64,000 bases of DNA from Amycolatopsis methanolica 239. Its GTDB lineage: Bacteria > Actinomycetota > Actinomycetes > Mycobacteriales > Pseudonocardiaceae. Made by a program: the position numbers and the translations under genes. Under the pieces are notes generated by a model. The model did no database searches and had not been told where the DNA came from. It saw only the letters and a list, made by a program, of their open reading frames with translations. The stretch lies in the NCBI RefSeq assembly GCF_000739085.1, contig NZ_CP009110.1, positions 2,976,001-3,040,000 of the forward strand, written 5' to 3'. Positions 1 through 64,000 of this stretch are shown one piece after another; positions within the stretch are counted from its first letter, which is position 1; each line of letters begins with the position of its first letter.

Positions 1-1371
1 CTGCCGGACGCGATCCCGTTCCTGAACTGGGCGCCGGTGCTGCTGTCCGGGCTCGCGGTGCTCGGCGTGCGTGCGCTGGCCGTGTCCGCGCTGGGCAACC
101 GCCGCGCGGCGTGGATCGCGCCGTGGCTCTATCTCGTGGCGAACTGGACCGAACAGGACTACTTCTCGCCGCAGGGCACGGCGATGGTCCTGATGCTCGC
201 CGCGCTGACGCTGACCTTCCGGCACCTCGTGCGGCCCCGCCTCACCGAACCGGTCAAGGCGCGGCTGCGGGCCCGGCTCGCGCCGCGGTCCAGCCCGAAG
301 GCGCGGCTGGTCGCGCAGGGCGCCGTGGTGCTCATCGGGCTCGCGCTCGCGCCCACCCACCAGCTGACCCCGTACGTGCTCGGGGTCCTGCTGCTGCTCC
401 TGCTGGTGTTCGGGCGGCTGTGGCCGGCGTGGATGCCGTTCGTGGTCCTCGGCGGCGCGGTGGTGTGGTTCTCGCTGGGCGCGGCGGAGTTCTGGAGCGG
501 CCAGCTGGTCCAGATGATCCTCAGCCCGCTCGGCGACGTCGGTTCCTCGGTGGACGAGGGCATCGTGGCCCGGTTCGCGGGCAGCCCGGGCAGGCTCGTG
601 GTGCTCACCGTGCGCATCGGGATCACGCTGTTCGTCGCGGGCATGGCGGCCTACGGCATCTGGCTGCTGCGCCGCGACTCGCTGAAGTCGTGGCTGCTGC
701 CCGCCCTGAGCGTCGCGCCGTTCGGGCTCGCCGTGGCCCAGCCCTACGGCGGCGAGGTGTTCATGCGCTGCTTCCTCTTCTCGCTGCCGGTGATGGCCCT
801 GCCCGCATCGCTCGCGCTGGAGAAGGCCGTGACCGCCGCCCGCAGGCTGCGCTGGCGCAACCGGCCCGGGCACACGGTCCTCGCCGCCGGGGTGCCGTGG
901 GTCGTGCTCACCGGCTTGCTCGCCTCGACGGTCACCGCGCGCGGCGGCAACGACGCCTACATCAGCTTCCACGCGAGCGACATCGCCGCCGCGAGCTGGG
1001 CGGTGCACGAGGCGCAGCCGGGGCAGCGGGTGGACTCGCTGGTCAACTCGGTGCCGCTGTCGTTCGCCCGGGTGGGCGAGGTGTCCCAGTTCGAGGTCGA
1101 CGGCTACTGCGAAAACGTCATGGACGACATCCCCGCGCTGGTCGCCTGCCTGCGCCTGAAGGGCCCCGATTATCTTGTGCTCACCGAGCCGCAGTGGGCG
1201 TACCTGAAGATCTTCGAGCAGGTGCCCGACACCTACGGCGCCGACCTCGTGCGCGAGCTCGAGGCCACCGGGCTGTACCGCCTGGTGTTCGACGACCAGG
1301 GTTCGCTGGTGCTCGGCCGGACGACGCCCGCCGACAAGTTCGTGCAGGGCAGTGGCGGAGGGAACACGTGA
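1..1371 (+). CDS. Polytopic membrane protein of a polysaccharide locus (5' partial)
   Basis: The frame is open from base 1, so the start lies upstream of the window; an internal GTG at 37 is only an apparent start. The visible 456 residues contain many hydrophobic segments in the first two thirds, then a soluble C-terminal domain of about 140 residues without a signature I recognise. The TGA stop overlaps the GTG of the next gene in GTGA, so the two are translationally coupled. Its neighbours are a hexapeptide acyltransferase, a GT2 glycosyltransferase and two glycosidases. A role in export, assembly or glycosyl transfer of a surface polysaccharide is inferred from context only; no catalytic motif was identified. 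Confidence 0.7.
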   Translation: MPDAIPFLNWAPVLLSGLAVLGVRALAVSALGNRRAAWIAPWLYLVANWTEQDYFSPQGTAMVLMLAALTLTFRHLVRPRLTEPVKARLRARLAPRSSPKARLVAQGAVVLIGLALAPTHQLTPYVLGVLLLLLLVFGRLWPAWMPFVVLGGAVVWFSLGAAEFWSGQLVQMILSPLGDVGSSVDEGIVARFAGSPGRLVVLTVRIGITLFVAGMAAYGIWLLRRDSLKSWLLPALSVAPFGLAVAQPYGGEVFMRCFLFSLPVMALPASLALEKAVTAARRLRWRNRPGHTVLAAGVPWVVLTGLLASTVTARGGNDAYISFHASDIAAASWAVHEAQPGQRVDSLVNSVPLSFARVGEVSQFEVDGYCENVMDDIPALVACLRLKGPDYLVLTEPQWAYLKIFEQVPDTYGADLVRELEATGLYRLVFDDQGSLVLGRTTPADKFVQGSGGGNT

Positions 1372-1931
1372 ACCAGACCCGGTCCCTGGGACGGCGGCTG
1401 AAGGACCAGGTGCACATCGAGCTGTGGTCGATGACCGTCGGGGCGATCGTGAACGGCCTGCTCGGCAGCGCGCTGGTGCCGCGGCCGCTCCGGCTGCTGG
1501 GCTACCGCGCGTTCGGCGCGCGCATCCACTCCGGGAACATCTTCCCGGGGCTGCGGATCCACGGCGCGCTGCGCAACGTCGAGATCGGCCGCCGCACGTT
1601 CCTCAACGCCGAGTGCTACCTGGAGTCGGTCGGCCCGATCACGATCGGCGCGGCCTGCCAGTTCGGGCCCCAGGTCATGATCATCACCTCGCACCACCCG
1701 ACGCTGCCCGACGGCACGGTGTCCCGCGTCGCCGAGGCCAGGCCGGTCGTGATCGGCGACCGGGTGTGGGTGGGCGCGCGGGCCCAGATCCTGCCCGGCG
1801 TGCGCATCGCCGACGACGCGGTGATCGCCGCCGGCGCGGTGGTGGCGCGCGACTGCCCGGTACCCGGCGTCTACGCGGGGGTGCCCGCCCGCCTGGTGCG
1901 GCAGACGTCCGTCGTGGCGGAGCCGGCGTGA
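1368..1931 (+). CDS. Left-handed beta-helix (hexapeptide) acyltransferase
   Basis: The 187-residue protein starts at a GTG that overlaps the upstream stop by 4 bp. After an amphipathic N-terminus it shows hexapeptide-repeat character in the C-terminal two thirds (VVIGDRVWVGARAQILPGV, then VIAAGAVV) and the HHP element (SHHPTLPDG) typical of maltose/galactoside-type O-acetyltransferases. It ends in YAGVPARLV, the usual closing motif of this family. The expected role is transfer of an acetyl or acyl group from acyl-CoA to a sugar. In this locus the substrate is probably an exopolysaccharide or its lipid-linked precursor, which is inference. It overlaps the next gene by 4 bp. Confidence 0.85.
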   Translation: MNQTRSLGRRLKDQVHIELWSMTVGAIVNGLLGSALVPRPLRLLGYRAFGARIHSGNIFPGLRIHGALRNVEIGRRTFLNAECYLESVGPITIGAACQFGPQVMIITSHHPTLPDGTVSRVAEARPVVIGDRVWVGARAQILPGVRIADDAVIAAGAVVARDCPVPGVYAGVPARLVRQTSVVAEPA

Positions 1932-2158
1932 GCCAGGCCGACTTCATCACCCTGGTCACGGCGCTGTTCGGGGTGGCGTTGCTCGTCGTGCTCGTGGTGC
2001 GGACGGTGCTCAAGGAGATGGCGGTCGGCCGCCGGTCGACCGACACCGCCTCCGCGCGCACCGAACGGATCCGCACGCTGGACCTGGTGGCGGTGGGGCT
2101 CACCGTGCTCACCGCGATCGGCGCGATCTGGCGGATCGTGGTGGGCCTGACGTTGTGA
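1928..2158 (+). CDS. Small two-TM membrane protein
   Basis: A 76-residue protein beginning at a GTG inside the GTGA overlap with the acyltransferase gene. It has two strongly hydrophobic helices (about residues 5-26 and 52-74) separated by a basic, polar loop. I recognise no family. Tight coupling to the acyltransferase and membrane protein upstream suggests it is an accessory subunit of the same polysaccharide machinery; that is inferred from position only. It converges on the glycosidase gene, with 5 bp between the two stop codons. Confidence 0.65.
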   Translation: MSQADFITLVTALFGVALLVVLVVRTVLKEMAVGRRSTDTASARTERIRTLDLVAVGLTVLTAIGAIWRIVVGLTL

Positions 2159-2163
2159 CCGGC

Positions 2164-3513
2164 TCAGCCCGGCAACCGGATCGCCAGCGGGGGCACCCGC
2201 ACGCTGAGCCCGCCCGACCGGACCAGCCCGCTCTCGGGCCGCGGGTTGACCACGACCTCGCCGCCCGGCGCGCTGAACTGCAGCACGTCCGCGGGCCGCT
2301 GCACGTCGACCAGCCCCTCGCGCAACCGCGGCGCCAGCCAGGTCCACGCGGCGGTCAGGCTCGTCGGCCGCAGCACCTCCGCGCCGGGCCGCGCCGCCGA
2401 CCACAGCGCGGCGTAGGGCAGGTCGTCGCTGGCTTCCGGTTGCCACAGCAGCATCGTGGCCGCACCCGCCTCGGCGGCCCGGGCCACCGCGTCCAGCGTG
2501 GCCACCGCCCGCGCCTGGTCCAGCGGCACAGGGTTCTCAGCACTCTCGGCGGTGGTCCGGGTCCCGGTGGGCGGGGGAGCGGTCTCCGGGTAGAACTCCG
2601 ACCACCACACCGGCAGCCCGGTGAGGCTGTGCGCCCAGCGGGTCGCGTCGGCGTAGAGCTGGCTCGCCTTGTCCGGCGTGGTGATCAGGCCCTTGTCGCG
2701 GGTGCCGGTGGAGGCGTCCAGCGCGACGAAGTCGGCGCCGTGCTTGTGCTGGTTCCAGTACTCCACGACGTCCAGCGACCGCTGGTCGACCACGCCGTAG
2801 GGGCCGCGCATCTCGGACGGGTGGTCCGTGGCCGCAGCCGAGGACCAGGTGTTCAGCACGACGTACGGGCCGCCGATCAGCGCGTCCGGCCGCACCGCCT
2901 TCACCGCGTCGTAGACCTGGTTGTACAGGTCGGTGTAGCCCTTCGCGTCCCAGGCGCCGGCCTCGGCGTCCCAGAACCCCTTGAGCTCGTTCCACACCTG
3001 GAAGTACCTGACCTGCGGGTAGCGCTTCGCGACCGTCGCGGACAGGCGCGCGAAGTCGTCGAAGTGCGCGGGCAGCGGGGCGGTGGCCAGGTCGTCCCAG
3101 TCGGTCGTGCCGGGCGCGCCGCCCTTCATCCAGTCGGGCGCGCAGCACAGGGTGATCACCGGGGTGCCGCCGGTGCGCTCGATCAGGTCCATCCGCTCGT
3201 CCAGGCGGGACCAGTCGAAGCTGCCGGGCGCCGGCTCGGGGTTGCCCACGCCGAAGCCCATGATGTGCTGGTTCTGCAGCATCGGGGTGGCGCCGAGGAT
3301 CTGTTCCCCGCTCGTGCGCTGCCCGGGTGTGAGCCACGAGTCGAGGCTGTACTGTGCGTGCGTCACGCCGAGTACGAGCCCATCCCCGGCGCCGGGCAGC
3401 AGCGTCACGGCCGGTGGCGCCGGGGGGGCGTCCCGATCAGCCGGAGGCCAGCCGCCGAACAGCCCCGCCACGAGCAGGGCCACCATCGCCAAGATCCCCA
3501 CGCGTGCCAGCAT
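2164..3513 (-). CDS. Secreted glycoside hydrolase, GH39/clan-A like
   Basis: A 449-residue protein with an N-terminal hydrophobic signal segment (residues 4-20), so probably exported. The body resembles a clan GH-A TIM barrel. FQVWNELKGFWD near residue 171 carries the Asn-Glu pair expected for the acid/base (N175-E176), and VWWSEFYPE near residue 302 supplies a candidate nucleophile (E306). Length and layout fit beta-xylosidase/GH39-type enzymes. It lies on the opposite strand inside a polysaccharide locus; trimming or degradation of the locus polysaccharide is inferred. The ATG at 3513 opens a frame starting MLARVGILAM; the divergent GT2 gene starts 56 bp away. Confidence 0.75.
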   Translation of the reverse strand: MLARVGILAMVALLVAGLFGGWPPADRDAPPAPPAVTLLPGAGDGLVLGVTHAQYSLDSWLTPGQRTSGEQILGATPMLQNQHIMGFGVGNPEPAPGSFDWSRLDERMDLIERTGGTPVITLCCAPDWMKGGAPGTTDWDDLATAPLPAHFDDFARLSATVAKRYPQVRYFQVWNELKGFWDAEAGAWDAKGYTDLYNQVYDAVKAVRPDALIGGPYVVLNTWSSAAATDHPSEMRGPYGVVDQRSLDVVEYWNQHKHGADFVALDASTGTRDKGLITTPDKASQLYADATRWAHSLTGLPVWWSEFYPETAPPPTGTRTTAESAENPVPLDQARAVATLDAVARAAEAGAATMLLWQPEASDDLPYAALWSAARPGAEVLRPTSLTAAWTWLAPRLREGLVDVQRPADVLQFSAPGGEVVVNPRPESGLVRSGGLSVRVPPLAIRLPG

Positions 3514-3569
3514 GCGTGACCCATCACCGTTTTGCCTTTTCAGAGCTACACCCGGAAGGGGGAAAAGCA

Positions 3570-4406
3570 GTGAGCGCGGCCGCGGTCTCCGTGTGCGTCC
3601 CGGCCTACCAGTCCGGCCGGTACATCGCCGACACCGTCTCCAGTGTCCTTTCCCAGACCTTCGACGACTTCGAGCTCGTCGTACTGGACAACGCCTCGAC
3701 CGACAAGACCCCGGACGTCCTGCGGGGCTTCACCGATCCGCGGCTCAAGGTGCTCCGCAACGACCGCGTGCTGCCGCTGGCGGAGAACTGGAACCGCGTC
3801 GTGGCCGAATCTAGCGGCCGCTTCGTGAAGCTGGTGTGCGCTGACGACCTGCTGCACCCCGACTGCCTGCGCCGCCAGTACGAGGTGCTGGCGACCGACC
3901 CGGCGATCGCGCTGGTGTGCGCGCGCCGCGACATGATCAACGAGACCGGCGAGGTGCTCGCCGCGAACCGGGGGCTGCGCGGGCTGATCGGCCGCCACGA
4001 GGCGAGCGCGGTGATCCGCAAGATCGTCCGGCACGGCGGCAACCCGCTCGGGGAGCCCGGCGGCGCGCTGTTCCGGCGCGCCCAGTTCGACGCGGTCGGC
4101 GGGTGGGACGCGCGCTGGAAGTTCCCGATGGACCTGGCGCTGTGGATCGGGCTGCTGGCCCACGGCGACTTCTTCGGCCAGCGGGAGTCGCTGGCGGCGT
4201 TCCGGATCGGGAGGGACTCCCTGTCGGCGCGGGCGCAGCGCGCGGAGTACGCCGAGCAGCGCGCGCTGTCCAAGGGGCTGGCCAGCGATCCGGTGTGGGG
4301 CGTGCGGCCGGTCGACCGGCTCGTCGGCGCGGCGATGGCGCCGGGCGCGCGGCTGCGGCGGCAGGCGTTGTTCCTGGTCGCCAGGCGACAGGGCGAGCGG
4401 GGCTAG
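3570..4406 (+). CDS. Glycosyltransferase family 2
   Basis: A 278-residue GT-A glycosyltransferase. The N-terminus has the family signature VSVCVPAYQSGRYIADTV, followed by VVLDNASTDKT and the metal/nucleotide-binding acidic pair in VCADDLLHP (D92-D93). A GGWD motif follows in the acceptor half. There are no transmembrane helices, so it is probably cytosolic or peripheral. The GTG at 3570 is chosen because it follows a GGAAGGGGGA ribosome-binding site and sits just before the conserved first beta strand. It should add one sugar to a polysaccharide or lipid-linked precursor; donor and acceptor cannot be read from sequence. Confidence 0.88.
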   Translation: MSAAAVSVCVPAYQSGRYIADTVSSVLSQTFDDFELVVLDNASTDKTPDVLRGFTDPRLKVLRNDRVLPLAENWNRVVAESSGRFVKLVCADDLLHPDCLRRQYEVLATDPAIALVCARRDMINETGEVLAANRGLRGLIGRHEASAVIRKIVRHGGNPLGEPGGALFRRAQFDAVGGWDARWKFPMDLALWIGLLAHGDFFGQRESLAAFRIGRDSLSARAQRAEYAEQRALSKGLASDPVWGVRPVDRLVGAAMAPGARLRRQALFLVARRQGERG

Positions 4407-4443
4407 ATCAACCACCCGTACGGGGGGGCGATAAGTTGTCGCC

Positions 4444-5250
4444 GTGGTGCGTCGCGTAATCATCCTGGTCGCCTGCGTCGTACTCGTGGGTGTTGCGATC
4501 CTCGCCGTCCGGGTGACATCCGAGCGCTTCGACAACTCGGGCGAGCAGACCTCGCCGACCGTGGTCACCGAGGCGCCGAGCTCCGCCGTGATCACCCCGG
4601 AGCGGTCCGACGAGGCCGCGGTCAACTACGGCTGGCGGCTGACCGCGCAGGACGACTTCGACGGCCGCCGGGTCGACCGGACCAAGTGGAACATCTACGA
4701 CGGGTTCAACCCGGTCTCCGGCGAGACGCTGAGCGAGAGCCAGTGCGTGGTGAAGGGCGGCACGCTCACCCTCGTCGGTGACGGCGACGCCACTGCCGCC
4801 ACCTGCGGCATCGCGTGGCGCGAGGACCAGGCCTACGGCCGGTGGGAGGTGCGGGCGCGCTTCCCCGCGCCTGCCGACCACGACTTCAACCCGGTGCTGC
4901 TGCTGTGGCCGGAGAGCGACACCAACACCGACGGCGAGATCGATTTCGCCGAAATCTACGACCCCGCGCGCCAGTACGTGGAGAGCTGGCTCCACGGCCC
5001 GGGCAACGTCGACGCCGGCCACACGCGCAAGGACCTCGACATCACCCAGTGGCACAACTACGCCGTGGAGTGGCAGCCCGACCACGTCACCTGCTACATC
5101 GACGGCGTCGCGTGGGCGACCTACGGCAGGCCCGGCACCATCCCGAGCGTGCCGATGCACCTGGCCATCCAGCAGAACCACAACAAGCACAAGGCCGAGC
5201 CGCCGATCCGCAGCACGGCGGAGGTCGACTGGGTGCGCATCTACGAGTGA
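4444..5250 (+). CDS. Glycoside hydrolase family 16 (beta-glucanase-like)
   Basis: A 268-residue protein with an N-terminal membrane or signal helix (residues 4-22), a Ser/Thr/Pro-rich linker to about residue 60, and then a GH16 jelly-roll domain. The catalytic signature GEIDFAEIYD gives E165 (nucleophile), D167 and E170 (acid/base). YGRWEVRARFP and QWHNYAVEW are also typical of the family. It probably acts outside the membrane on beta-1,3/1,4-glucans or a related exopolysaccharide. With the acyltransferase, GT2 and second glycosidase it completes a locus containing both assembly and cleavage enzymes. Confidence 0.88.
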   Translation: MVRRVIILVACVVLVGVAILAVRVTSERFDNSGEQTSPTVVTEAPSSAVITPERSDEAAVNYGWRLTAQDDFDGRRVDRTKWNIYDGFNPVSGETLSESQCVVKGGTLTLVGDGDATAATCGIAWREDQAYGRWEVRARFPAPADHDFNPVLLLWPESDTNTDGEIDFAEIYDPARQYVESWLHGPGNVDAGHTRKDLDITQWHNYAVEWQPDHVTCYIDGVAWATYGRPGTIPSVPMHLAIQQNHNKHKAEPPIRSTAEVDWVRIYE

Positions 5251-5270
5251 CCATCCGCACACGGGAAATA

Positions 5271-5284
5271 GTCAAGCGCTCAAC
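5271..5284. promoter_or_regulatory. Candidate MarR operator upstream of the nitroreductase gene
   Basis: The sequence gtcaagcgctcaac is an imperfect inverted repeat. Its right arm and flank (GCTCAACTAGG, 5278-5288) are identical to 11 bases in front of the marR-type gene at 9268-9278. TAGGTT, directly downstream, could be a -10 element. Repression by the MarR protein encoded at 9294 is inferred. Confidence 0.5.
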
Positions 5285-5332
5285 TAGGTTGTGAGGGAGC
5301 GAAGGCACAAGATCCGTCCCCCGGGAGTTCCC

Positions 5333-5947
5333 ATGACTTCGACCGCCAGTCTCGCCGACGCCCTCCACGTGCCGCAGGACGTGCAGGACCTGCTGTTCCG
5401 CGAGGCGCGCACCGCGAACTCGTTCTCCGACGAGCCCGTCAGCGAGGAGCAGATCCAGGCGATCTACGACCTGGTGAAGTGGGCGCCGACGTCGATGAAC
5501 ACCCAGCCGCTGCGCGCGCTGGTGATCCGCACCGAGGAGGGCAAGCAGCGGCTGCTGCCGCACATGTCCGAGGGCAACCGCGCCAAGACCGCGAGCGCCC
5601 CGGTGACCGTCGTGCTGGCCGCCGACACCGACTTCCACGAGAACCTGCCCAAGACCTTCCCGCACAAGCCGGACGCGAAGGACCTCTTCGCCGACGAGAC
5701 CGGCCGCGAGGGTTTCGCCCGCCTGAACTCACTGCTGCAGGTCGGCTACTTCATCATCGGCGTGCGCGCCGCCGGGCTGGCCGCCGGCCCGATGACCGGC
5801 TTCGACGCCGCCGGGGTCGACAAGGAGTTCTTCGCCGACCGCAACTGGAAGTCGCTGGTCGTGGTGAACGTCGGCAAGCCGGGTGAGAACCCGTGGTTCG
5901 ACCGGCTGCCCCGCCTGGACTACGACGAGGTCGTCGAGACCGTCTGA
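5333..5947 (+). CDS. Nitroreductase-family NAD(P)H-dependent reductase (RutE/malonic semialdehyde reductase-like)
   Basis: A 204-residue FMN-dependent nitroreductase-fold protein. It shows the RutE-type blocks [22 protein letters not shown] (FMN/phosphate contacts), a central helix with [20 protein letters not shown], and GPMTGFD near the C-terminus. Relatives reduce 3-oxopropanoate or other carbonyl and nitro substrates with NADPH; the true substrate here is unknown. The ATG at 5333 is chosen over the in-frame GTG at 5291 because GGGAG lies about 6 bases upstream and the predicted promoter would overlap 5291. A MarR-like operator just upstream suggests stress- or ligand-inducible expression. 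Confidence 0.82.
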
Positions 5948-6021
5948 AGTCCCTCGCGGAAGGCCGCGGGCGGGCGGCGGATAGCATCGGTGGGACATCA
6001 CTTCGTTCGAAGGAGCCCATC

Positions 6022-8049
6022 GTGAACCAGCCGTCGTCCGCCGCAGCCGCACCCGCCAACAGCGTGGTGGTGCCGGCCGGGACCACGGCCGGAGCCGCGA
6101 TCCGCGAGGCGGGCCTGCCGACCAAGGGGCCGGACGCGATCGTCGTCGTCCGCGACGCCGACGGGCGCCTGCGCGACCTGGCGTGGGCGCCCGAAGCGGA
6201 CGCCTCCGTGGAGCCCGTCGCGGCGAACACCGAGGACGGCCGCAGCGTCATCCGCCACTCCGCGGCGCACGTGCTCGCCCAGGCCGTGCAGCAGCAGTTC
6301 CCGGAGGCCAAGCTCGGCATCGGCCCGCCCGTGAAGGACGGCTTCTATTACGACTTTCTCGTCGACAAGCCGTTCACCCCGGAGGACCTGCAGGCGCTGG
6401 AGAAGCGCATGAAGCAGATCATCAAGGGGGCGCAGCAGTTCTCCCGCCGCCGCTTCGACTCGGTCGACCAGGCGCGCGCGGAGCTGGCGGACGAGCCGTT
6501 CAAGCTCGAGCTCATCGACCTCAAGTCCGATGTGGACACCTCCGAGGTGATGGAGGTCGGCGGCGGTGAGCTGACGATCTACGACAACCTCGACCCGCGC
6601 ACCAAGGAGCGCGTGTGGAGCGACCTGTGCCGCGGCCCGCACGTGCCCACCACGAAGTTCATCCCGGCAGTCAAGCTGACCCGCGTGGCCGCCGCGTACT
6701 GGCGCGGCAGCGAGAAGAACCCGCAGCTGCAGCGCATCTACGGCACCGCGTGGGAGTCGGCCGAGGCGCAGGACGCCTACCTGGAGCGGCTGGCCGAGGC
6801 GGAGCGCCGCGACCACCGCCGCCTCGGCGCGGAGCTGGACCTGTTCTCCTTCCCCGAGGAGATCGGCTCCGGCCTGCCGGTGTTCCACCCGAAGGGCGGC
6901 ATCATCCGCCGCGAGCTGGAGAACTACTCGCGCCGCCGCCACGAGGAGTCCGGCTACGAGTTCGTCAACACCCCGCACATCACCAAGAGCGGGCTGTTCT
7001 ACACCTCGGGCCACCTGCCCTACTACGCCGACACGATGTTCCCGCCGCTTCCCCTGGAGGGCGAGGAGTACTACCTCAAGGCGATGAACTGCCCGATGCA
7101 CCACCTGATCTTCAAGTCGCGCGGGCGGTCCTACCGGGAGCTGCCGCTGCGGCTGTTCGAGTTCGGCACGGTGTACCGGTATGAGAAGTCCGGTGTGGTG
7201 CACGGCCTGACCCGCGTGCGCGGGCTGACGATGGACGACTCGCACATCTACTGCACCCAGGAGCAGATGCCGGGCGAGCTGCGGTCGCTGCTGCGGTTCG
7301 TGCTCGACCTGCTGGCCGACTACGGCCTGTCCGACTTCTACCTGGAGCTGTCCACCCGCGGCGACTCGGACAAGTTCATCGGCTCGGACGAGGAGTGGGA
7401 GGAGGCCACCGAGACGCTGCGGCAGGCCGCTGTCGACTCCGGCCTGGAGCTGGTGCCGGACCCGGGCGGCGCGGCCTACTACGGCCCGAAGATCTCGGTG
7501 CAGGCCAAGGACGCCATCGGCCGGTCCTGGCAGATGTCGACCATCCAGCTGGACTTCAACCACCCCAAGCGGTTCGAGCTGACCTACACCGCCGCCGACG
7601 GCAGCCGCAAGCAGCCGGTGGTCATCCACCGCGCGCTGTTCGGCTCGATCGAGCGGTTCTTCGGCGTGCTCACCGAGCACTACGCCGGCGCGTTCCCGGC
7701 GTGGCTGGCGCCGGTGCAGGTGGTCGGCATCCCGATCGCCGACGAGCACGCCGAGCACCTGCGCGGTGTGGAGAAGGCGTTGCGCGCCAAGGGGATCCGC
7801 GTCGAGGTGGACACCAGCGACGACCGGATGCAGAAGAAGATCCGCACCCACACCACGCAGAAGGTGCCGTTCATGGTGCTGGCAGGCGCCAAGGACGTGG
7901 AGGCGGGCGCGGTGTCGTTCCGGTTCCGGGACGGCAGCCAGATCAACGGGGTGCCGGTGGCCGACGCGGTGGAGGCCATCACGAGCTGGGTCGAGCGGAG
8001 GGAGAACAGCTCGCCGACGGCCGAGGCGCTGAAGGCGGTCCTGCCTTGA
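6022..8049 (+). CDS. thrS: Threonyl-tRNA synthetase
   Basis: A 675-residue class II aminoacyl-tRNA synthetase that attaches threonine to tRNA(Thr). In order: a short TGS-like N-terminal domain (residues 1-65), the editing domain with HSAAH (H79, H83), the catalytic core with motif 2 ([15 protein letters not shown]) and motif 3 ([13 protein letters not shown]), zinc-ligand positions in MNCPMHH, MDDSH and VVIHRA, and a C-terminal anticodon-binding domain. The GTG at 6022 is preceded by AGGAG at 6010-6014. The stop overlaps the TTG of the HIT gene. I see no T-box leader in the 74-bp gap upstream. Confidence 0.97.
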
Positions 8050-8597
8050 CCGAGCCGGAGCTGGTGGGCCAGGACGGCGTCGGGGTGCCGGACGCGCTGC
8101 AGCGCCTGTGGACCCCGCACCGGCTCGCTTACGTGCAGGGGCAGGACAAGCCGGAGGGCGACGAGCCCGAGGGGTGCCCGTTCTGCCGCCTGCTCGGCAT
8201 GGACGACGCCGACGCGCTGATCATCGCGCGGGGTGAGCACGTGTGGGCGGTGCTGAACCTGTACCCGTACAACCCGGGGCACCTGATGGTGCTGCCGTAC
8301 CGGCACGTGGCGGACTACCCGGACCTGACGGTGGAGGAGACGCGGGAGCTGGCGGAGTTCACCCAGCACGCGATGAAGGTGGTGCGGTCGGTGTCCGGGG
8401 CGCACGGGTTCAACATCGGGATGAACCAGGGCGTGATCGCGGGCGCAGGCATCGCGGCGCACCTGCACCAGCACCTGGTGCCCCGCTGGGGCGGCGACGC
8501 GAACTTCATGCCGGTGATCGGCCAGACGAAGGTGCTGCCCCAGCTGCTCGGCGAGACGCGCGAGCTGCTCTCGGACGCCTGGAAACGGGTCCAGTAG
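8046..8597 (+). CDS. HIT-family AP4A phosphorylase-like protein
   Basis: A 183-residue histidine-triad protein. It contains [20 protein letters not shown] and the active-site triad [11 protein letters not shown] followed by GGDANF, the pattern of the mycobacterial diadenosine tetraphosphate phosphorylase Rv2613c. The expected reaction is phosphorolysis of Ap4A to ATP and ADP. The TTG at 8046 (overlap TTGA with the thrS stop) is chosen; an in-frame GTG at 8064 is an alternative. In mycobacteria this gene directly precedes the PIM operon. Here a MarR/YceI pair is inserted between them. Confidence 0.88.
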
Positions 8598-8601
8598 CGC
8601 G

Positions 8602-8637
8602 AAAGGGTCCGGACGGAGTGCCCGTCCGGACCCTTTT
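8602..8637. terminator. Bidirectional intrinsic terminator
   Basis: A perfect 15-bp stem (aaagggtccggacgg at 8602-8616 pairs with 8622-8636) with a 5-nt loop and a short T run on the plus strand. It lies between the convergent HIT and YceI genes, where it can serve both. Confidence 0.88.
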
Positions 8638-8650
8638 CCCGACGAAGTTC

Positions 8651-9199
8651 TCAGGCCTGCAGGCCGGCTTCGATGTTCAGCTCGATCTTCACCTTGTCGC
8701 TCACCACGGCGGCCGGGATGGTGGCGCCGACGCCGAAGTCGCTGCGCTTGATCTCCGTGGTGGCGGAGATGCCGAACACCTTGGTGCCTTCGGCCATGCC
8801 GTCGGCGAAGCCGCCGACCTCGGCGGTCAGGGTGACCGGCCTGGTGACGCCGTGCAGGGTCAGCTCGCCGTCGATGAAGTACTCGCCGTCCTCGGCGCGC
8901 ACGCCCGTCGACACGAACTTCAGCGTCGGGAACTGCTCGACGTCCAGGAAGTCGGCGCCCTTCACGTGCGCGTCGCGGTCGGCGTTCTTCGTGTCGATGC
9001 TGTCGGCCTTGATGGTCGCGGTCACCTTCGAGTCCGCGAGGTTGGCGCCGGTCACGATCTCGCCCTCGACCTCGGCGAAGCGGCCGCGGACCTTGGACAC
9101 ACCCAGGTGGCGGACGACGAAGTCGACGTCGGAGTGCACCGAGTCGATGGTCCAGGTGCCCGCGATGTAGCCGGGGATCTCGGTCGTCGAAGCGGTCAT
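8651..9199 (-). CDS. YceI-family lipid-binding protein
   Basis: A 182-residue protein with the complete YceI lipocalin-like pattern: WTIDSVHSDVDFVVRHLGVS at the start, KGADFLDVEQFPTLKF in the middle and GELTLHGVTRPV later. The family binds polyisoprenoid-like lipids in a beta-barrel pocket. There is no N-terminal signal peptide, unlike E. coli YceI, so this is the cytosolic form common in actinobacteria. It is divergent from the marR-type gene, and both promoters contain near-identical inverted repeats, so repression by that MarR protein is likely (inference). Confidence 0.92.
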   Translation of the reverse strand: MTASTTEIPGYIAGTWTIDSVHSDVDFVVRHLGVSKVRGRFAEVEGEIVTGANLADSKVTATIKADSIDTKNADRDAHVKGADFLDVEQFPTLKFVSTGVRAEDGEYFIDGELTLHGVTRPVTLTAEVGGFADGMAEGTKVFGISATTEIKRSDFGVGATIPAAVVSDKVKIELNIEAGLQA

Positions 9200-9225
9200 G
9201 TGGTTGTCTCCTCACAACGAAGCTT

Positions 9226-9241
9226 GGTTGAGCCCTCAACC
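9226..9241. promoter_or_regulatory. Candidate MarR operator, yceI side
   Basis: ggttgagccctcaacc has perfect 7-bp arms around a 2-bp spacer. It lies 27 bp upstream of the yceI start in the marR-yceI intergenic region, next to a possible TAGGGT -10 hexamer on the minus strand. Confidence 0.62.
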
Positions 9242-9259
9242 ACACCCTAGCGAAGGGAT

Positions 9260-9275
9260 GGTTGAGGGCTCAACT
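9260..9275. promoter_or_regulatory. Candidate MarR operator, marR side (autoregulation)
   Basis: ggttgagggctcaact is the same 7-2-7 inverted repeat with one mismatch. It ends 18 bp before the marR-type ATG and is followed by a TACTAT -10-like sequence (9281-9286). Autorepression is inferred. Confidence 0.62.
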
Positions 9276-9293
9276 AGGGCTACTATGTGAGAC

Positions 9294-9800
9294 ATGTCCG
9301 AACCGCGATGGCTCAGCGAAGACGAACAGCGTGTGTGGCGCGCGTTCTCGGTCGCCGTCACCATGCTGCGCGGCCACGTGGATTCCCAGCTCCAGCGCGA
9401 CGCCCGCATGCCGCACACCTACTACGAGGTCCTCGTCGTGCTGTCCGAGGCCCCCGGCCGCACGCTGCGGATGAGCGAGCTGGCCGAGAAGTGCCATTCG
9501 TCACGCAGCCGGCTCTCCCACGCGGTCGCCCGCCTGGAGGCCAACGGCTGGGTGCGCCGCGACAGCTGCGGCACCGACAAGCGCGGCTCGTTCGCGAAGC
9601 TGACCGACCGCGGCTTCGCCGCACTCGAAGCCGCAGCTCCCGGGCACGTCGAGGCCGTCCGCGAGGCCCTGTTCGACGCGCTCACCCCGGACCAGGTGCG
9701 GGCGCTGGGGGAGATCTCCGAGGCGATCCGCGACAAGCTCACGCCCCGCTGCGCCGAGGCCGTCGCGGCCGAGGAAGCCCGGCTGGACCGCCTCGCCTGA
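9294..9800 (+). CDS. MarR-family transcriptional regulator
   Basis: A 168-residue winged-helix protein. The recognition region RMSELAEKCHSSRSRLSHAVARLEANGWVRR is followed by a wing with DKRGSFAKLTDRG, the typical MarR DNA-binding core, flanked by helices for dimerisation. It is divergent from the yceI gene, and the 94-bp gap holds two copies of a GGTTGAG-N2-CTCAACC repeat. A related site precedes the nitroreductase at 5333. It probably represses all three genes; the ligand is unknown. Confidence 0.92.
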   Translation: MSEPRWLSEDEQRVWRAFSVAVTMLRGHVDSQLQRDARMPHTYYEVLVVLSEAPGRTLRMSELAEKCHSSRSRLSHAVARLEANGWVRRDSCGTDKRGSFAKLTDRGFAALEAAAPGHVEAVREALFDALTPDQVRALGEISEAIRDKLTPRCAEAVAAEEARLDRLA

Positions 9801-9824
9801 GCGCGCCCGGCGCCTTGGGCGCGC
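9801..9824 (+). terminator. Stem-loop after the marR-type gene
   Basis: gcgcgccc and gggcgcgc form an 8-bp GC stem around an 8-nt loop immediately after the stop. There is no T tract, as is usual for actinobacterial terminators. Confidence 0.55.
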
Positions 9825-9944
9825 CGCGTCACCGGATCGTCGTAGCGGGTGGATAGGCTGCGGTCAGCAAACCGACCCCGCAGCCCCAGGTGGAACGCCG
9901 AGAGCGATGGACATGCCCGCCGATACCGCCACCCCCACGATCTG

Positions 9945-10553
9945 ATGCTGAACATCTTCGCGCGAGCGTCCGTCTCGCGAGCCCTGGACCCGCTCGGCCA
10001 CGCTCTGGTGCGGGCCGGGCTGACCCCGAACGCGATGACCATGATCGGCACGGCCGGCGCGATCGCCTGTGCCCTGGTGTTCTTCCCGAACGGGATGCTG
10101 CTCGCCGGGACGTTCACCGTGTGGGGCTTCGCGATGCTCGACCTGCTCGACGGCGCGATGGCCCGCGCCCGCGGCTACGGCACCCCGTTCGGCGCGACCC
10201 TCGACGCGACCTGCGACCGGCTCGCCGACGGCGCCCTGTTCGCCGGCATCGCGTGGTGGTGCTTCGCGGTCGAGCACAACCTGCGCGCCGCGGCGGCCTG
10301 CCTGATCTGCCTCGTGCTGGCGCAGGTGATCTCCTACATCAAGGCCCGCGCCGAGGCGGAGGGTCTCAAGGCCGACGGCGGACTGGTCGAACGCGCCGAG
10401 CGGCTGATCATCGCGCTCGTCGGCACCGGGCTGGAGGGCCTCGGGGTGCCGTTCGCCGTCGAGGGCACGCTGTGGCTGCTCGCCGCCGGCTCGATCGTCA
10501 CCACGGTCCAGCGGATGCTGGCCGTCGCCGCCTCCGCCAGGGAGGCGGGCTGA
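9945..10553 (+). CDS. pgsA: CDP-alcohol phosphatidyltransferase (phosphatidylinositol phosphate synthase)
   Basis: A 202-residue integral membrane enzyme with the CDP-alcohol phosphotransferase signature DG-x2-AR-x8-G-x3-D-x3-D, seen in LLDGAMARARG and FGATLDATCDRLAD, and several membrane helices. Sequence and position match mycobacterial PgsA1 (Rv2612c), which condenses CDP-diacylglycerol with inositol-1-phosphate, the first step toward phosphatidylinositol and PIMs. The ATG at 9945 gives a protein of the usual length; a GTG at 9849 would add 32 unconserved residues. TGATG overlap with the next gene marks an operon. Confidence 0.93.
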   Translation: MLNIFARASVSRALDPLGHALVRAGLTPNAMTMIGTAGAIACALVFFPNGMLLAGTFTVWGFAMLDLLDGAMARARGYGTPFGATLDATCDRLADGALFAGIAWWCFAVEHNLRAAAACLICLVLAQVISYIKARAEAEGLKADGGLVERAERLIIALVGTGLEGLGVPFAVEGTLWLLAAGSIVTTVQRMLAVAASAREAG

Positions 10554-11467
10554 TGGGCCGGTTCGGCGAGCGGATGGCCGACTTCGGCTACGCGGCCGGC
10601 TGGAACGTGGTGCGCCGCCTGCCGGTGCCGCTGGCGAAGGCCGGTTTCGGGCTGGCCGCGGACTTCGCGGCCTGGCGCAAGGGCGCCGGCGTGCGGCAGT
10701 TGCGCCGCAACCTGGCCCGCGTCGTGCCGCAGGCCGACGAGACCGAACTCGACGAGCTGACCCGGCAGGCCGTGCGGTCCTACGCGCGCTACTGGCACGA
10801 GGCGTTCCGGCTGCCCACGATGGACGCGGACGGCATCCGGGCCCGGGTGGACGCGACGATCAGCGGCGTGGAGAACCTCGACGCCGCGCTCACCGAGGGC
10901 AACGGCGCCGTGGTCGCCTTGCCGCACAGCGGGAACTGGGACGTGCCGGGCATCTGGGCGGTCGGCCGGTACGGCCCGTTCACCACGGTCGTCGAACGGC
11001 TCAAGCCGGAGTCGCTGTTCCAGCGGTTCGTCGCCTACCGCGAGTCGCTGGGCTTCGAGATCCTGTCCGCGGACGGCGGCACCGGCTCGTTCCGGTTGCT
11101 GCTGCAGCGGTTGCGGGAGAACCGGGTGGTGTGCCTGATCGCCGACCGCGACCTGTCCGGCAGCGGGGTGCCGGTGTCGTTCTTCGGCGAGAAGACGAGC
11201 ATGCCGGCCGGCCCGGCCCGGCTGGCCGCCAGCACGGGCGCCGCGCTGCTGCCGGTGGGCAGCTGGTTCACCGAGGACGGCTGGGGCATCCGCATCCATC
11301 CGCGCATCCGCGTCGCGCACCGCACCGAGGTGCCCGCGGCCACCCAGGCGCTGGCCGACGTCTTCGCCGGCGACATCGCCGCGCACCCGGCGGACTGGCA
11401 CATGATGCAGAAGCTGTGGGCCGCAGATTTCGAGGAGGCGACCTTTTCGGCGGAGGAAGCGGCGTGA
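10553..11467 (+). CDS. Phosphatidylinositol mannoside acyltransferase (PatA/Rv2611c type)
   Basis: A 304-residue lysophospholipid-acyltransferase-family (LpxL/HtrB-like) protein. The catalytic H-x4-D motif is HSGNWD; TVVERLKPESLFQRF and CLIADRDLSGSGVPV FFGE are further family blocks. In mycobacteria the orthologue acylates the mannose of PIM1/PIM2 on the cytosolic face of the membrane. The ATG overlaps the pgsA stop (TGATG), and the stop overlaps the pimA GTG (GTGA), so the three genes are translationally coupled. Confidence 0.92.
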   Translation: MGRFGERMADFGYAAGWNVVRRLPVPLAKAGFGLAADFAAWRKGAGVRQLRRNLARVVPQADETELDELTRQAVRSYARYWHEAFRLPTMDADGIRARVDATISGVENLDAALTEGNGAVVALPHSGNWDVPGIWAVGRYGPFTTVVERLKPESLFQRFVAYRESLGFEILSADGGTGSFRLLLQRLRENRVVCLIADRDLSGSGVPVSFFGEKTSMPAGPARLAASTGAALLPVGSWFTEDGWGIRIHPRIRVAHRTEVPAATQALADVFAGDIAAHPADWHMMQKLWAADFEEATFSAEEAA

Positions 11468-12603
11468 AGGTCGGGATCGTCTGCCCGTACTCCTTCGACG
11501 TCCCCGGCGGTGTCCAGGGGCACGTCACGGACCTGGCGCGCGCGTTGCGCGACCGCGGGCACGAGGTGTCGGTGCTGGCGCCCGCGGACGACGACGCCGA
11601 CCTTCCCGACTTCGTCCACCCCGCGGGCAAGGCGCTCGGCATCCCGTACAACGGCTCGGTGGCCCGGCTTCAGTTCGGTCCGGTGTCCTACGCGCGGGTG
11701 CGGCGGTGGCTGCGTGAGGGCGGGTTCGACGTGCTGCACCTGCACGAGCCCGCCGCGCCGAGCCTGTCGCTGCTGGCGCTGAAGGTGGCCGACGGCCCGA
11801 TCGTCGCGACGTTCCACACCTCCACGCCGCGGTCCCGGACGCTGTCGGCGTTCCAGCCGGTGCTGCGGCCGTTGCTGGAGAAGATCACCGCGCGCATCGC
11901 GGTGTCCGCGCTGGCGCGGCGGGTGCAGGTCGAGCACGCCGGTGGCGACGCGGTGGAGATCCCGAACGGCGTCGACGTCGAGTTCTTCTCCCGGGCCAAG
12001 CCGCTGGAGGGGTATCCGCGGGCCGGCGGCACGATCGGGTTCGTCGGCCGGTTCACCGAGCCGCGCAAGGGCATGGACGTGCTGCTGGAGGCCGCCCGCC
12101 GCCTGCTGCCGGAGTTCCCGGAGCTGCGGCTGCTCGTGGTGGGGCGCGGCGAGGCCGACGCGCTGCGCCGGATGGCGGGCCCGGAGCTGGCGCCGCACCT
12201 GGAGCTGCTCGGGCAGGTCGACGACGCCACGAAGGCGCGGGCGCTGCGCAGCGTGGACGTCTACTGCGCGCCCAACACCGGCGGCGAGAGCTTCGGGATG
12301 ATCCTGACCGAGGCGATGGCGGCCGGGACGGCGGTGGCGGCGAGCAACCTCGACTCGTTCCGCCGGGTGCTCGACGACGGGCGCGCCGGGGCGCTGTTCA
12401 CGACCGGCGACAGCGCGGCGCTGGCCGGCTGCCTGCGTGATCTGCTCGGCGACCCGGCGCGGCGGACGTCGCTGGCCGCCGCGGCGGGGGAGCGGGTCGC
12501 GATCTACGACTGGCCGGTCGTGGTGACGCAGGTGCTGCGGGTCTACGAGACGGCGATCGCCGCCGACCCGCGGCGGGTCAGTGCGGAGGACGCGCCGCTG
12601 TGA
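11464..12603 (+). CDS. pimA: Phosphatidylinositol alpha-mannosyltransferase
   Basis: A 379-residue GT4 (GT-B fold) glycosyltransferase. The N-terminal domain starts VKVGIVCPYSFDVPGGVQ with the PimA-type GGVQ glycine loop. The C-terminal GDP-mannose site contains GFVGRFTEPRKGMDVLL and the EX7E region ESFGMILTEAMAAG. It transfers mannose from GDP-mannose to the inositol of phosphatidylinositol, the committed step of PIM synthesis, at the inner membrane face. It overlaps both neighbours by 4 bp in the conserved order pgsA-patA-pimA. Confidence 0.95.
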   Translation: MKVGIVCPYSFDVPGGVQGHVTDLARALRDRGHEVSVLAPADDDADLPDFVHPAGKALGIPYNGSVARLQFGPVSYARVRRWLREGGFDVLHLHEPAAPSLSLLALKVADGPIVATFHTSTPRSRTLSAFQPVLRPLLEKITARIAVSALARRVQVEHAGGDAVEIPNGVDVEFFSRAKPLEGYPRAGGTIGFVGRFTEPRKGMDVLLEAARRLLPEFPELRLLVVGRGEADALRRMAGPELAPHLELLGQVDDATKARALRSVDVYCAPNTGGESFGMILTEAMAAGTAVAASNLDSFRRVLDDGRAGALFTTGDSAALAGCLRDLLGDPARRTSLAAAAGERVAIYDWPVVVTQVLRVYETAIAADPRRVSAEDAPL

Positions 12604-13094
12604 ACTGGTTCGTGCTGGTCGTCGCGATCGTCGCGGCGATCGTCGTGCTCGGCGGGTTGTTCCTGGTCGCCACCGCCAACCGGCTGGACCGGCTGCACGT
12701 CCGGCTGGACGCCGGGTGGGCGGCGCTGGACGCGGCGCTGGCGCGGCGGGCGGTGGTGGCGCGCGCGGTGGCGGCCGTCGACGGCGCGGCGCCCGGCCTG
12801 CGTGAGGCGGCGGACATCGCGGAGAAGGCCCCGCGCGCCGAGCGGGAGGTCGCGGAGAACGAGCTGACCCGGCTGCTGGAGTCGGTCGACCGCGCCCGGC
12901 TGCCCGCGTCGCTGGCCGAGGAACTGGCCGACGCCGAGCACCGGGTGGTGATCGCGCGGCGCGTGCACAACGACGCGGTGCGGGACACGCTGGCGCTGCG
13001 ACGGCGGCGGAAGGTGCGGTACTTCAAGCTGGCGGGCACCGCGCGGCAGCCGGAGTACTTCGAGATCGCGGAACCACCGGTGCCGGGCGCTTAG
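12600..13094 (+). CDS. LemA-like membrane-anchored coiled-coil protein
   Basis: A 164-residue protein with one N-terminal transmembrane helix (about residues 3-24). A helical, Ala/Arg/Glu-rich region follows, matching the LemA pattern: RLDAGWAALDAALARR, then ENELTRLL and an IARRVHNDAVRD segment where LemA has YN-x-V, ending in a YFEI tail. The GTG start overlaps the pimA stop (GTGA), so it belongs to the PIM operon. The biochemical role is unknown. Conservation next to pimA suggests a membrane-organising or regulatory role in phospholipid mannosylation, which is inference. Confidence 0.68.
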   Translation: MNWFVLVVAIVAAIVVLGGLFLVATANRLDRLHVRLDAGWAALDAALARRAVVARAVAAVDGAAPGLREAADIAEKAPRAEREVAENELTRLLESVDRARLPASLAEELADAEHRVVIARRVHNDAVRDTLALRRRRKVRYFKLAGTARQPEYFEIAEPPVPGA

Positions 13095-13103
13095 GATCCG
13101 CGT

Positions 13104-13610
13104 ATGGCTACGGAAGACTCGGCGTGCGCGGTGGCGCACGGCGCGGATGATTCGCAGGCGGACACGCGGACGCTGGTCGCGGTGTTCGCCTCGCCGGTCG
13201 CGGAGTTCCTGCTGCGCTACGGCGAGGACCTCGGCTACCGGACGCTGCTGTTCGAACCGGACCCCGCCCGCGCGGTCCCGGGCGTGAAGGTGGCGGCCGA
13301 GTTGCCGGACCTGGACGCTGACACGGACGTCGTGGTGACCGACCACCACCGGCCCGAGCTGGGCGCCGCGCTGCGGGACGTGCTGGCGCGGCCGGTGCGC
13401 TGGGCTGGGGTGATGGGCAACCCGCGGCACGAAGGCCCGCACGTCGAGGCGTTGCGTTCGCTGGGCGTGGCCGAGGCCGACATCGCGCGGGTGCACCGGC
13501 CGATCGGCCTGGACATCGGCTCGCGCCGCCCGGCGGAGATCGCGATCGCGACGCTGGCCGGGCTGATCGCGGATCGCAACGGCCGCCCTGGTGGTTTCTT
13601 CGGCCGCTGA
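13104..13610 (+). CDS. XdhC-like Rossmann-domain protein
   Basis: A 168-residue protein corresponding to the C-terminal Rossmann half of XdhC/CoxI proteins. The hallmark VHRPIGLDIGSRRPAEIA is present, with VVVTDHHRPELG and WAGVMGNPRHEGPHVE before it. Full XdhC proteins help insert the molybdenum cofactor into xanthine-dehydrogenase-type enzymes. The N-terminal XdhC domain with its cysteine is absent and no molybdoenzyme gene is nearby, so the role is uncertain. It lies 9 bp after the LemA-like gene and may be cotranscribed. Confidence 0.75.
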   Translation: MATEDSACAVAHGADDSQADTRTLVAVFASPVAEFLLRYGEDLGYRTLLFEPDPARAVPGVKVAAELPDLDADTDVVVTDHHRPELGAALRDVLARPVRWAGVMGNPRHEGPHVEALRSLGVAEADIARVHRPIGLDIGSRRPAEIAIATLAGLIADRNGRPGGFFGR

Positions 13611-13676
13611 GGCCTCCGGCGGTTCCCTCCGCAGACCGCGTGCGCGGCGCTGGTGGGCGCGGGTGCCGCCTCCGGC

Positions 13677-13985
13677 TCACTCCCGGGCGGCTCGCACCGC
13701 GGCGCCGGCCGCGGCCACATCCAGGTCCACCACCACGAAATCGCCGTCCGGCCGGCCCCGCTCGGACACCGCGAGCCCGATCAGCGCCAGCTCGGCCGCG
13801 CGGTCGCGCAGCACCCACTGCTCCGGCGTCTCCGGCTCCACCGGGCCGGTCTCGTCGCGCTGCCAGGCGGCCACGGCGGCCTCGGCGAGCGCGCGGGGCA
13901 GCCGGACGGTGATCCGGTGCGCACCGATCGCCGTGCCGATCGCCGCCAGCACCGCCGCGTCCTCGTGGTAGCGCTTGCTGGTCAT
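13677..13985 (-). CDS. Hypothetical protein, 102 aa
   Basis: A small acidic Ala-rich protein without signal peptide or transmembrane helix. KRYHEDAAVLAAIGTAIGAHRITVRLPRALAEAAV resembles the start of several uncharacterised actinobacterial proteins, but I cannot name a family. It begins with ATG at 13985 and is read toward the XdhC-like gene. It lies 43 bp after the EF-G-like gene on the same strand, so it may be a distal cistron. Confidence 0.6.
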   Translation of the reverse strand: MTSKRYHEDAAVLAAIGTAIGAHRITVRLPRALAEAAVAAWQRDETGPVEPETPEQWVLRDRAAELALIGLAVSERGRPDGDFVVVDLDVAAAGAAVRAARE

Positions 13986-14028
13986 GCGGCGAGAATAGGC
14001 AACCCACCGCGGCCAGCGCCCGTGAATT

Positions 14029-16152
14029 TCAGGCGTGCGCCGCCACCAGGTTGTCCGGCATCGGGTCGTAGCGCGTGTGCCGCCGGGTGAACGTCGCCGT
14101 GCCGGAGCTCAGCGACCGCAGCTCCGTGGTGTACCGCAGCAGCTCGGTCGCGGGCACCTCGGCGCGGACGATGCTCCGCCCGCCGCTCACCGACTCCGTC
14201 CCCAGCACCCGGCCACGCCGCGAGGACAGGTCGCCGAGCACCGCGCCCAGGTACTCGTCGGGCACCCGGACGTCGACCTCGTCCAGCGGTTCGAGCAGCA
14301 CCACCCGCCCGTTCGCGGCGGCCTCCTTCAGCGCCAGCGCGCCGGCGGTCTGGAACGCCGCGTCCGAGGAATCCACGCTGTGCGCCTTGCCGTCGACGAG
14401 CGTCACGCGCACGTCGACCACCGGGTAGCCGGCCACCAGCCCGCGTTGCAGCTGCGCCCGCACCCCCTTCTCCACACTCGGGATGAACTGGTGCGGCACG
14501 GCCCCGCCGACGATCCGGTCCACGAACTCGAACCCGGCGCCCCGCGGCAGCGGCTCGACCTCGATGTCGCACACCGCGTACTGGCCGTGCCCGCCGGACT
14601 GCTTCACGTGCCGCCCGTGCCCCTTCGCCGGCGCGGCGAAGGTCTCGCGCAGGCTCGTCTTCACCGGCTCGGTGTCCACCTCGGCCCCGCCTGCCCGCAG
14701 CCGGGACAGCACGACGTCCGCGTGCGCCTCGCCCATGCACCACAGGACCAGTTGCGCCGTCTCGGCATTGCGCTCCAGCCGCAGCGTCGGGTCGCCGGCC
14801 ACCAGGCGGGACAGGTTGCGCGCCAGGGCGTCCTCGTCGCTGCGGTTGCGGGCTACGACGGCCACCGGCAAGAGCGGCTCCGGCATCGGCCACGGGCGCA
14901 TCAGCAGCGGGTGCTCGGGGGAGGAGACGGTGTCGCCGGTCTCGGCCGACCCGACCTTCGTCAGCGCGCACAGGTCACCGGCGACGCAGTAGGGCACCTC
15001 GCGCAGGTTCGCGCCCAGCGGCGAGTACAGGTGCGCCACCCGCTCGTCGGTGTCGTGGTCCTCGTGGCCGCGTTCGGCCATGCCGTGCCCGGACACGTGC
15101 ACCGGCCGCTCGGGCCGCAGCGTTCCGGAGAACACCCGGACGAGCGACACCCGCCCGACGTAGGAGTCGACCGCGGTGCGCACCACCTCGGCGGCCAGCG
15201 GCCCGTCCGGGTCGGTGCTCAGCTCGGGGTGCGGGGCGCCCTCGGGCGTGGTGACCGGCGGCAGCTTGTGCTCCAGCGGTGACGGGAAGGCGCGGACGAT
15301 GCCGTCGAGCACCTCGGCCAGCCCCACGCCGGTGGCCGCGCACACCGGGATCACCGGGTGGAAGGACCCGCGGGCCACGGCCGTCTCCAGGTCCGAGACC
15401 AGCGTGTCCTCGCTGATCTCCTCGCCCGCGAGGTAGCGGTCCATCAGGGTTTCGTCCTCGCTCTCGGCGATGATGCCCTCGATCAGCTCGTTGCGCGCCT
15501 CGGTCAGCCGCTCCAGGTCCGCGGGCGACGGTTCGCCGAGGCGCGGCAGGAAGCCGTCCGAGTAGTCGTACAGCCGGCGCGTGATCAGCCCGACCAGGCC
15601 CGGCTCCGGGCCGCTCGCGGGCAGGTACAGCGGCAGCACGCCGGCGCCGAACGCGTCCTGGCACGCGGCGATCTCACCCTCGGGGTCAGCGCGGTGGTGG
15701 TCGAGGCGGGAGACGATCACGGCGCGCGGCATGCCCACCGCGGCGCACTCCTCCCAGATGGCCACCGTCGCCGGGTCGACGCCCTCGGCCGAGCACACCA
15801 CGAACAACGCGGCGTCGGCGGCACGCAGACCGGCCCGCAGCTCGCCCACGAAGTCGGCGTAGCCGGGGGTGTCGATCAGGTTGATCTTGTGCCCGTCGTG
15901 CGTCACCGGCGCGACGGAGAGCCCGACCGAGCGCTGCTGGCGCACGGCCGCCGGGTCGTGGTCGCAGACCGTGGTGCCCTCCACAACGGAACCGGCCCTG
16001 GTCACGGTGCCGGACACCGTGAGCAGGGCCTCGGTGAGGGTGGTCTTGCCGGAGCCGGACGGACCGACCAGGACCACGTTGCGAACCTTGACCGGGTCGT
16101 CTACAGCGACCGCGGCTCCGGCATCGACGGTGCGGGCTTGTTTGTCGGCCAT
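14029..16152 (-). CDS. Elongation factor G-like protein (EF-G2 type)
   Basis: A 707-residue translational GTPase paralogue. The P-loop is GPSGSGKTTL, G3 is DTPGYADF, and the usual NKxD G4 motif is replaced by SRLD. Domains II-V follow, including GGHGQYAVCDIEVEPL of domain IV. The divergent G4 and absence of rpsL/rpsG/tuf nearby mark it as the FusA2-like paralogue rather than the housekeeping translocase; its role is unclear. The ATG at 16152 follows a GGGGAG ribosome-binding site; the frame stays open to 16305, but that N-terminal extension looks non-conserved. Confidence 0.88.
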   Translation of the reverse strand: MADKQARTVDAGAAVAVDDPVKVRNVVLVGPSGSGKTTLTEALLTVSGTVTRAGSVVEGTTVCDHDPAAVRQQRSVGLSVAPVTHDGHKINLIDTPGYADFVGELRAGLRAADAALFVVCSAEGVDPATVAIWEECAAVGMPRAVIVSRLDHHRADPEGEIAACQDAFGAGVLPLYLPASGPEPGLVGLITRRLYDYSDGFLPRLGEPSPADLERLTEARNELIEGIIAESEDETLMDRYLAGEEISEDTLVSDLETAVARGSFHPVIPVCAATGVGLAEVLDGIVRAFPSPLEHKLPPVTTPEGAPHPELSTDPDGPLAAEVVRTAVDSYVGRVSLVRVFSGTLRPERPVHVSGHGMAERGHEDHDTDERVAHLYSPLGANLREVPYCVAGDLCALTKVGSAETGDTVSSPEHPLLMRPWPMPEPLLPVAVVARNRSDEDALARNLSRLVAGDPTLRLERNAETAQLVLWCMGEAHADVVLSRLRAGGAEVDTEPVKTSLRETFAAPAKGHGRHVKQSGGHGQYAVCDIEVEPLPRGAGFEFVDRIVGGAVPHQFIPSVEKGVRAQLQRGLVAGYPVVDVRVTLVDGKAHSVDSSDAAFQTAGALALKEAAANGRVVLLEPLDEVDVRVPDEYLGAVLGDLSSRRGRVLGTESVSGGRSIVRAEVPATELLRYTTELRSLSSGTATFTRRHTRYDPMPDNLVAAHA

Positions 16153-16360
16153 GACGGGCTCCCCGGGGACGACGCTGTCGAAAGGTGTGTCCTCGATCAC
16201 ACACCCGGCGAGCATGGTCCGGCAACCCCGCGCGGACAGGTTGTGCCCGCGGGGCGAAAGTGGACTGCTGAAATCGCGGCGAACTGGCCTGGGGGAGCGG
16301 TCCACCGGAACCTAGACTGGACACCGAACCCCCTCTGTGTTTCGTGAAAGGCGTTCTGTC

Positions 16361-17275
16361 GTGTCCGAAGTTCAGTCCAGCAGTTCCGCCACGCCCGAAA
16401 CGGGCACCGCGCGCGTCAAGCGCGGCATGGCCGAGATGCTCAAGGGCGGCGTGATCATGGACGTCGTCACCCCCGAGCAGGCCAAGATCGCCGAGGATGC
16501 CGGCGCGGTGGCCGTGATGGCGCTCGAGCGCGTGCCCGCCGACATCCGCGCGCAGGGCGGGGTGGCGCGGATGAGCGACCCGGACCTCATCGAGGGCATC
16601 ATCGACACGGTCTCCATCCCGGTGATGGCCAAGGCGCGGATCGGCCACTTCGTCGAGGCGCAGGTGCTCCAGGCGCTCGGTGTCGACTACATCGACGAGT
16701 CCGAGGTGCTCACCCCCGCCGATTACGCCAACCACATCGACAAGTGGGCCTTCACGGTGCCGTTCGTGTGCGGGGCGACGAACCTGGGCGAGGCCCTGCG
16801 CCGCATCAACGAGGGCGCGGCCATGATCCGCTCCAAGGGCGAGGCGGGCACCGGCGACGTGTCCAACGCGACTACCCACATGCGCAAGATCCGCGCCGAG
16901 ATCCGGCGGCTCACGTCGTTGCCGGAGGACGAGCTGTACGTGGCGGCCAAGGAGCTGCAGGCGCCCTACGAGCTGGTTCGTGAGGTGGCGGAGAAGGGCA
17001 AGCTGCCGGTCGTGCTGTTCACCGCGGGCGGCATCGCGACCCCGGCCGACGCCGCGATGATGATGCAGCTCGGCGCCGAGGGCGTGTTCGTCGGCTCCGG
17101 CATCTTCAAGTCCGGCGACCCCGCCAAGCGCGCCGAGGCGATCGTCAAGGCCACCACGTTCCATGACGACCCGGACGTGATCGCGAAGGTGTCGCGCGGC
17201 CTTGGCGAGGCGATGGTCGGCATCAACGTGGACGACGTGCCGGAGCCGCACCGGCTCGCCGAGCGCGGCTGGTAG
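16361..17275 (+). CDS. pdxS: Pyridoxal 5'-phosphate synthase, lyase subunit
   Basis: A 304-residue (beta/alpha)8 protein that makes pyridoxal 5'-phosphate from ribose-5-phosphate, glyceraldehyde-3-phosphate and PdxT-delivered ammonia. Diagnostic stretches are [34 protein letters not shown] (active-site lysine), [13 protein letters not shown] and [11 protein letters not shown], plus the C-terminal GSGIF phosphate-binding turn. The GTG at 16361 follows a GAAAGG sequence. A TAGACT hexamer about 45 bp upstream could be the -10 element. pdxT follows after a strong stem-loop. Confidence 0.97.
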
Positions 17276-17284
17276 TTCTCGGCG

Positions 17285-17318
17285 CGGGGGCCGGTCGCGT
17301 GGGCGCGACCGGCCCCCG
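17285..17318. terminator. Intrinsic terminator or attenuating hairpin between pdxS and pdxT
   Basis: A perfect 15-bp stem (cgggggccggtcgcg / cgcgaccggcccccg) with a 4-nt loop, 10 bp after the pdxS stop and 45 bp before the pdxT start. It probably lowers pdxT expression relative to pdxS or separates their transcripts. Confidence 0.82.
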
Positions 17319-17362
17319 TTGCGCGGTCGTACAGTGGTTTTCGACGTGTTCCAGGAGGTCAG

Positions 17363-17998
17363 GTGTCCGCGGTACCGGTGATCGGCGTTCTCGCGCTGCA
17401 GGGGGACGTGCGGGAGCACGCCGCCATGGTCGAGAGCGCGGGCGGGCGCGCCGTCGCCGTCCGGCGCGAGTCCGAGCTGGCCGCCGTCGACGGGCTCGTC
17501 CTGCCCGGCGGCGAGTCCACCACCATGTCGCGCCTGCTCGAGACGTTCGAGCTGCTCGGCCCGCTCCGCGAGCGGCTGGCCGCGGGACTGCCCGCCTTCG
17601 GCTCGTGCGCGGGCATGATCCTGCTCGCGAAGCAGGCCCTGGACGGCCGTCCCGACCAGCACCAGCTCGGCGCGCTGGACGTGATCGTCCGGCGCAACGC
17701 CTTCGGCCGCCAGGTGGACTCCTTCGAGGAGGACCTGGCCTTCGCGGCGCTCCCCGGCGGCCCCCTGCACGCGGTCTTCATCCGCGCCCCGTGGGTGGAA
17801 AAAGCAGGCGACGGGGTCGAGGTGCTGGCCACGGTGCCCGGCGCCGACGGCACCGGCGCTAGGATCGTCGCGGTCCGGCAGGGGCCGGTGCTCGCCACGG
17901 CCTTCCACCCGGAGCTGACCGGTGACGATCGGGTCCATCGCCTGTTCGTGGAGATGGTGCGGGACGCGGCGACGACGAGCGAGACGGAGGAGAGATGA
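17363..17998 (+). CDS. pdxT: Pyridoxal 5'-phosphate synthase, glutaminase subunit
   Basis: A 211-residue class I glutamine amidotransferase that hydrolyses glutamine and passes ammonia to PdxS. The oxyanion region is [14 protein letters not shown], the nucleophile lies in [11 protein letters not shown] (C82), and the His/Glu pair is in [13 protein letters not shown]. The GTG at 17363 is preceded by AGGAGG. The stop overlaps the ATG of the yebC gene (ATGA), joining PLP synthesis and the YebC regulator in one transcript. Confidence 0.97.
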
Positions 17999-18747
17999 GC
18001 GGCCACTCCAAGTGGGCCACCACGAAGCACAAGAAGGCCGCCCTCGACGCCAAGCGTGGCAAGCTGTTCGCGAGACTCATCAAGAACATCGAGGTCGCCG
18101 CGCGGACCGGCGGGGGCGATCCCGAGGGCAACCCGACCCTCTACGACGCCATCCAGAAGGCGAAGAAGAACTCGGTCCCGCAGGACAACATCGAGCGCGC
18201 CCGCAAGCGCGGCGCCGGTGAGGAAGCGGGCGGCGCGGACTGGCAGACGATCAACTACGAGGGCTACGGCCCCAACGGCGTCGCCGTGCTGATCGAGTGC
18301 CTGACCGACAACCGCAACCGCGCGGCAGGCGAGGTGCGCACCGCGCTGACCCGCAACGGCGGCTCGCTCGCCGACCCGGGCTCGGTGTCGTACCTGTTCA
18401 ACCGCAAGGGCGTGGTGATCATGCCCAAGAACGACCTGTCCGAGGACGACGTCCTGATGGCCGTCCTCGACGCGGGCGCGGAGGAGGTCAACGACCTCGG
18501 CGACAACTTCGAGATCGTCTCCGAGGCCACCGACCTGGTCAACGTCCGCAAGGCGCTGCAGGACGCCGGATACGACTACGAGTCGGCCGATCCGACGTTC
18601 CTGCCGTCGGTCAGCGTCCCGCTGGACGCCGAGGGCGCCAAGAAGGTCTTCCGGCTGATCGACGCGCTGGAGGACTGCGACGACGTCCAGAACGTGTACG
18701 CCAACTTCGACGTTTCCGACGAGGTGCTCGAAGAGGTCAGCGCGTGA
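17995..18747 (+). CDS. YebC/PmpR-family protein
   Basis: A 250-residue protein beginning [20 protein letters not shown], with the conserved [11 protein letters not shown] and [22 protein letters not shown] blocks of the YebC/TACO1 family. Members are described as transcriptional regulators and, more recently, as ribosome-associated factors that ease translation of proline stretches. Length is normal. The 3' end is partly duplicated just downstream (18752-18815). The 4-bp overlap with pdxT indicates translational coupling. Confidence 0.95.
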
Positions 18748-18815
18748 CGGGAACGTGTACGCCCTGCGTCGAATTCCATGTTTCCGACGAGGTGTTCGAA
18801 GAGGTCGGCGCGTAA
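18691..18815 (+). repeat. Imperfect tandem duplication of the yebC 3' end
   Basis: Bases 18691-18747, the end of yebC, recur imperfectly at 18752-18815. Both copies contain AACGTGTACGCC, TTTCCGACGAGGTG and CGAAGAGGTC, and both end in GCGCGT plus a stop (TGA, then TAA). The second copy lies in a different frame from yebC and has no start of its own, so it is a non-coding remnant before the terminator. Confidence 0.8.
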
Positions 18816-18826
18816 CACCGTACTTC

Positions 18827-18864
18827 CCAAGGCCCTCCGGTGCGCCCGCACCGGAGGGCCTTGG
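18827..18864 (+). terminator. Strong intrinsic terminator after yebC
   Basis: A perfect 17-bp stem (ccaaggccctccggtgc and its complement) with a 4-nt loop. It closes the pdxT-yebC unit. Confidence 0.9.
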
Positions 18865-18923
18865 CGTGCAACGGGAATTTTCCACCACCGGGGGCTGTCC
18901 CGCCGCCGCCGGCGTACGGCAGA

Positions 18924-19442
18924 ATGCCGCCCGTGACCGAGACCCTCGTGCCCGAAGAATCCGACCTCCTCGAGTGGATCGTCAACCAGGCCGAGACCCG
19001 CGGCAACGCGGTGATCTCCGTGGCGGCCGACGATTCCGGCGCGGGGTACGCGTTCACGGCGTGCGTGTGGGCGCTGCACGAGGTCCCCGAGGCCGTCGTC
19101 GTCGGGCTGCCCGAGCAGATGGCGCCGATCCTGCTCGACGCGTACGTGGACCGCGCCGCCAACGGCGAGGAGTTCGTGCCGGGCAAGGTCTACGACGACT
19201 TCTTCGAGGGCGTGCCGGTCACCTTCGAGCGCGTCGCCAAGGGCCACTACCTCGAGTACCTCGGCAGCGCGTTCCTCGTCTACCCGGACGGCGACTTCCC
19301 CGCGCTGCAGATCATCGTCGCCACGCCGGACGGGCACTGGCCGTGGAGCGCGGACGCGCCGGAGGGGTTCGCCGACTGGCAGCCGGTGCTGACCGAGAGC
19401 GGCGCGCCGGAGAGCTGGACCCCGGGCGTCGACGGTCCATAA
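18924..19442 (+). CDS. DUF4262-like protein
   Basis: A 172-residue acidic soluble protein without membrane segments. The pattern GYAFTACVWALHEVPEAVVVGLPEQMA, followed by YVDRAANGEEFVPGKVYDDFFEGVPVTF, resembles the DUF4262 family, whose function is unknown. An ATG at 18924 and an in-frame GTG at 18933 are both possible starts; neither has a clear ribosome-binding site. It stands alone between the yebC terminator and the ruvC promoter. Confidence 0.72.
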   Translation: MPPVTETLVPEESDLLEWIVNQAETRGNAVISVAADDSGAGYAFTACVWALHEVPEAVVVGLPEQMAPILLDAYVDRAANGEEFVPGKVYDDFFEGVPVTFERVAKGHYLEYLGSAFLVYPDGDFPALQIIVATPDGHWPWSADAPEGFADWQPVLTESGAPESWTPGVDGP

Positions 19443-19505
19443 AGGACGATCATCGGCCCCGGCGCGTCCTGCCGGGCGCGCGCCGCGTGGCGCGGTAGCC
19501 TCACC

Positions 19506-19521
19506 TCGAACGCGTGTTCGG
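19506..19521. promoter_or_regulatory. LexA (SOS) box upstream of ruvCAB
   Basis: tcgaacgcgtgttcgg matches the actinobacterial SOS consensus TCGAAC-N4-GTTCGA in 11 of 12 fixed positions. It lies 17 bp before the ruvC GTG, as expected for DNA-damage induction of ruvCAB. Confidence 0.82.
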
Positions 19522-19538
19522 CGGCAGGAGGGTGATCG

Positions 19539-20168
19539 GTGCGAGTGCTCGGCGTGGACCCCGGACTGACCCGGTGCGGGCTCGGCGTGGTGGACGGGGG
19601 GACCGGCCGCACCGTCAGCTGCGTCGCGGTGGACGTCGTCCGCACGCCGGTCGACGACACGCTGGAACGGCGCCTGCTCGCGGTCTCCGACGCCGTCGAG
19701 CACTGGCTGGACACCTACCGTCCGGAGGCGGTCGCCGTCGAGCGCGTCTTCAGCCAGCACAACGTGCGCACCGCGATGGGCACCGCGCAGGCCGGGGGAG
19801 TCGTGGCGCTGGCCGCCGCCCGCCGCGGGCTGCCGGTCGTCTTCCACACCCCGAGCGAGGTCAAGGCCGCCGTCACCGGCAGCGGCCGCGCGGACAAGGC
19901 GCAGGTCACCGGCATGGTCACCCGGCTGCTCGGGCTCGCGCAGGCGCCGCGCCCGGCCGACGCGGCCGACGCGCTCGCGCTGGCCATCTGCCACCTGTGG
20001 CGCCAGCCGATGCGCGACCGGCTCGCCGAAGCCGAGGCGCGCGCGGCCGAACTCGCCCGCGCGCACAAGGCCCGGCTCGCCGCGGCGGCGAAGTCGGCAG
20101 GCACCGTGGCGGCGGTGGCGCCCCGCCGGGCGAACACGCGGACACCAGGGAAGGGAGTGCGGGGATGA
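19539..20168 (+). CDS. ruvC: Holliday junction resolvase RuvC
   Basis: A 209-residue RNase H-fold endonuclease that cuts four-way junctions after RuvAB branch migration. The first catalytic Asp is in [16 protein letters not shown], the Glu in [16 protein letters not shown], and the last acidic residues in [15 protein letters not shown]. The C-terminal tail after about residue 170 is basic, Ala-rich and longer than in E. coli. The GTG start follows AGGAGG. The stop overlaps the ruvA ATG, and a LexA box lies directly upstream. Confidence 0.97.
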
Positions 20169-20758
20169 TCTCCTCGGTCCGGGGCGAGGTGCTTTCGGTC
20201 GGGCTCGACCACGTCGTGGTGGAGGTCGGCGGGGTCGGCCTCGCGGTGCAGGCCACGCCGTCGACGCTGGCCACGCTGCGGCGCGGCGAAGAGGTCCGCC
20301 TCTACACGTCGCTCGTCGTGCGCGAGGACTCGCTGACGCTGTTCGGCTTCGCCGACGCCGAGGCCCGCGAGCTGTTCGGGCTGCTGCAGACCGTCTCCGG
20401 CATCGGGCCGCGGCTGGCGCTGGCGGCGCTGGCCGTGCTCGACCCGGACAAGCTGCGCACGGCGCTCGCCGAAGGCAACATCACCGTGCTCACCCAGGTG
20501 CCGGGCATCGGCCGCAAAGGTGCCGAGCGGCTCACCCTGGAACTGCGGGACAAGGTCACCGCGGCCGGCGGGAGTGCCGAGGCCGCCGCGGCACCGGCGG
20601 CGGGCGCGGTGCGCGCCGAGGTCGTCGAGGCGCTCACCGGCCTCGGCTTCCCCGCCAAGCAGGCCGAGCAGGCCGTGGAGAAGGTGCTGGCCGCCGGCGG
20701 CGCCGACACCACCCCGGCCGTGCTGCGCGCCGCGCTGAGCACCCTCGGGCGCAAGTGA
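20165..20758 (+). CDS. ruvA: Holliday junction branch-migration protein RuvA
   Basis: A 197-residue protein: N-terminal OB fold ([20 protein letters not shown]), two helix-hairpin-helix motifs in the middle ([12 protein letters not shown] and [11 protein letters not shown]), an Ala-rich linker and a C-terminal three-helix domain that contacts RuvB ([17 protein letters not shown]). It holds the Holliday junction in a tetramer. The ATG overlaps the ruvC stop, and ruvB follows 12 bp later. Confidence 0.97.
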
Positions 20759-20770
20759 GGCTGCTGACGC

Positions 20771-21829
20771 GTGCACGATGAAGAGGTGACCGAGCACCCG
20801 GCGGACGAGACCCTCTCCGCGCTGCCCCAGCTGGGCGAGCGCGAGATGGAGACGACGCTGCGCCCGAGCAGGCTGAGCGAGTTCATCGGCCAGCCGCGCG
20901 TGCGCGAGCAGCTGGAACTGGTGCTGGAGAGCGCCCGGCGGCGCGGCGTGCCGCCGGACCACGTCCTGCTGTCCGGCCCGCCCGGCCTGGGCAAGACGAG
21001 CCTCGCGATGATCGTCGCGGCCGAGCTGGACGCCTCGATCCGCATCACCTCTGGCCCGGCGCTGGAACGCGCCGGCGACCTCGCCGCGATGCTGTCCAAC
21101 CTCGCCGAGGGCGACGTGCTGTTCATCGACGAGATCCACCGGATCGCGCGCCCCGCCGAGGAGATGCTCTACCTGGCGATGGAGGACTTCCGCGTCGACG
21201 TGGTCGTCGGCAAGGGCCCGGGCGCCACCAGCATCCCGCTGGAGATCGCGCCGTTCACCCTGGTCGGCGCCACCACCCGCTCCGGTGCGCTGACCGGCCC
21301 GCTGCGCGACCGGTTCGGCTTCACCGGCCAGATGGAGTTCTACGCCGACCACGAGCTCGACCAGGTGGTCCGCCGCTCGGCGAAGATCCTGGACATCGAG
21401 ATCGACGCCGAGGGCAGCGCGGAGATCGCCCGCCGCTCGCGCGGCACGCCCCGCATCGCCAACCGGCTGCTGCGCCGCGTCCGCGACTACGCCGAGGTCC
21501 GCGAGGACGGCAAGGTCACCCTCGCCGTCGCCCGCGCCGCGCTGGCCGTCTACGACGTCGACGAGCTTGGCCTGGACCGGCTGGACCGCGCGGTGCTGTC
21601 GGCGCTGGTGCACTCCTTCGGCGGCGGTCCGGTCGGGGTGTCCACCCTCGCCGTCGCCGTCGGCGAGGAACCGGCGACGGTCGAGGAAGTCTGCGAGCCC
21701 TACCTGGTGCGCGCGGGTATGCTCGCGCGCACTCCGCGTGGCCGGGTGGCGACGGCGAGTGCCTGGGAGCACCTGGGGCTGCGCCCCCCGCCCCGCCCGG
21801 ACCAGGCAGGGCCTACCCTGTTCGACTAA
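20771..21829 (+). CDS. ruvB: Holliday junction DNA helicase RuvB
   Basis: A 352-residue AAA+ motor. Walker A is [11 protein letters not shown], Walker B is LFIDEIHR, sensor 1 lies in LVGATTRSG and the arginine finger in GPLRDRFG. The C-terminal winged helix contains [13 protein letters not shown]. It drives branch migration on RuvA-bound junctions. The GTG at 20771 is the first start after ruvA; another GTG at 20786 is in frame. It is the last gene of the SOS-controlled ruvCAB unit. Confidence 0.97.
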
Positions 21830-21926
21830 CCGGGTGCTGGCCTGGCCAGTGGTGCCTGGCACACTCGAAAGAGCACATCCGGACAAATTGGTGAGCGGCC
21901 GGGCGTCGCACACCGAATGGAGAATC

Positions 21927-22322
21927 ATGGAACAGCTTTTCCTGCCGTTGCTGCTCATGCTCGTCGTGGCGATCCCGCTGGTGATGGGCACCCGGAAGCA
22001 GAAGCGTGCTGTGCAGGAGCAGCAGAAGCTGCAGAGCAGCCTGTCCGAGGGCGACCGGGTGATGACCACCTCCGGCCTGTACGGCACGGTGGCGGACACC
22101 AGCAGCGACACCACGATCGACATCGAGATCGCGCCCGGCGTCGTGACGACGTGGCTGCGCCAGGCGGTGCGCGAGAAGGTCGCGCCCGAGGTGGCCGACG
22201 AGGTCGAGACCGACGAGGACGACGCGGCCGAGACCGCCGAGGTCACCGAGACGGTCGAGGCGCCCAGGGCCGAGGCCGGCGAGAAGGCCGTTGCTCCGTC
22301 GCTGGAGAGCGAGAAGAAGTAG
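21927..22322 (+). CDS. yajC: Preprotein translocase subunit YajC
   Basis: A 131-residue protein: one N-terminal transmembrane helix (LFLPLLLMLVVAIPLVMG), a conserved SLSEGDRVMTTSGLYGTVAD domain, and an acidic, disordered C-terminal tail of about 45 residues. YajC associates with SecDF at the Sec translocon. The ATG at 21927 follows a GGAG sequence. The order ruvCAB-yajC-secD-secF is standard in actinobacteria. Confidence 0.94.
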   Translation: MEQLFLPLLLMLVVAIPLVMGTRKQKRAVQEQQKLQSSLSEGDRVMTTSGLYGTVADTSSDTTIDIEIAPGVVTTWLRQAVREKVAPEVADEVETDEDDAAETAEVTETVEAPRAEAGEKAVAPSLESEKK

Positions 22323-22338
22323 CCCAACGGAGGGCAAC

Positions 22339-22367
22339 ACCCCGGCGTCCGGTGGTGACGCCGGGGT
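22339..22367 (+). terminator. Stem-loop between yajC and secD
   Basis: accccggcgtc and gacgccggggt form an 11-bp stem with a 7-nt loop, 16 bp after the yajC stop. It probably causes partial termination before secD. Confidence 0.65.
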
Positions 22368-22462
22368 CAACGCCGCGTTCACAACGCGGCGAGTAGTGTC
22401 TGCGTACCGCCGCGTAGGCGGCACGAACCCCGCGTAGCTGACCGTCGAGGAGAACGACCACC

Positions 22463-24037
22463 GTGGCACCACCGGCCGGGCGGATCCGCCCGGGACGCTA
22501 TCTCGGCTTCTTCGTCCTGATCGTGGTCGTGCTCTACGCCCTGGTGTTCTTCACCGGCGGCGGGAAGCCCACGCCGAAGCTGGGCATCGACCTGCAGGGC
22601 GGCACCCGGGTGACGCTGAGCGCGCGCACCCCGGACGGCTCCGCGCCCTCGCGCGAGTCGCTCAACCAGGCGCGCCAGATCATCGAGACCCGCGTGAACG
22701 GGATCGGGGTCAGCGGCACCGAGGTGGTCCTCGACGGCAACAACATCGTGATCACCGTCCCCGGCGAGCAGGGCGACCAGGCCAAGAAGCTCGGCCAGAC
22801 CGCCCAGCTCGGCTTCCGCAAGGTGATCGACGCGCAGCCGGTGACCACCCCGCCGGTCGCGCCGCCGCCCGGTCAGGCCGACGACCCGGCCGCGATCCAG
22901 GAGGCCAAGGCCGCCCGCCAGGCCGCGGACCTGGTCACCGGCACCGGCGACTCGCTCGCCGCGGGGCCGAACGCGTCCGCCGCGCTGGCCGCGTTCACCT
23001 GCTCCACGCAGGACCCGCTGCGCGGCAACGACGACCCGAACCTGCCGCTGCTCACCTGCGACCAGGCCGGCACGGAGAAGTATCTGCTCGGCCCGGTGTT
23101 CCTGAAGGGCACCGAGATCGACAACGCGGTGTCCTCGTCGCCGGCGCAGAACAAGCCGCAGTGGACCGTCGACCTCACCTTCAAGTCCGAGGGCCGCCAG
23201 GTCTGGGCCGACTTCACCACGGCCAACATCGGCCAGCGCGCCGCGTTCGTGCTCGACACGCAGGTCGTGTCCGCGCCGACCATCCAGAGCGCGATCCTCG
23301 ACGGCAACACCCAGATCAGCGGCAACTTCACGCAGGCGCAGACCAAGGACCTCGCCGACGTCCTGAAGTACGGCTCGCTGCCGCTGTCGTTCACCTCCTC
23401 CGACGCCACCACCGTATCGGCCACACTCGGCCTCGCCTCGCTCGAGGCGGGCCTGATCGCCGGCGGCATCGGCCTCGCGCTGGTGTTCATCTACTGCCTG
23501 GTCTACTACCGCCTGCTCGGGGTGCTCACGGTCGTCTCGCTGGCGTTGTCCGGCCTGATCGTCTACGCGGTGCTGGTCCTGCTCGGGCGGTGGATCAACT
23601 TCACGCTCGACCTGGCGGGCGTCGCCGGGTTCATCATCGCGATCGGTGTCACCGCGGACTCGTTCGTGGTGTTCTTCGAACGGCTCAAGGACGAGATCCG
23701 CGAGGGCGGCCGCAGCTTCCGCTCCGCGGTGCCGCGCGGCTGGGTGCGCGCCCGCCGCACGATCCTGGCCTCGGACGCGGTCATGTTCCTCGCCTCCGCG
23801 GTGCTCTACGCCATCGCGGTGGGCGACGTCCAGGGCTTCGCGTTCACCCTCGGCATGTCGACCGTGCTCGACCTGATCGTGGTGTTCCTCGTGACGCACC
23901 CGCTGGTCGCGCTGGCGTCGAGGTCGAAGTTCCTGTCCCAGCCGAAGCTCACCGGCCTCGGCGGCGTGCAGACGCTGGCCGCGGAGCGCCGGTCCGCGCG
24001 CAAGGTGCCCGCCGGCGCGGGCGCGAAGGAGTCCTGA
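22463..24037 (+). CDS. secD: Protein translocase subunit SecD
   Basis: A 524-residue RND-like membrane protein that, with SecF, uses the proton gradient to complete protein export. An N-terminal helix is followed by the D1 motif GIDLQGGTRVTL, a large periplasmic-type P1 domain with a Pro/Ala-rich insertion (about residues 130-160), and a C-terminal bundle of about five helices including IAIGVTADSFVVFFERLKDE. The GTG at 22463 follows GAGGAGAA. secF begins 1 bp after the stop. Confidence 0.97.
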   Translation: MAPPAGRIRPGRYLGFFVLIVVVLYALVFFTGGGKPTPKLGIDLQGGTRVTLSARTPDGSAPSRESLNQARQIIETRVNGIGVSGTEVVLDGNNIVITVPGEQGDQAKKLGQTAQLGFRKVIDAQPVTTPPVAPPPGQADDPAAIQEAKAARQAADLVTGTGDSLAAGPNASAALAAFTCSTQDPLRGNDDPNLPLLTCDQAGTEKYLLGPVFLKGTEIDNAVSSSPAQNKPQWTVDLTFKSEGRQVWADFTTANIGQRAAFVLDTQVVSAPTIQSAILDGNTQISGNFTQAQTKDLADVLKYGSLPLSFTSSDATTVSATLGLASLEAGLIAGGIGLALVFIYCLVYYRLLGVLTVVSLALSGLIVYAVLVLLGRWINFTLDLAGVAGFIIAIGVTADSFVVFFERLKDEIREGGRSFRSAVPRGWVRARRTILASDAVMFLASAVLYAIAVGDVQGFAFTLGMSTVLDLIVVFLVTHPLVALASRSKFLSQPKLTGLGGVQTLAAERRSARKVPAGAGAKES

Positions 24038-24038
24038 C

Positions 24039-25268
24039 GTGGCAGACGAGCTGAACACCGAGAGCACGGACGCCGCGCCGGCCACGAAGAAGGCCGGGCG
24101 GGAGAGCGTCTTCCACCGCCTCTACGTCGGCACCGGCGCCTTCGACATCGTCGGCAAGCGCAAGCGCTGGTACATCTTCTTCGCGGTCCTGGTCCTGGTG
24201 TGCATCGCCTCGATCGGCATCAAGGGCTTCAACCTCGGCATCGAGTTCGAGGGCGGCACCCAGATCCAGATGCCGGCGCGCGGCGCGAACGGCCCGATCA
24301 CCGCCGACGAGGCCAAGCAGGCGTTCGCCGACGCGCTCGGCCAGCAGGCCGACTCGGCGCAGACGGTCGGCGTCGGCGACGCGGCCACCGTCGAGCTGCG
24401 GTCGGACACCCTCGACGCCGACCAGGTCGCCAAGGTCAAGCAGACCCTGTTCGACCAGCTCCAGCCGATCGGCGGCAACGGCCAGCCGAGCGTGCAGGCC
24501 ATCAGCGACAGCGCGGTCAGCGCGTCCTGGGGCCAGGAGATCTCGCAGCAGGCGCTGATCGCGCTCGCCGTGTTCATGGTCCTGGTGACCGTGTTCCTGG
24601 CGGTCTACTTCGAGCGCTGGATGGCGGTCACCGCGCTCATCGCGCTGGTGCACGACATCGTCGTCACCGCGGGCATCTACTCGCTCGTCGGGTTCGAGGT
24701 CACGCCGGCGACGGTGATCGGCCTGCTGACCATCCTCGGGTTCTCCCTCTACGACACCGTGGTGGTGTTCGACAAGGTCAAGGAGAACACCCGCGGCATC
24801 CTCGGCCTGACGCGCCGCACCTACGCCGAGACCGCGAACCTGGCGCTGAACCAGACGCTGATGCGCTCGATCAACACCTCGGTCATCGCGCTGCTGCCGG
24901 TGCTGGGCCTGCTGGTCGTCGGCTACATCCTGCTCGGGTCCGGCACGCTGCAGGACCTCGCGCTGGTGCAGCTGAGCGGCATGCTCGCCGGCGTGCTGTC
25001 GTCGCTGTTCCTGGCGACCCCGCTGCTGGTGGACTTCAAGATGCGCGACCCGAGGTACAAGCAGCAGGCCGAGCGGGTCCGCGCGCGCCGCGCCAACCAG
25101 GCCCGCAAGGCCGCCGAGCGCGAGGCCGACTTCGACGCGAGCGACGACGAGGCGCTGGACGCCGAGCTGCGCAAGGAGAAGGCCTACGCGGCGGCCGCGA
25201 GCATCCCGGCCCGCACCCCGAAGTCGCAGCCGCGGCGCGGGCGGCCGTCGGGCAAGCGGAAGCGCTGA
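24039..25268 (+). CDS. secF: Protein translocase subunit SecF
   Basis: A 409-residue partner of SecD: one N-terminal helix after a 45-residue cytosolic stretch, GIEFEGGTQI as the D1 equivalent, a short outer domain, then membrane helices with LTILGFSLYDTVVVFDKVKEN. The C-terminal tail of about 75 residues is charged and Lys/Arg-rich, longer than in E. coli. It starts with GTG 1 bp after secD and is followed 1 bp later by apt. Confidence 0.97.
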   Translation: MADELNTESTDAAPATKKAGRESVFHRLYVGTGAFDIVGKRKRWYIFFAVLVLVCIASIGIKGFNLGIEFEGGTQIQMPARGANGPITADEAKQAFADALGQQADSAQTVGVGDAATVELRSDTLDADQVAKVKQTLFDQLQPIGGNGQPSVQAISDSAVSASWGQEISQQALIALAVFMVLVTVFLAVYFERWMAVTALIALVHDIVVTAGIYSLVGFEVTPATVIGLLTILGFSLYDTVVVFDKVKENTRGILGLTRRTYAETANLALNQTLMRSINTSVIALLPVLGLLVVGYILLGSGTLQDLALVQLSGMLAGVLSSLFLATPLLVDFKMRDPRYKQQAERVRARRANQARKAAEREADFDASDDEALDAELRKEKAYAAAASIPARTPKSQPRRGRPSGKRKR

Positions 25269-25269
25269 C

Positions 25270-25788
25270 GTGGACCTGGAGCGTGCGCTCGGCCTGATCG
25301 CCGAGGTGCCGGACTTCCCGGAGCCCGGTGTGCTGTTCCGGGACCTGTCGCCGCTGTTCGCCGACGCGGACGGGTTCGCGGCGGTGATCGACGCGCTGGC
25401 GGCGACGGTCGACCCGGGCACTGACGTGCTGGCCGCGGTCGAGGCGCGCGGGTTCCTGCTCGCCGCGGCCGTCGGCTACGCCCGCGGGATGGGTGTCGTC
25501 CTGGTGCGCAAGCCCGGGAAGCTGCCCAACGTGGCCGGGCGGGTGGACTACGCCCTGGAGTACGGCTCGGCGACCCTGGAGCTGCCGTCCGGCGTGGTGC
25601 GGCCGGGGCAGCGGGCCGTGGTGCTCGACGACGTGCTCGCCACCGGCGGCACCGTCGCCGCGGCCTGTGAGCTGCTGGAGAAGGCCGGCGCTACGGTCAC
25701 CGGCGTGTCCGTGGTGATGGAGCTGGCCGCCCTCGACGGGCGGTCGGCGCTGAGTGGCCGGAAGGTCAGCTCGCTCCTGGTCACCTGA
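25270..25788 (+). CDS. apt: Adenine phosphoribosyltransferase
   Basis: A 172-residue type I phosphoribosyltransferase that makes AMP from adenine and PRPP. DFPEPGVLFRDLSPLFAD at the N-terminus, VEARGFLLAAAVGYARG in the middle and the PRPP-binding motif AVVLDDVLATGGTVAAA identify it. It begins 1 bp after the secF stop, and rel follows, giving the classic secDF-apt-rel arrangement that links purine salvage with (p)ppGpp metabolism. Confidence 0.96.
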   Translation: MDLERALGLIAEVPDFPEPGVLFRDLSPLFADADGFAAVIDALAATVDPGTDVLAAVEARGFLLAAAVGYARGMGVVLVRKPGKLPNVAGRVDYALEYGSATLELPSGVVRPGQRAVVLDDVLATGGTVAAACELLEKAGATVTGVSVVMELAALDGRSALSGRKVSSLLVT

Positions 25789-25894
25789 CCGTTCGGCGCG
25801 CGAGCGCGGCGGTCGGCGCGGCTGGGAACAACGAGGTGGCCCGCCGGGGTTACGCTTGGTGCTCTGAAGGCCGCGCGATCAGCAGGAGGTGGGC

Positions 25895-28225
25895 TTGAGC
25901 CAGGAGCTCGAAAGCCCGGCGCCCGCCCGGGAGACCGCCGACAACCGCGGCACGCAGCCGCAGGGCGTCACCAGGGCACCGTCCGCCACGCGGCGGGTCC
26001 GCGCCCGGCTCGCGCGGCGGATCACCGCTCAGCGCGCCGCGCCGGTGAAGCAGGTGCTGGAGCCGCTCGCCGCGATCCACCGCGACCTGCACCCGAACGC
26101 CGACCTGAGCCTCCTGCAGCGCGCCTACGACGTCGCCGAGGAGCTGCACCGCCACCAGCGGCGCAAGTCCGGCGACCCGTACATCACGCACCCGCTCGCG
26201 GTGGCGACCATCCTCGCCGAGCTGGGCATGGACACCACCACGCTGGTCGCCGCGCTGCTGCACGACACGGTCGAGGACACCGGCTACTCGGTGGAGCAGC
26301 TGACCGCCGACTTCGGCGACAAGGTCGCCCAGCTCGTCGACGGCGTGACCAAGCTGGACAAGGTGAAGCTCGGCACGGCGGCCGAGGCCGAGACCATCCG
26401 CAAGATGGTCATCGCGATGGCCCGCGATCCGCGCGTGCTGGTCATCAAGCTCGCCGACCGGCTGCACAACATGCGCACCATGCGGTTCCTGCCGCCGGAG
26501 AAGCAGGTCCGCAAGGCCAAGGAGACCCTGGAGGTGCTGGCCCCGCTGGCGCACCGGCTGGGCATGGCCACCGTCAAGTGGGAGCTGGAGGACCTCGCGT
26601 TCGCGATCCTGCAGCCCAAGAAGTACGACGAGATCGTCCGCCTGGTCGCCGACCGGGCCCCGTCGCGGGACATCTACCTGCGCAAGGTGATCGACGAGCT
26701 GACCGGCGCGCTCGGCGGCTCCCGCATCACCGCGAAGGTCGAGGGGCGGCCCAAGCACTACTACTCGATCCACCAGAAGATGATCGTCCGCGGCCGGGAC
26801 CTCGACGACATCCACGACCTGGTGGGCGTGCGGATCCTCGTCGAGGACGTGCGCGACTGCTACGCCGCCATGGGTGTCGTGCACGCGCTGTGGCAGCCGA
26901 TGCCGGGCCGGTTCAAGGACTACATCGCCCAGCCGCGGTTCGGCGTGTACCAGTCGCTGCACACCACGGTGATCGGCCCCGACGGCAAGCCCCTCGAGGT
27001 GCAGATCCGCACCTACGAGATGCACCACACGGCCGAGTACGGCATCGCGGCGCACTGGCGGTACAAGGAAACCAAGGGCACCCACCACGGCACCGCGGTC
27101 GACATCGACGAGATGGCGTGGATGCGGCAGCTGCTCGACTGGCAGCGGGAGGCCGCGGACCCCGGCGAGTTCCTCGACTCGCTGCGCTACGAACTGGCCG
27201 CCCGCGAGATCTTCGTGTTCACGCCCAAGGGCGACGTGGTGACGCTGCCCGTCGGCGGCACGCCGGTGGACTTCGCCTACGCCGTGCACACCGAAGTCGG
27301 GCACCGGTGCATCGGCGCGCGCGTCAACGGCCGCCTGGTGGCGCTGGAACGCAAACTGGAGAACGGCGACGTCGTCGAGATCTTCACCTCCAAGGCGGAG
27401 AACTCCGGGCCGAGCCGCGACTGGCTGACGTTCGCCAAGTCGCCCAAGGCGCGCGCCAAGATCCGCCAGTGGTTCGCCAAGGAACGCCGCGACGAGGCGA
27501 TCGACGCCGGCAAGGACGCGATCACCAAGGAGGTCCGCAAGGTCGGCCTCCCGTTGCAGCGCCTGGTGTCCGCGGAGGCGATGGGCGCGCTGGCGGCCGA
27601 GCTGCACCACCCGGACATCAGCTCGCTGTACGCGGCGGTGGGCGAGAGCCACGTCAGCGCGAAGCACGTCGTGCAGCGGCTGGTGGCGCTGATCGGTGGC
27701 GTCGAGGAGGCCGAGGACGAGCTCGCGGCCCGGTCCACGCCGTCCACGGTCACCCGGCGCCGCGCGGCCAACGACGTGGGTGTCGTGGTCAAGGACGCCA
27801 CCGACGTGTGGACCAAGCTGGCGCGCTGCTGCACCCCGGTGCCCGGCGACGAGATCCTCGGTTTCGTCACCCGCGGCGGCGGCGTCAGCGTGCACCGCAC
27901 GGACTGCACGAACGCCGAGGACCTGCGCGCACAGCCCGAGCGGCTGGTCGAAGTGGAGTGGGCGCCGTCCGCGAACTCGGTCTTCCTGGTGTCCATCCAG
28001 GTCGAGGCGCTGGACAGGCACCGCCTGCTGTCCGACGTGACGAAGGTGCTGGCCGATGAGAAGGTGAACATCCTGTCCGCCTCGGTGCAGACGTCGCGCG
28101 ACCGGGTGGCGGTCAGCCGGTTCACCTTCGAAATGGGCGACCCCAAGCACCTGGGCCACGTGCTCAAGGTGGTGCGCGGCGTGGAGGGCGTCTACGACGT
28201 GTACCGCGTGACGTCGGCTTCCTAG
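25895..28225 (+). CDS. rel: Bifunctional (p)ppGpp synthetase/hydrolase
   Basis: A 776-residue long RSH enzyme. In order: HD hydrolase ([29 protein letters not shown]), synthetase ([11 protein letters not shown]-like region [16 protein letters not shown] and the [16 protein letters not shown] segment), TGS ([26 protein letters not shown]), helical and zinc-finger region with [11 protein letters not shown], and a C-terminal ACT domain. Both active sites look intact. The TTG at 25895 is favoured because AGGAGG (25884-25889) lies 5 bp upstream; the in-frame GTG at 25889 overlaps that site and is unlikely. Confidence 0.96.
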
Positions 28226-28242
28226 GGCATCCGGGCGGTCAA

Positions 28243-28285
28243 CCGAGGGTGAGCACGAAGCCGAGCGTCGACGCTTCGTCCTCGG
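28243..28285 (+). terminator. Terminator-like stem-loop after rel
   Basis: An outer stem ccgagg/cctcgg and an inner stem acgaagc/gcttcgt are separated by an asymmetric bulge. It begins 18 bp after the rel stop. Confidence 0.55.
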
Positions 28286-28498
28286 TCGCCCAGAGAACGC
28301 GTAGTCGCCGCAGCCTGCGCTGGGTGGTTGCGCCGACTCGACGCGGTGGCCGGTGGCGAGGACGCGGGCTCCACTGTGGATGCGCCGCCGCCCGCGGGTG
28401 GACGCGCCCGAGGCTGCGCCGTTGTGAGTGAAGGCCCTGCCTACCCCGATCTCGGATCGGGAGGCGACTCGCGTGGAGTTTGAACATTGTTAGCGATG

Positions 28499-28521
28499 CC
28501 CGGCGGGGCTGCCCCGCCGGG
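28499..28521 (+). terminator. GC-rich stem-loop upstream of the crotonase gene
   Basis: cccggcgggg and ccccgccggg form a perfect 10-bp stem with a 3-nt loop and no T run. It could end transcripts coming from rel. Confidence 0.45.
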
Positions 28522-28593
28522 GTGAGAGCCACTGTCGGCCCGCGGTGGTGTGGCTCACGGCGCTCGCCCGGGCGTGCCCTCTAGTGTCGGCTC

Positions 28594-29367
28594 ATGACAG
28601 CTGGGCTGGAGTTCGCGCGCGACGGGGATGTGGCCACCCTCACCTTCGCGCGGCCGGAGAAGAAGAACGCGATTTCCCACGACATGTGGGCGGCCATTCC
28701 GGACGTCGTCGCCGAGGTGGAGGGCGATCCGGGGCTCAAGGTGCTCGTCCTGACCGGTGCCGGCCCGGACTTCTCGGCCGGGGCGGACATCTCCGAGTTC
28801 GGCAGCCTGCGCTCCACCGCCGACGGCGCCGCCGCCTACGACCAGGTCGTCGAGGGCGCGGTCACCGCCCTGGCCGGGATGACGAAGCCGACCGTGGCGA
28901 AGATCCGCGGCAACTGCATCGGCGGCGGCTGCCAGATCTCCGTCGCCTGCGACTTCCGCTTCGCCGACACCACCGCGCGCTTCGGGATCACTCCGGCGAA
29001 ACTCGGCATCGTCTACGACTTCCGCTCCACCCGCCAGCTGGTGTCCCTCATCGGGCCCGCCCACGCGCGGTACTTCCTGCTCTCCGGCCAGCTCATCGAC
29101 GCCGCCCGCGCCCGCGAGATCGGCCTCCTCAACGACGTGTTCACCGACCTCGACGCCGGCGTGTCGGACTTCGCGGCCACCCTCTGCTCCCGGTCGCAGA
29201 CCTCGGTCCGCGGTATGAACCGGATCATCGGCAAGATCCTCGACGGACAGTCCGAAAGCGACAGCGAGGTCGAGGGGATCCGCTCGGCGGCCATCCACGG
29301 CGAGGACTACGCCGAGGGCGTGGCTGCCTTCCTCGACCGCCGCCCGCCGAAGTTCACCGCCTCCTGA
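28594..29367 (+). CDS. Enoyl-CoA hydratase/isomerase-family (crotonase) protein
   Basis: A 257-residue crotonase-fold protein. The first oxyanion-hole segment is FSAGADISEFG and the second is GNCIGGGCQISVACDFRFA. In classical hydratases the position after GGG-x is an acidic catalytic residue; here it is Gln (GGGCQI), as in many non-hydratase crotonases, so hydration of enoyl-CoA is doubtful and isomerase or other acyl-CoA chemistry is possible. It is transcribed alone and ends at a strong bidirectional terminator. Confidence 0.88.
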   Translation: MTAGLEFARDGDVATLTFARPEKKNAISHDMWAAIPDVVAEVEGDPGLKVLVLTGAGPDFSAGADISEFGSLRSTADGAAAYDQVVEGAVTALAGMTKPTVAKIRGNCIGGGCQISVACDFRFADTTARFGITPAKLGIVYDFRSTRQLVSLIGPAHARYFLLSGQLIDAARAREIGLLNDVFTDLDAGVSDFAATLCSRSQTSVRGMNRIIGKILDGQSESDSEVEGIRSAAIHGEDYAEGVAAFLDRRPPKFTAS

Positions 29368-29374
29368 CGACGAA

Positions 29375-29405
29375 GCGGCCTCCGTCCGAACCGGACGGAG
29401 GCCGC
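29375..29405. terminator. Bidirectional terminator
   Basis: A perfect 14-bp stem (gcggcctccgtccg / cggacggaggccgc) with a 3-nt loop between the convergent crotonase and cyclophilin genes. Confidence 0.9.
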
Positions 29406-29420
29406 TCCCGCGACAAGAAC

Positions 29421-30272
29421 TCAGCCGATCGTCACCGCGGTGAACTTGACCTCCATGTTCGGCTTGCCGCCACCCGGGCTCGGGTCGAAGCTGCCGTCGT
29501 GGCCGGCGCGCGCCACCTTGTCGAGCACCTCCAGGCCCGCGTCGCCGATCGAGCCGAACACCGTGTAGTCCGGGCTCAGCTCCGCCGGGCCGTACACCAT
29601 GAAGAACTGGCTGCCGTTGGTGTTCGGGCCCGCGTTGGCCATCGCCAGAAGGCCGCGGCCGTAGGTCAGCTCGGGGAACGTCTCGTCGGCGAACGAGTAG
29701 CCGGGACCGCCGCTGCCGGTGCCGCTCGGGTCGCCGCACTGCAGCATCATCAGGCTCGCGTCGGTGCCCAGCCGCGCGCACGAGGTGTCGGTGTAGTACC
29801 CCTGCTGCGCCAGGCTCAGGAAGCTGTTCACGGTGCACGGCGCGAGTGCGCGGTCCAGCGTCAGCGGGATGTCGCCGGCGGTGGTCTTCAGCGTGACGTT
29901 CACCGTCCCGGTCGATGGGATGTCCTTGGTCTGCGGCGGGTTGTTCGGCTTCGCGGCCGGCTCGTTCGGCGTGGCCGGGTACTCGCACTGCACGGGGTTC
30001 GCCAGCGGCGTCGGCCGGTGCGGCACCGCGGCGCGCTGCGTCGGGATGTTCAGCTCGGTCGCCGAGGGCGAGGTCGTCGGGGAGGCCGCCGCGTCGCCGC
30101 CGTCGCCGCCGCGGGTAGCGAAGAACACCACCAGCCCGGCGACCACGACCACCGCGCCGACGGTCGCGCCGACGCCGACGATCTTGCGCCGTCGCGCCTG
30201 CTCCGCCCGGCGGGCCATCTGCCGCTCGAGCTTGCGCTTCGCGGCCTCACGGCGCTGCTGGTTGGTCGCCAC
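29421..30272 (-). CDS. Membrane-anchored cyclophilin-type peptidyl-prolyl isomerase
   Basis: A 283-residue protein with a basic cytosolic N-terminus (NQQRREAAKRKLERQMARR), one transmembrane helix (about residues 33-55), a Ser/Thr/Pro linker, and a C-terminal cyclophilin domain. The domain contains TVNSFLSLAQQGYYTDTSCAR, FADETFPELTYGRGLLAMAN and NTNGSQFFMVYG. It probably assists proline isomerisation in extracytoplasmic proteins. The GTG at 30272 follows GGAGGG; an in-frame GTG at 30290 is less likely. In mycobacteria a similar gene (Rv2582) sits beside rel, matching the context here. Confidence 0.92.
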   Translation of the reverse strand: MATNQQRREAAKRKLERQMARRAEQARRRKIVGVGATVGAVVVVAGLVVFFATRGGDGGDAAASPTTSPSATELNIPTQRAAVPHRPTPLANPVQCEYPATPNEPAAKPNNPPQTKDIPSTGTVNVTLKTTAGDIPLTLDRALAPCTVNSFLSLAQQGYYTDTSCARLGTDASLMMLQCGDPSGTGSGGPGYSFADETFPELTYGRGLLAMANAGPNTNGSQFFMVYGPAELSPDYTVFGSIGDAGLEVLDKVARAGHDGSFDPSPGGGKPNMEVKFTAVTIG

Positions 30273-30417
30273 CTGCCCTCCAGAATCCACTCGACGTCAC
30301 CGATCGGGTGGCGGCAGTCTATGGGCACAGCCTGTGAGGACCCTGTACAGCCCCGGTTAGGGTGGGTGCCGGGCATCCCGGGCACGGGTGGACGGGTCGA
30401 CGCGGAGGTGGGTTTTC

Positions 30418-31026
30418 GTGCTCGTCGTCGGGTTTCCGGCAGGCGCGCTGCGGGCCAACTGCTACCTGCTCGCGCCCGGCCCGGACACCGCCTGCGTGGT
30501 GGTCGACCCGGGCGAGGACTCCGCGGCCCGCGTCGCCGAGGCCCTCGCCGAGCACCGCCTGACCCCGGCGGCCGTGCTGGCCACCCACGGCCACTCCGAC
30601 CATGTCGGAGGCGCTCCGGTGTTGACTGCGGCGCACGACGTTCCGATGTGGATCCACCCCGCCGACCGCGGCCTGCACGAGGGCGGCGAGCCCGCCGACG
30701 TGCGCGACCTGACCGGCGCGCCGCTGGAGCTGGCCGGCCTGGCGATCGACGTCGACCTGGTGCCCGGCCACACCGACGGCTCGGTGGTGTTCCGCGTGAC
30801 CACACCGGAGGGCGGCAGGCTGGCCCTGACCGGCGACACGCTCTTCGCAGGCTCGGTCGGCCGTGGCGACCAGCGGCGGCTCGGGGAGTCCCTGCGCGAC
30901 GCGCTGCTGCCGCTGCCCGACGACACGGTGGTGCTGCCCGGGCACGGCCCGGCCACGACGATCGGCCGTGAACGGGCCGGCAATCCGTTCCTGAGCGGGG
31001 CGCGCAGCGTCGTCCCGGCGCGGTGA
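30418..31026 (+). CDS. MBL-fold metallo-hydrolase (glyoxalase II-like, Rv2581c type)
   Basis: A 202-residue metallo-beta-lactamase-fold protein. The binuclear metal motif is THGHSDHVGG, later histidines lie in VPGHTDGSV and LPGHGPATTI, and the bridging Asp is in LTGDTLF. Members hydrolyse thioesters such as lactoyl-glutathione or mycothiol-type substrates; the natural substrate here is unknown. The GTG at 30418 follows GGAGG at 30404-30408. The same neighbourhood (rel, cyclophilin, MBL) occurs in mycobacteria. Confidence 0.92.
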   Translation: MLVVGFPAGALRANCYLLAPGPDTACVVVDPGEDSAARVAEALAEHRLTPAAVLATHGHSDHVGGAPVLTAAHDVPMWIHPADRGLHEGGEPADVRDLTGAPLELAGLAIDVDLVPGHTDGSVVFRVTTPEGGRLALTGDTLFAGSVGRGDQRRLGESLRDALLPLPDDTVVLPGHGPATTIGRERAGNPFLSGARSVVPAR

Positions 31027-31036
31027 TGGGGGAGAA

Positions 31037-31690
31037 GTGACCGAGCCGAAGAAGCCGGTGGAACCGCAGCGGCTGCCGCTGCACCAGGAGGACCCGGGGC
31101 TGACGCGCCGCAGGCTGATCTCCGGACTGGCGGGCGTGCTGATCATGGCCGCCGCGTTCGGCGGGATCGCGGGCCTGATCGGCGGGCAGGTCGCGGGCCT
31201 GGTCGCCGCGGCGGTGGTCGGCTTGCCGCTGCTGTACGTCGTGCTGTGGAACGTGCGGCGCAAGCTGTGGCTGGAGGGCAGCGCCGTGCTGGTGCGCACG
31301 TGGCGCACCAGCCGGGTGGATCTGGCGCAGGCGCGGCGCATCGACCTGCTGGTGACCGACGTGCGCGGCGCGCGCACGGTCAGCCTGCTGTTCAACTCCG
31401 GGCAGCGCGGGCAGGTCGTCAAGATCGACCTGGCGGTCTACGCCGGCACCGGCGGGCGCGAGCTGCCCATCCTCACGCTGCGGAAGCTGGCCGACGCGGT
31501 GGCGAACAACATCGAGGCCAACGGGCTGGTCTTTTCCGAGCTGCTGGTCGCGCAGCTGCGGGCCGAAGCGCGCGGCGCCGGCGTGCCGGACCGGCCGCTC
31601 TACCAGCTGGCGTCCGCGGCGCCGTCGGGCAAGATCGCGCAGCGGTTCACGATGGAGGCTGTGAGCCGGTTCGTCGCGCAGCTGGGCTGA
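31037..31690 (+). CDS. Membrane protein, 217 aa, unknown function
   Basis: After a proline-rich cytosolic N-terminus there are two transmembrane helices (about residues 28-48 and 50-71) and a soluble C-terminal domain of about 145 residues. That domain contains LVTDVRGARTVSLLFNSGQRGQ and ADAVANNIEANGLVFSELL. I recognise no named family. The GTG follows GGGGGAG, 10 bp after the MBL gene, so the two are probably cotranscribed. Its 3' end overlaps the convergent gene by 44 bp. Confidence 0.7.
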   Translation: MTEPKKPVEPQRLPLHQEDPGLTRRRLISGLAGVLIMAAAFGGIAGLIGGQVAGLVAAAVVGLPLLYVVLWNVRRKLWLEGSAVLVRTWRTSRVDLAQARRIDLLVTDVRGARTVSLLFNSGQRGQVVKIDLAVYAGTGGRELPILTLRKLADAVANNIEANGLVFSELLVAQLRAEARGAGVPDRPLYQLASAAPSGKIAQRFTMEAVSRFVAQLG

Positions 31691-31919
31691 CTTCGCCGTT
31701 GCGGCCGCCGAGCCGGTCCTCGATCCGGGCCAGCTGCTCGCGGATGCCTTCCAGCTGGTAGACGATCTCCGGCAGCTCCTCCGCCGCGAAGGTGGCGAGC
31801 CGCTCCAGGTGCTTGGCCGCGTCGCGCAGCTCGGTGAGGGCGGTGGCGATCCGCGGCAGGCTCGTGAACGTGCCGGCCACGGCTTTCGTCAGGCGCCGCG
31901 GCAGTGCGTGAACGACCAT
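31647..31919 (-). CDS. Small helical protein, 90 aa
   Basis: A predicted all-helical protein with a coiled-coil-like heptad stretch (ELRDAAKHLERLATFAAEEL and YQLEGIREQLARIEDRL). The C-terminal 20 residues are polar. No family is recognised. It starts with ATG at 31919. The 44-bp convergent overlap with the upstream gene lowers confidence, but the amphipathic pattern looks real. Confidence 0.55.
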   Translation of the reverse strand: MVVHALPRRLTKAVAGTFTSLPRIATALTELRDAAKHLERLATFAAEELPEIVYQLEGIREQLARIEDRLGGRNGEVSPAARRTGSQPPS

Positions 31920-32004
31920 GACCCCTCCCCGCCGGACGGGAACTGTGCCCGGCCTTCGTACCGCATCGCGGGGGCCGCGACCAGGCCGGGGTGCCCGGCT
32001 GTGG

Positions 32005-33951
32005 CTAGTGGGCGCTGGTGTGGCTGATGTGACTCATGGGCTCCCGGCTGGCGATCACCGCGGCCAGGACGGTGGTCACCGGCACGGCCGCGACAATGCC
32101 GACGCTGCCTGCCAGTGTCCGGACGATCTCCTGCGCGATGTCCTGCGAGCCGAGGATCGCGCCGAGCCCGACGCCGGAGATCGACGAGTACAGCATCACC
32201 GGCAGCGCCGCGCCCGCGTAGGCCATGACCAGCGTGTTCACCGCCGAGCCGACGTGGTCGCGGCCGATGCGCAGCCCGGCGGAGTACAGCTCGCGCCAGC
32301 TCAGCGACGGGTTGGCGCGCCGCAGCTCCCACACCGCGCTGGTCTGGGTGACAGTGACGTCGTCGAGCACGCCGAGCGCGCCGATGACGATGCCGGCCAG
32401 CAGCAGGCCGCGCGCGTCGATGCCGTGACCGAGCGCGGCGATGAGCGTGGAGGTGCTGTCGTCCAGGCCGGTCAGGGACGCGGCCGCGGAGAAGATCGCC
32501 GACAGCGTGCCGATCAGCGCGAGGCTCACCAGCGTGCCCAGCACCGCGACCGACGTGCGGGCGGACACGCCGTGGGTCAGGTACAGGGCGATGAACATGA
32601 TCAGCCCGGCGCCCACGATCGCGACCAGCAGCGGGTTCTCCCCGGCCAGGATCGCGGGCAGCACGAACGCCACGAGCACGACGAAGCTGAGGACCAGCGC
32701 GCCGAGCGCGGCCACGCCATGCCAGCGCCCGAGGACGACCACGGCGATCGCGAACAGCGCGGCGAGCACCGCGAGCGGGAAGCCGCGCTGGAAGTCGACC
32801 AGCTGGTAGGAAGCGGGATCGGTGGCGTCCCCGCCGTTGTAGGCCAGTACGACGTCGTCCCCGGCGGTGAAGCGTGGTGTGCTCGGCTCGATGGGGACGG
32901 TCAGCTCGACGCTGCGCCCGCTGCCCGGGCCGTCGGTGAGGGCGATCGTGGCGGCGAGGCAGGGCTTGGCGTCCGGCTGGTCGCCGACCTGCACCTGACC
33001 GTCGGCCAGGCACGGGCCGGAGGTGGCGGTGGTGATGGTGCCGTGGATCGGGCTGCCCTGGGAGATCGCCGAGGTGGGCTTGTCCTGGCCCCAGGGGTAG
33101 AGCAGGAGCAGCCCGGCGACGGTGAGGGCCGCGATGGGCGCGAGCAGCCAGATGAGGAGGAGCTTGACGCGCCGGGAGGCCGGGGGCGCGGGGGAGTGGC
33201 CGTGACCGTGGCCGTGCCCGGCAGGTGGGGTGACGGGCGGCGCGGCAGCCCGGCGGCGGCTGGGGGCGGCGGTGCTGCCGTCGGCCCTGGTGCGGCGCGC
33301 GGTGCGGGGGCGTTCGGCGTGGTCTGGTGCCGGCTCGGCGGTGGGCTGGTGCCCGTCCGCCTCCAGGGCGCGGCGGGTGCCTTTGGCGCGGTGTGCTGCG
33401 CCGGGGAGGTCGGGGTCTGGATCGGTGCTGGTGTGGTGGGTGCCGTCGGCGCTGGGGGTGGTTCCGCGTCGGATGGTGCTGTTCGCGCGGGGTGTGGTGG
33501 CGGGGTCGGGTGTGGGTTCGGTGGTGGGGTGTTGTCCGGTGGTGTCCGCGCTCCGGGGGTGGCGGGCGCCGGGGCGGTGTGCTGCGCCGGGGCGGTCGGC
33601 GTCTGGCTCGGTGCTGGTGTGGTGGGTTCCGGCGCCGGGGGCGTGCCCGCGCCGGGTCGCGGCGGGGTGGTGGCGGCCGCGGAGGTGGCTCTCCTCGGCA
33701 GGGCCGGTGGCGTGGTGGCTTCGGCGGGCAGCGCTCCCGGTCCCGCGGACGGCTCCATCGGAGCCGTCCAGGCGCCCGGACCGGCGAGCGTCGGCGGGGG
33801 CGTGGCGCGGGCCGGTGGGCGCGGACGGCGCGTCGCTCTCGGCGTAGCCGCGGGCTCGTCGCGCGCGGCGTTGTCCCGGGTCGGCAGCAGGCGGCCCGGG
33901 GACGCGGCGGATCGGCCCGGTCTCCGCCGCGGGGTCGTCGTCGTGCTGCAC
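32005..33951 (-). CDS. YibE/F-family membrane protein with long disordered N-terminus
   Basis: About 648 residues. The C-terminal 390 residues are a polytopic YibE/F domain with about eight helices, including LYLTHGVSARTSVAVLGTLV, GALGVLDDVTVTQTSAVWEL and RIGRDHVGSAVNTLVMAYAG. The N-terminal 250 residues are Pro/Thr/Asp/His-rich and probably disordered, and contain a 62-residue tandem duplication. The family's function is unknown; transport is often suggested. The start is uncertain: GTG 33951 is proposed, but the frame is open to 34080 and low-complexity sequence hides the true one. Confidence 0.8.
   Translation of the reverse strand: MQHDDDPAAETGPIRRVPGPPAADPGQRRARRARGYAESDAPSAPTGPRHAPADARRSGRLDGSDGAVRGTGSAARRSHHATGPAEESHLRGRHHPAATRRGHAPGAGTHHTSTEPDADRPGAAHRPGARHPRSADTTGQHPTTEPTPDPATTPRANSTIRRGTTPSADGTHHTSTDPDPDLPGAAHRAKGTRRALEADGHQPTAEPAPDHAERPRTARRTRADGSTAAPSRRRAAAPPVTPPAGHGHGHGHSPAPPASRRVKLLLIWLLAPIAALTVAGLLLLYPWGQDKPTSAISQGSPIHGTITTATSGPCLADGQVQVGDQPDAKPCLAATIALTDGPGSGRSVELTVPIEPSTPRFTAGDDVVLAYNGGDATDPASYQLVDFQRGFPLAVLAALFAIAVVVLGRWHGVAALGALVLSFVVLVAFVLPAILAGENPLLVAIVGAGLIMFIALYLTHGVSARTSVAVLGTLVSLALIGTLSAIFSAAASLTGLDDSTSTLIAALGHGIDARGLLLAGIVIGALGVLDDVTVTQTSAVWELRRANPSLSWRELYSAGLRIGRDHVGSAVNTLVMAYAGAALPVMLYSSISGVGLGAILGSQDIAQEIVRTLAGSVGIVAAVPVTTVLAAVIASREPMSHISHTSAH
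33319..33690 (-). repeat. Two 186-bp tandem repeats inside the YibE/F gene
   Basis: Segments near 33319-33504 and 33505-33690 align with a constant 186-bp offset; for example gcggtgtgctgcgcc begins at 33388 and again at 33574, followed by GGTGCTGGTGTGGTGGGT in both. Each encodes a 62-residue unit containing THHTST-x-PD and PGAAHR. The offset is a multiple of three, so the frame is kept. Confidence 0.8.
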
Positions 33952-34081
33952 CGGTCCATCGTCCCGCCCTCCCGTGTCACTCCAGCGGGTGGGTCGTGAA
34001 ATTCCTCCGCGAAACGGCGTAACGACGGCGGCGCAGTTCCGTCCTACTGGCGTAGAGCAGCGGGAGGACAGGAGGCCCATC

Positions 34082-34486
34082 GTGCACGCCGAAACGGTCG
34101 AAGAACACCAGTTCGTCAGCCTGGACGGCTACGACATCCCGGTCTTTTCGCGGTGGAGCTACACCACCGCCGATCCCTACGCCGTCACGCTGTCCTTCCG
34201 CGCCGACCGCGGCCGGTGGGTCGAGTGGTGCTTCGCGCGCGACCTGCTCGTCGAAGGCCTGAACGCGCCGGCGGGCGAGGGCGACGTGCGGATCCGGCCC
34301 GACATGACGGCCGGCCCGGACCAGCTGATGATGGAGCTGGAGTCGCCGGACGGGTACGCGATCGTCGAGTTCAGCCGCGAGGGCGCGGCCCGCTTCATCG
34401 CCTCCACCCACGCGCTCGTGCCGCTCGGCGCGGAGGGCGACCTGGTCGACGTGGACGGGTTCATCGCGGAGGTCACCAAGGTCTGA
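34082..34486 (+). CDS. SsgA-family sporulation/cell-division regulator-like protein
   Basis: A 134-residue protein matching the SsgA-like pattern: RWSYTTADPYAVTLSFRADR, then VEWCFARDLLVEGL, GEGDVRIRP and ALVPLGAEGDLVDVDGFI. In streptomycetes, SsgA-like proteins control FtsZ placement and peptidoglycan events during sporulation septation. They are restricted to morphologically complex actinobacteria, so the gene is also a taxonomic hint. The GTG at 34082 follows AGGAGG. It stands alone, divergent from the YibE/F gene. Confidence 0.88.
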   Translation: MHAETVEEHQFVSLDGYDIPVFSRWSYTTADPYAVTLSFRADRGRWVEWCFARDLLVEGLNAPAGEGDVRIRPDMTAGPDQLMMELESPDGYAIVEFSREGAARFIASTHALVPLGAEGDLVDVDGFIAEVTKV

Positions 34487-34541
34487 GCCCCGTTCCCCGC
34501 GGCGGCGAACGGCGTTCACCACGCCGTGATCAACTCCGCGG

Positions 34542-35621
34542 ATGAGCCTGCTCACGCGCGCCACGGCGGCGATCGCCGCCCTCCTGCTCCTCCTCGTCAC
34601 GGCTCCCGCGGCGGCGCCGACACCGCGCTGGCCCGCGGCGCCACCTACCGGACGCTGACGTTGTCCAGCGCGCACGGACTGGTCGTCGCGCACCTCGTCA
34701 CGGCCGACCTGACCGATCCGCGCGTGGACGTCGACCTGCTGCACCCCGCGTCGGTCGCCGAGCGGGCCACCGTCTCCGCCCTGGTCACCGCGCAGCACGC
34801 GGTCGCGGGGATCAACGGCGACTTCTGGCAGCGGTTCGGGCCCGCGATGCCGTCCGGGGTCACCACCAGCGACGTGTTCGGCTTCGGCGCCGACCACCGG
34901 TTGCGCACCGCGCGGCTGGAGTTCGCGGGCACGCTGCGCTCCCGGGCGGGCGAGTTCGACCTGGAAGGGCTCAACCAGTACGCGCTGCCGGTGGACGGCA
35001 TCGGCGTCTACACCCCCAACTGGGGCGCGATGTCCCGGGCCCGCGCGGCCTGCGGCACCGGCACCAGCCGCTCGGCGCCGTGCACCCCGCAGGTCGAAGA
35101 GGTCGTCGTGCGGCACGGGGTCGTGGTCGCCGAGTCCGCGGGCGCGGGCGCGGGGCCGACGAGCCCGGCAGCGTCGTGCTGCTCGGCCGCGAGCGCGGGG
35201 CGGCCGAGCTGGCCGGGCTCCGGGTGGGCGACCGGGTGCTGGTGACCGACCGGCTCGTCGCCCGCGGCGTGCCGCCGTTCGAGTTCGCGGTCGGCGGGTT
35301 CCCCATCCTCGACGACGGGGCCGCGCTGCCCGGGCTGGACGCCTCGCTCGCACCGCGCACGGCGGCCGGGGCGAGCGCGGACGGGCGGACGCTGTACCTG
35401 CTCGCGGTCGACGGCCGCAGCGCAGCCAGCACCGGGATGGGGGTCGGCGAGGTCGCCGCGTTGCTGGCGTCGCTGGGCGCGAGCGAGGCCGTGAACCTCG
35501 ACGGCGGCGGGTCGACGACCCTGGTGACGGCCGGCCGCGGCGCCCCGCGACGGTGCGCAACACCCCCTCGGACGGCGCCGAACGCGCGGTCGCCAACGGG
35601 ATCGGCGTGTTCGTGCGTTAG
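34542..35621 (+). pseudogene. Phosphodiester glycosidase (NAGPA-domain) gene with three frame breaks
   Basis: Read in one frame only fragments appear, but joining frames gives a coherent secreted protein: signal peptide MSLLTRATAAIAALLLLLVT (34542 onward), then TLSSAHGLVVAHLVTADLTD and AVAGINGDFWQR, then FAVGGFPILDDG and EAVNLDGGGSTTLV, then a C-terminus ending GIGVFVR and TAG at 35621. The breaks lie near 34605-34620, 35145-35165 and 35535-35548. Each needs a shift in the same direction (one missing base), and each is in GC-rich repetitive sequence. The family removes sugar phosphodiesters. This may be a true pseudogene or clustered sequencing errors. Confidence 0.75.
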
Positions 35622-35739
35622 CCGGCGCGGCACGACGCCCACCACCAGTGCCAGTGCGGCGGCGAGGTAGCGTGCACACCGGCGAACGCCCCGGCCGCCG
35701 GGTTCGTGGTTGCCTTCATCGTCCACACGGGACGGACAG

Positions 35740-36204
35740 CCACTCCTGCGGCGGCACGCCCAGCCGGATGCGGTCCAGCTGAATGAGCGGGACCGGCCGG
35801 GCGAGCTGGTGCATGTCGATGTGAGTGGCGGCGGGCGGGCGCACGGTCGCGGCAGTGATCAGCACAAGGCCGCCCGCCGCGCACCACGGGTCGGGTTTGA
35901 GTTCGTGCACTGCGCCTTCGGTGATCACCACCGGCCGGCCTACGCCGGAATACACCCCGACGAAACGTCACCACCTGCGCTGCCTTCCTCCGCCGCGCCG
36001 CACAGGCCTTCGCCGCCCACGGCGTCCCAGCCATTGAGCGGGTCATGACTGACCACGCCCTGGCTTACCGGCGCTCGCACGCCTTCCGCACCGCGCTGGC
36101 CGACATCGGGGCCAGCCATCGGCAACCACCACCGCGCCCACACCATCCTCAGCGGCCAACCACCCATCACCCGCGTCCACAACCTCAGTGGGCACTACAG
36201 CTAG
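35740..36204 (+). pseudogene. IS481-type transposase remnant
   Basis: Translation across frames gives IS481-family blocks: RPGELVHVDV with the first catalytic Asp, GGGRAHGRGSDQHKAARR, FEFVHCAFGDHHRPAYAG, then after a frame change AFAAHGVPAIERVMTDHALAYR (second Asp; the usual DN is DH), and finally NHHRAHTILSGQPPITRVHN followed by GHYS and a stop. The segment between GASHR and NHHRAH that should carry the catalytic Glu (KVERFNRT type) is missing, so the element is dead. Its stop overlaps the stop of the convergent PBP gene. No terminal inverted repeats were found. Confidence 0.78.
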
Positions 36205-38306
36205 GAGCGGGCCTGCAGGTAAGCCGGATCGGCGGGTGGGATCGGGATGTCCGGGCGGTTGCCCAGGATCTGGCTCATCGCGTGGAAGTACGGCGGCGCC
36301 GCCACCGTGCCACCGAACGCGCCGTGTCCGCACGAGCCCAGGTGCACCGGCGTGCCGGGGCAGATCTCGGCCGGGTGCGGGCCGTCGGCGAAGACCATGG
36401 ACGACACGGCGTAGTCGTCGACCCCGCCGACGAACGCCACCGACTCGCTCTGCTGTGTCGTGCCGGTCTTGCCGAAGTCGGCGTGGTGCCAGCCGGCCGC
36501 GGCGGCCGCGGCCGCGGAGGTGCCCGACACCGTGTCCTGGCTCAGCCCGTTCAGCAGTGAGTCCGCCAGCCCCGGCGGCACCACCTGCTCGCACGCCTGC
36601 TGCCGCACCGGCACGTCGTGCCCGTACCGGTCGGTGACCGACAGGACCGGGTTCGGCGGGCACCACGTACCGCCGCTCATCAGCGTCGCCGACACGTTCG
36701 CCATCTCCAGCGGGCTCACCGGGCTGTTGCCGAGCGTGAACGACAGCTTGTCCTGGAAGTACTGCGACTGCGGCAGGCTGTACTGCGGGTTCGACGACGA
36801 CGGATCGGGCTTCGCGCCCGCGTCGTTCGTCGCCAGCGTGTTACGCAGGCCCAGCCGCCGCGCCATGTCCAGCACAGCAGGCATGCCGACCTGCTGCTCC
36901 AGGTTGACGAAGGCGACGTTCGGCGAGGTGGCCAGCCCGTCCCGCAGCGAGATCGGGTCCGGGTAGCCCACCCCGTCGTTCTGCACGCAATAGGGCCGCG
37001 TGTACCGGTTCGCGCCGGGCTGGGTGAAGCACTGGCCGGCCTGGTTGGGCAGCGGGGTGTCCAGGCCCGCCTTCCCGCTCTCCAGCGCCGCGGCCGAGGT
37101 GAAGATCTTGAACGACGAGCCTGCGCCGAACACGTTGCTCGCGCCCGCCACGATGTTGGTCGACGTCTCGCCCCGCGCCGGATCGGTGCCGTAGTCGCGG
37201 TTGGCGACCATCGCGAGCACCTCGTGGCCTGCCTGGCCCGGCCGGACGACCGCGAACGTGTTCGCCACACCGTCCTGCGTGGTCGGCACGTTGGCGTCCA
37301 CGGCGTTCTTCGCGATCCGGCTCACCACCGGGTCCAGCGTCGTGCGGATCGTGTATCCGCCGGTCTCCAGCTGGTCGGCGGTGAACCCGGCCTGGACGAG
37401 GTAGCTCTCCGCGTACTGGCAGAAGAACCCGGCGTCCGGCGCCGCGCCGAAGCAGGTGCTGGACGGGATGTCCGGGCCGTCCGGCAACACGCCGAGCGGC
37501 GCGGCCTTCGCCGTGGCGCCGTCGGCCGCGCTGAGAGTCTTCGTGCTGACCATCGCGTCGATCACCAGGTTGCGCCGCTGCCGGGCCTGGTCCGGGTGGG
37601 TGTAGGGGTTGAAGAGGTTGGGGTTGTTCACCATCCCGGCGAGCAGCGCGGCCTGCGGCACGGTCAGCTTGTCCGGCGTGGTGCCGAAGTAGGCGTGCGC
37701 GGCGGCCCCCACCCCGTAGACGTTGCCGGTGAACTCCACGACGTCGAGGTAGCCGGTGAGGATGTCCTCCTTGGACACCGTCTGTCCGAGCTGGACGGCG
37801 ATCTTGGCTTCCCGCAGCTTGCGGGCGATCGTGTCGGCCTGGTCGGCCAGCTGCGCCGCCCTGTCGTTCCGGTCGACCACGTTGATGAGGTAGTTCTTGA
37901 CGTACTGCTGGGTGATCGTCGACCCGCCCTGCGTGCTGCCGCCGGAGGAGTCGTGCAGCACCGCGCGCACCATGCCCTTCACGTCGACACCGCCCTCGTC
38001 GTAGAAGCGGCGGTCCTCGATCGACACGATCGCGGCCTTCATCGCCGGTGCGATCTCGTCCGCGGTGACCGGGAGGCGGTACTGGTCGAACAGCGTCGCG
38101 ATCGGCGTGCCGTCGCGGTCGGTCACCGTGGTCACCAGCGGCTGCTCGCTGTTGGCCAGCGTCGCGGAAATCCCGTCCACCGCGTCGGCGACCTGGTTGG
38201 ACAGCACACCCGCGCCCAGTGCGACGGGCGCGACGACGCCGGCGACGAGAATCCCCGCGACGGCGCAGAAGGCGAGGAACCGGGGGAGGGCACGAGACGG
38301 GCGCAC
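36201..38306 (-). CDS. Class A penicillin-binding protein (transglycosylase-transpeptidase)
   Basis: A 701-residue bifunctional peptidoglycan synthase. An N-terminal membrane anchor (residues 10-32) is followed by a GT51 domain with catalytic Glu in SIEDRRFYDEGG (E97) and GGSTITQQYVKN. The transpeptidase domain has SSFK (S397-K400), SPN (461-463) and KTG (613-615). It builds and cross-links glycan strands outside the membrane. The C-terminus ends YLQARS without the long Pro-rich tail of some actinobacterial PBPs. Its TAG stop (36201-36203) overlaps the end of the transposase remnant, so the C-terminus may have been altered by that insertion (inference). Confidence 0.93.
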   Translation of the reverse strand: MRPSRALPRFLAFCAVAGILVAGVVAPVALGAGVLSNQVADAVDGISATLANSEQPLVTTVTDRDGTPIATLFDQYRLPVTADEIAPAMKAAIVSIEDRRFYDEGGVDVKGMVRAVLHDSSGGSTQGGSTITQQYVKNYLINVVDRNDRAAQLADQADTIARKLREAKIAVQLGQTVSKEDILTGYLDVVEFTGNVYGVGAAAHAYFGTTPDKLTVPQAALLAGMVNNPNLFNPYTHPDQARQRRNLVIDAMVSTKTLSAADGATAKAAPLGVLPDGPDIPSSTCFGAAPDAGFFCQYAESYLVQAGFTADQLETGGYTIRTTLDPVVSRIAKNAVDANVPTTQDGVANTFAVVRPGQAGHEVLAMVANRDYGTDPARGETSTNIVAGASNVFGAGSSFKIFTSAAALESGKAGLDTPLPNQAGQCFTQPGANRYTRPYCVQNDGVGYPDPISLRDGLATSPNVAFVNLEQQVGMPAVLDMARRLGLRNTLATNDAGAKPDPSSSNPQYSLPQSQYFQDKLSFTLGNSPVSPLEMANVSATLMSGGTWCPPNPVLSVTDRYGHDVPVRQQACEQVVPPGLADSLLNGLSQDTVSGTSAAAAAAAGWHHADFGKTGTTQQSESVAFVGGVDDYAVSSMVFADGPHPAEICPGTPVHLGSCGHGAFGGTVAAPPYFHAMSQILGNRPDIPIPPADPAYLQARS

Positions 38307-38384
38307 GGGAGGCGAGGGTAACCGGGCCGCCGTGAAGGCCCGGTTACCGGAATGGTCTTTACCTCGTGTAGAAGGGTTCTTGGG

Positions 38385-39101
38385 TCAGCGCGCGGGCACG
38401 CAGTCCGCCGCGAGCGCGTCCCGGACACCGGCGGCGCCGCGCGCGGCGAACGCCCACAGCGCGCTCGCGGTGCGCATCCCAGGTTCGCGGCTCAGCGGGG
38501 GCGGCGGCGGGTAGCGCACCTGCAGCCCGCGGTCCAGGAACGGGCGCTCCGACAGGTACTTCGCGCCGCCCGGCCCGCACAGGTAGGTGCTCGCGCCGAC
38601 CGCGGCGGTCAGGTCGGCCAGCCGTTCGGACCGCCCGTCGCGCGCGGGCAGCTCGCTGCTGCGCAGCACGTCGCCCCGCCAGCCGAGGCGGTGCAGCATG
38701 GCGCGCACCGACACCTCGGCCACGACCGCCAGGTGCTCGTTCAGCGCCAGCGCGGCGAGCACTTCCTCGACGATCTCGCCGGTCTCCGCCCAGTGCGCGC
38801 AGCGGCCGTAGTACTGCCGCACCAGGCGGGACATCGTGCGGTGCGTCGCGGCCGGGTCGGCGAGGCGCAGCTCGCCGATGCGGCTGTCCCGGCCGCGCGG
38901 CCGGTGCACCGGCACGGTCAGCCAGCGCTGGGCTTCCGGGTCGGCGGCCGCGGCGAGGCGCGCGCGGTGCTGGTAGTCGCGGGCGTTGAACTGGACGTCG
39001 TCGAGCACGACCCACACGTCGGCGCGCGCCAGTTTGGCCAGTGTGGACAGTCGGGGGAAGAGATTCGGTTGATGGACGGCGCAGGAAAGCGTCTCGGGCA
39101 C
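38385..39101 (-). CDS. WbqC-family protein
   Basis: A 238-residue protein with the WbqC signature: CAVHQPNLFPRLSTLAKLARADVWVVLDDVQFNARDY near the N-terminus and STYLCGPGGAKYL later. WbqC-like proteins occur in polysaccharide and nucleotide-sugar clusters, where an acyl- or aminotransfer role has been suggested, but the activity is not firmly established. The ATG at 39101 lies 13 bp after the YdcF-like gene, so it is the third gene of an operon with an HTH regulator and a DUF218 protein. Confidence 0.82.
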   Translation of the reverse strand: MPETLSCAVHQPNLFPRLSTLAKLARADVWVVLDDVQFNARDYQHRARLAAAADPEAQRWLTVPVHRPRGRDSRIGELRLADPAATHRTMSRLVRQYYGRCAHWAETGEIVEEVLAALALNEHLAVVAEVSVRAMLHRLGWRGDVLRSSELPARDGRSERLADLTAAVGASTYLCGPGGAKYLSERPFLDRGLQVRYPPPPPLSREPGMRTASALWAFAARGAAGVRDALAADCVPAR

Positions 39102-39114
39102 GGCCCGTATGGAA

Positions 39115-39768
39115 TCACAGCATGCGGCTGCGGAATCCGGCGGCCACCAGTCGCCGATACGCCGAATACACGATCGGAGGAATTTTCTGCGGAATCGCGA
39201 AACCCTTTCGGGGATACTCGATCAGGCGCTGGAAATCGCCCACGATCATGTCGATGAGTTCGGTGCCGTGCTTGGTCCGCAGCGCGTACTCGGTGAGCGA
39301 CACCGGGGCCGAGGCGCACACCGGTTCCACCTCCGGCCACACCTTCCGCGTCGTCGCGAACGCCCGCCGCTCCATGTATGGCATCGAGACCAGCATCAAC
39401 GACGACACCTCGACCCCGGCGGCGGCGAGGACCTCCCGCGACAGCGCGATGTTCTCCCCGGTGTTGGTGGCGTTCGGCTCCACGAGGATCGCGTCGTCGG
39501 GCACCCCGAGTTCCAGTGCCCGCTCCCGGTAGTGCACGGCTTCGCCGCGCGGGAAGGTCCGCGCGGTCTCGCGGCTGTTGCCCCCGGTGAACACCACGAC
39601 CGGGAACAGGCCGCGGTGGTACAGTTCGGCCGCGTGCGCGGCGACGCCGAGGTCGTTGCAGCCCAGTGCGACGGCGGCCGAACAGGGCTTCGGGCGGTGG
39701 TGCAGCCGGTGGAACTCCCAGACCAGTTCGGCGTCCGCCCACACCCGGTCGAGCAGCACTTTCCGCAT
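39115..39768 (-). CDS. YdcF-like DUF218 (ElyC/SanA) protein
   Basis: A 217-residue protein with the DUF218 core: AVALGCNDLGVAAHAAELYH, VVVFTGGNSRETA, VEPNATNTGENIALSREVL and SLMLVSMPYMERRAFATTRK. YdcF-type proteins bind S-adenosylmethionine and ElyC/SanA members act in envelope integrity; the role here is unknown. There is no N-terminal membrane helix, so it is probably cytosolic. The ATG at 39768 is chosen because upstream translation is arginine-rich non-conserved sequence. It lies 7 bp after the regulator gene. Confidence 0.83.
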   Translation of the reverse strand: MRKVLLDRVWADAELVWEFHRLHHRPKPCSAAVALGCNDLGVAAHAAELYHRGLFPVVVFTGGNSRETARTFPRGEAVHYRERALELGVPDDAILVEPNATNTGENIALSREVLAAAGVEVSSLMLVSMPYMERRAFATTRKVWPEVEPVCASAPVSLTEYALRTKHGTELIDMIVGDFQRLIEYPRKGFAIPQKIPPIVYSAYRRLVAAGFRSRML

Positions 39769-39775
39769 CGGCTTC

Positions 39776-40867
39776 TTACCGGGACTCGAAACCGCGGCGA
39801 ATGCCGTCGATGCTGCGCAATTGGTGCATGAGCCCGTAGCGGGTGGAAATGCGCGCCGTCCGCTCCAGAATGGCGAGCCCGGAATCCGCGGTGGCCGTGT
39901 CGGAGAGCAGGATGTGCGCGTGCGCGGTGTCCAGCCGCACCTGCTGCAGCGGCGTGTCGTCGACGCGGTTGGACAGTGCCACATCGATGGCCCGGCCGGC
40001 GGCGGTGAGATCGCCTGCGCCGCGGTGGGCCAGCGCCAGTTTCTGGTGCGCGATCGACCAGTCCGCGGGCTCCTCCAGCGCTTCGAACTCGCGGATCGCG
40101 GGCACGATGTGGCCGGTCGCCGTCTCGTGCAGGCCGCGCTTGCTCAGTGCCGTGCCCACCCACAGCCGCGCGCGCGTGCGGTCGCGCGGGCTGAGCCGCT
40201 CGTCGTCGGCCAGGCTCCGGTACCGGGCCGCGGCCGCGTCGAGCCGGCCGGACATCTCGTCGATCACGACCAGCTGCAGTTCCAGCTGGGCCACCCGGCG
40301 CGGCGACTCCAGCTCGGTGAACACCCGCAGCGCCTGCCGGTAGACGTGCTCGGCCGACAGCGGCCCGCGCAGCGCGCCCTGGTCCTGCCGCACCTCGCCG
40401 AGCAGCCGCAGCGACCGGCCGTAGAGGTACATGCCCTGCCGGTCCGAGCTGTTCGGCTCGAAGCGGCCCAGCCACCGGTCCAGCAGCGTGCCCGCGAGCC
40501 GGAACTCCTGGCGCCCCAGGCACGCCACGGTGCGGTCCAGGTCGTCGGTCCAGGCCTCGTAGTCGTAGCGGGGGACCGGTGCCTGCGGGCGGCCGGCTTC
40601 ACGCGCTTCGGTCACCAGCACGTCGAACCGGGTGCGGGCGCCGTCGTCGGCCCTGGCCAGCGCCGTGTCGAGGATCGCCTGGGTGTCCGGCCGCGGCACC
40701 GTGGAGGTCCCGCCGCTCTCCCACTTGGCGACGGTGCGCGCGGCGACGCCGAGGTAGGCCGCGAACCCCCGCACGGACATCCGGAGGGCGTGCCGCAGCA
40801 GCCGCGCCTCCCGCCCCGTCCACTGGTGGGCGGTCGCGGCTCCCGGAGAGTTCGTCCCGGTGGCCAC
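39776..40867 (-). CDS. XRE-type HTH regulator with TPR-like C-terminal domain
   Basis: A 363-residue protein: an N-terminal helix-turn-helix (SVRGFAAYLGVAARTVAKWE) followed by about 290 residues of helical repeats resembling TPRs (LAALRGPLSAEHVYRQAL-like, ALAHRGAGDLTAAGRAIDVAL). This layout is common in actinobacterial regulators that sense peptides or metabolites. The GTG at 40867 is proposed; the frame extends to another GTG at 40936, so the start is uncertain. It is the first gene of an operon with ydcF-like and wbqC-like genes. Confidence 0.78.
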   Translation of the reverse strand: MATGTNSPGAATAHQWTGREARLLRHALRMSVRGFAAYLGVAARTVAKWESGGTSTVPRPDTQAILDTALARADDGARTRFDVLVTEAREAGRPQAPVPRYDYEAWTDDLDRTVACLGRQEFRLAGTLLDRWLGRFEPNSSDRQGMYLYGRSLRLLGEVRQDQGALRGPLSAEHVYRQALRVFTELESPRRVAQLELQLVVIDEMSGRLDAAAARYRSLADDERLSPRDRTRARLWVGTALSKRGLHETATGHIVPAIREFEALEEPADWSIAHQKLALAHRGAGDLTAAGRAIDVALSNRVDDTPLQQVRLDTAHAHILLSDTATADSGLAILERTARISTRYGLMHQLRSIDGIRRGFESR

Positions 40868-41172
40868 ACGATCAGGGTAACCACATCGTGGCCCGGCAAG
40901 TACACCGAAAGTGCAACGGTGGTTCGTTTCCGTCACGAGTTCGCTCGTTCAGTCTAGAGCGAGGCACTCGTCGCCGGGATGACTCCTTTGTCCCGGGCCG
41001 ATCCGCGGCGCCGGGTGCCGCTCCAACCCGCCCCGCCCGCCGGGGCAGGCGCGCTCCACGTGCCCGCGGGACGCGCGCCCGCCCCGGCCTCCCGAGGCGG
41101 ATCCCGCGCTGCGGCAGGGGAAACCGCACGCGCGGAGGTGGCGTCCCCCGGCGGGCGCACTACGATGGGGTG
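40868..41172. other. Divergent intergenic region (305 bp)
   Basis: It lies between the HTH/TPR regulator gene (minus) and the TetR gene (plus). The first 100 bp are comparatively AT-richer, contain TTGCAC on the minus strand, and probably hold the promoters. I see no clear operator palindrome and no gene. Confidence 0.5.
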
Positions 41173-41796
41173 ATGACCGGCATCTCCACGCCTGCCCGGA
41201 ACACGTTCCGCGAGCAGCAGTGGCGGGAAGCGCACGACCGTTACCTCGAGTGCGCCCGCGAGGTCTTCGCCCGTCTCGGCTACCACGCCGCCACGGTCGC
41301 CGACATCGTGGCGTCCGCCAACGGCAGCCGGGCCACCTTCTACGCGCACTTCCGCGACAAGGCAGACATCGCGGCGGCGTTGTTCGAGCGGATCCTGCCG
41401 GACACCGCCGCGCTCTATCGCATGCTCGCCCGGTTCCCGGAGCTGACGCGCGACCGCGTGCGCGCCTGGCTGGACGAGCACGTGCTGGCGTTCTGGGCGC
41501 GCTACGCGGTGGAGATCGACGTCCTGACGCAGGCGGTCGCCGACGACCCGCGCGTCGCGGCGCGGCACTACCAGTGGGGTGTGGACGCCGCCCGCGAGCT
41601 GTCGCCGTACCTGGCACAGTGGACCGGCGAGCACGAGCAGGCCGGGCTGACCCGCGCGCTGTTGCTGGTGCTGCAACTGGAACAGGCCTGCTACCACTGG
41701 CTGATCCGCGGCGTCGGGCACGACCGCGAGCTGGCGCTGGACGTGCTCGCCGACGTGTGGTGGCGCGAGCTGACCTTCCTGCGCGCCGGCCCGTGA
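41173..41796 (+). CDS. TetR-family transcriptional regulator
   Basis: A 207-residue protein with the TetR N-terminal HTH: ARLGYHAATVADIVASANGS followed by RATFYAHFRDKADIAAALFE. The C-terminal ligand-binding part is helical. The ATG at 41173 follows a GGGG-rich sequence. The stop overlaps the GTG of the homocysteine methyltransferase gene (GTGA), so the two are cotranscribed. It is the nearest TetR to the terpene operon, whose promoter carries a TetR-like palindrome; control of that operon is a hypothesis. Confidence 0.9.
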   Translation: MTGISTPARNTFREQQWREAHDRYLECAREVFARLGYHAATVADIVASANGSRATFYAHFRDKADIAAALFERILPDTAALYRMLARFPELTRDRVRAWLDEHVLAFWARYAVEIDVLTQAVADDPRVAARHYQWGVDAARELSPYLAQWTGEHEQAGLTRALLLVLQLEQACYHWLIRGVGHDRELALDVLADVWWRELTFLRAGP

Positions 41797-42671
41797 CCGT
41801 CGTGCTCGACGGTGGCCTGGCCACCGAACTGGAGGCGCGCGGGCACGACCTGTCCGGCGAGCTGTGGTCGGCGCGGCTGCTCGCCGACGACCCGGCCGCG
41901 ATCGTCGCCGCGCACCGGGCGTTCTTCCGCGCCGGGGCGACGGTCGCTACCACCGCGAGCTACCAGGCGAGCCTGGGCGGGTTCGCCGAACTGGGCCTCG
42001 ACCGGGACGAGGCCGTGCGGTTGCTGGAGCTGAGCGTCGAGCTCGCCCGCGAGGCGCGCGTGACCGGTGACGAACTGGTCGCCGCCTCGATCGGGCCGTA
42101 CGGCGCCACCCTCGCCGACGGGTCGGAGTACCGCGGCCACTACGGGCTCACCGTCGCGGAACTGGCCACTTTTCACCGGCCCCGCGCGGAGATCCTCGCC
42201 GCGGCCGGGCCGGACCTGCTCGCCTGTGAGACGGTGCCCGATGTGGACGAAGCTGAAGCGATGCTGCTCGCCATCGAAGGACTGGACGTGCCGGCGTGGC
42301 TGTCCTACACGGTGGAAGGCGAGAGCACGCGCGCCGGGCAGCCCCTGACCGAAGCCTTCGCCGTCGCGCGGGGCAACGACCAGATCGTGGCGGTGGGCGT
42401 GAACTGTTGCGACCCCCGCGACGTGGCGGCCGCGGCGGAGATCGCCCGCGAGGCGAGCGGGAAGCCGGTGATCGCCTACCCCAACAGCGGCGAGACCTGG
42501 GACACGCGGGCGCGCGGCTGGACCGGCGAGTCGCGGTTCTCGCCGGACCTGGTCCGGGACTGGCTCGCCGCCGGCGTCGCGTACGTGGGCGGGTGCTGCC
42601 GGGTGAGCCCGGACGACATCGCCGCGCTCGCCGCGGCGGTCAGGCCAGGAGCGGGATCGCCACGAGGGTGA
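41793..42671 (+). CDS. mmuM: Homocysteine S-methyltransferase
   Basis: A 292-residue Zn-dependent methyltransferase that makes methionine from homocysteine using S-methylmethionine or SAM. It starts VLDGGLATELEARGHDL, continues with TTASYQASLGGF, and supplies zinc-binding cysteines in GVNCCDPRDV and VGGCCRVSPDDI. The GTG at 41793 overlaps the TetR stop. Its 3' end overlaps the convergent UbiA gene by 32 bp. Confidence 0.92.
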   Translation: MTVVLDGGLATELEARGHDLSGELWSARLLADDPAAIVAAHRAFFRAGATVATTASYQASLGGFAELGLDRDEAVRLLELSVELAREARVTGDELVAASIGPYGATLADGSEYRGHYGLTVAELATFHRPRAEILAAAGPDLLACETVPDVDEAEAMLLAIEGLDVPAWLSYTVEGESTRAGQPLTEAFAVARGNDQIVAVGVNCCDPRDVAAAAEIAREASGKPVIAYPNSGETWDTRARGWTGESRFSPDLVRDWLAAGVAYVGGCCRVSPDDIAALAAAVRPGAGSPRG

Positions 42672-43527
42672 GGTCGCCTGCCAGCACGACCGGGGTGGCG
42701 AGTTTCCGCATGCGCGACAACGATCCGCCAGGGCCGATCAGGGCGATCATCCCGGTGAGGAAAGCGCCTTCCGCGAGCACCCCGGCGACGGCCCAGCCCG
42801 GTCCGTACCGCCACCACAACCCGGCGCCCAGCAGCGTGAGCCCGGCCGCGACGACGCCGCACGAGACGGCCAGCGTCCGTCGTGGACCGTACCGCGCACC
42901 CGGGGTGCGGACGCCCGACCGGGCGTCCGCGGCGTGGTCCGGCGCGGAGAACCAGGCCGTGCGGCCGAACGCGAGCACGCACAGCCCCGCCAGCACCGGC
43001 ACCATCGACCGCTCCAGCGCCGGGCGCACCGCGAAGTAGGACGCCAGTCCCGGCACGGCGAGGAAACTGGCGCCGAACACGGCCGGGCCGGCGAACCCGC
43101 GCCGCTTCAGCCGCACCGGCTCCAGGTTGTACAGCAGGTGCGCGCACAACGCCGACGCGATCACCAGCAGCGCCGCCCAGCGGCCCAGCCGCACCGCCAC
43201 CACCGCGGCCAGCGCGAGCGCCCCGGCCGCCTCGGCGACCGCCCAGCCGAAGATCCGCCTGCTGCCCAGGCGTCGCGCCGCGCCCGCCAGGTCCGCCTTG
43301 TCCGGGTCCTGCTCGTCGGTGCGCAGATCGGCCGCGGTGTTCAGCGCCAGCGCGGCCAGCAGCACCAGCAACGTGGCCGCCACGGTCACCAGCACCGGCC
43401 CGCTGAGCAGGTGCCGCGGATCCGCGAACGCCGCGCCCCACCACGCGTAGGCCAGGTAGCTCAACGGCAGCGGGAAGCGCAGGCGGTGCACGACGACGAC
43501 GTCGCGCCACCCGGTCAATCCCGGCAC
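42640..43527 (-). CDS. UbiA-family prenyltransferase (possible UbiA-type terpene enzyme)
   Basis: A 295-residue polytopic membrane protein with about eight helices. The first Asp-rich motif is NTAADLRTDEQD (N63, D67, D71) and the second is DHAADARSGVRTPGARYG (D197, D201), matching UbiA NxxxDxxxD and DxxxD; YNLEPVRLKRRG is also typical. Such enzymes prenylate acceptors or, in a few bacterial diterpene pathways, act as terpene synthases on class II cyclase products. It is the last gene of an operon with a class II terpene cyclase and a P450, overlapping the P450 gene by 13 bp. GTG 43527 is favoured (GGAAG upstream); TTG 43518 is an alternative. Confidence 0.85.
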   Translation of the reverse strand: MPGLTGWRDVVVVHRLRFPLPLSYLAYAWWGAAFADPRHLLSGPVLVTVAATLLVLLAALALNTAADLRTDEQDPDKADLAGAARRLGSRRIFGWAVAEAAGALALAAVVAVRLGRWAALLVIASALCAHLLYNLEPVRLKRRGFAGPAVFGASFLAVPGLASYFAVRPALERSMVPVLAGLCVLAFGRTAWFSAPDHAADARSGVRTPGARYGPRRTLAVSCGVVAAGLTLLGAGLWWRYGPGWAVAGVLAEGAFLTGMIALIGPGGSLSRMRKLATPVVLAGDLTLVAIPLLA

Positions 43528-44753
43528 GCCACGACTTCCAGGCGCAGCCGGACCGACGGCGCCATCGCGTGCCCGCGCAGCTTCGGCACCCCGGCCCGCG
43601 GGTTGACGCACCGCAGGGCACGGCGGCGCAGCAGGGCCGTGGTGATCATGCGGATCTCCAGCTGCCCGAGCTGGCTGCCCAGGCAGAACCGGGAGCCGCC
43701 GCCGAAGGGCAGGTACCCCTCGGGCACGCCACGGCGGCCCAGGAACCGGCCGGGGTCGAAGGTCAGCGGGGACGGGAAGTACTCGGACCGGTGGTGCGCC
43801 AGGTAGATCGCGGGGGTGAGCACCGTCCCGGCGGGCAGCGTGCGGCCGTGCACGTCCACCGCCTCCGGCAGCGCCCGGTTGCCCGCGAACTCGACCGGCG
43901 GGTGCAGCCGCAGCGCCTCGGCGATCACCGCCTGCAGCACCGGGACCTCCGCCGGATCGGAGCCGTCGTCGGTGGTGGCGTCCAGTTCGGACAGCACGGC
44001 GTCGCGCAGGTCGGCGCGCCTGGTCAGCCAGTACAACGTCCACGCGGTGGCCGCCGCGGTGGTCTCGTGTCCGGCGAACAGCAGCGACACCACCTGGTCG
44101 CGCAGCTCGTCGTCCGGCACCGGGCCGAGCGGGCCGTTCCCGGTCAGCAGGGGCGAAACCAGGCTCCGCGGTTCCCGGCCCGACTTCGCGGCGGCGACCA
44201 GCCGCGCGTCCAGCTCCGCGCCCGACGCGGGCAGCCCGCCGCGCAGGAACCGGTAGGCGAGCGTGCGGTGGCGCGACCCCAGCGCGCGGTCCAGCCACGC
44301 CGTGACGTCCCTCAGCAGCACCGGATCCGCGTCGCCGAGGACGATCCGCGCGACGATGTCCAGTGCCAGCCGCCGCGTCCACGCCGCCAGCCCGAACACC
44401 GCGCCCGGGCCCAGCGCGTCGATCGCCGACGCGGCCGCCCGCGCGATGAGGCCGTGGTAGGCCGCCAGCCGCCGTCCGCGCAGCGGTGGGCCGAGCAGCT
44501 TCCGGTACGACGCGTGGCGCGCGCCGTCGGCCCACAGCATCGACTTCGGCCCGAGCAGCGGGCCGAGCGAGCGGCTGGCCGGGTGCCGCAGCCACGAATC
44601 CCGCCGGAACAGCGAAGCGAGCGTTTCGTGGTGCCACACCAGGACCTTCGGCGCCGGCCCGCCCCGCACGTCCAGCATCGCGCCCGGGTCGTCCGCGTGC
44701 GCGTCGAGGAAGGGCAGCGGGGCGACGGCGAGCGCCAGTTCGACCCGGTTCAT
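43515..44753 (-). CDS. Cytochrome P450
   Basis: A 412-residue class I bacterial P450. The I-helix oxygen-activation motif is AGHETT (residues 227-232), the K-helix ExxR is EALR (279-282), and the heme-binding loop is FGGGSRFCLGSQ with Cys357. All catalytic positions are intact. It needs external ferredoxin and reductase; none are in the operon. Its ATG follows the stop of the terpene cyclase gene without a gap (TGAATG), so oxidation of the cyclase or UbiA product is the likely role (inference). Confidence 0.95.
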   Translation of the reverse strand: MNRVELALAVAPLPFLDAHADDPGAMLDVRGGPAPKVLVWHHETLASLFRRDSWLRHPASRSLGPLLGPKSMLWADGARHASYRKLLGPPLRGRRLAAYHGLIARAAASAIDALGPGAVFGLAAWTRRLALDIVARIVLGDADPVLLRDVTAWLDRALGSRHRTLAYRFLRGGLPASGAELDARLVAAAKSGREPRSLVSPLLTGNGPLGPVPDDELRDQVVSLLFAGHETTAAATAWTLYWLTRRADLRDAVLSELDATTDDGSDPAEVPVLQAVIAEALRLHPPVEFAGNRALPEAVDVHGRTLPAGTVLTPAIYLAHHRSEYFPSPLTFDPGRFLGRRGVPEGYLPFGGGSRFCLGSQLGQLEIRMITTALLRRRALRCVNPRAGVPKLRGHAMAPSVRLRLEVVACRD

Positions 44754-46283
44754 TCAGCCCGTCCGCTCCGCGGGCGCCGGCTCCAGCCGCGTCAGCAGTG
44801 CCGCGACCCGTGGCCGGGCGCCGGCCAGGTGCAACGCGGCGATCCCCTCTGCGCGCACGATCCGGCCCGGTGTGTAGAGGTCCTTGTCGTGCCACAGCGG
44901 GGGGTGCCCGGCGTCCGCCCAGGACAGCAGGAACGCGCAGCCGCGGGCGGCGGCCTCGTCCGCCCCAGGTCCCCCGGCGCGCGCCAGGACCTGCACGGCG
45001 TAGGCGGTTTCCTCGAACGTGCCCTGCCACCGGCCCCACGAACCGTCCGGGTTCTGCGTCCGCGCGATCCACCGCAGCGCCCGCGCGCGGGCGGCGGCGC
45101 CGTGCCCGCTGCCGGCCAGCGCCAGGAAGCACCGCGCCGTCGCGTAGTACGGGGAGGCGTGCCACTTGTCGGTCCAGCTGCCGTCCGGGTGCTGCTGGGC
45201 CGCGATCCACGCGGCCACCCGTCCGGCCACTTCGGACTGTCCGTGCGCGCGAAGCGCCTGCAGCACGTGGGCGTTGGTGGTGACCGACGGTGTACGCTCG
45301 TCCGGGTACGTGCAGAAGTGACCGTCCACTTGGTACTCCCGCAGGCAGTCCAGCGGGTGCGGGCGGCCCTGCGCGGCCAGCGCGTAGAGCGCGGTGGAGG
45401 TGTCGTCGGCGTCCGGCGGCAGCCCGGCGCCGCCGGACGCGCCGTGCGGGCCGAGCTCCGCGGCCAGCCCGTCCAGCACCTCGCCCGGGACGTCGACGGC
45501 GAGGCCGGCGTCGGCGAACGTGGACACCACCCAGGACCGTTCGAACACCGTGAGCGGCGCGGCCACCGGCACCGCTCCGCCGTGGCGCGCCTGGACGTTC
45601 TCCAAATACCGCACGCCGGGGTGGCCGCGGGCGCCGTCCGCGCCGAACCAGGCGGCGGTGGCGGCGGGGGAGCAGCCGAGCCCGTCGTCGCCGGGACGGG
45701 CGAAGCCGACCCCGCGCGCGGCCGGGCCCAGCGCCTCCAGCGAGTGCAGGACCTTGTCCGGCAGCGCCCGGCCGTCTTCGACCAGGCGGCGCATCCCGTG
45801 CAGCAGCGCCGGATGGGTGCCTTCGGGGTGCGGCAGGCGGGCGCGGGCCAGCACCATGTCCTCGGCCTCGAGCGCGTCCAGGTGCGCGTTGAGCGCCGAC
45901 ACCAGCGACGGCACCAGGATCTCCACCGCGACCGTGTCCGGCAGCCCGACCCGCAGATCCCGGCCCCACCGTGTGGTCAGCGCCTGCAGCCCGTGTTCCG
46001 CCGCGGCCGCGATCGACGGCGCGCCGGTGCGGCGGAACTCCGTCAGCAGCGCCTCGGTGGCGCTCAGCGTCGGGAGCAGGCCGTAGCCGTCCGGCCCGCC
46101 CCAGCCGCCGTCCGGCGCCTGCTGGTCCAGCAGGAACGCGATCCGGTTGGCGTGCCCGGCCAGATCGGGCAGGAGCGCGACGACGCGGGCGGTTTCGTAG
46201 ACCGACGGGGAGAAGTCCCCGTAGGGGTCGGTGACCATGGCGCGCAGCAGGTGGTGCGCGTGCTCGGCCAGGTCGGTGGTCAT
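44754..46283 (-). CDS. Class II (di)terpene cyclase, squalene-hopene/CPP-synthase type
   Basis: A 509-residue all-helical double-barrel protein. The protonating motif DXDD is present as LPPDADDTSTALYAL (D291-D294). QW-like repeats occur, such as QQAPDGGWG near residue 54 and a C-terminal NPDGSWGRW. Length and motif position match bacterial copalyl-diphosphate-type synthases, which cyclise geranylgeranyl diphosphate; no class I DDxxD motif is evident. It is the first gene of the operon with the P450 and UbiA enzymes. No GGPP synthase is in the window, so precursor supply is external. The product is unknown. Confidence 0.88.
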   Translation of the reverse strand: MTTDLAEHAHHLLRAMVTDPYGDFSPSVYETARVVALLPDLAGHANRIAFLLDQQAPDGGWGGPDGYGLLPTLSATEALLTEFRRTGAPSIAAAAEHGLQALTTRWGRDLRVGLPDTVAVEILVPSLVSALNAHLDALEAEDMVLARARLPHPEGTHPALLHGMRRLVEDGRALPDKVLHSLEALGPAARGVGFARPGDDGLGCSPAATAAWFGADGARGHPGVRYLENVQARHGGAVPVAAPLTVFERSWVVSTFADAGLAVDVPGEVLDGLAAELGPHGASGGAGLPPDADDTSTALYALAAQGRPHPLDCLREYQVDGHFCTYPDERTPSVTTNAHVLQALRAHGQSEVAGRVAAWIAAQQHPDGSWTDKWHASPYYATARCFLALAGSGHGAAARARALRWIARTQNPDGSWGRWQGTFEETAYAVQVLARAGGPGADEAAARGCAFLLSWADAGHPPLWHDKDLYTPGRIVRAEGIAALHLAGARPRVAALLTRLEPAPAERTG

Positions 46284-46364
46284 GGGCGGTCCTCGTGGTC
46301 CAGCGGAGAGGTTGATCACGCTCGGTGTGCAGGACGTGACGGAGAGATCCAACCTAGCACTCCT

Positions 46365-46375
46365 GAACAGTGTTC
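46365..46375. promoter_or_regulatory. Palindromic candidate operator upstream of the terpene operon
   Basis: gaacagtgttc is a perfect 5-1-5 palindrome about 80 bp before the cyclase start. On the minus strand it lies within the spacer of a possible promoter (TTAAGA, 17 bp, TAGGTT), a placement suited to repression. TetR-type repressors often bind such sites. Confidence 0.5.
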
Positions 46376-46499
46376 TTAACCCGGTTCGCCCGAGTGGCGC
46401 AGTAGCCCGGTGGAAGTAAGCCCTTCGACGGGATGGATCGCGGCCCTCGCTACGTTGAGTGTCGAGGAGAGAGGTGCCCGGAACAGGCTGGAGGCTGTG

Positions 46500-47405
46500 G
46501 TGTTCGATCCGACGGATCTCTACGAGGTGGACTCGGAGCTCCCGGAGTTGAGCGGGGCGGTGCTGTTGCACCAGCTCGACGGCTTCATGGACGCCGGCCA
46601 GGCCGGCGCGCTGGTGAGCGAGCACCTCAAGGCGAACTGGGACAACCGGGTGGTGGCCCGGTTCGATGTGGACCGGCTGATCGACTACCGCGCGCGGCGG
46701 CCGGTGATGACGTTCGACACCGACCACTGGGAGAGCTACGACACACCCGAGCTGGCGGTGCGGCTGTTCCACGACGAGGTCGGCACGCCGTTCCTGCTGC
46801 TCAGCGGGCCGGAACCGGATGGGCTGTGGGAGCGCTACGCGGCGGCGGTGCGGACGCTCGTGGAGCGGTGGGACGTGCGGATGACCGTGTCGTTCCACGG
46901 GATCCCGATGGGCGCGCCGCACACGCGCCCGCTCGGGGTGACCGCGCACGCGACGCGGCGCGAGCTGATCGGCGACTACGACCCGGTGCTCAACCGGCTG
47001 GAGGTGCCGGGCAGCGCGCTGAACCTGACGGAGTTCCGGCTCGGCGAGGCCGGGCACGACGCCGTCGGGTTCGCCGCCCACGTGCCGCACTACCTCGCGC
47101 AGTCCCGCTACCCGGCGGCGGCGCTGACGGTGCTCGGCTCGATCACGCGGCTCGCGGGACTGTCCCTGCCGGACGAGGCACTGCGGGCGGCCTCCCGCCG
47201 CACCGACGCGGAGATCGCCCGGCAGGTGGCCGAATCCGACGAGGTCGCCGACGTGGTGCACGCGCTGGAGCGGCAGTACGACCTGTTCGTCGAGGCGATG
47301 GACGAGAAGAAGACGCTGCTGGCCGACGAGACCGCGATGCCGACCGCGGAGGAGCTGGGCGCGGAGTTCGAACGCTTCCTGGCCGAACAGGACCGCCGGG
47401 ACTGA
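46500..47405 (+). CDS. PAC2-family protein (proteasome-assembly-chaperone-like)
   Basis: A 301-residue soluble protein with the PAC2 pattern: GAVLLHQLDGFMDAGQAGALVSEHLKANW near the start, FLLLSGPEPDGLWERYAAAV, and FHGIPMGAPHTRPLGVTAHA in the centre, followed by a helical C-terminal extension. Actinobacteria carrying a proteasome commonly encode PAC2 homologues; the biochemical role is unproven. GTG 46500 is chosen because GGAGG (46490-46494) lies 5 bp upstream; a GTG at 46410 would add 30 unconserved residues. Confidence 0.85.
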   Translation: MFDPTDLYEVDSELPELSGAVLLHQLDGFMDAGQAGALVSEHLKANWDNRVVARFDVDRLIDYRARRPVMTFDTDHWESYDTPELAVRLFHDEVGTPFLLLSGPEPDGLWERYAAAVRTLVERWDVRMTVSFHGIPMGAPHTRPLGVTAHATRRELIGDYDPVLNRLEVPGSALNLTEFRLGEAGHDAVGFAAHVPHYLAQSRYPAAALTVLGSITRLAGLSLPDEALRAASRRTDAEIARQVAESDEVADVVHALERQYDLFVEAMDEKKTLLADETAMPTAEELGAEFERFLAEQDRRD

Positions 47406-47710
47406 CCCGGCCCGGACTCCGCCCCCGGATCCCGCAGCCGGCGTCCGCCCCCGCCCGGCCCCGGCCTCGCGCCCCGGCCTCCGGCCGCAGGCCCCTGCGC
47501 CGGGCTCCGGCACCGGCACCTGGCTCCGACTCCGGAATTCGGGATCCGGCCGCACCCGGCTCCGGAATCCGGCCGGGCTCCGGACTGCCCGCCGCCGCAG
47601 CACGCGCGAAAGCGCGAGTCCCACGCTCCGGACCGCGAGTCCCACGCTCGGCGGCGCGACTTCCACGTTCGTGGCCGCGAGTTCCGCGCCCGGCCGCGCG
47701 TGCCGTGTCC
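47406..47710. other. GC-rich low-complexity intergenic region (305 bp)
   Basis: No gene is recognised. The first 190 bp are built from degenerate repeats of CTCCGG and CCGGCC; the next part holds a regular 21-bp tandem array (47602-47685). It lies between the convergent PAC2 and carboxylesterase genes. Confidence 0.65.
47602..47685 (-). repeat. 21-bp tandem repeat, four units
   Basis: Four contiguous 21-bp units start at 47602, 47623, 47644 and 47665. On the minus strand each begins GGRASTCGCG and ends in CGT, with a variable centre. The first unit read from the right is GAACTCGCG-type; the others are GAAGTCGCG and GGACTCGCG. The period is a multiple of three and the minus-strand frame is open, but I see no gene. 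Confidence 0.85.
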
Positions 47711-49042
47711 TCAGGGGAGGCGGTGCGGCGCCTGCTTCGGCGTGTGCCGCGCCCATCCCGGGGACGGCGTGCCGGTCTTGGCGAACGACAGCCACGCCGC
47801 CCGCAGTTCGCGGCCCAGCTCGGTCAGCTCGCTCCACTCGGCGCCGGCCAGCATGGGCGCGTTCCGCCACGCCGGCTCGTCGCCCAGCAGGAACGGCAGG
47901 TCCACGCAGTGCCCGGCGCCGTACGGCGACTCCGGCGCGCCCCAGTCGAACACGTAGCTGTACACCCGCCCGCCGCGCGCGGCGAGCTGGTCGGCGAAAG
48001 CCAGCGACGGCGCCGCGAACATCCACCGAGTCACACCGGCCTTCAGCGCGGCCACCCCGCGCGCGGTGACCGGGAACCGTTCCAGCTGCGCGATTCCCGG
48101 CTTGCCGGTGAGGAACGAGTTCATCTCCGCCGCGGTGGTGCCGATCAGCACGTCGACGTCGGGGGCGAACCGCGCCCGCTGCGACATCCAGTGCGCGACG
48201 CTCGGCAGCGGCGGCGCGTCGGCGACCGGGCAGAACGGCGGCACCGAGTACAGCCCGCCGGGGCCGGCGGCCTTCACGATCGTCTCGTTCTGCGCGCGCA
48301 GGACCTCCGTCACCGGGGCCGTCCGCGGGTCGGCGCCCAGCGCCGCGGTGAACAACCGCGCGGTGCGGGCCGCGGTGCGAGCGCCGGCCAGCCGCAGGCC
48401 CAGCGGCGCGCTCTGCAGGATCGCCCGCCGGAACAGGCCGCGGGACTCCGGCAGCGCCATCAGGCACGCGATCGAGTGCGCGCCCGCGGACTGCCCGAAC
48501 ACGGTGACGTCGTCCGGGTTCCCGCCGAAGGCCACCGCGTTCTCCCGCACCCACCGCAGCGCGGCGAGCTGGTCCAGCAGGCCGAGGTTGCCCGGCGAGA
48601 CCCCGGGCAGCCGCAGGTAGCCGAGCGCGCCGAGCCGGTAGTTGGGCGCCACGAACACGACGTCGCCCTCGGCGACGAGCCGGTGTCCACCGTAGAACCC
48701 GAACGAGTTCGACCCGGTCACGTAGGCGCCGCCGTGCAGCCACACCATCACCGGCCGCTTGCGGTCGTCGGCGGCGGGCGTGAGGACCGTCAGGTTGAGG
48801 CAGTCCTCGTCCTGCGCCGGCACGTCCGCCGGGACGCCCATGACGCCGTCCGGCCGCACCGGCGGCTGCGGGCTGACCGGGCCGTGGCGGGTGGCGTCGC
48901 GGATGCCGGTCCACGGCTCGATGGGCTCCGGCGGGGCGAACCGGGCCGCGCGCGCGAACGGGATGCCGCGGAACTCGGCAAGGCCGCCGGCCGTGACGAA
49001 CCCGCGAAGCTTGCCGCCACCGGCGGCCACCACCGTGTCCAC
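47711..49042 (-). CDS. Type B carboxylesterase
   Basis: A 443-residue alpha/beta hydrolase of the carboxylesterase/cholinesterase family. Early motifs are FRGIPFA and EDCLNLTVLTP, the oxyanion hole is WLHGGAYVTGS, the nucleophile elbow is FGQSAGAHS, and the His region is GAGHCVDLPFLLG. There is no signal peptide, so it is probably cytosolic. It hydrolyses carboxyl esters; the substrate is unknown. It starts with GTG at 49042. At 443 residues it is shorter than most members (about 500). Confidence 0.9.
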   Translation of the reverse strand: MDTVVAAGGGKLRGFVTAGGLAEFRGIPFARAARFAPPEPIEPWTGIRDATRHGPVSPQPPVRPDGVMGVPADVPAQDEDCLNLTVLTPAADDRKRPVMVWLHGGAYVTGSNSFGFYGGHRLVAEGDVVFVAPNYRLGALGYLRLPGVSPGNLGLLDQLAALRWVRENAVAFGGNPDDVTVFGQSAGAHSIACLMALPESRGLFRRAILQSAPLGLRLAGARTAARTARLFTAALGADPRTAPVTEVLRAQNETIVKAAGPGGLYSVPPFCPVADAPPLPSVAHWMSQRARFAPDVDVLIGTTAAEMNSFLTGKPGIAQLERFPVTARGVAALKAGVTRWMFAAPSLAFADQLAARGGRVYSYVFDWGAPESPYGAGHCVDLPFLLGDEPAWRNAPMLAGAEWSELTELGRELRAAWLSFAKTGTPSPGWARHTPKQAPHRLP

Positions 49043-49103
49043 GCCACAACTGTAACCGCGGCCCCCGGCGGATGATCGCGGAACGGATTTCGCCGCGAGC
49101 GCC

Positions 49104-49707
49104 TCAGGACGGGCGCGGGTAGAGCCGCTCTGCCGCCAGCCAGGCCCGCTCGCCCGGTCTCAGCACCGGGCGGCCGAGGGCCGCCCACAGGTCGGCGTAG
49201 TGGTCGGCCAGACCGTGCCAGCCGTCGTCCGCCGGGTCACGCAGCGTCCACGCCAGCACGTCCAGCGTGAGGTTCCCCTTCGCGCTGTTGCACACCCAGC
49301 AGGCGGTGACGATGTTGTCCGGGGCGAGCGGATCGCCGCCCCGCGTCACCGGTTCGATGTGGTCGGGTGGCCGAGATCGTGGCCACGGCCGGGTGGACCT
49401 CGCCGGCCTTCCAGTTCCGGTGGCAGGGGAAGTCCTCTGGGTACGCGGTGGACAGGAGACGCATGACCGGGGTGAGGACGGTCGGGACGCCGCAGTAGCG
49501 GCACTGGTAGCGATCGCGCTCGAAGATCTCCGCCAGCACGCCGACCGAGGGCGTTCGACTGGGGACGCGTGGCCGTAGCCGTTCGGAGATGGCACCCATC
49601 CGGGCGTCCGCCGTGGCGCGATCGTGCCGGATGAGCGCTCGGACGACGTCGTGGAGCACATCCGCAACCCTTCTCCGTCCAAGCGCCCGGAACCTGGTCC
49701 GCTGCAC
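49104..49707 (-). pseudogene. HNH endonuclease gene with one frameshift
   Basis: The N-terminal half (from GTG 49707) reads VGVLAEIFERDRYQCRYCGVPTVL in one frame; the C-terminal half reads PDHIEPVTRGGDPLAPDNIV and TACWVCNSAKGNLTL in another. Together they make a normal HNH protein with CxxC pairs (CRYC, CWVC) and the DHIxP core. The frame change is near 49360-49372, before the DHI histidine, so neither fragment is functional alone. It may be a real pseudogene or a one-base sequencing error. Confidence 0.75.
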
Positions 49708-49856
49708 CTGGCGCCCGGCGCGGATCCACCCCTCACCACGGAACGCGCCCGGCCGCTCCCCGCGCCGCCGTTCGGCTCAGTGAGGCCCTAGGACTCTCGC
49801 CGTGGGGCGGCGCCGCCGCTACGGTCGCCGGAGAACTTCGCGGAGGAGGTGCTCCG

Positions 49857-51149
49857 ATGCCGTTCACCGACCGGAGGGACGCCGGTCGCCGCCTCGGGGC
49901 GCGACTGGTCCGGTGGCGAGGCAGCGACGTGGTGGTGCTGGGGCTCCCGCGCGGGGGTGTGCCGGTCGCGGCGGAGGTGGCGCGCGCGCTCGGCGCGCCG
50001 CTCGACGTGCTCCTGGTCCGCAAGCTCGGCCTGCCGTTCCAGCCGGAGCTCGCGCTGGGCGCGATCGGCGAGGGCGGGCTGCGCCTGGTGAATCCCGTGC
50101 TGGTGGGGCGGTTCGGGATCAGCGAGGCGGAACTGGCCGCGGTGGAGGCCGCGGAACGGTCCGAACTGGACCGCCGCGCCGCCCGCTTCCGGTCCGGGCG
50201 GACGCGGACGCCGCTGGCGGGCCGGACCGCGATCGTCGTCGACGACGGGGTGGCCACCGGCTCGAGCGCGCGGGTCGCGGTGGCCGCCGCGCGGGCGGCG
50301 GGCGCGGCGTGGGTCGTGGTCGCGGTGCCGGTCGGCGCCCGGCAGGCGGTGGAAGCCCTGCGCGAGGACGCCGACGACGTGGTGTGCCTGGAGTGCCCGG
50401 CGGCGTTCACCGCGGTGGGGCAGTGGTACGAGGACTTCACGCAGACCCCGGACGACGAGGTCGCGCGGCTGCTGGCAGGCGAAAGCGGGGACCAGGACCT
50501 GGTGACGGGCGACGAGGAGGTCACGGTCTTCGTCGGGGCGGTGCCGCTCGGCGGGCGGCTGACGGTGCTGGAGCGCGCGGCCGGGATCGTCGTGTTCGCG
50601 CACGGCAGCGGCAGCGGCCGGTACAGCCCGCGGGCGCGCACGGCCGCGGAACGCCTGCACCGCGCGGGGATCGCGACGCTGCTGGTCGACCTGCTGACCC
50701 CGAGCGAGGAGTCGGACCGCGCGCGGGTGTTCGCCGTCGAACTGCTGGCCAGCCGGCTGGTGGAGGTGACGCGGTGGGTGCGCGCGCGGACCGGGCTGCC
50801 GGTCGGCTACTTCGGCACGGGCACCGGGGCCGCGGCGGCGCTGCTGGCGGCCACCGACTACCGGGTCGAGGTGGCGGCGGTCGTCGCGCGCGGCGGGCGG
50901 CCCGACCTCGCCGCGAAGCGCCTCGGCTGGGTCCGGACCCCGACCATGCTCATCGCGGGTGCCTTCGACACCGGTGCGCTGGAGCTGAACCGGAAGGCGC
51001 GCGCCCAGCTCCGCGGCGAGGCGCACCTCGCGGTCGTGCCCGGCGCCACGCACCTGTTCGAGGAGCCCGGCGCCCTGGAGGGGGCCGCCACCCTGGCCAC
51101 GGACTGGTTCCGCAGTCACCTGACGCCGGTGACGGTCGACGGCGGCTGA
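49857..51149 (+). CDS. Phosphoribosyltransferase / alpha-beta hydrolase fusion
   Basis: A 430-residue two-domain protein. Residues 1-205 are a phosphoribosyltransferase with the PRPP motif IVVDDGVATGSSARV (127-141). Residues 220-430 are a dienelactone-hydrolase-like domain (GIVVFAHGSGSGRYSPR, then MLIAGAFDTGALELN and GATHLFEEPG with H399). At the nucleophile elbow, where relatives have G-x-S-x-G, this protein has GTGTG (320-324), so the catalytic serine is replaced by glycine. Such fusions are frequent in actinobacteria and their function is unknown; the hydrolase half here is probably inactive. The ATG follows GGAGG. Confidence 0.82.
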   Translation: MPFTDRRDAGRRLGARLVRWRGSDVVVLGLPRGGVPVAAEVARALGAPLDVLLVRKLGLPFQPELALGAIGEGGLRLVNPVLVGRFGISEAELAAVEAAERSELDRRAARFRSGRTRTPLAGRTAIVVDDGVATGSSARVAVAAARAAGAAWVVVAVPVGARQAVEALREDADDVVCLECPAAFTAVGQWYEDFTQTPDDEVARLLAGESGDQDLVTGDEEVTVFVGAVPLGGRLTVLERAAGIVVFAHGSGSGRYSPRARTAAERLHRAGIATLLVDLLTPSEESDRARVFAVELLASRLVEVTRWVRARTGLPVGYFGTGTGAAAALLAATDYRVEVAAVVARGGRPDLAAKRLGWVRTPTMLIAGAFDTGALELNRKARAQLRGEAHLAVVPGATHLFEEPGALEGAATLATDWFRSHLTPVTVDGG

Positions 51150-51861
51150 CGGCCCCGCAGGCCGACCAGGTGGACCGCGCGGGGCGGTTCCCGCGGTCCG
51201 GGGTGGCCGCGCTCGGCGAGATCGGGCTGCTGGGACTGGCCAGTGCGACCGCGGTCGGCGGCGGGGGAGCCGGTCTCGCGGAGACCGCGCGTGTGGTCGA
51301 GCGGCTGGCCGGCGTGTGCGGTTCGACCGCGATGGTCCTGCTGACGCACTACGCGGCCACGGCCGTCGTGGAGGCGCTCGGCCCGCTGTCGGTGCGGGGC
51401 GCCATCGCCCGCGGCGAGCACCTGGCGACCCTCGCGCTCGGCGAGCCGGGCGACCGGTGCGCCCTGACGAGCCTCGTGCTCGGTGCCGTGTTCTCGCTGG
51501 GCCTGACCGAGGCGATGCTCGCCGACGCCGCCGGGCGCGTGGGGAGCGCCGGGAGTTCGCCCCGCTGCGGGCCAGGGCGGACCTGCTGCGCGTGTTCTGC
51601 GACGACACCGTCGCGGCGGTCGCCGGGGGCCGGGCGGACGCGCGGGTGCGCGCGGCGCAGGCGAGGCTCGCCGGGGCGGAGACCGCCACCGAGGTCGGCG
51701 ACCGGCCGCTCCGGCTGTGCGGCTTCGCGGCGGCGCGCAGGGAGCTGGCCCTCGAGCGGCACTACCGGGACGCCCTCACCGCCAGGGTGATGAGCCCCAC
51801 GGGTGAGTCTCTCCGGGAGTTCGCCGGGCGTGATGCCGTTGGCCAGCCACTATTCCGCTGA
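51149..51861 (+). pseudogene. Acyl-CoA dehydrogenase remnant (internal deletion plus frameshift)
   Basis: The first part reads RFPRSGVAALGEIGLLGL and RVVERLAGVCGSTAMVLLTH, the N-terminal helical domain of acyl-CoA dehydrogenases. It then jumps to FSLGLTEAMLADAAGRVG, skipping the middle beta domain (over 100 residues), and after a frame change near 51545 reads ADLLRVFCDDTVAAVAGGRA to a normal family C-terminus LREFAGRDAVGQPLF. The FAD/substrate-contact beta domain is absent, so it cannot work. It starts at the end of the fusion gene and has no clear start codon. Confidence 0.72.
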
Positions 51862-52008
51862 GTCGAAAGTCCTTAATGGACGATCGAATTTTCCGGACCG
51901 TTCCCCGGCGTGTCGGCTTGCGCGCACTCGAACAGGTGTTCTAGCGTTCGACGCGGCCGGTCGGGGAGTGACGGGCCGCACCAGGACGACAGGGGCAGGG
52001 GAGTAGCG

Positions 52009-52185
52009 ATGGCCTACAAGATCACGCACGTGTCACGCGCACAGGAGATCCGGTTCCCGACCCAGGCGGCGGCGGAGCACTACGCCGACCGGCTCGGCGG
52101 CGGGCTGGACAAGTGGCAGGTCCGCGAGGCCGGCGCCGAGACGCCGGGCGCGGTGAGCATCGCGGAGCCCGCGAACCGGGGCTGA
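52009..52185 (+). CDS. Small basic/acidic protein, 58 aa
   Basis: It begins MAYKITHVSRAQEIRFPTQA and continues AAEHYADRLGGGLDKWQVRE. No membrane helix or known motif is seen. The ATG at 52009 has GGGGAG 6-7 bp upstream, and the codon pattern is GC3-rich like real genes here. A stem-loop follows. Function is unknown. Confidence 0.6.
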   Translation: MAYKITHVSRAQEIRFPTQAAAEHYADRLGGGLDKWQVREAGAETPGAVSIAEPANRG

Positions 52186-52198
52186 GACCGCGCCCGGC

Positions 52199-52224
52199 GT
52201 GGGGGTGGGCACGCCCGCCCCCAC
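52199..52224. terminator. Bidirectional stem-loop terminator
   Basis: gtgggggtggg pairs with cccgcccccac (11 bp, one G-U wobble) around a 4-nt loop, between the convergent 58-aa gene and the LLM oxidoreductase pseudogene. Confidence 0.75.
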
Positions 52225-52228
52225 CGGG

Positions 52229-53182
52229 TCAGCCCGGCGTCAGCGACCGGATCCGCTTTCCCAGCTCACGCTGGAAGAACTCCAGGAACCCGTCCGGATC
52301 GGGCCCCGCGTTCTGCATCACCAGGTGGTCGAACCCGGCGTCGGCGAACGGCTGCGCCACCTCCACGTACCGGTCCACGTCGGAACCGCACGCGAACTTG
52401 CCCAGCACGTCCACCTCGCGCACCGTCGCCGAGGCGCTTCGAAGTTCACCGGGTTCGGCAGCTCGCTCATCACCTTCCACCCGGTCAGCGCCCACCGCGA
52501 CGTGTCCAGCGCCGCTCGCGGCCGTGTGCGGGTCCTCCGCCCACGCCATCGGCACCTCCGCGTACCGCGGGCCGTCCCCGCCCGCCGCGGTGTAGTGCGA
52601 GACGACGTGCGCCTTCGGCTCGGTCGCGAACAGCCCGTCACCCAGCTCGGCCGACGCCTTGCCGCTCGCGGCGACCGCGATCGGCGGCAGCTCGTCCGGC
52701 AGGTCGGACACCCGCGCGTCGGCCAGCGTGAGGTGCTTGCCCACGTAGGACCGGTAGCCGCCGCGCCACAGCAGCCGGATGATCTCCAGCGCCTCCCGCA
52801 GCCGCTCGTGACGCCCGGGCACCGTCTCCGGGAAACCCGGTCCCACCACGTGCTCGTTGAGCCGCTCGCCCGCGCCGACCCCGAGCGTGAACCGGCCGTC
52901 GGAAACCAGCGCGAGCGTCGCCGCGGCCTGCGCGATGATCGCCGGGTGGTAGCGCACCGTCGGGCAGGTCACCCCGGTCGCCAGCCCGATCCGCTCGGTC
53001 TTCGCCGCGATCGTGCCCAGCACGGTCCACGCGAACGGCGAGTGTCACTGGTTGTCCAGCCACGGGTGGAAGTGGTCGCTGATCTCCACGAAGTCGAAGC
53101 CCGCCTGCTCCGCGGCCACCGCCTGCCGGACCAGCTCCTTCCGCCCGAACGCCTCGGCGGCCAGGTTGTACCCGATCCGCAC
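52229..53182 (-). pseudogene. F420-type LLM oxidoreductase gene with nonsense codon and paired frameshifts
   Basis: From GTG 53182 the frame reads VRIGYNLAAEAFGRKELVRQ to FHPWLDNQ, then TGA (53044-53046), then HSPFAWTVLG and on through CPTVRYHPAIIAQAAATLAL and LGVGAGERLNEHVVGPG. The family has Gly at the TGA position, so a G-to-T change explains it. Further on, the frame is wrong between about 52520 and 52437; the expected SRWALTGWKVMSELPNPVNF is present in another frame and the original frame then resumes. Members use cofactor F420 or FMN on unknown or sugar-phosphate-like substrates. The gene is broken as given. Confidence 0.8.
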
Positions 53183-53239
53183 GTCGCTCTCCCTTCGTCC
53201 CCCGCGGCGTACCCGGCCGCGGCGCGCGGAAACGGGACG

Positions 53240-53815
53240 TCACCGCCAGGCGAACACGGGTTGCTCGAAGTGGGCGACGCGTGTGGTGCGGCCGTGCAGC
53301 GCCGCCTCCCGGAACTGGTAGAGCACCGCGGCCGTCGGGGCGTGCACGAGGTGCCCGGCCAGCGGCAGCTGGATCACCGGCCGGTCCGACTCGGGGATCG
53401 TCAGGAACCGCGGCTCGACCCCGAGGTCCGGCACGGGGATCACGTGCACGTGCGCCACCTCGTCCGGGTTCGGCCGGAGCGGCACCTCGCCGGGCAGCCG
53501 CACGACCACCGGCGTGATCACGTAACCCGAGCGGGTCGGATAGTCGTCGAGCAGGCCGACGCAGTCCGCGCGGGTGGCGGTGACGCCGAGTTCCTCCTCC
53601 AGTTCCCGCAGCGCCGCGCCGATCGCGTCCTCGCCGGGGTCGACCCGGCCGCCCGGCAGCGCGAACTGCCCGGGGTGGGCGCGCATCCCGGTCGCGCGCC
53701 GCGTCAGCCAGATCACCGGTTCCTCGCCCGAGACGACGATCGCGACCGCGGCCGCGCGCCGCCCGTCCAGCGGCACGGCCACCCGCGGGAAGGTCTCCAT
53801 CACGTCGGTCCGCAT
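53240..53815 (-). CDS. Nudix hydrolase (CoA-diphosphatase-like)
   Basis: A 191-residue protein with a complete Nudix box, GGRVDPGEDAIGAALRELEEELGV (GX5EX7REUXEEXGU). Before it, WLTRRATGMRAHPGQFALPG contains the RxHPGQxxLPGG pattern typical of NUDT7/CoA pyrophosphatases. It probably hydrolyses CoA or a related nucleoside diphosphate derivative. The ATG at 53815 starts MRTDVMETFPRVAVPL; the divergent acyltransferase gene starts 80 bp away. Confidence 0.9.
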   Translation of the reverse strand: MRTDVMETFPRVAVPLDGRRAAAVAIVVSGEEPVIWLTRRATGMRAHPGQFALPGGRVDPGEDAIGAALRELEEELGVTATRADCVGLLDDYPTRSGYVITPVVVRLPGEVPLRPNPDEVAHVHVIPVPDLGVEPRFLTIPESDRPVIQLPLAGHLVHAPTAAVLYQFREAALHGRTTRVAHFEQPVFAWR

Positions 53816-53895
53816 CCTGCCGACCCTAGCCGGAGCCGGGAACGGCCATGGGTAACCTCGGTCTCGCCCGGGACGCCGAGTGAGGAAAGGTGCCG

Positions 53896-55899
53896 ATGAC
53901 CCCGCCCCACCCGCGCACCCGGTATCGCCCCGAGATCGAAGGCCTGCGCGCGCTCGCCTGCGTCCTGGTGGTCGTCTACCACGTGTGGCTGGGCCGGATC
54001 TCCGGCGGCGTCGACGTGTTCTTCTTCCTGACCGGCTTCCTGATCACCGGCCAGCTGTTCCGCGCCGGGCAGCGCGGCCGCATCGACCTCCGCGCGCTGT
54101 GGGGCCGCACGATCACGCGGCTGTTCCCGGCCGCGCTCACCGTGCTGCTCGTGGTGATCGCCGCCGCCGCGCTGGTGCTGCCGCAGGCCCGCTGGTTCGC
54201 CACCGTCCGCGAGGTCGTCGCGGCCACGTTGTACCTGGAGAACTGGCAGCTCGCCGCGAACTCGGCCGACTACTTCGCCCGGCACAGCGACGCCAGCGTG
54301 GTGCAGCACTTCTGGTCGCTGTCCATCCAGGGCCAGTTCTACCTGGTGTGGCCGCTGCTGGTGGCCGCGCTCGCCTACGCCGCGCGGGGACGCCTGCGTG
54401 CCGCCCTGACCGGCACGCTGCTGGTCCTGACCGCCGCGTCGCTGGCGTACTCGGTGTGGCTGACCGCGGCGAACCAGCCGCTGGCCTACTTCTCCGCGCT
54501 CACCAGGATCTGGGAGTTCGCGATCGGCGGACTGCTCGCGCTGGTGATCAACGCGGTCACCCTGCCCCGCGCGCTGCGGATCGCGCTCGGCTGGCTCGGT
54601 GTCGCCGGGCTCGTCGCCTGCGGGCTCGTGCTGCAGGTCGGCACCGTGTTCCCGGGCTTCGCCGCGCTGTGGCCGGTCGCCTCGGCGGCGTTCGTGCTGC
54701 TGGCCGGCGCCACCGGCAGCCCCGCCGGCGCGGACCGGTTGCTGACGGCCCGGCCACTGACCTGGCTCGGCAGGCTCAGCTTCCCGCTCTACCTGTGGCA
54801 CTGGCCGGTGCTGGTGCTCTACCTGGTGTACCGCGGGCGGACCGAGGTCGGCCTACTCGGCGGCGCGTTCGTCATCGGCCTGTCGCTCGCGCTCGCGGTG
54901 GCGACCCACCACCTGGTCGAGACGCCGGTGCGCCGGTCCCAGCTGGCCGTGCGCGGCGCCTACCGGTTCGCGGTGCTGGCGATGATCCCCGTGCTGGCCG
55001 CCGCGGGCGCCTGGCAGATCGCCGGCCTCGCCCGGTCCGGGACGCCCGCCGCCGGTGGTGCCGACCACCCCGGCGCGCTGGCCCGCACGCCCGGGTTCGT
55101 CTACCGCGGCGCCGCCGACGTGGCGCCGGTGCCGTCGCCGGTCGAGCTGCCCGACGACTGGGCCTGGATCGACGACTGCGCCGAATCGCCGCGCGGCAGT
55201 GAACTGCTGGTGTGCACCACGACGCCGGACGGCCCGCCGGAGAAGACCCTGGCCATCGTCGGCGACTCGCACCCCACCCAGTTCATCGCGGCGCTGGAGC
55301 CGGTGGCGCAGCGGCGGAACTGGCAGCTGGTGGTGATGTCGCGGGGCGGGTGCCCGTTCTCCACCGAGTCCGAGATCGACCCGGACGACCAGGCCTGCCG
55401 GGACTGGAACGCCGCGGCCGCCGACGAGATCCTGGACCTGCGGCCGGACGCGGTGTTCACCACCGCCACCCGGGACGTGCGGGCCGGCCTGACCGAGTGG
55501 ACGCCGCCCGGGTTCGTCGCGCAGTGGCGGAAGATCGAGGCCGCCGGGATCCCGGTGCTCGCGGTGCGGGACAACCCGCGCTACGACTACGCGCCGTCGG
55601 AGTGCGTGGAGCTGCGCGGCGCGGACGCCCCCGAGTGCAACCCGCCGCGCGCCGACTTCTACGCCGATGAACCGCCCTGGCTGTTCCTCGACGACGTTCC
55701 CCCGAACGTGTCGTTCCTGGACTTCAGCGACTACTACTGCGACGAGGCCGTCTGCCCGCCGGTGATCGGCAACGTGCTGGTCTACCTCGATGACAACCAC
55801 GTCGGCGCGACCTACCTCGGCACCATGGACACGATCGTGGAACAGGCCATCGACGACGCCCTCGGACCGCCCGCCCCGGAGCCGCCCGCGCCCGCCTGA
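53896..55899 (+). CDS. Acyltransferase-3 (OafA-type) membrane protein with SGNH domain
   Basis: A 667-residue protein. Residues 10-370 are an acyltransferase-3 domain of about ten helices (YRPEIEGLRALACVLVVVYH, FFFLTGFLITGQL, FWSLSIQGQFYLVWPLL). Residues 430-667 form an SGNH-like domain outside the membrane: the block I Ser is in AIVGDSHPTQFIA, and the Asp/His pair in DDNHVGATYLG. It O-acetylates a surface polysaccharide or other extracellular acceptor. The ATG at 53896 is chosen because AGGAAAGG lies 5 bp upstream; GTG 53890 overlaps it. Confidence 0.92.
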   Translation: MTPPHPRTRYRPEIEGLRALACVLVVVYHVWLGRISGGVDVFFFLTGFLITGQLFRAGQRGRIDLRALWGRTITRLFPAALTVLLVVIAAAALVLPQARWFATVREVVAATLYLENWQLAANSADYFARHSDASVVQHFWSLSIQGQFYLVWPLLVAALAYAARGRLRAALTGTLLVLTAASLAYSVWLTAANQPLAYFSALTRIWEFAIGGLLALVINAVTLPRALRIALGWLGVAGLVACGLVLQVGTVFPGFAALWPVASAAFVLLAGATGSPAGADRLLTARPLTWLGRLSFPLYLWHWPVLVLYLVYRGRTEVGLLGGAFVIGLSLALAVATHHLVETPVRRSQLAVRGAYRFAVLAMIPVLAAAGAWQIAGLARSGTPAAGGADHPGALARTPGFVYRGAADVAPVPSPVELPDDWAWIDDCAESPRGSELLVCTTTPDGPPEKTLAIVGDSHPTQFIAALEPVAQRRNWQLVVMSRGGCPFSTESEIDPDDQACRDWNAAAADEILDLRPDAVFTTATRDVRAGLTEWTPPGFVAQWRKIEAAGIPVLAVRDNPRYDYAPSECVELRGADAPECNPPRADFYADEPPWLFLDDVPPNVSFLDFSDYYCDEAVCPPVIGNVLVYLDDNHVGATYLGTMDTIVEQAIDDALGPPAPEPPAPA

Positions 55900-56064
55900 C
55901 ACCCACCGTTCGTAGAGCCGCGATCCGCCGACCGGGTGGCCGAGTGCGCCCGACCGTGTGGTGCGCGCCGCCCTGCCGCGTGATTTCATTCGTCCAAGGT
56001 TTGATGAATCCGCGCGTGGGTAGCGACGGCGGCCGTTGACGAGACAGCGGAGGTGTCCGGGTCC

Positions 56065-56439
56065 TTGACCGACTCACTGGACGAGCGCACGCCGGTCACG
56101 GCCGTGCGCCTCGACGGCCCGGAGGGGCTGGCGCCGTTGCGCAGGCGGGTGCGCGCGATGCTCGCGGACTGCCCGTCGCCGGTCGTGATCGACGTGGTGC
56201 TCCTCGTCGACGAGCTGGCCGCGTCGGCGTGCGCCACCGGGTTCCCGCCGTTCGAGGTCCGGCTGAGCCGAGCCGGGGACGTGCTGCGAGTGGAGGTCGA
56301 CGGCGTGGGCGGGGTGCCGGAGCCGGGCCTCGGCACCGGGGTGCTCGACGCGATCAGCACCCGGTGGGGCACCGGGCCGCGCGGGGTGCTGTGGGCCGAG
56401 CGTGAGCTGCGGGCCCGCACTCGGTTCAGCCGCCGGTGA
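56065..56439 (+). CDS. HATPase-like anti-sigma/regulatory protein (degenerate)
   Basis: A 124-residue protein resembling the histidine-kinase-like ATPase domain of RsbW-type anti-sigma factors: VVIDVVLLVDELAASACATG, VRLSRAGDVLRVEVDGVGG and a final LGTGVLDAISTRWG. In active members the first block has ELxTNAxxH; here the Asn is replaced by Ser and the His by Thr, so ATP/Mg binding is doubtful. It overlaps the convergent STAS gene by 14 bp. The start is uncertain: GGAGG (56049-56053) points to TTG 56065; GTG 56053 is in frame. Confidence 0.72.
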   Translation: MTDSLDERTPVTAVRLDGPEGLAPLRRRVRAMLADCPSPVVIDVVLLVDELAASACATGFPPFEVRLSRAGDVLRVEVDGVGGVPEPGLGTGVLDAISTRWGTGPRGVLWAERELRARTRFSRR

Positions 56440-56839
56440 GCGCCTCGTCGCGAGTGGTGTAGACCGGCAGCCGCTGGTCCAGACCGGTGATCGCCAGCGG
56501 CCGCGCCGTCTGCCGCGTCGGGGCGACCACGCGGATTTCGGCCTGTTCACTCGCCTGGGCGAGCGCGGCCAGGCCGGCGGAGCCGAGGAAGTCCACTGCG
56601 CTGAGGTCGACTACCACGACGCGGGGCCGGTGCGCGGTCAGTTCGTCCAGCGCGCGGTGGAGCGGGGCGGCGGTGGCCACGTCGATGTCGCCGGCGACCT
56701 TCAGCACGGCGATCCCGGGCAGGGGCCAGAACACCTGCAGCCGCAGGGCTGCGGGCGCGGCCCGTTGCGCGGGGACGCGGGCCCCGCGGCGAACGGCCGT
56801 GCTCACGGCACCGGTGGAGTTGCGCGCCGAGTGGCTCAT
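56426..56839 (-). CDS. STAS-domain anti-sigma factor antagonist
   Basis: A 137-residue protein: a 30-residue basic, disordered N-terminus, then a STAS domain with AVLKVAGDIDVATAAPLHRA and the phosphorylation-site loop VVVDLSAVDFLGSAGLAAL, the conserved Ser being in GSAG. Such proteins release sigma factors by binding the HATPase anti-sigma partner. A HATPase-like gene lies tail-to-tail with it (14-bp overlap), so they may form a partner-switching pair; no sigma factor is adjacent. Confidence 0.85.
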   Translation of the reverse strand: MSHSARNSTGAVSTAVRRGARVPAQRAAPAALRLQVFWPLPGIAVLKVAGDIDVATAAPLHRALDELTAHRPRVVVVDLSAVDFLGSAGLAALAQASEQAEIRVVAPTRQTARPLAITGLDQRLPVYTTRDEALTGG

Positions 56840-56915
56840 GACTCTCCTCCCCGTCAGCCCTGTCTGGCCTGGCTTCTCCTCGTAGCGTAATCACGTCCGC
56901 GCGACGAGCACCAGT

Positions 56916-58118
56916 TCAGAGACGGTCACGCGGCTGGGCGAAATGTCGCGTCCCGGGTGCCAGCGCGGCCGCCGCGGGCGCGAACAGGCACACCAGCGCG
57001 CACGCGCCGAGCACCGGTCCGGCGCCGAATTCCGCCATCGCCGGCGCGATGAGGGCGAGCCCGGCCGGCGCCAGGCCGTAGGACAGCAGGAAGTCCAAAG
57101 CGGACACCCGCGCGAGCTTGGCCGGGTCGACCTCGCGCTGGATCGCGGTGAACCATGGGACGTTGAACAGTTCGATGCCCGCGCCGGCGACCGCGTAGGC
57201 GGCGACGACCACCGCCGGGTGCACGGGCAGCAGCAGGCTCAGCGGGGCGACGGCGTAGGCGGCCAGTCCCGCCAGCGCCGTCCGGCCCGCCGCCCGGGGC
57301 GTCCACCGCGCGAGCAGCAGCGCGCCGGCCAGCGCGCCGAGGGTGTAGGCCGTTGTGGCGGCGGCGAGCACGGCTTCCGAGCCGTACCGGTCGCGGCTGA
57401 CCAGCGGCAGCGCGACCCCGGTGGCCGAATAGCCGGTCGCGATCACCGCGGTGAGCGCGAACAGCCCGGCGATGAACCACGGGTGCCGGCGGGCTTCGCG
57501 GGTCCCGTCGGCGAACTCGGCGACGAACGAGGCACGCGCGGTGGGGACCGCGGCGAGCGGGCGCCCGGCCGGCGGGACGAGCGCGGCGGCCAGCCACAGC
57601 AGCCCGGTGCCCCACAGCAGGGCCGGAACGGGCAGCACGGTCGCCAGCAGCGCGGCCAGGCCCGGCGCGACCAGGGTCGTCACGCGCACCGACAGCGTGA
57701 TCGCGGCGTTGGCGCGCTGCCGCCCCGTCTCGGCGACCACTTCGGCGGTGAGCGCCTGGAAGGCCGGACGGCACGCGCCCTGCCCGGCCCCCGCGACGGC
57801 GGCCGCCACGACGGCCACGGCGAGGGAGCCGTGCAGCCCGGCCCCGATGACCGGGCTCGCCACGGCGGCCGCGGCACCGGCGACGGCGACCACCCGGCGT
57901 CGCGGGAACCGGTCCGCCAGCACGCCGCCGACCGGCACGGCCGCGAGGAACCCGATCGTGCGCGCGGCGAGGAGCACGCCCAGTCCGGCCGGGGTGAGGG
58001 AGGAGTTCAGGACGGCCAGGCCCAGGACGAACGGCAGTGCCCAGGTCGCCAGCCCGGAGGCCGTGGTGCCGCACCACAGGCGCAGGAACGCGGGGTCACG
58101 CAGGACGGGAGTGGTCAC
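56916..58118 (-). CDS. MFS exporter (EntS-like)
   Basis: A 400-residue major facilitator transporter with about 12 helices. It starts [21 protein letters not shown] and has the loop 2-3 motif [15 protein letters not shown]. The layout resembles siderophore exporters of the EntS type. It is divergent from a FecCD-type uptake operon and shares a 151-bp promoter region carrying a Zur/Fur-like palindrome (58170-58186). Export of the metallophore made by the downstream genes is inferred. The start is GTG 58118. Confidence 0.88.
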
Positions 58119-58169
58119 GGCGGGGGAGGTCCTCCTCGGTCGGCAGGGATGTCCGACATCGGACTCTAG

Positions 58170-58186
58170 ACGAAAATGATTATCGT
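58170..58186. promoter_or_regulatory. Zur/Fur-type operator between exporter and uptake operon
   Basis: acgaaaatgattatcgt is a 17-bp inverted repeat with one mismatched pair around a central G. It closely resembles the actinobacterial Zur box TGAAAATnATTTTCA (GAAAAT-G-ATTATC). A TACTAT -10-like hexamer follows at 58190. No IdeR/DmdR-type box (TTAGGTTAGGCT) is seen. Repression by Zur under zinc sufficiency is inferred. Confidence 0.72.
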
Positions 58187-58269
58187 TTGTACTATCGGGT
58201 CCGGTTCACGGAGAGTCAGCCGGCCGGGCCTCCGTCCTTCGCCCGTGGTAACGACAAAGGGGGGTACTC

Positions 58270-59337
58270 GTGACGGTCGCCGTGACCGGTTCGCCGCCGG
58301 CCCGAGCTGGGACGGGTGCGCTCGCGGTGCCCGTGCTCGTCGCCGTGCTCGGGGTGTCCGCCGTGGCCGGAGTCGCGTTCGGACCGACCGTGGTGCCGCT
58401 GCCGGACACCCTGCGGTACCTCGCGGCGGCGCTGGCCGGCGGCCAGATCGGCCCGGACGAGGTGACCGGCTACTCGATCGTGTGGCAGGTGCGCACGCCG
58501 CGGGTGCTGCTGGCCGCCGTCGTCGGTGCCGGGCTGTCCGTGATCGGGGTCGCGGTGCAGGCGATGGTCCGCAACGCGCTCGCCGATCCGTTCGTGCTGG
58601 GCGTCTCCTCGGGCGCGTCGGTCGGCGCCAGCGCGGTGGTGTCCTTCGGGTTGTTCGGGGCGCTCGGCGTGTACGCGTTGTCGGCGGCCGCGTTCCTCGG
58701 CGCGCTCGCCGCGTCGGTCCTGGTGTACGTGGCCGCCCGCGGCCGCGCCGGGCTCACTCCGCTGCGGCTGGTGCTCACCGGTGTCGCGCTCGCCTACGGG
58801 TTCCAGGCGGTGATGAGCGTGATCGTGTTCTTCGCGCCGTTCGGCGAGGCCGCCCGCTCGGTGCTGTTCTGGCTGCTCGGCAGCCTCGGCGGGGCCACCT
58901 GGGGCGCGCTGCCGGTCGCGGTGGCCGCGGTCGCGCTGGCCGTGGTGGTGCTGCTGCGGCGCAGCCGGGCGCTCGACGTGCTGGCGCTGGGCGACGAGTC
59001 CGCCGCGAGCCTCGGGCTCGACGCCGACGCCCTGCGGCGGGAGCTGTTCCTGCTCACCGCTGTGGTGACTGGCGCGCTGGTCGCGGTCAGCGGCGCGGTC
59101 GGCTTCGTCGGCCTGGTCCTGCCGCACCTGGTGCGGATGGTGGCCGGACCGGGGCACCGCCGGGTGCTCGTGCTCGCGCCGCTGGCCGGGGCGATCTTCC
59201 TGATCTGGGTCGACCTCGCCTCCCGCACCCTGTTCGCGCCGCGCGAGCTGCCGCTCGGGGTGATCACCGCGCTGATCGGGGTGCCGGTGTTCGTCGGCCT
59301 GCTGCGCGGCCGCGGCTACCTGTTCGGGGGCCGCTGA
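58270..59337 (+). CDS. FecCD-family metallophore ABC permease
   Basis: A 355-residue permease with about ten membrane helices. It contains the family blocks TPRVLLAAVVGAGLSVIGVA, ADPFVLGVSSGASVGASAVV, VGFVGLVLPHLVRM and LGVITALIGVPVF. FecCD permeases import ferric siderophores, cobalamin or other chelated metals. The GTG at 58270 follows an AAAGGGGGG sequence. It is the first gene after the Zur/Fur-like box, and its stop overlaps the ATPase gene (TGATG). Confidence 0.95.
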   Translation: MTVAVTGSPPARAGTGALAVPVLVAVLGVSAVAGVAFGPTVVPLPDTLRYLAAALAGGQIGPDEVTGYSIVWQVRTPRVLLAAVVGAGLSVIGVAVQAMVRNALADPFVLGVSSGASVGASAVVSFGLFGALGVYALSAAAFLGALAASVLVYVAARGRAGLTPLRLVLTGVALAYGFQAVMSVIVFFAPFGEAARSVLFWLLGSLGGATWGALPVAVAAVALAVVVLLRRSRALDVLALGDESAASLGLDADALRRELFLLTAVVTGALVAVSGAVGFVGLVLPHLVRMVAGPGHRRVLVLAPLAGAIFLIWVDLASRTLFAPRELPLGVITALIGVPVFVGLLRGRGYLFGGR

Positions 59338-60119
59338 TGGACCTCGCTCTCGATGCGGTCACGGTCGAGGCCGCCGGACGCAAGCTGGTCGACGCGCTCA
59401 GCCTCAAGGCGGGCGACGGCGAGGTCGTCGGGCTGGTCGGCCCGAACGGCAGCGGCAAGTCCACCGCGCTGCGCTGCGTGTACCGAGTGTTGACCCCCAG
59501 CGCCGGGGCCGTCCTCGCCGGCGGGACCGACCTGAGTGGACTGTCCAACCGGGACAGCGCCCGGCTGGTCGCCGCGGTCACCCAGGAGGCGGGCGCCGAT
59601 CTGGACTTCACCGTCGCCGACGTGGTCGCGATGGGCCGGTTCCCGCACCACCCCGGCAACCGGGCGCTGAGCGAGCGCGAACGCGACCTCGTCCACCGCT
59701 GCCTGGAGCGGACCGGCGTCGCGCAGCTGGCCGGGCGCGGCATCCTGTCGCTGTCCGGCGGCGAACGGCAGCGCGTGCTCATCGCCCGCGCCCTCGCGCA
59801 GGAACCGCGGATCCTGGTCCTCGATGAGCCGACCAACCACCTCGACGTGCGGCACCAGGTCGAACTGCTGTCGTTCCTGCGTTCCTGCGGGCTGACCGTG
59901 CTGGTCGCCCTGCACGACCTCAACCTCGCCGCGGCCACCTGCGACCGCGTGGCGGTGCTGCACGACGGTCGGCTCGCGGCCGCGGGCCCGCCCGCCGAGG
60001 TGCTCACCCCGGACCTCGTCCGCCGGGTCTTCGGCGTGACCCCGGTCGTGGTGACCCACCCGGTCACCGGGGCCCCGCAACTGCTCTGGACCTTCACTGA
60101 TCGAGGAGGAAGCCCGTGA
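59337..60119 (+). CDS. FecE/FepC-type ABC transporter ATPase
   Basis: A 260-residue ATP-binding subunit. Walker A is GLVGPNGSGKSTALR, the signature is LSGGERQRVLIARAL, Walker B is ILVLDEPTNHLDV, and the switch histidine lies in ALHDLNLAA. It powers the adjacent FecCD permease. The ATG overlaps the permease stop, and the stop overlaps the GTG of the binding-protein gene (GTGA). Confidence 0.95.
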   Translation: MDLALDAVTVEAAGRKLVDALSLKAGDGEVVGLVGPNGSGKSTALRCVYRVLTPSAGAVLAGGTDLSGLSNRDSARLVAAVTQEAGADLDFTVADVVAMGRFPHHPGNRALSERERDLVHRCLERTGVAQLAGRGILSLSGGERQRVLIARALAQEPRILVLDEPTNHLDVRHQVELLSFLRSCGLTVLVALHDLNLAAATCDRVAVLHDGRLAAAGPPAEVLTPDLVRRVFGVTPVVVTHPVTGAPQLLWTFTDRGGSP

Positions 60120-61102
60120 GAGGGCGTTGGACAGCCGTGCTCGTGACGGTCGCGCTGGGTCTCACCGCGTGCGGCGCCGAGGTGCGGCCCGGCGGTGACA
60201 CCGGCCCGGCGCCGGTGACCGTCGAGAACTGCGGGCACGCGATCACCTACCCGCTGCCGCGGCGCGCGGTCGCCTACGACATGAGCAGCACCGAGAAGAT
60301 GTTCGCGCTCGGGCTGGCCGGCCGGATGCGCGGCATCGTCATGCCACGCACGGCCGAACCCGCCGTGGCGCGTTCGCCGTACGGCGCCGACTACCGCTCG
60401 GTAGAGACGCTGAGCACCGATGTGCTCAGCTTCGAAACCGTCGTCGGCGCGCAGGCCGACTGGGTCCTGGCGGGCTGGAACTCCGGCTTCAGCGAGGCTC
60501 GCGGCATCACACCGGCCAAACTGGACGGCGTCGGCATCCGCAGCTACCAGCACACCGAGAGCTGCTTCAACTACGGCGACCGGCCGGTCAAGGTGCCGCC
60601 GCTGGAGGCGCTCTACACCGACCTGCGGCAGATCGGGCAGATCTTCCACGTCCCCGACCGCGCCGAAGCGCTCGTCGCGGACCTGCAGGCCCGCGCCGCG
60701 GCGCTGCGTGCGAACGCGCCGGCGGGGGAGCCCGCGCGGGTGTTCGTCTACGACTCCGGCACCGATCAGCCGTTCACCTCCGGCAACCAGGCCGCGCCGG
60801 ACACCATCGTGTCGCTGGCGGGCGGCCGCAACATCGCAGGCAACCTGGATGCCCGCTGGACCACGATCGGCTGGGAACCGGTCGTGCGGTCCCAGCCCGA
60901 GGTGATCGCCGTCGTCGACTACGGCGACCGGCCGGTAGCCGACAAGATCGCGTTCCTGAAGTCCTTCCCGCCGCTCGCGGACAGCCCCGCGGTGCGGGAG
61001 AACCGCTTCCACGTGCTCGACTACGGCGAGGCCGTGAGCGGCCCGCGCAACCTCGACGCCGCCGAAAAACTGGCCGGCTACCTGCGATCGCTCGGACGCT
61101 GA
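60116..61102 (+). CDS. Metallophore-binding lipoprotein (FecB/FhuD-like)
   Basis: A 328-residue substrate-binding protein with a lipoprotein signal (LGLTAC, lipidated Cys19). The type III binding fold shows RAVAYDMSSTEKMFALGLAG, ADWVLAGWNSGFSE and VRSQPEVIAVVDYGDRP. It delivers a metal chelate to the FecCD permease from the outer face of the membrane. The GTG at 60116 overlaps the ATPase stop. The methyltransferase gene follows 11 bp later, linking uptake and biosynthesis. Confidence 0.93.
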   Translation: MRGRWTAVLVTVALGLTACGAEVRPGGDTGPAPVTVENCGHAITYPLPRRAVAYDMSSTEKMFALGLAGRMRGIVMPRTAEPAVARSPYGADYRSVETLSTDVLSFETVVGAQADWVLAGWNSGFSEARGITPAKLDGVGIRSYQHTESCFNYGDRPVKVPPLEALYTDLRQIGQIFHVPDRAEALVADLQARAAALRANAPAGEPARVFVYDSGTDQPFTSGNQAAPDTIVSLAGGRNIAGNLDARWTTIGWEPVVRSQPEVIAVVDYGDRPVADKIAFLKSFPPLADSPAVRENRFHVLDYGEAVSGPRNLDAAEKLAGYLRSLGR

Positions 61103-61113
61103 CGGAGACAGAA

Positions 61114-61836
61114 ATGGACACTGTGGACACCGCCCTGATCGACCGGCTCCCGCCGCCCCTGCCCGCCGAGCGGATCATCGCGCTCAACCAGCCGAAGGGC
61201 GACCTGCGCACCACCCGCCCGTACACCTGGCGCGGGTGGGAGTTCACCGCGCCGCCCGGCGTGTTCCTGCCCGGCGCGACCAGCCGGATGATCCACGAAC
61301 GGGTCCTGGACGGGACCATCGAGGTGCGCGGCCGCGTCTACGCCGCGATGGGCAGCGGGCTCGGCGTCGAAGCCGTCGCCGCCGGCCTGCGCGGGGCACG
61401 CGAGATCCACGCGATCGACGTGCACCCGGACAGCGTCGAAACCACGCGGCGGCACTACGAACGCATCGTGGGCGCGCGGCCGGGCACCCGGTTCGTCCCG
61501 GTGGTCGCCGACCTCTTCGACGGGTTCCCGGACGGCGTGCGGCTGGACGTGATCACCTTCAACCCGCCCGCGGTGAGCCAGCCGGTGAGCGACGACCCGG
61601 ACGTCGTGCGCAACGTGTGCGTGGGCGCCCCGCTGCTGGAGCGGTTCTTCGCGCAGCTGGCCGGACGGAACCTGCTCGCTCCCGGCGGCGAGGTGTTCCT
61701 CATCGCGTCCAACACCGCGGACCTCCGCACGATCGTGCGGGACGCCGCCGGGCACGGGTTCGCCGCCGAGGTCGCAAGTCGCCACGACTGGGGGGACGGC
61801 GTGCTCACCTACCTGTTCCGGCTGGAGGCGGCGTGA
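61114..61836 (+). CDS. Class I SAM-dependent methyltransferase
   Basis: A 240-residue enzyme with motif I AAMGSGLGVEAVAAG, an acidic ribose-binding residue in IHAIDVHPDSVE, and FNPPAVSQ resembling the NPPY motif of N-methyltransferases such as PrmC. The N-terminal 60 residues (RPYTWRGWEFTAPPGVFLPG) also resemble PrmC/TylM-type N-domains. It probably N- or O-methylates a small substrate of this pathway. The stop overlaps the next gene (GTGA). Confidence 0.85.
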   Translation: MDTVDTALIDRLPPPLPAERIIALNQPKGDLRTTRPYTWRGWEFTAPPGVFLPGATSRMIHERVLDGTIEVRGRVYAAMGSGLGVEAVAAGLRGAREIHAIDVHPDSVETTRRHYERIVGARPGTRFVPVVADLFDGFPDGVRLDVITFNPPAVSQPVSDDPDVVRNVCVGAPLLERFFAQLAGRNLLAPGGEVFLIASNTADLRTIVRDAAGHGFAAEVASRHDWGDGVLTYLFRLEAA

Positions 61837-62636
61837 CCACCGTCGCCGCGCTGACCACCGAGGTCCTCGCCGGGAAGCACGGCCCGGACCCGGCCGAGCT
61901 GACCGCCACCAGCGTCTTCTGGCTGCACCACGGCACCCGGTTGGCGGGCGGGGACGTGACCTACCGCAACTCCTACGTCCTGGTGCGGCTGGGCGCCGCG
62001 TTCGGCGCGTGTGCCTTCGAGACCGGGCAGCTGCCGCCGGAGGTGTGCGCCGAGTTCTCCGGGGCGCCACTGGATGTGTTGCTGCGCCAGCACTCCGTGC
62101 CGTTGCGGATCGCCGCGCTGGACGCCTACCTGTCGGCGGCCGCGCCACACGAGGCGCAGCCCGCGGCGGAGCCGGTCGTCCTGCCCGCCGGCACCCCCGA
62201 GGTCCGGGCACACGCCAGGGACGCGGCGATCGCCCGGCTGCTGGACATCGCCCCCGGCGCGCGGGTCGCCCTCATCGGCGTGGTGAACCCGCTCGTCGCG
62301 GCGATCCGCGACCGCGGCGGGACCTGCCTGCCGTGCGACCTCAACCTGCGCCGCACCCAGTGGGGCGATCCGGTGACGCCGGAGATGGGGGAGGTGCTCG
62401 GTGTGGCGGACGCGGTCGTGGCGACCGGGATGACCCTGGGCAACGGGACCTTCGACGAGATCGTCCGCCGGTGCCGGGAGCGGTCCGTGCCGCTGGTCGT
62501 CTACGCGCAGACCGGCAGCGCGGTGGCCCGCGCGTTCCTCGGCCACGGGGTCAGCGCGCTGTCCGCCGAGCCGTTCCCGTTCTCGCAGTTCAGCGCGGCG
62601 CCCACCACGCTGTACCGGTACCGGGCGGCGGTGTGA
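61833..62636 (+). CDS. DUF364 (putative heavy-metal chelation domain) protein
   Basis: A 267-residue protein. The N-terminal part (GTRLAGGDVTYRNSYVLVRLG) resembles DUF4213 and the C-terminal Rossmann-like part resembles DUF364: RVALIGVVNPLVAAIRDRGG, ADAVVATGMTLGNGTFDEIV and PLVVYAQTGS. DUF364 proteins occur near metal transport genes and are annotated as possible metal-chelation domains, with no established reaction. The GTG overlaps the methyltransferase stop and its own stop overlaps the kinase GTG, so it is fully embedded in the operon. Confidence 0.82.
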   Translation: MTTVAALTTEVLAGKHGPDPAELTATSVFWLHHGTRLAGGDVTYRNSYVLVRLGAAFGACAFETGQLPPEVCAEFSGAPLDVLLRQHSVPLRIAALDAYLSAAAPHEAQPAAEPVVLPAGTPEVRAHARDAAIARLLDIAPGARVALIGVVNPLVAAIRDRGGTCLPCDLNLRRTQWGDPVTPEMGEVLGVADAVVATGMTLGNGTFDEIVRRCRERSVPLVVYAQTGSAVARAFLGHGVSALSAEPFPFSQFSAAPTTLYRYRAAV

Positions 62637-63568
62637 CCGGTGTGGGGCACGCGCCCGGGCACCACGGCGAGATCCTGCAGGGCGTCTTCCGCGACCGCGG
62701 CCGCCGCTGCCGCGGGCTGGTCACGCTGCCGGTGCCCGGCGCGGTGACGCGTGCCGAGTTCGTGCCGGGGCCGGGTCCGGTGACGGTGACCCCGCCGGAC
62801 CGCGCGAAGGCGCGGCGCGCCGCCGAACTGGCCGCCGCCGCGTGCGGCCGCCCGGCGGGCGGATCCCTCCGGCTGGACAGCGGTCTGCCGGTCGGGCTCG
62901 GGCTCGGATCGTCCACCAGCGACATCCTGGCGACCGTGCGCGCCGTGTCGGCCGCGTTCGGCGTGGTGCTCGCGCCGGAGGCCGTCGCGCGGATCGCGGT
63001 GCGGGCCGAGCGCGCCTGCGACCCCATCATGCTCGGCGGCGGCGCGGTGCTGTTCGCGCAGCGGGAAGGCCGGGTGCTGGAACGGCTCGGCCCGCGGCTC
63101 CCGCCCGTCGTCGTGATCGGGTGCGTGACCGGCGGCGGGGCGCCGGTGGACACGCTCGCGCTGGGCGCCGTCGCCGACGTGGCCGCCTTCGAGCGGCTGC
63201 GGCGGATGCTGCGGCTGGCGATCGTGACCGGTGACGTCGCGCTGCTCGGCCGCGTGAGCACCGAAAGCGCCCGGCTGAACCAGCGCGTGCTCGTCAAGGA
63301 CGAACTGCCGGAACTGGAACGGATCGCGGCCGTCACCGGCGCGGCCGGGGTGCAGGTCGCGCACAGCGGCAACGTGGCCGGCCTGCTGTTCGACCCCGGC
63401 GGCGACCCCGATCGCGTGCGCCGGTGCTTCCGCGCGCTGCGGGCCGCCGGACTGCCCGCGACCCGCCTGTTCACCACGGAAGGGACGGATGCACAACCAC
63501 ATCGCGGAGGCGATCGCGCGGCCGGACCTGGTCCGGACCGGCGAGCGGCTGGTCTGCCTGCGGTTTGA
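62633..63568 (+). CDS. GHMP-family kinase (PduX/L-threonine-kinase-like)
   Basis: A 311-residue GHMP kinase. It starts with GHHGEILQGVF, similar to the G-E-x-x-QG of PduX. The ATP-binding GHMP motif is LPVGLGLGSSTSDILATV, and a late glycine-rich motif is AHSGNVAGLLFDPGG. PduX phosphorylates L-threonine; related enzymes act on serine or other small alcohols. Here it probably makes an O-phospho amino acid for the PLP enzyme that follows (inference). The last 80 bp overlap the next gene, and its final 25 residues look non-conserved. Confidence 0.85.
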   Translation: MTGVGHAPGHHGEILQGVFRDRGRRCRGLVTLPVPGAVTRAEFVPGPGPVTVTPPDRAKARRAAELAAAACGRPAGGSLRLDSGLPVGLGLGSSTSDILATVRAVSAAFGVVLAPEAVARIAVRAERACDPIMLGGGAVLFAQREGRVLERLGPRLPPVVVIGCVTGGGAPVDTLALGAVADVAAFERLRRMLRLAIVTGDVALLGRVSTESARLNQRVLVKDELPELERIAAVTGAAGVQVAHSGNVAGLLFDPGGDPDRVRRCFRALRAAGLPATRLFTTEGTDAQPHRGGDRAAGPGPDRRAAGLPAV

Positions 63569-64000
63569 GACGATGAAGGTGGTCTCCGCGCTGGAGGCCG
63601 TGCGGCACCTGCTGCGCACCGGCGTGATCGCCCCCGGCGACACCCTGGTGGACAGCTCCAGCGGGATCTACGCCTACGCGCTCGCGCTGGCGTGCCACCG
63701 GTTCGGCCTGCGCTGCCACATCGTCGGTTCGACCACAGTGGACCACACGCTGCGCACGCAGCTGGCGGTGCTGGGCGCGACGCTCGAGCAGATGCCGCCG
63801 GAGGCCGACCTCAAGCTCGACCAGAACCGGCGGGTGCGGCGGATCGGGGAGATCCTGCACGCGCACCCGGACTGGCACTGGATGCGGCAGTACCACGACC
63901 GCGTCCACTACCTCGGGTACCGGGCGGTGGCCCGGCAGATCGCGCGGGAGCTGGATCCGTCCCGGCTGATCGTGGTGGGCGGCGTCGGATCGGGCGCCTC
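63489..64000 (+). CDS. PLP-dependent cysteine-synthase-like enzyme (3' partial)
   Basis: The ATG at 63489 (GGAAGGGA upstream) opens a frame to the window end (170 codons). FETMKVVSAL carries the likely Schiff-base lysine, and VDSSSGIYAYALALACHRFG is a variant of the SSGNxGxALA phosphate-binding loop of fold-type II PLP enzymes. CHIVGSTTVDHTLRTQLAVLGA follows as in cysteine synthase and SbnA. It probably replaces the phosphate of an O-phospho amino acid made by the upstream kinase. The Asn of the usual SGNTG loop is Ile here, so the substrate may be unusual. Confidence 0.8.
   Translation, partial: MHNHIAEAIARPDLVRTGERLVCLRFETMKVVSALEAVRHLLRTGVIAPGDTLVDSSSGIYAYALALACHRFGLRCHIVGSTTVDHTLRTQLAVLGATLEQMPPEADLKLDQNRRVRRIGEILHAHPDWHWMRQYHDRVHYLGYRAVARQIARELDPSRLIVVGGVGSGA

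Follow-up and report, generated by a model that had tools for sequence, protein, structure and literature searches.

A conserved class II cyclase, cytochrome P450 and UbiA operon of Amycolatopsis methanolica probably encodes a two-cyclase diterpenoid pathway with a PtmT1-type membrane synthase

We analysed a 64,000-nucleotide stretch of the Amycolatopsis methanolica 239 genome (2.976-3.040 Mb; hereafter the window). As a first-pass annotation had described, positions 42640-46283 carry three genes, and these genes and all their features given below lie on the minus strand: a class II diterpene cyclase, probably an ent-copalyl diphosphate (ent-CPP) synthase (44754..46283; 509 aa, ATG start at 46283), a cytochrome P450 (43515..44753; 412 aa) and a UbiA-family membrane protein of PtmT1 type, the probable second diterpene synthase (42640..43527). 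The gapless junction noted earlier was confirmed, with the cyclase stop codon (TGA, 44756-44754) directly followed by the P450 ATG at 44753. The P450 and UbiA genes do overlap, by 4 nt with a TTG start at 43518 (292 aa) or by 13 nt with a GTG start at 43527 (295 aa). The GTG frame is also open in all three named relatives compared (L037-L039), so the true UbiA start may lie 9 nt upstream of the one first annotated. The unit has neither a class I synthase nor an acceptor gene nearby, as had been claimed: in a family search of the genome, class I synthase matches (2.73 and 5.73 Mb), polyprenyl synthases (0.48, 4.21 and 5.21 Mb) and the other UbiA genes (0.24, 0.45, 2.90 and 4.23 Mb) all fell outside the window.

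The cyclase contains a squalene-hopene type C domain (49 bits, family search) and the class II catalytic acid motif DADD recognised in the first pass (residues 291-294; 45402..45413), which aligns with DSDD of PtmT2. Its best match among solved structures was PtmT2 (5bp8; E 6.5e-118, 51% identity), followed by Tpn2 (7xkx) and Rv3377c (6vpt). The segment WHDKDLY (residues 464-470; 44874..44894) aligns with WHDKDIY in PtmT2 and WMGKDLY in Tpn2, placing an Asp where PtmT2 has D502 and Tpn2 has G485. According to PMC9814783, CPP formers differ at this position from Tpn2, which forms a clerodane. The protein combines the DxDD motif, the class II family assignment and the CPP-marking Asp of PtmT2-type ent-CPP synthases, and we infer that it makes ent-CPP.

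The P450 was assigned to its family with 176 bits (PF00067, 2.1e-51) and carries the motifs AGHETT and FGGGSRFCLG, the latter (residues 350-359; 43677..43706) being the haem-binding loop. No solved relative was found at E 1e-40 among the structures searched.

The UbiA protein scores above the PF01040 cut-off (76 bits, 2.9e-21), and its AlphaFold model (pLDDT 90.6) superposes on the UbiA structure 4tq3 with a Z of 25.9 and an rmsd of 2.9 over 272 residues, predicting a UbiA superfamily membrane fold. In searches of solved structures, phmmer with the single sequence returned nothing at E 1 and the UbiA profile gave weak matches only. Aspartate-rich motif I is NTAADLRTD (N60-xxx-D64-xxx-D68; 43315..43341) and motif II is DHAAD (D194-xxx-D198; 42925..42939); every one of the 44 cassette UbiA proteins has both NxxxDxxxD and DxxxD. 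Family and Asp motifs are shared with MenA, heme O synthase (CtaB), decaprenyl-phosphate phosphoribosyltransferase and SCO3242/EboC, and by eye motif I has the same form as in the genome's own heme O synthase. These features suit a true prenyltransferase that would join the CPP-derived diterpenyl group to an acceptor made elsewhere, with the P450 acting on the meroterpenoid. In contrast to the UbiA paralogues of its own genome, which pass their NCBIfam cut-offs, the window protein clears none (best score 37.9 bits against 313), and neither do the two relatives tested (L050, L061).

A closer comparison is offered by the ptm-type locus L194, from a genome taken for Streptomyces. Its cyclase is 97% identical to PtmT2, and the cyclase, P450 and UbiA genes follow one another as in the window. 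Given that its UbiA gene lies next but one to the 97% PtmT2, and that PMC4004862 gives the accession order T1-x-T2-x-x-T3 for the ptm cluster, we take this UbiA protein to be PtmT1 by position and accession order. PtmT1 is described, in PMC10301674 and PMC10847714, as a UbiA-type ent-atiserene synthase. The ptmT2-P450-ptmT1 genes of the platensimycin/platencin producer Streptomyces platensis match the window unit in families, order and strand. The proteins align along their length, with 47.3% identity for the cyclase, 48.8% for the P450 and 43.0% for UbiA, the last a value that fixes neither product nor reaction and to that extent counts against reading the UbiA protein as a diterpene synthase. 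Whereas the window unit stands alone, the ptm-type module is accompanied by other genes, among them a polyprenyl synthase and one resembling class I synthases.

Phylogenetic analysis supported this kinship. In the UbiA tree the PtmT1-like protein nested among the cassette UbiA proteins (forks 99/95), with the own-genome MenA, CtaB, decaprenyl-phosphate phosphoribosyltransferase and SCO3242-type proteins outside on long branches (82/93). The cassette-UbiA profile scored the PtmT1-like protein at 330.8 bits and reported none of the four paralogues in the window genome. The window P450 shares a clade with the ptm-type P450 (98/94). These results, obtained from sequence comparison, support the first-pass suggestion that UbiA acts as a PtmT1-like second terpene synthase. 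Its alternative, prenylation of an acceptor made elsewhere, is weakened by the tree and by the identity to the PtmT1-like protein, and we now regard it as unlikely. We also considered whether motif I marks a prenyltransferase, since PMC9835599 gives Nxxx(G/A)xxxD for fungal UbiA terpene synthases in contrast to the window NTAADLRTD. This argument was dropped, as the PtmT1-like protein itself has NxxxDxxxD along with DxxxD. The fungal enzymes Fma-TC, EriG and Tps1A/Tps2A resemble the proposed window UbiA in performing terpene cyclisation instead of prenyl transfer within the UbiA superfamily.

Counting the window, 44 distinct loci share the order cyclase-P450-UbiA, and nine pairwise comparisons of the UbiA gene gave dN/dS values of 0.09-0.44; together these observations argue that the arrangement is not due to chance. 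When 77 distinct loci with a cyclase were sorted by their second enzyme, UbiA was present in 44, a class I synthase in 19, neither in 14 and both in none. The two are nevertheless not mutually exclusive everywhere, as the ptm-type locus combines UbiA with a class I synthase-like gene. Of the 19 loci labelled by the class I synthase profile, 10 had also served to build it, and L147 received its label on a weak score (38 bits). That related cyclases without UbiA have class I synthases beside them is a further point against a prenyltransferase role. No acceptor gene accompanies the unit: within a span from -8 to +9 kb at the 44 loci (12 genera), cyclase, P450, UbiA and methyltransferase clusters were found in 9 to 11 genera, counts in which some genes were missed by gene calling, and any other gene in no more than 5 of the 12.

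At the genome level, 200 Pseudonocardiaceae genomes yielded the cyclase (at least 50% identity) in 44, the cassette UbiA in 45 and both in 43; the cyclase occurred without UbiA in one genome and UbiA without the cyclase in two. None of the 10 genomes whose cyclases all fall below 50% identity has the cassette UbiA. The 50% line was set after the table had been seen, and at E 1e-60 without it 43 of 54 cyclase genomes have UbiA. Nearly all Amycolatopsis sampled have relatives of the unit, as do over a fifth of the family's sampled genomes. Mantel correlations were 0.857 (cyclase and UbiA) and 0.900 (UbiA and methyltransferase), values that cannot tell functional coupling from shared descent and are not taken as proof. 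A class-wide search of 394 genomes with the UbiA profile matched the window genome only; because scoring was limited to five candidates per genome, and the ptm-type locus discovered afterwards was not among these matches, this is weak evidence of absence. The class-wide search contributed 19 loci.

This co-occurrence also bears on a third reading, in which cyclase and P450 alone make an oxidised labdane, a phosphatase removing the diphosphate, and UbiA belongs to another pathway. In genome G001 the adjacent UbiA has been deleted while cyclase and P450 are intact (dN/dS 0.37 and 0.30 against G013), and of the 20 loci that the Streptomyces search yielded, 12 gave no match to either the UbiA or the class I synthase profile and three more gave weak class I matches only. 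Set against this are the near-constant pairing of cyclase and UbiA across the 200 genomes and the four genomes (G001, G032, G036 and G585) in which the cyclase has no UbiA neighbour on a sufficient contig but a cassette-type UbiA lies elsewhere, in G001 at 2.13 Mb. We consider a labdane-only pathway very improbable. The distant UbiA of G585 may instead be paired with a second, more divergent cyclase some 5 kb away from it.

A methyltransferase gene adjoins 35 of the 44 units, a feature that would fit a prenyltransferase pathway, since methyltransferases are common on meroterpenoids. Because each Amycolatopsis genome has 5 to 17 matches to the large Methyltransf_19 family, a chance neighbour in any single genome would carry little weight; what counts is recurrence near units in 11 of 12 genera. 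The gene is absent from the window's clade. The best of five Methyltransf_19 genes compared, out of seven in the window genome, reached 41% identity against a cassette median of 49%, which suggests that the cassette methyltransferase has probably been lost. Given its place beside most units, three genes may not suffice for the pathway.

To our knowledge, few bacterial UbiA-type diterpene synthases have a known product. We consider it probable that the operon encodes a two-cyclase diterpenoid pathway with a PtmT1-type membrane UbiA diterpene synthase. This reading draws on the PtmT2-like, CPP-forming type of the cyclase, the same gene order in L194, the UbiA tree, the co-occurrence at locus and genome level and the polyprenyl synthase gene beside the cyclase of one unit (L130); the heme O synthase-like motif I, the UbiA deletion in G001 and the other cyclase near the G585 UbiA count against it, as do the joint presence of UbiA and a class I synthase-like gene in the ptm-type locus and the methyltransferase gene of most units. 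From the genes, families, motifs, fold, kinship with PtmT2-P450-PtmT1 and co-occurrence, we infer substrate, order of steps and product as follows. A polyprenyl synthase encoded at another site of the genome would supply geranylgeranyl diphosphate (GGPP), which the soluble class II cyclase would protonate and fold to a bicyclic CPP, most likely the ent form. With Mg and the CPP diphosphate bound at its two Asp motifs, UbiA would ionise this intermediate and let the carbocation close to a polycyclic ent-diterpene hydrocarbon, which may differ from the ent-atiserene of PtmT1. The P450 would then oxidise the diterpene skeleton.

The literature already reports a likely UbiA cyclase in 14% of such clusters. 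Tentatively, and at slightly less than even confidence, we propose that the unit is an ancestral Pseudonocardiaceae pathway inherited vertically in Amycolatopsis, making a conserved, undescribed ent-CPP diterpenoid with a house function and not a sporadic antibiotic, and that S. platensis acquired its T2-P450-T1 genes from such a unit. The unit is a possible source of the part of platensimycin/platencin biosynthesis that yields ent-atiserene, and it points to a so far undescribed diterpenoid that almost all Amycolatopsis sampled would be expected to produce. Dozens of natural UbiA homologues with a fixed partner set would also allow sequence to be compared with product. A search of a plasmid collection for UbiA gave no match at E 1e-3. 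The Micromonospora zamorensis and Streptomyces sp. NBC_00987 plasmid clusters share with the window a related class II cyclase and a P450, but their second cyclase is annotated as a terpene synthase family protein and the stretch has no annotated UbiA.

The window, bases 2976001-3040000 of a 7,237,391-base single-contig genome, carries the cyclase, P450 and UbiA genes on its minus strand. As read from the sequence, the class II diterpene cyclase gene occupies 46283-44754, and the ATG of the P450 gene (44753-43515) directly abuts its stop codon, with 0 nt between them. The UbiA-family gene may start at TTG 43518, overlapping the end of the P450 gene by 4 nt, or at GTG 43527, which would give a 13-nt overlap and is also open in named relatives. 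The UbiA proteins of Amycolatopsis deserti, A. thermalba and A. tucumanensis are 87, 89 and 94% identical to that of the window, which places the genome in this clade of Amycolatopsis. These start and stop positions bear out the gapless cyclase-P450 joint and UbiA overlap described in the first-pass annotation, and the three-gene unit is real. Beyond UbiA, a convergent opposite-strand frame, homocysteine methyltransferase-like by eye, shares 32 nt of its 3' end with that of UbiA (42640-42671). An SsgA-family (PF04686) match at 34148-34435 on the plus strand is one of four in the genome.

The nearest solved structure to the cyclase is the ent-CPP synthase PtmT2 (5bp8; E 6.5e-118), followed by Tpn2 (7xkx) and Rv3377c (6vpt). 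The protein carries DADD at residues 291-294 and WHDKDLY at residues 464-470. According to PMC9814783, the position of Tpn2 residue 485 separates CPP formers, which have Asp there (D502 in PtmT2), from Tpn2 itself, a clerodane former with Gly; the window cyclase has Asp. We conclude from its sequence that the enzyme is a putative labdane former, with ent-CPP as its probable product.

The UbiA protein matches PF01040 well above the cut-off and reaches no NCBIfam cut-off. Its AlphaFold model, built on an alignment of 18 relatives (mean pLDDT 90.6), resembles the UbiA structures of Archaeoglobus (4tq3; Z 25.9, rmsd 2.9 over 272 residues) and Aeropyrum (4od5; Z 23.9), with soluble prenyl diphosphate synthases ranking lower (Z 16.1 and below). 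The motifs N60xxxD64xxxD68 and D194xxxD198 are kept in all 44 cassette UbiA proteins. Four further UbiA genes of this genome fall in NCBIfam as heme O synthase, MenA, decaprenyl-phosphate phosphoribosyltransferase and SCO3242 type; a sixth place found by the UbiA search (L006) was under the cut-off and a transporter by eye.

The earlier reading raised the possibility that this protein is a PtmT1-like second terpene synthase acting on copalyl diphosphate. We searched with PtmT2 in 392 genomes of the genus of G077, which we took to be Streptomyces, given the five to seven SsgA genes of its members and the presence of a PtmT2 match; 22 had a cyclase at 1e-60 or better. Among 20 loci fetched from this search, a cassette-type UbiA was present only at that of G896 (L194), whose cyclase is 97% identical to PtmT2. 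The order there is PtmT2-P450-UbiA, with dioxygenase-like and acyl-CoA dehydrogenase-like genes (named by eye) on the other side and opposite strand, where profiles also place a class I synthase-like gene and a further P450. Accessions ACO31274, ACO31276 and ACO31279, given for PtmT1, PtmT2 and PtmT3 in PMC4004862, are spaced as in L194, one gene separating T1 from T2 and two separating T2 from T3. According to PMC10301674, a canonical synthase and one of UbiA type convert the ent-CPP of PtmT2 to ent-kauranol or ent-atiserene, and PMC10847714 names PtmT1 as a dedicated ent-atiserene synthase. The L194 UbiA is so identified, by position and accession order, as PtmT1 or its ortholog, since it lies one gene away from a 97% PtmT2, the spacing agrees and PtmT1 is UbiA-type.

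The window UbiA is 43.0% identical to the L194 protein, versus 34.8% to the most distant cassette UbiA (L132). In the phylogeny set as a check against PtmT1-like synthases and prenyltransferases, the L194 protein nests among the cassette proteins (paired support 99/95 at its forks with ten and with eight), which supports the PtmT1-like reading; the four paralogues of the window's genome branch outside this group (82/93), and their long branches make their positions relative to one another unsure. The P450 between T2 and T1 of L194 likewise groups with the cassette P450s (98/94), in a subclade (100/99) with L130, L129, L131 and L213; outside the cassette group fall the second ptm P450 and ten P450s of class I or other clusters. 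PtmT2 groups with L129-L131 (97/79, incomplete support) and, weakly (90/58), the PtmT1-like protein groups with L130, the cassette whose three proteins all come closest to those of the ptm module. These groupings suggest the idea that the ptm module may derive from Pseudonocardiaceae. L213 (G653, Streptomyces search; 2537-3794 from the cyclase start) combines a cassette-type P450 with a class I synthase-like gene and has no UbiA, so that the second cyclase may have been exchanged naturally there.

These data allow us to propose a pathway. By its nearest characterised kin, the cyclase would turn GGPP into ent-CPP and the UbiA protein would turn ent-CPP into a polycyclic hydrocarbon, which the P450, judged by its family alone, would oxidise. 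One of three polyprenyl synthases encoded outside the unit, at other places in the genome, would supply the GGPP; at L130 (G566) such a gene adjoins the unit, it and a P450 running divergently from the cyclase, with a third P450 downstream. According to PMC9814783, 67% of 342 actinobacterial ent-CPP synthase clusters have a type I synthase and 14% a likely UbiA cyclase; the cyclase-UbiA pairing is therefore already known in general. PMC10301674 and PMC5341033 mention both Amycolatopsis and copalyl diphosphate. Our literature search, mostly of sources other than subscription journals and so of little weight, found no description of this Amycolatopsis unit or of its wide distribution.

Among 200 genomes of Pseudonocardiaceae (the family being identified from its named loci), the cyclase occurs at E 1e-60 or better in 54 genomes and 20 of 46 genera, and 45 genomes from 12 of the 46 genera have a cassette-type UbiA (E 1e-20 or better); absences are softer than presences, since 7 cyclase and 11 UbiA candidates were scored per genome. 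Eighteen of 19 sampled Amycolatopsis genomes have the cyclase, the exception (G009) being an estimated 7% contaminated. A P450 follows in 18/18 of these loci and UbiA in 17/18, and flanking genes are conserved too (upstream PAC2-like and carboxylesterase, named by eye), in favour of vertical inheritance.

A cyclase at least 50% identical to the window's was found in 44/200 genomes, 43 of which also have cassette UbiA; in the other (G562) the cyclase is cut by a contig end. Cassette UbiA was absent, among 11 candidates per genome, from all 10 genomes with only more distant cyclases. Two genomes have UbiA without such a cyclase hit: in G595 it runs into a contig end and the cyclase is seen only as a C-terminal stub, and G548 holds a lone UbiA (L218 7801-8638) with no cyclase hit among 7 candidates. 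Its motif I reads NAYAGARDD, central Asp to Gly, and the gene is perhaps decaying. Four genomes lack UbiA beside the cyclase and carry a cassette-type copy elsewhere. In G001 and G032 this copy stands by itself; G001 has lost almost all of its local UbiA gene by deletion (L046, just below 7843), with cyclase and P450 intact, and its solitary distant copy (L214 8441-9344) is divergent. G036 is a split unit, with a cassette-type P450 and the UbiA between two methyltransferase genes (L216 5660-9706) on a contig other than the cyclase's. The distant UbiA of G585 may be partnered by a second cyclase, more divergent than the first, that lies ~5 kb away.

We compared loci of at most 19 kb fetched around cyclases of relatives and family searches, plus 19 from a class-wide search; G469, G534, G549, G579, G592 and G613 were omitted though among the 54 genomes. 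The 77 distinct loci comprised 44 with UbiA, 19 with a class I synthase, none with both and 14 with neither (two cut by contig ends, L063 and L131; eight with more distant cyclases). A cassette-type P450 stood between cyclase and UbiA in 44/44. Beside 35 of these units lies a Methyltransf_19 (PF04672) gene, on the opposite strand downstream in 34 cases and upstream at L060; methylation of the product may be a further step in most relatives. The gene is missing from nine units, L130 and eight from the window's own clade. This methyltransferase cluster recurs in 11/12 genera, and no gene besides it, cyclase, P450 and UbiA recurs in more than 5/12. Methyltransf_19 was seen beside units among L048-L062 and L111-L134. 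At L125 and L126 (G583 and G553, one genus) the UbiA frame is in two pieces, as pseudogenes, frameshifts or sequencing errors.

On the cyclase tree (77 rows) a single supported clade (98/96) unites 18 rows with a class I partner from families f31 and f15, and the UbiA label changes 6 times versus a shuffled mean of 24.9. The other layout is seen on annotated Micromonospora zamorensis and Streptomyces sp. NBC_00987 plasmids, where the second cyclase is named "terpene synthase family protein". Many related f31 cyclases (L143-L161), which we take to be from Streptosporangiaceae, are ordered P450-class I synthase-cyclase, and the next four genes have conservon-like lengths; the corresponding place on the M. 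zamorensis plasmid holds nitrate sensor, roadblock, DUF742 and GTP-binding genes.
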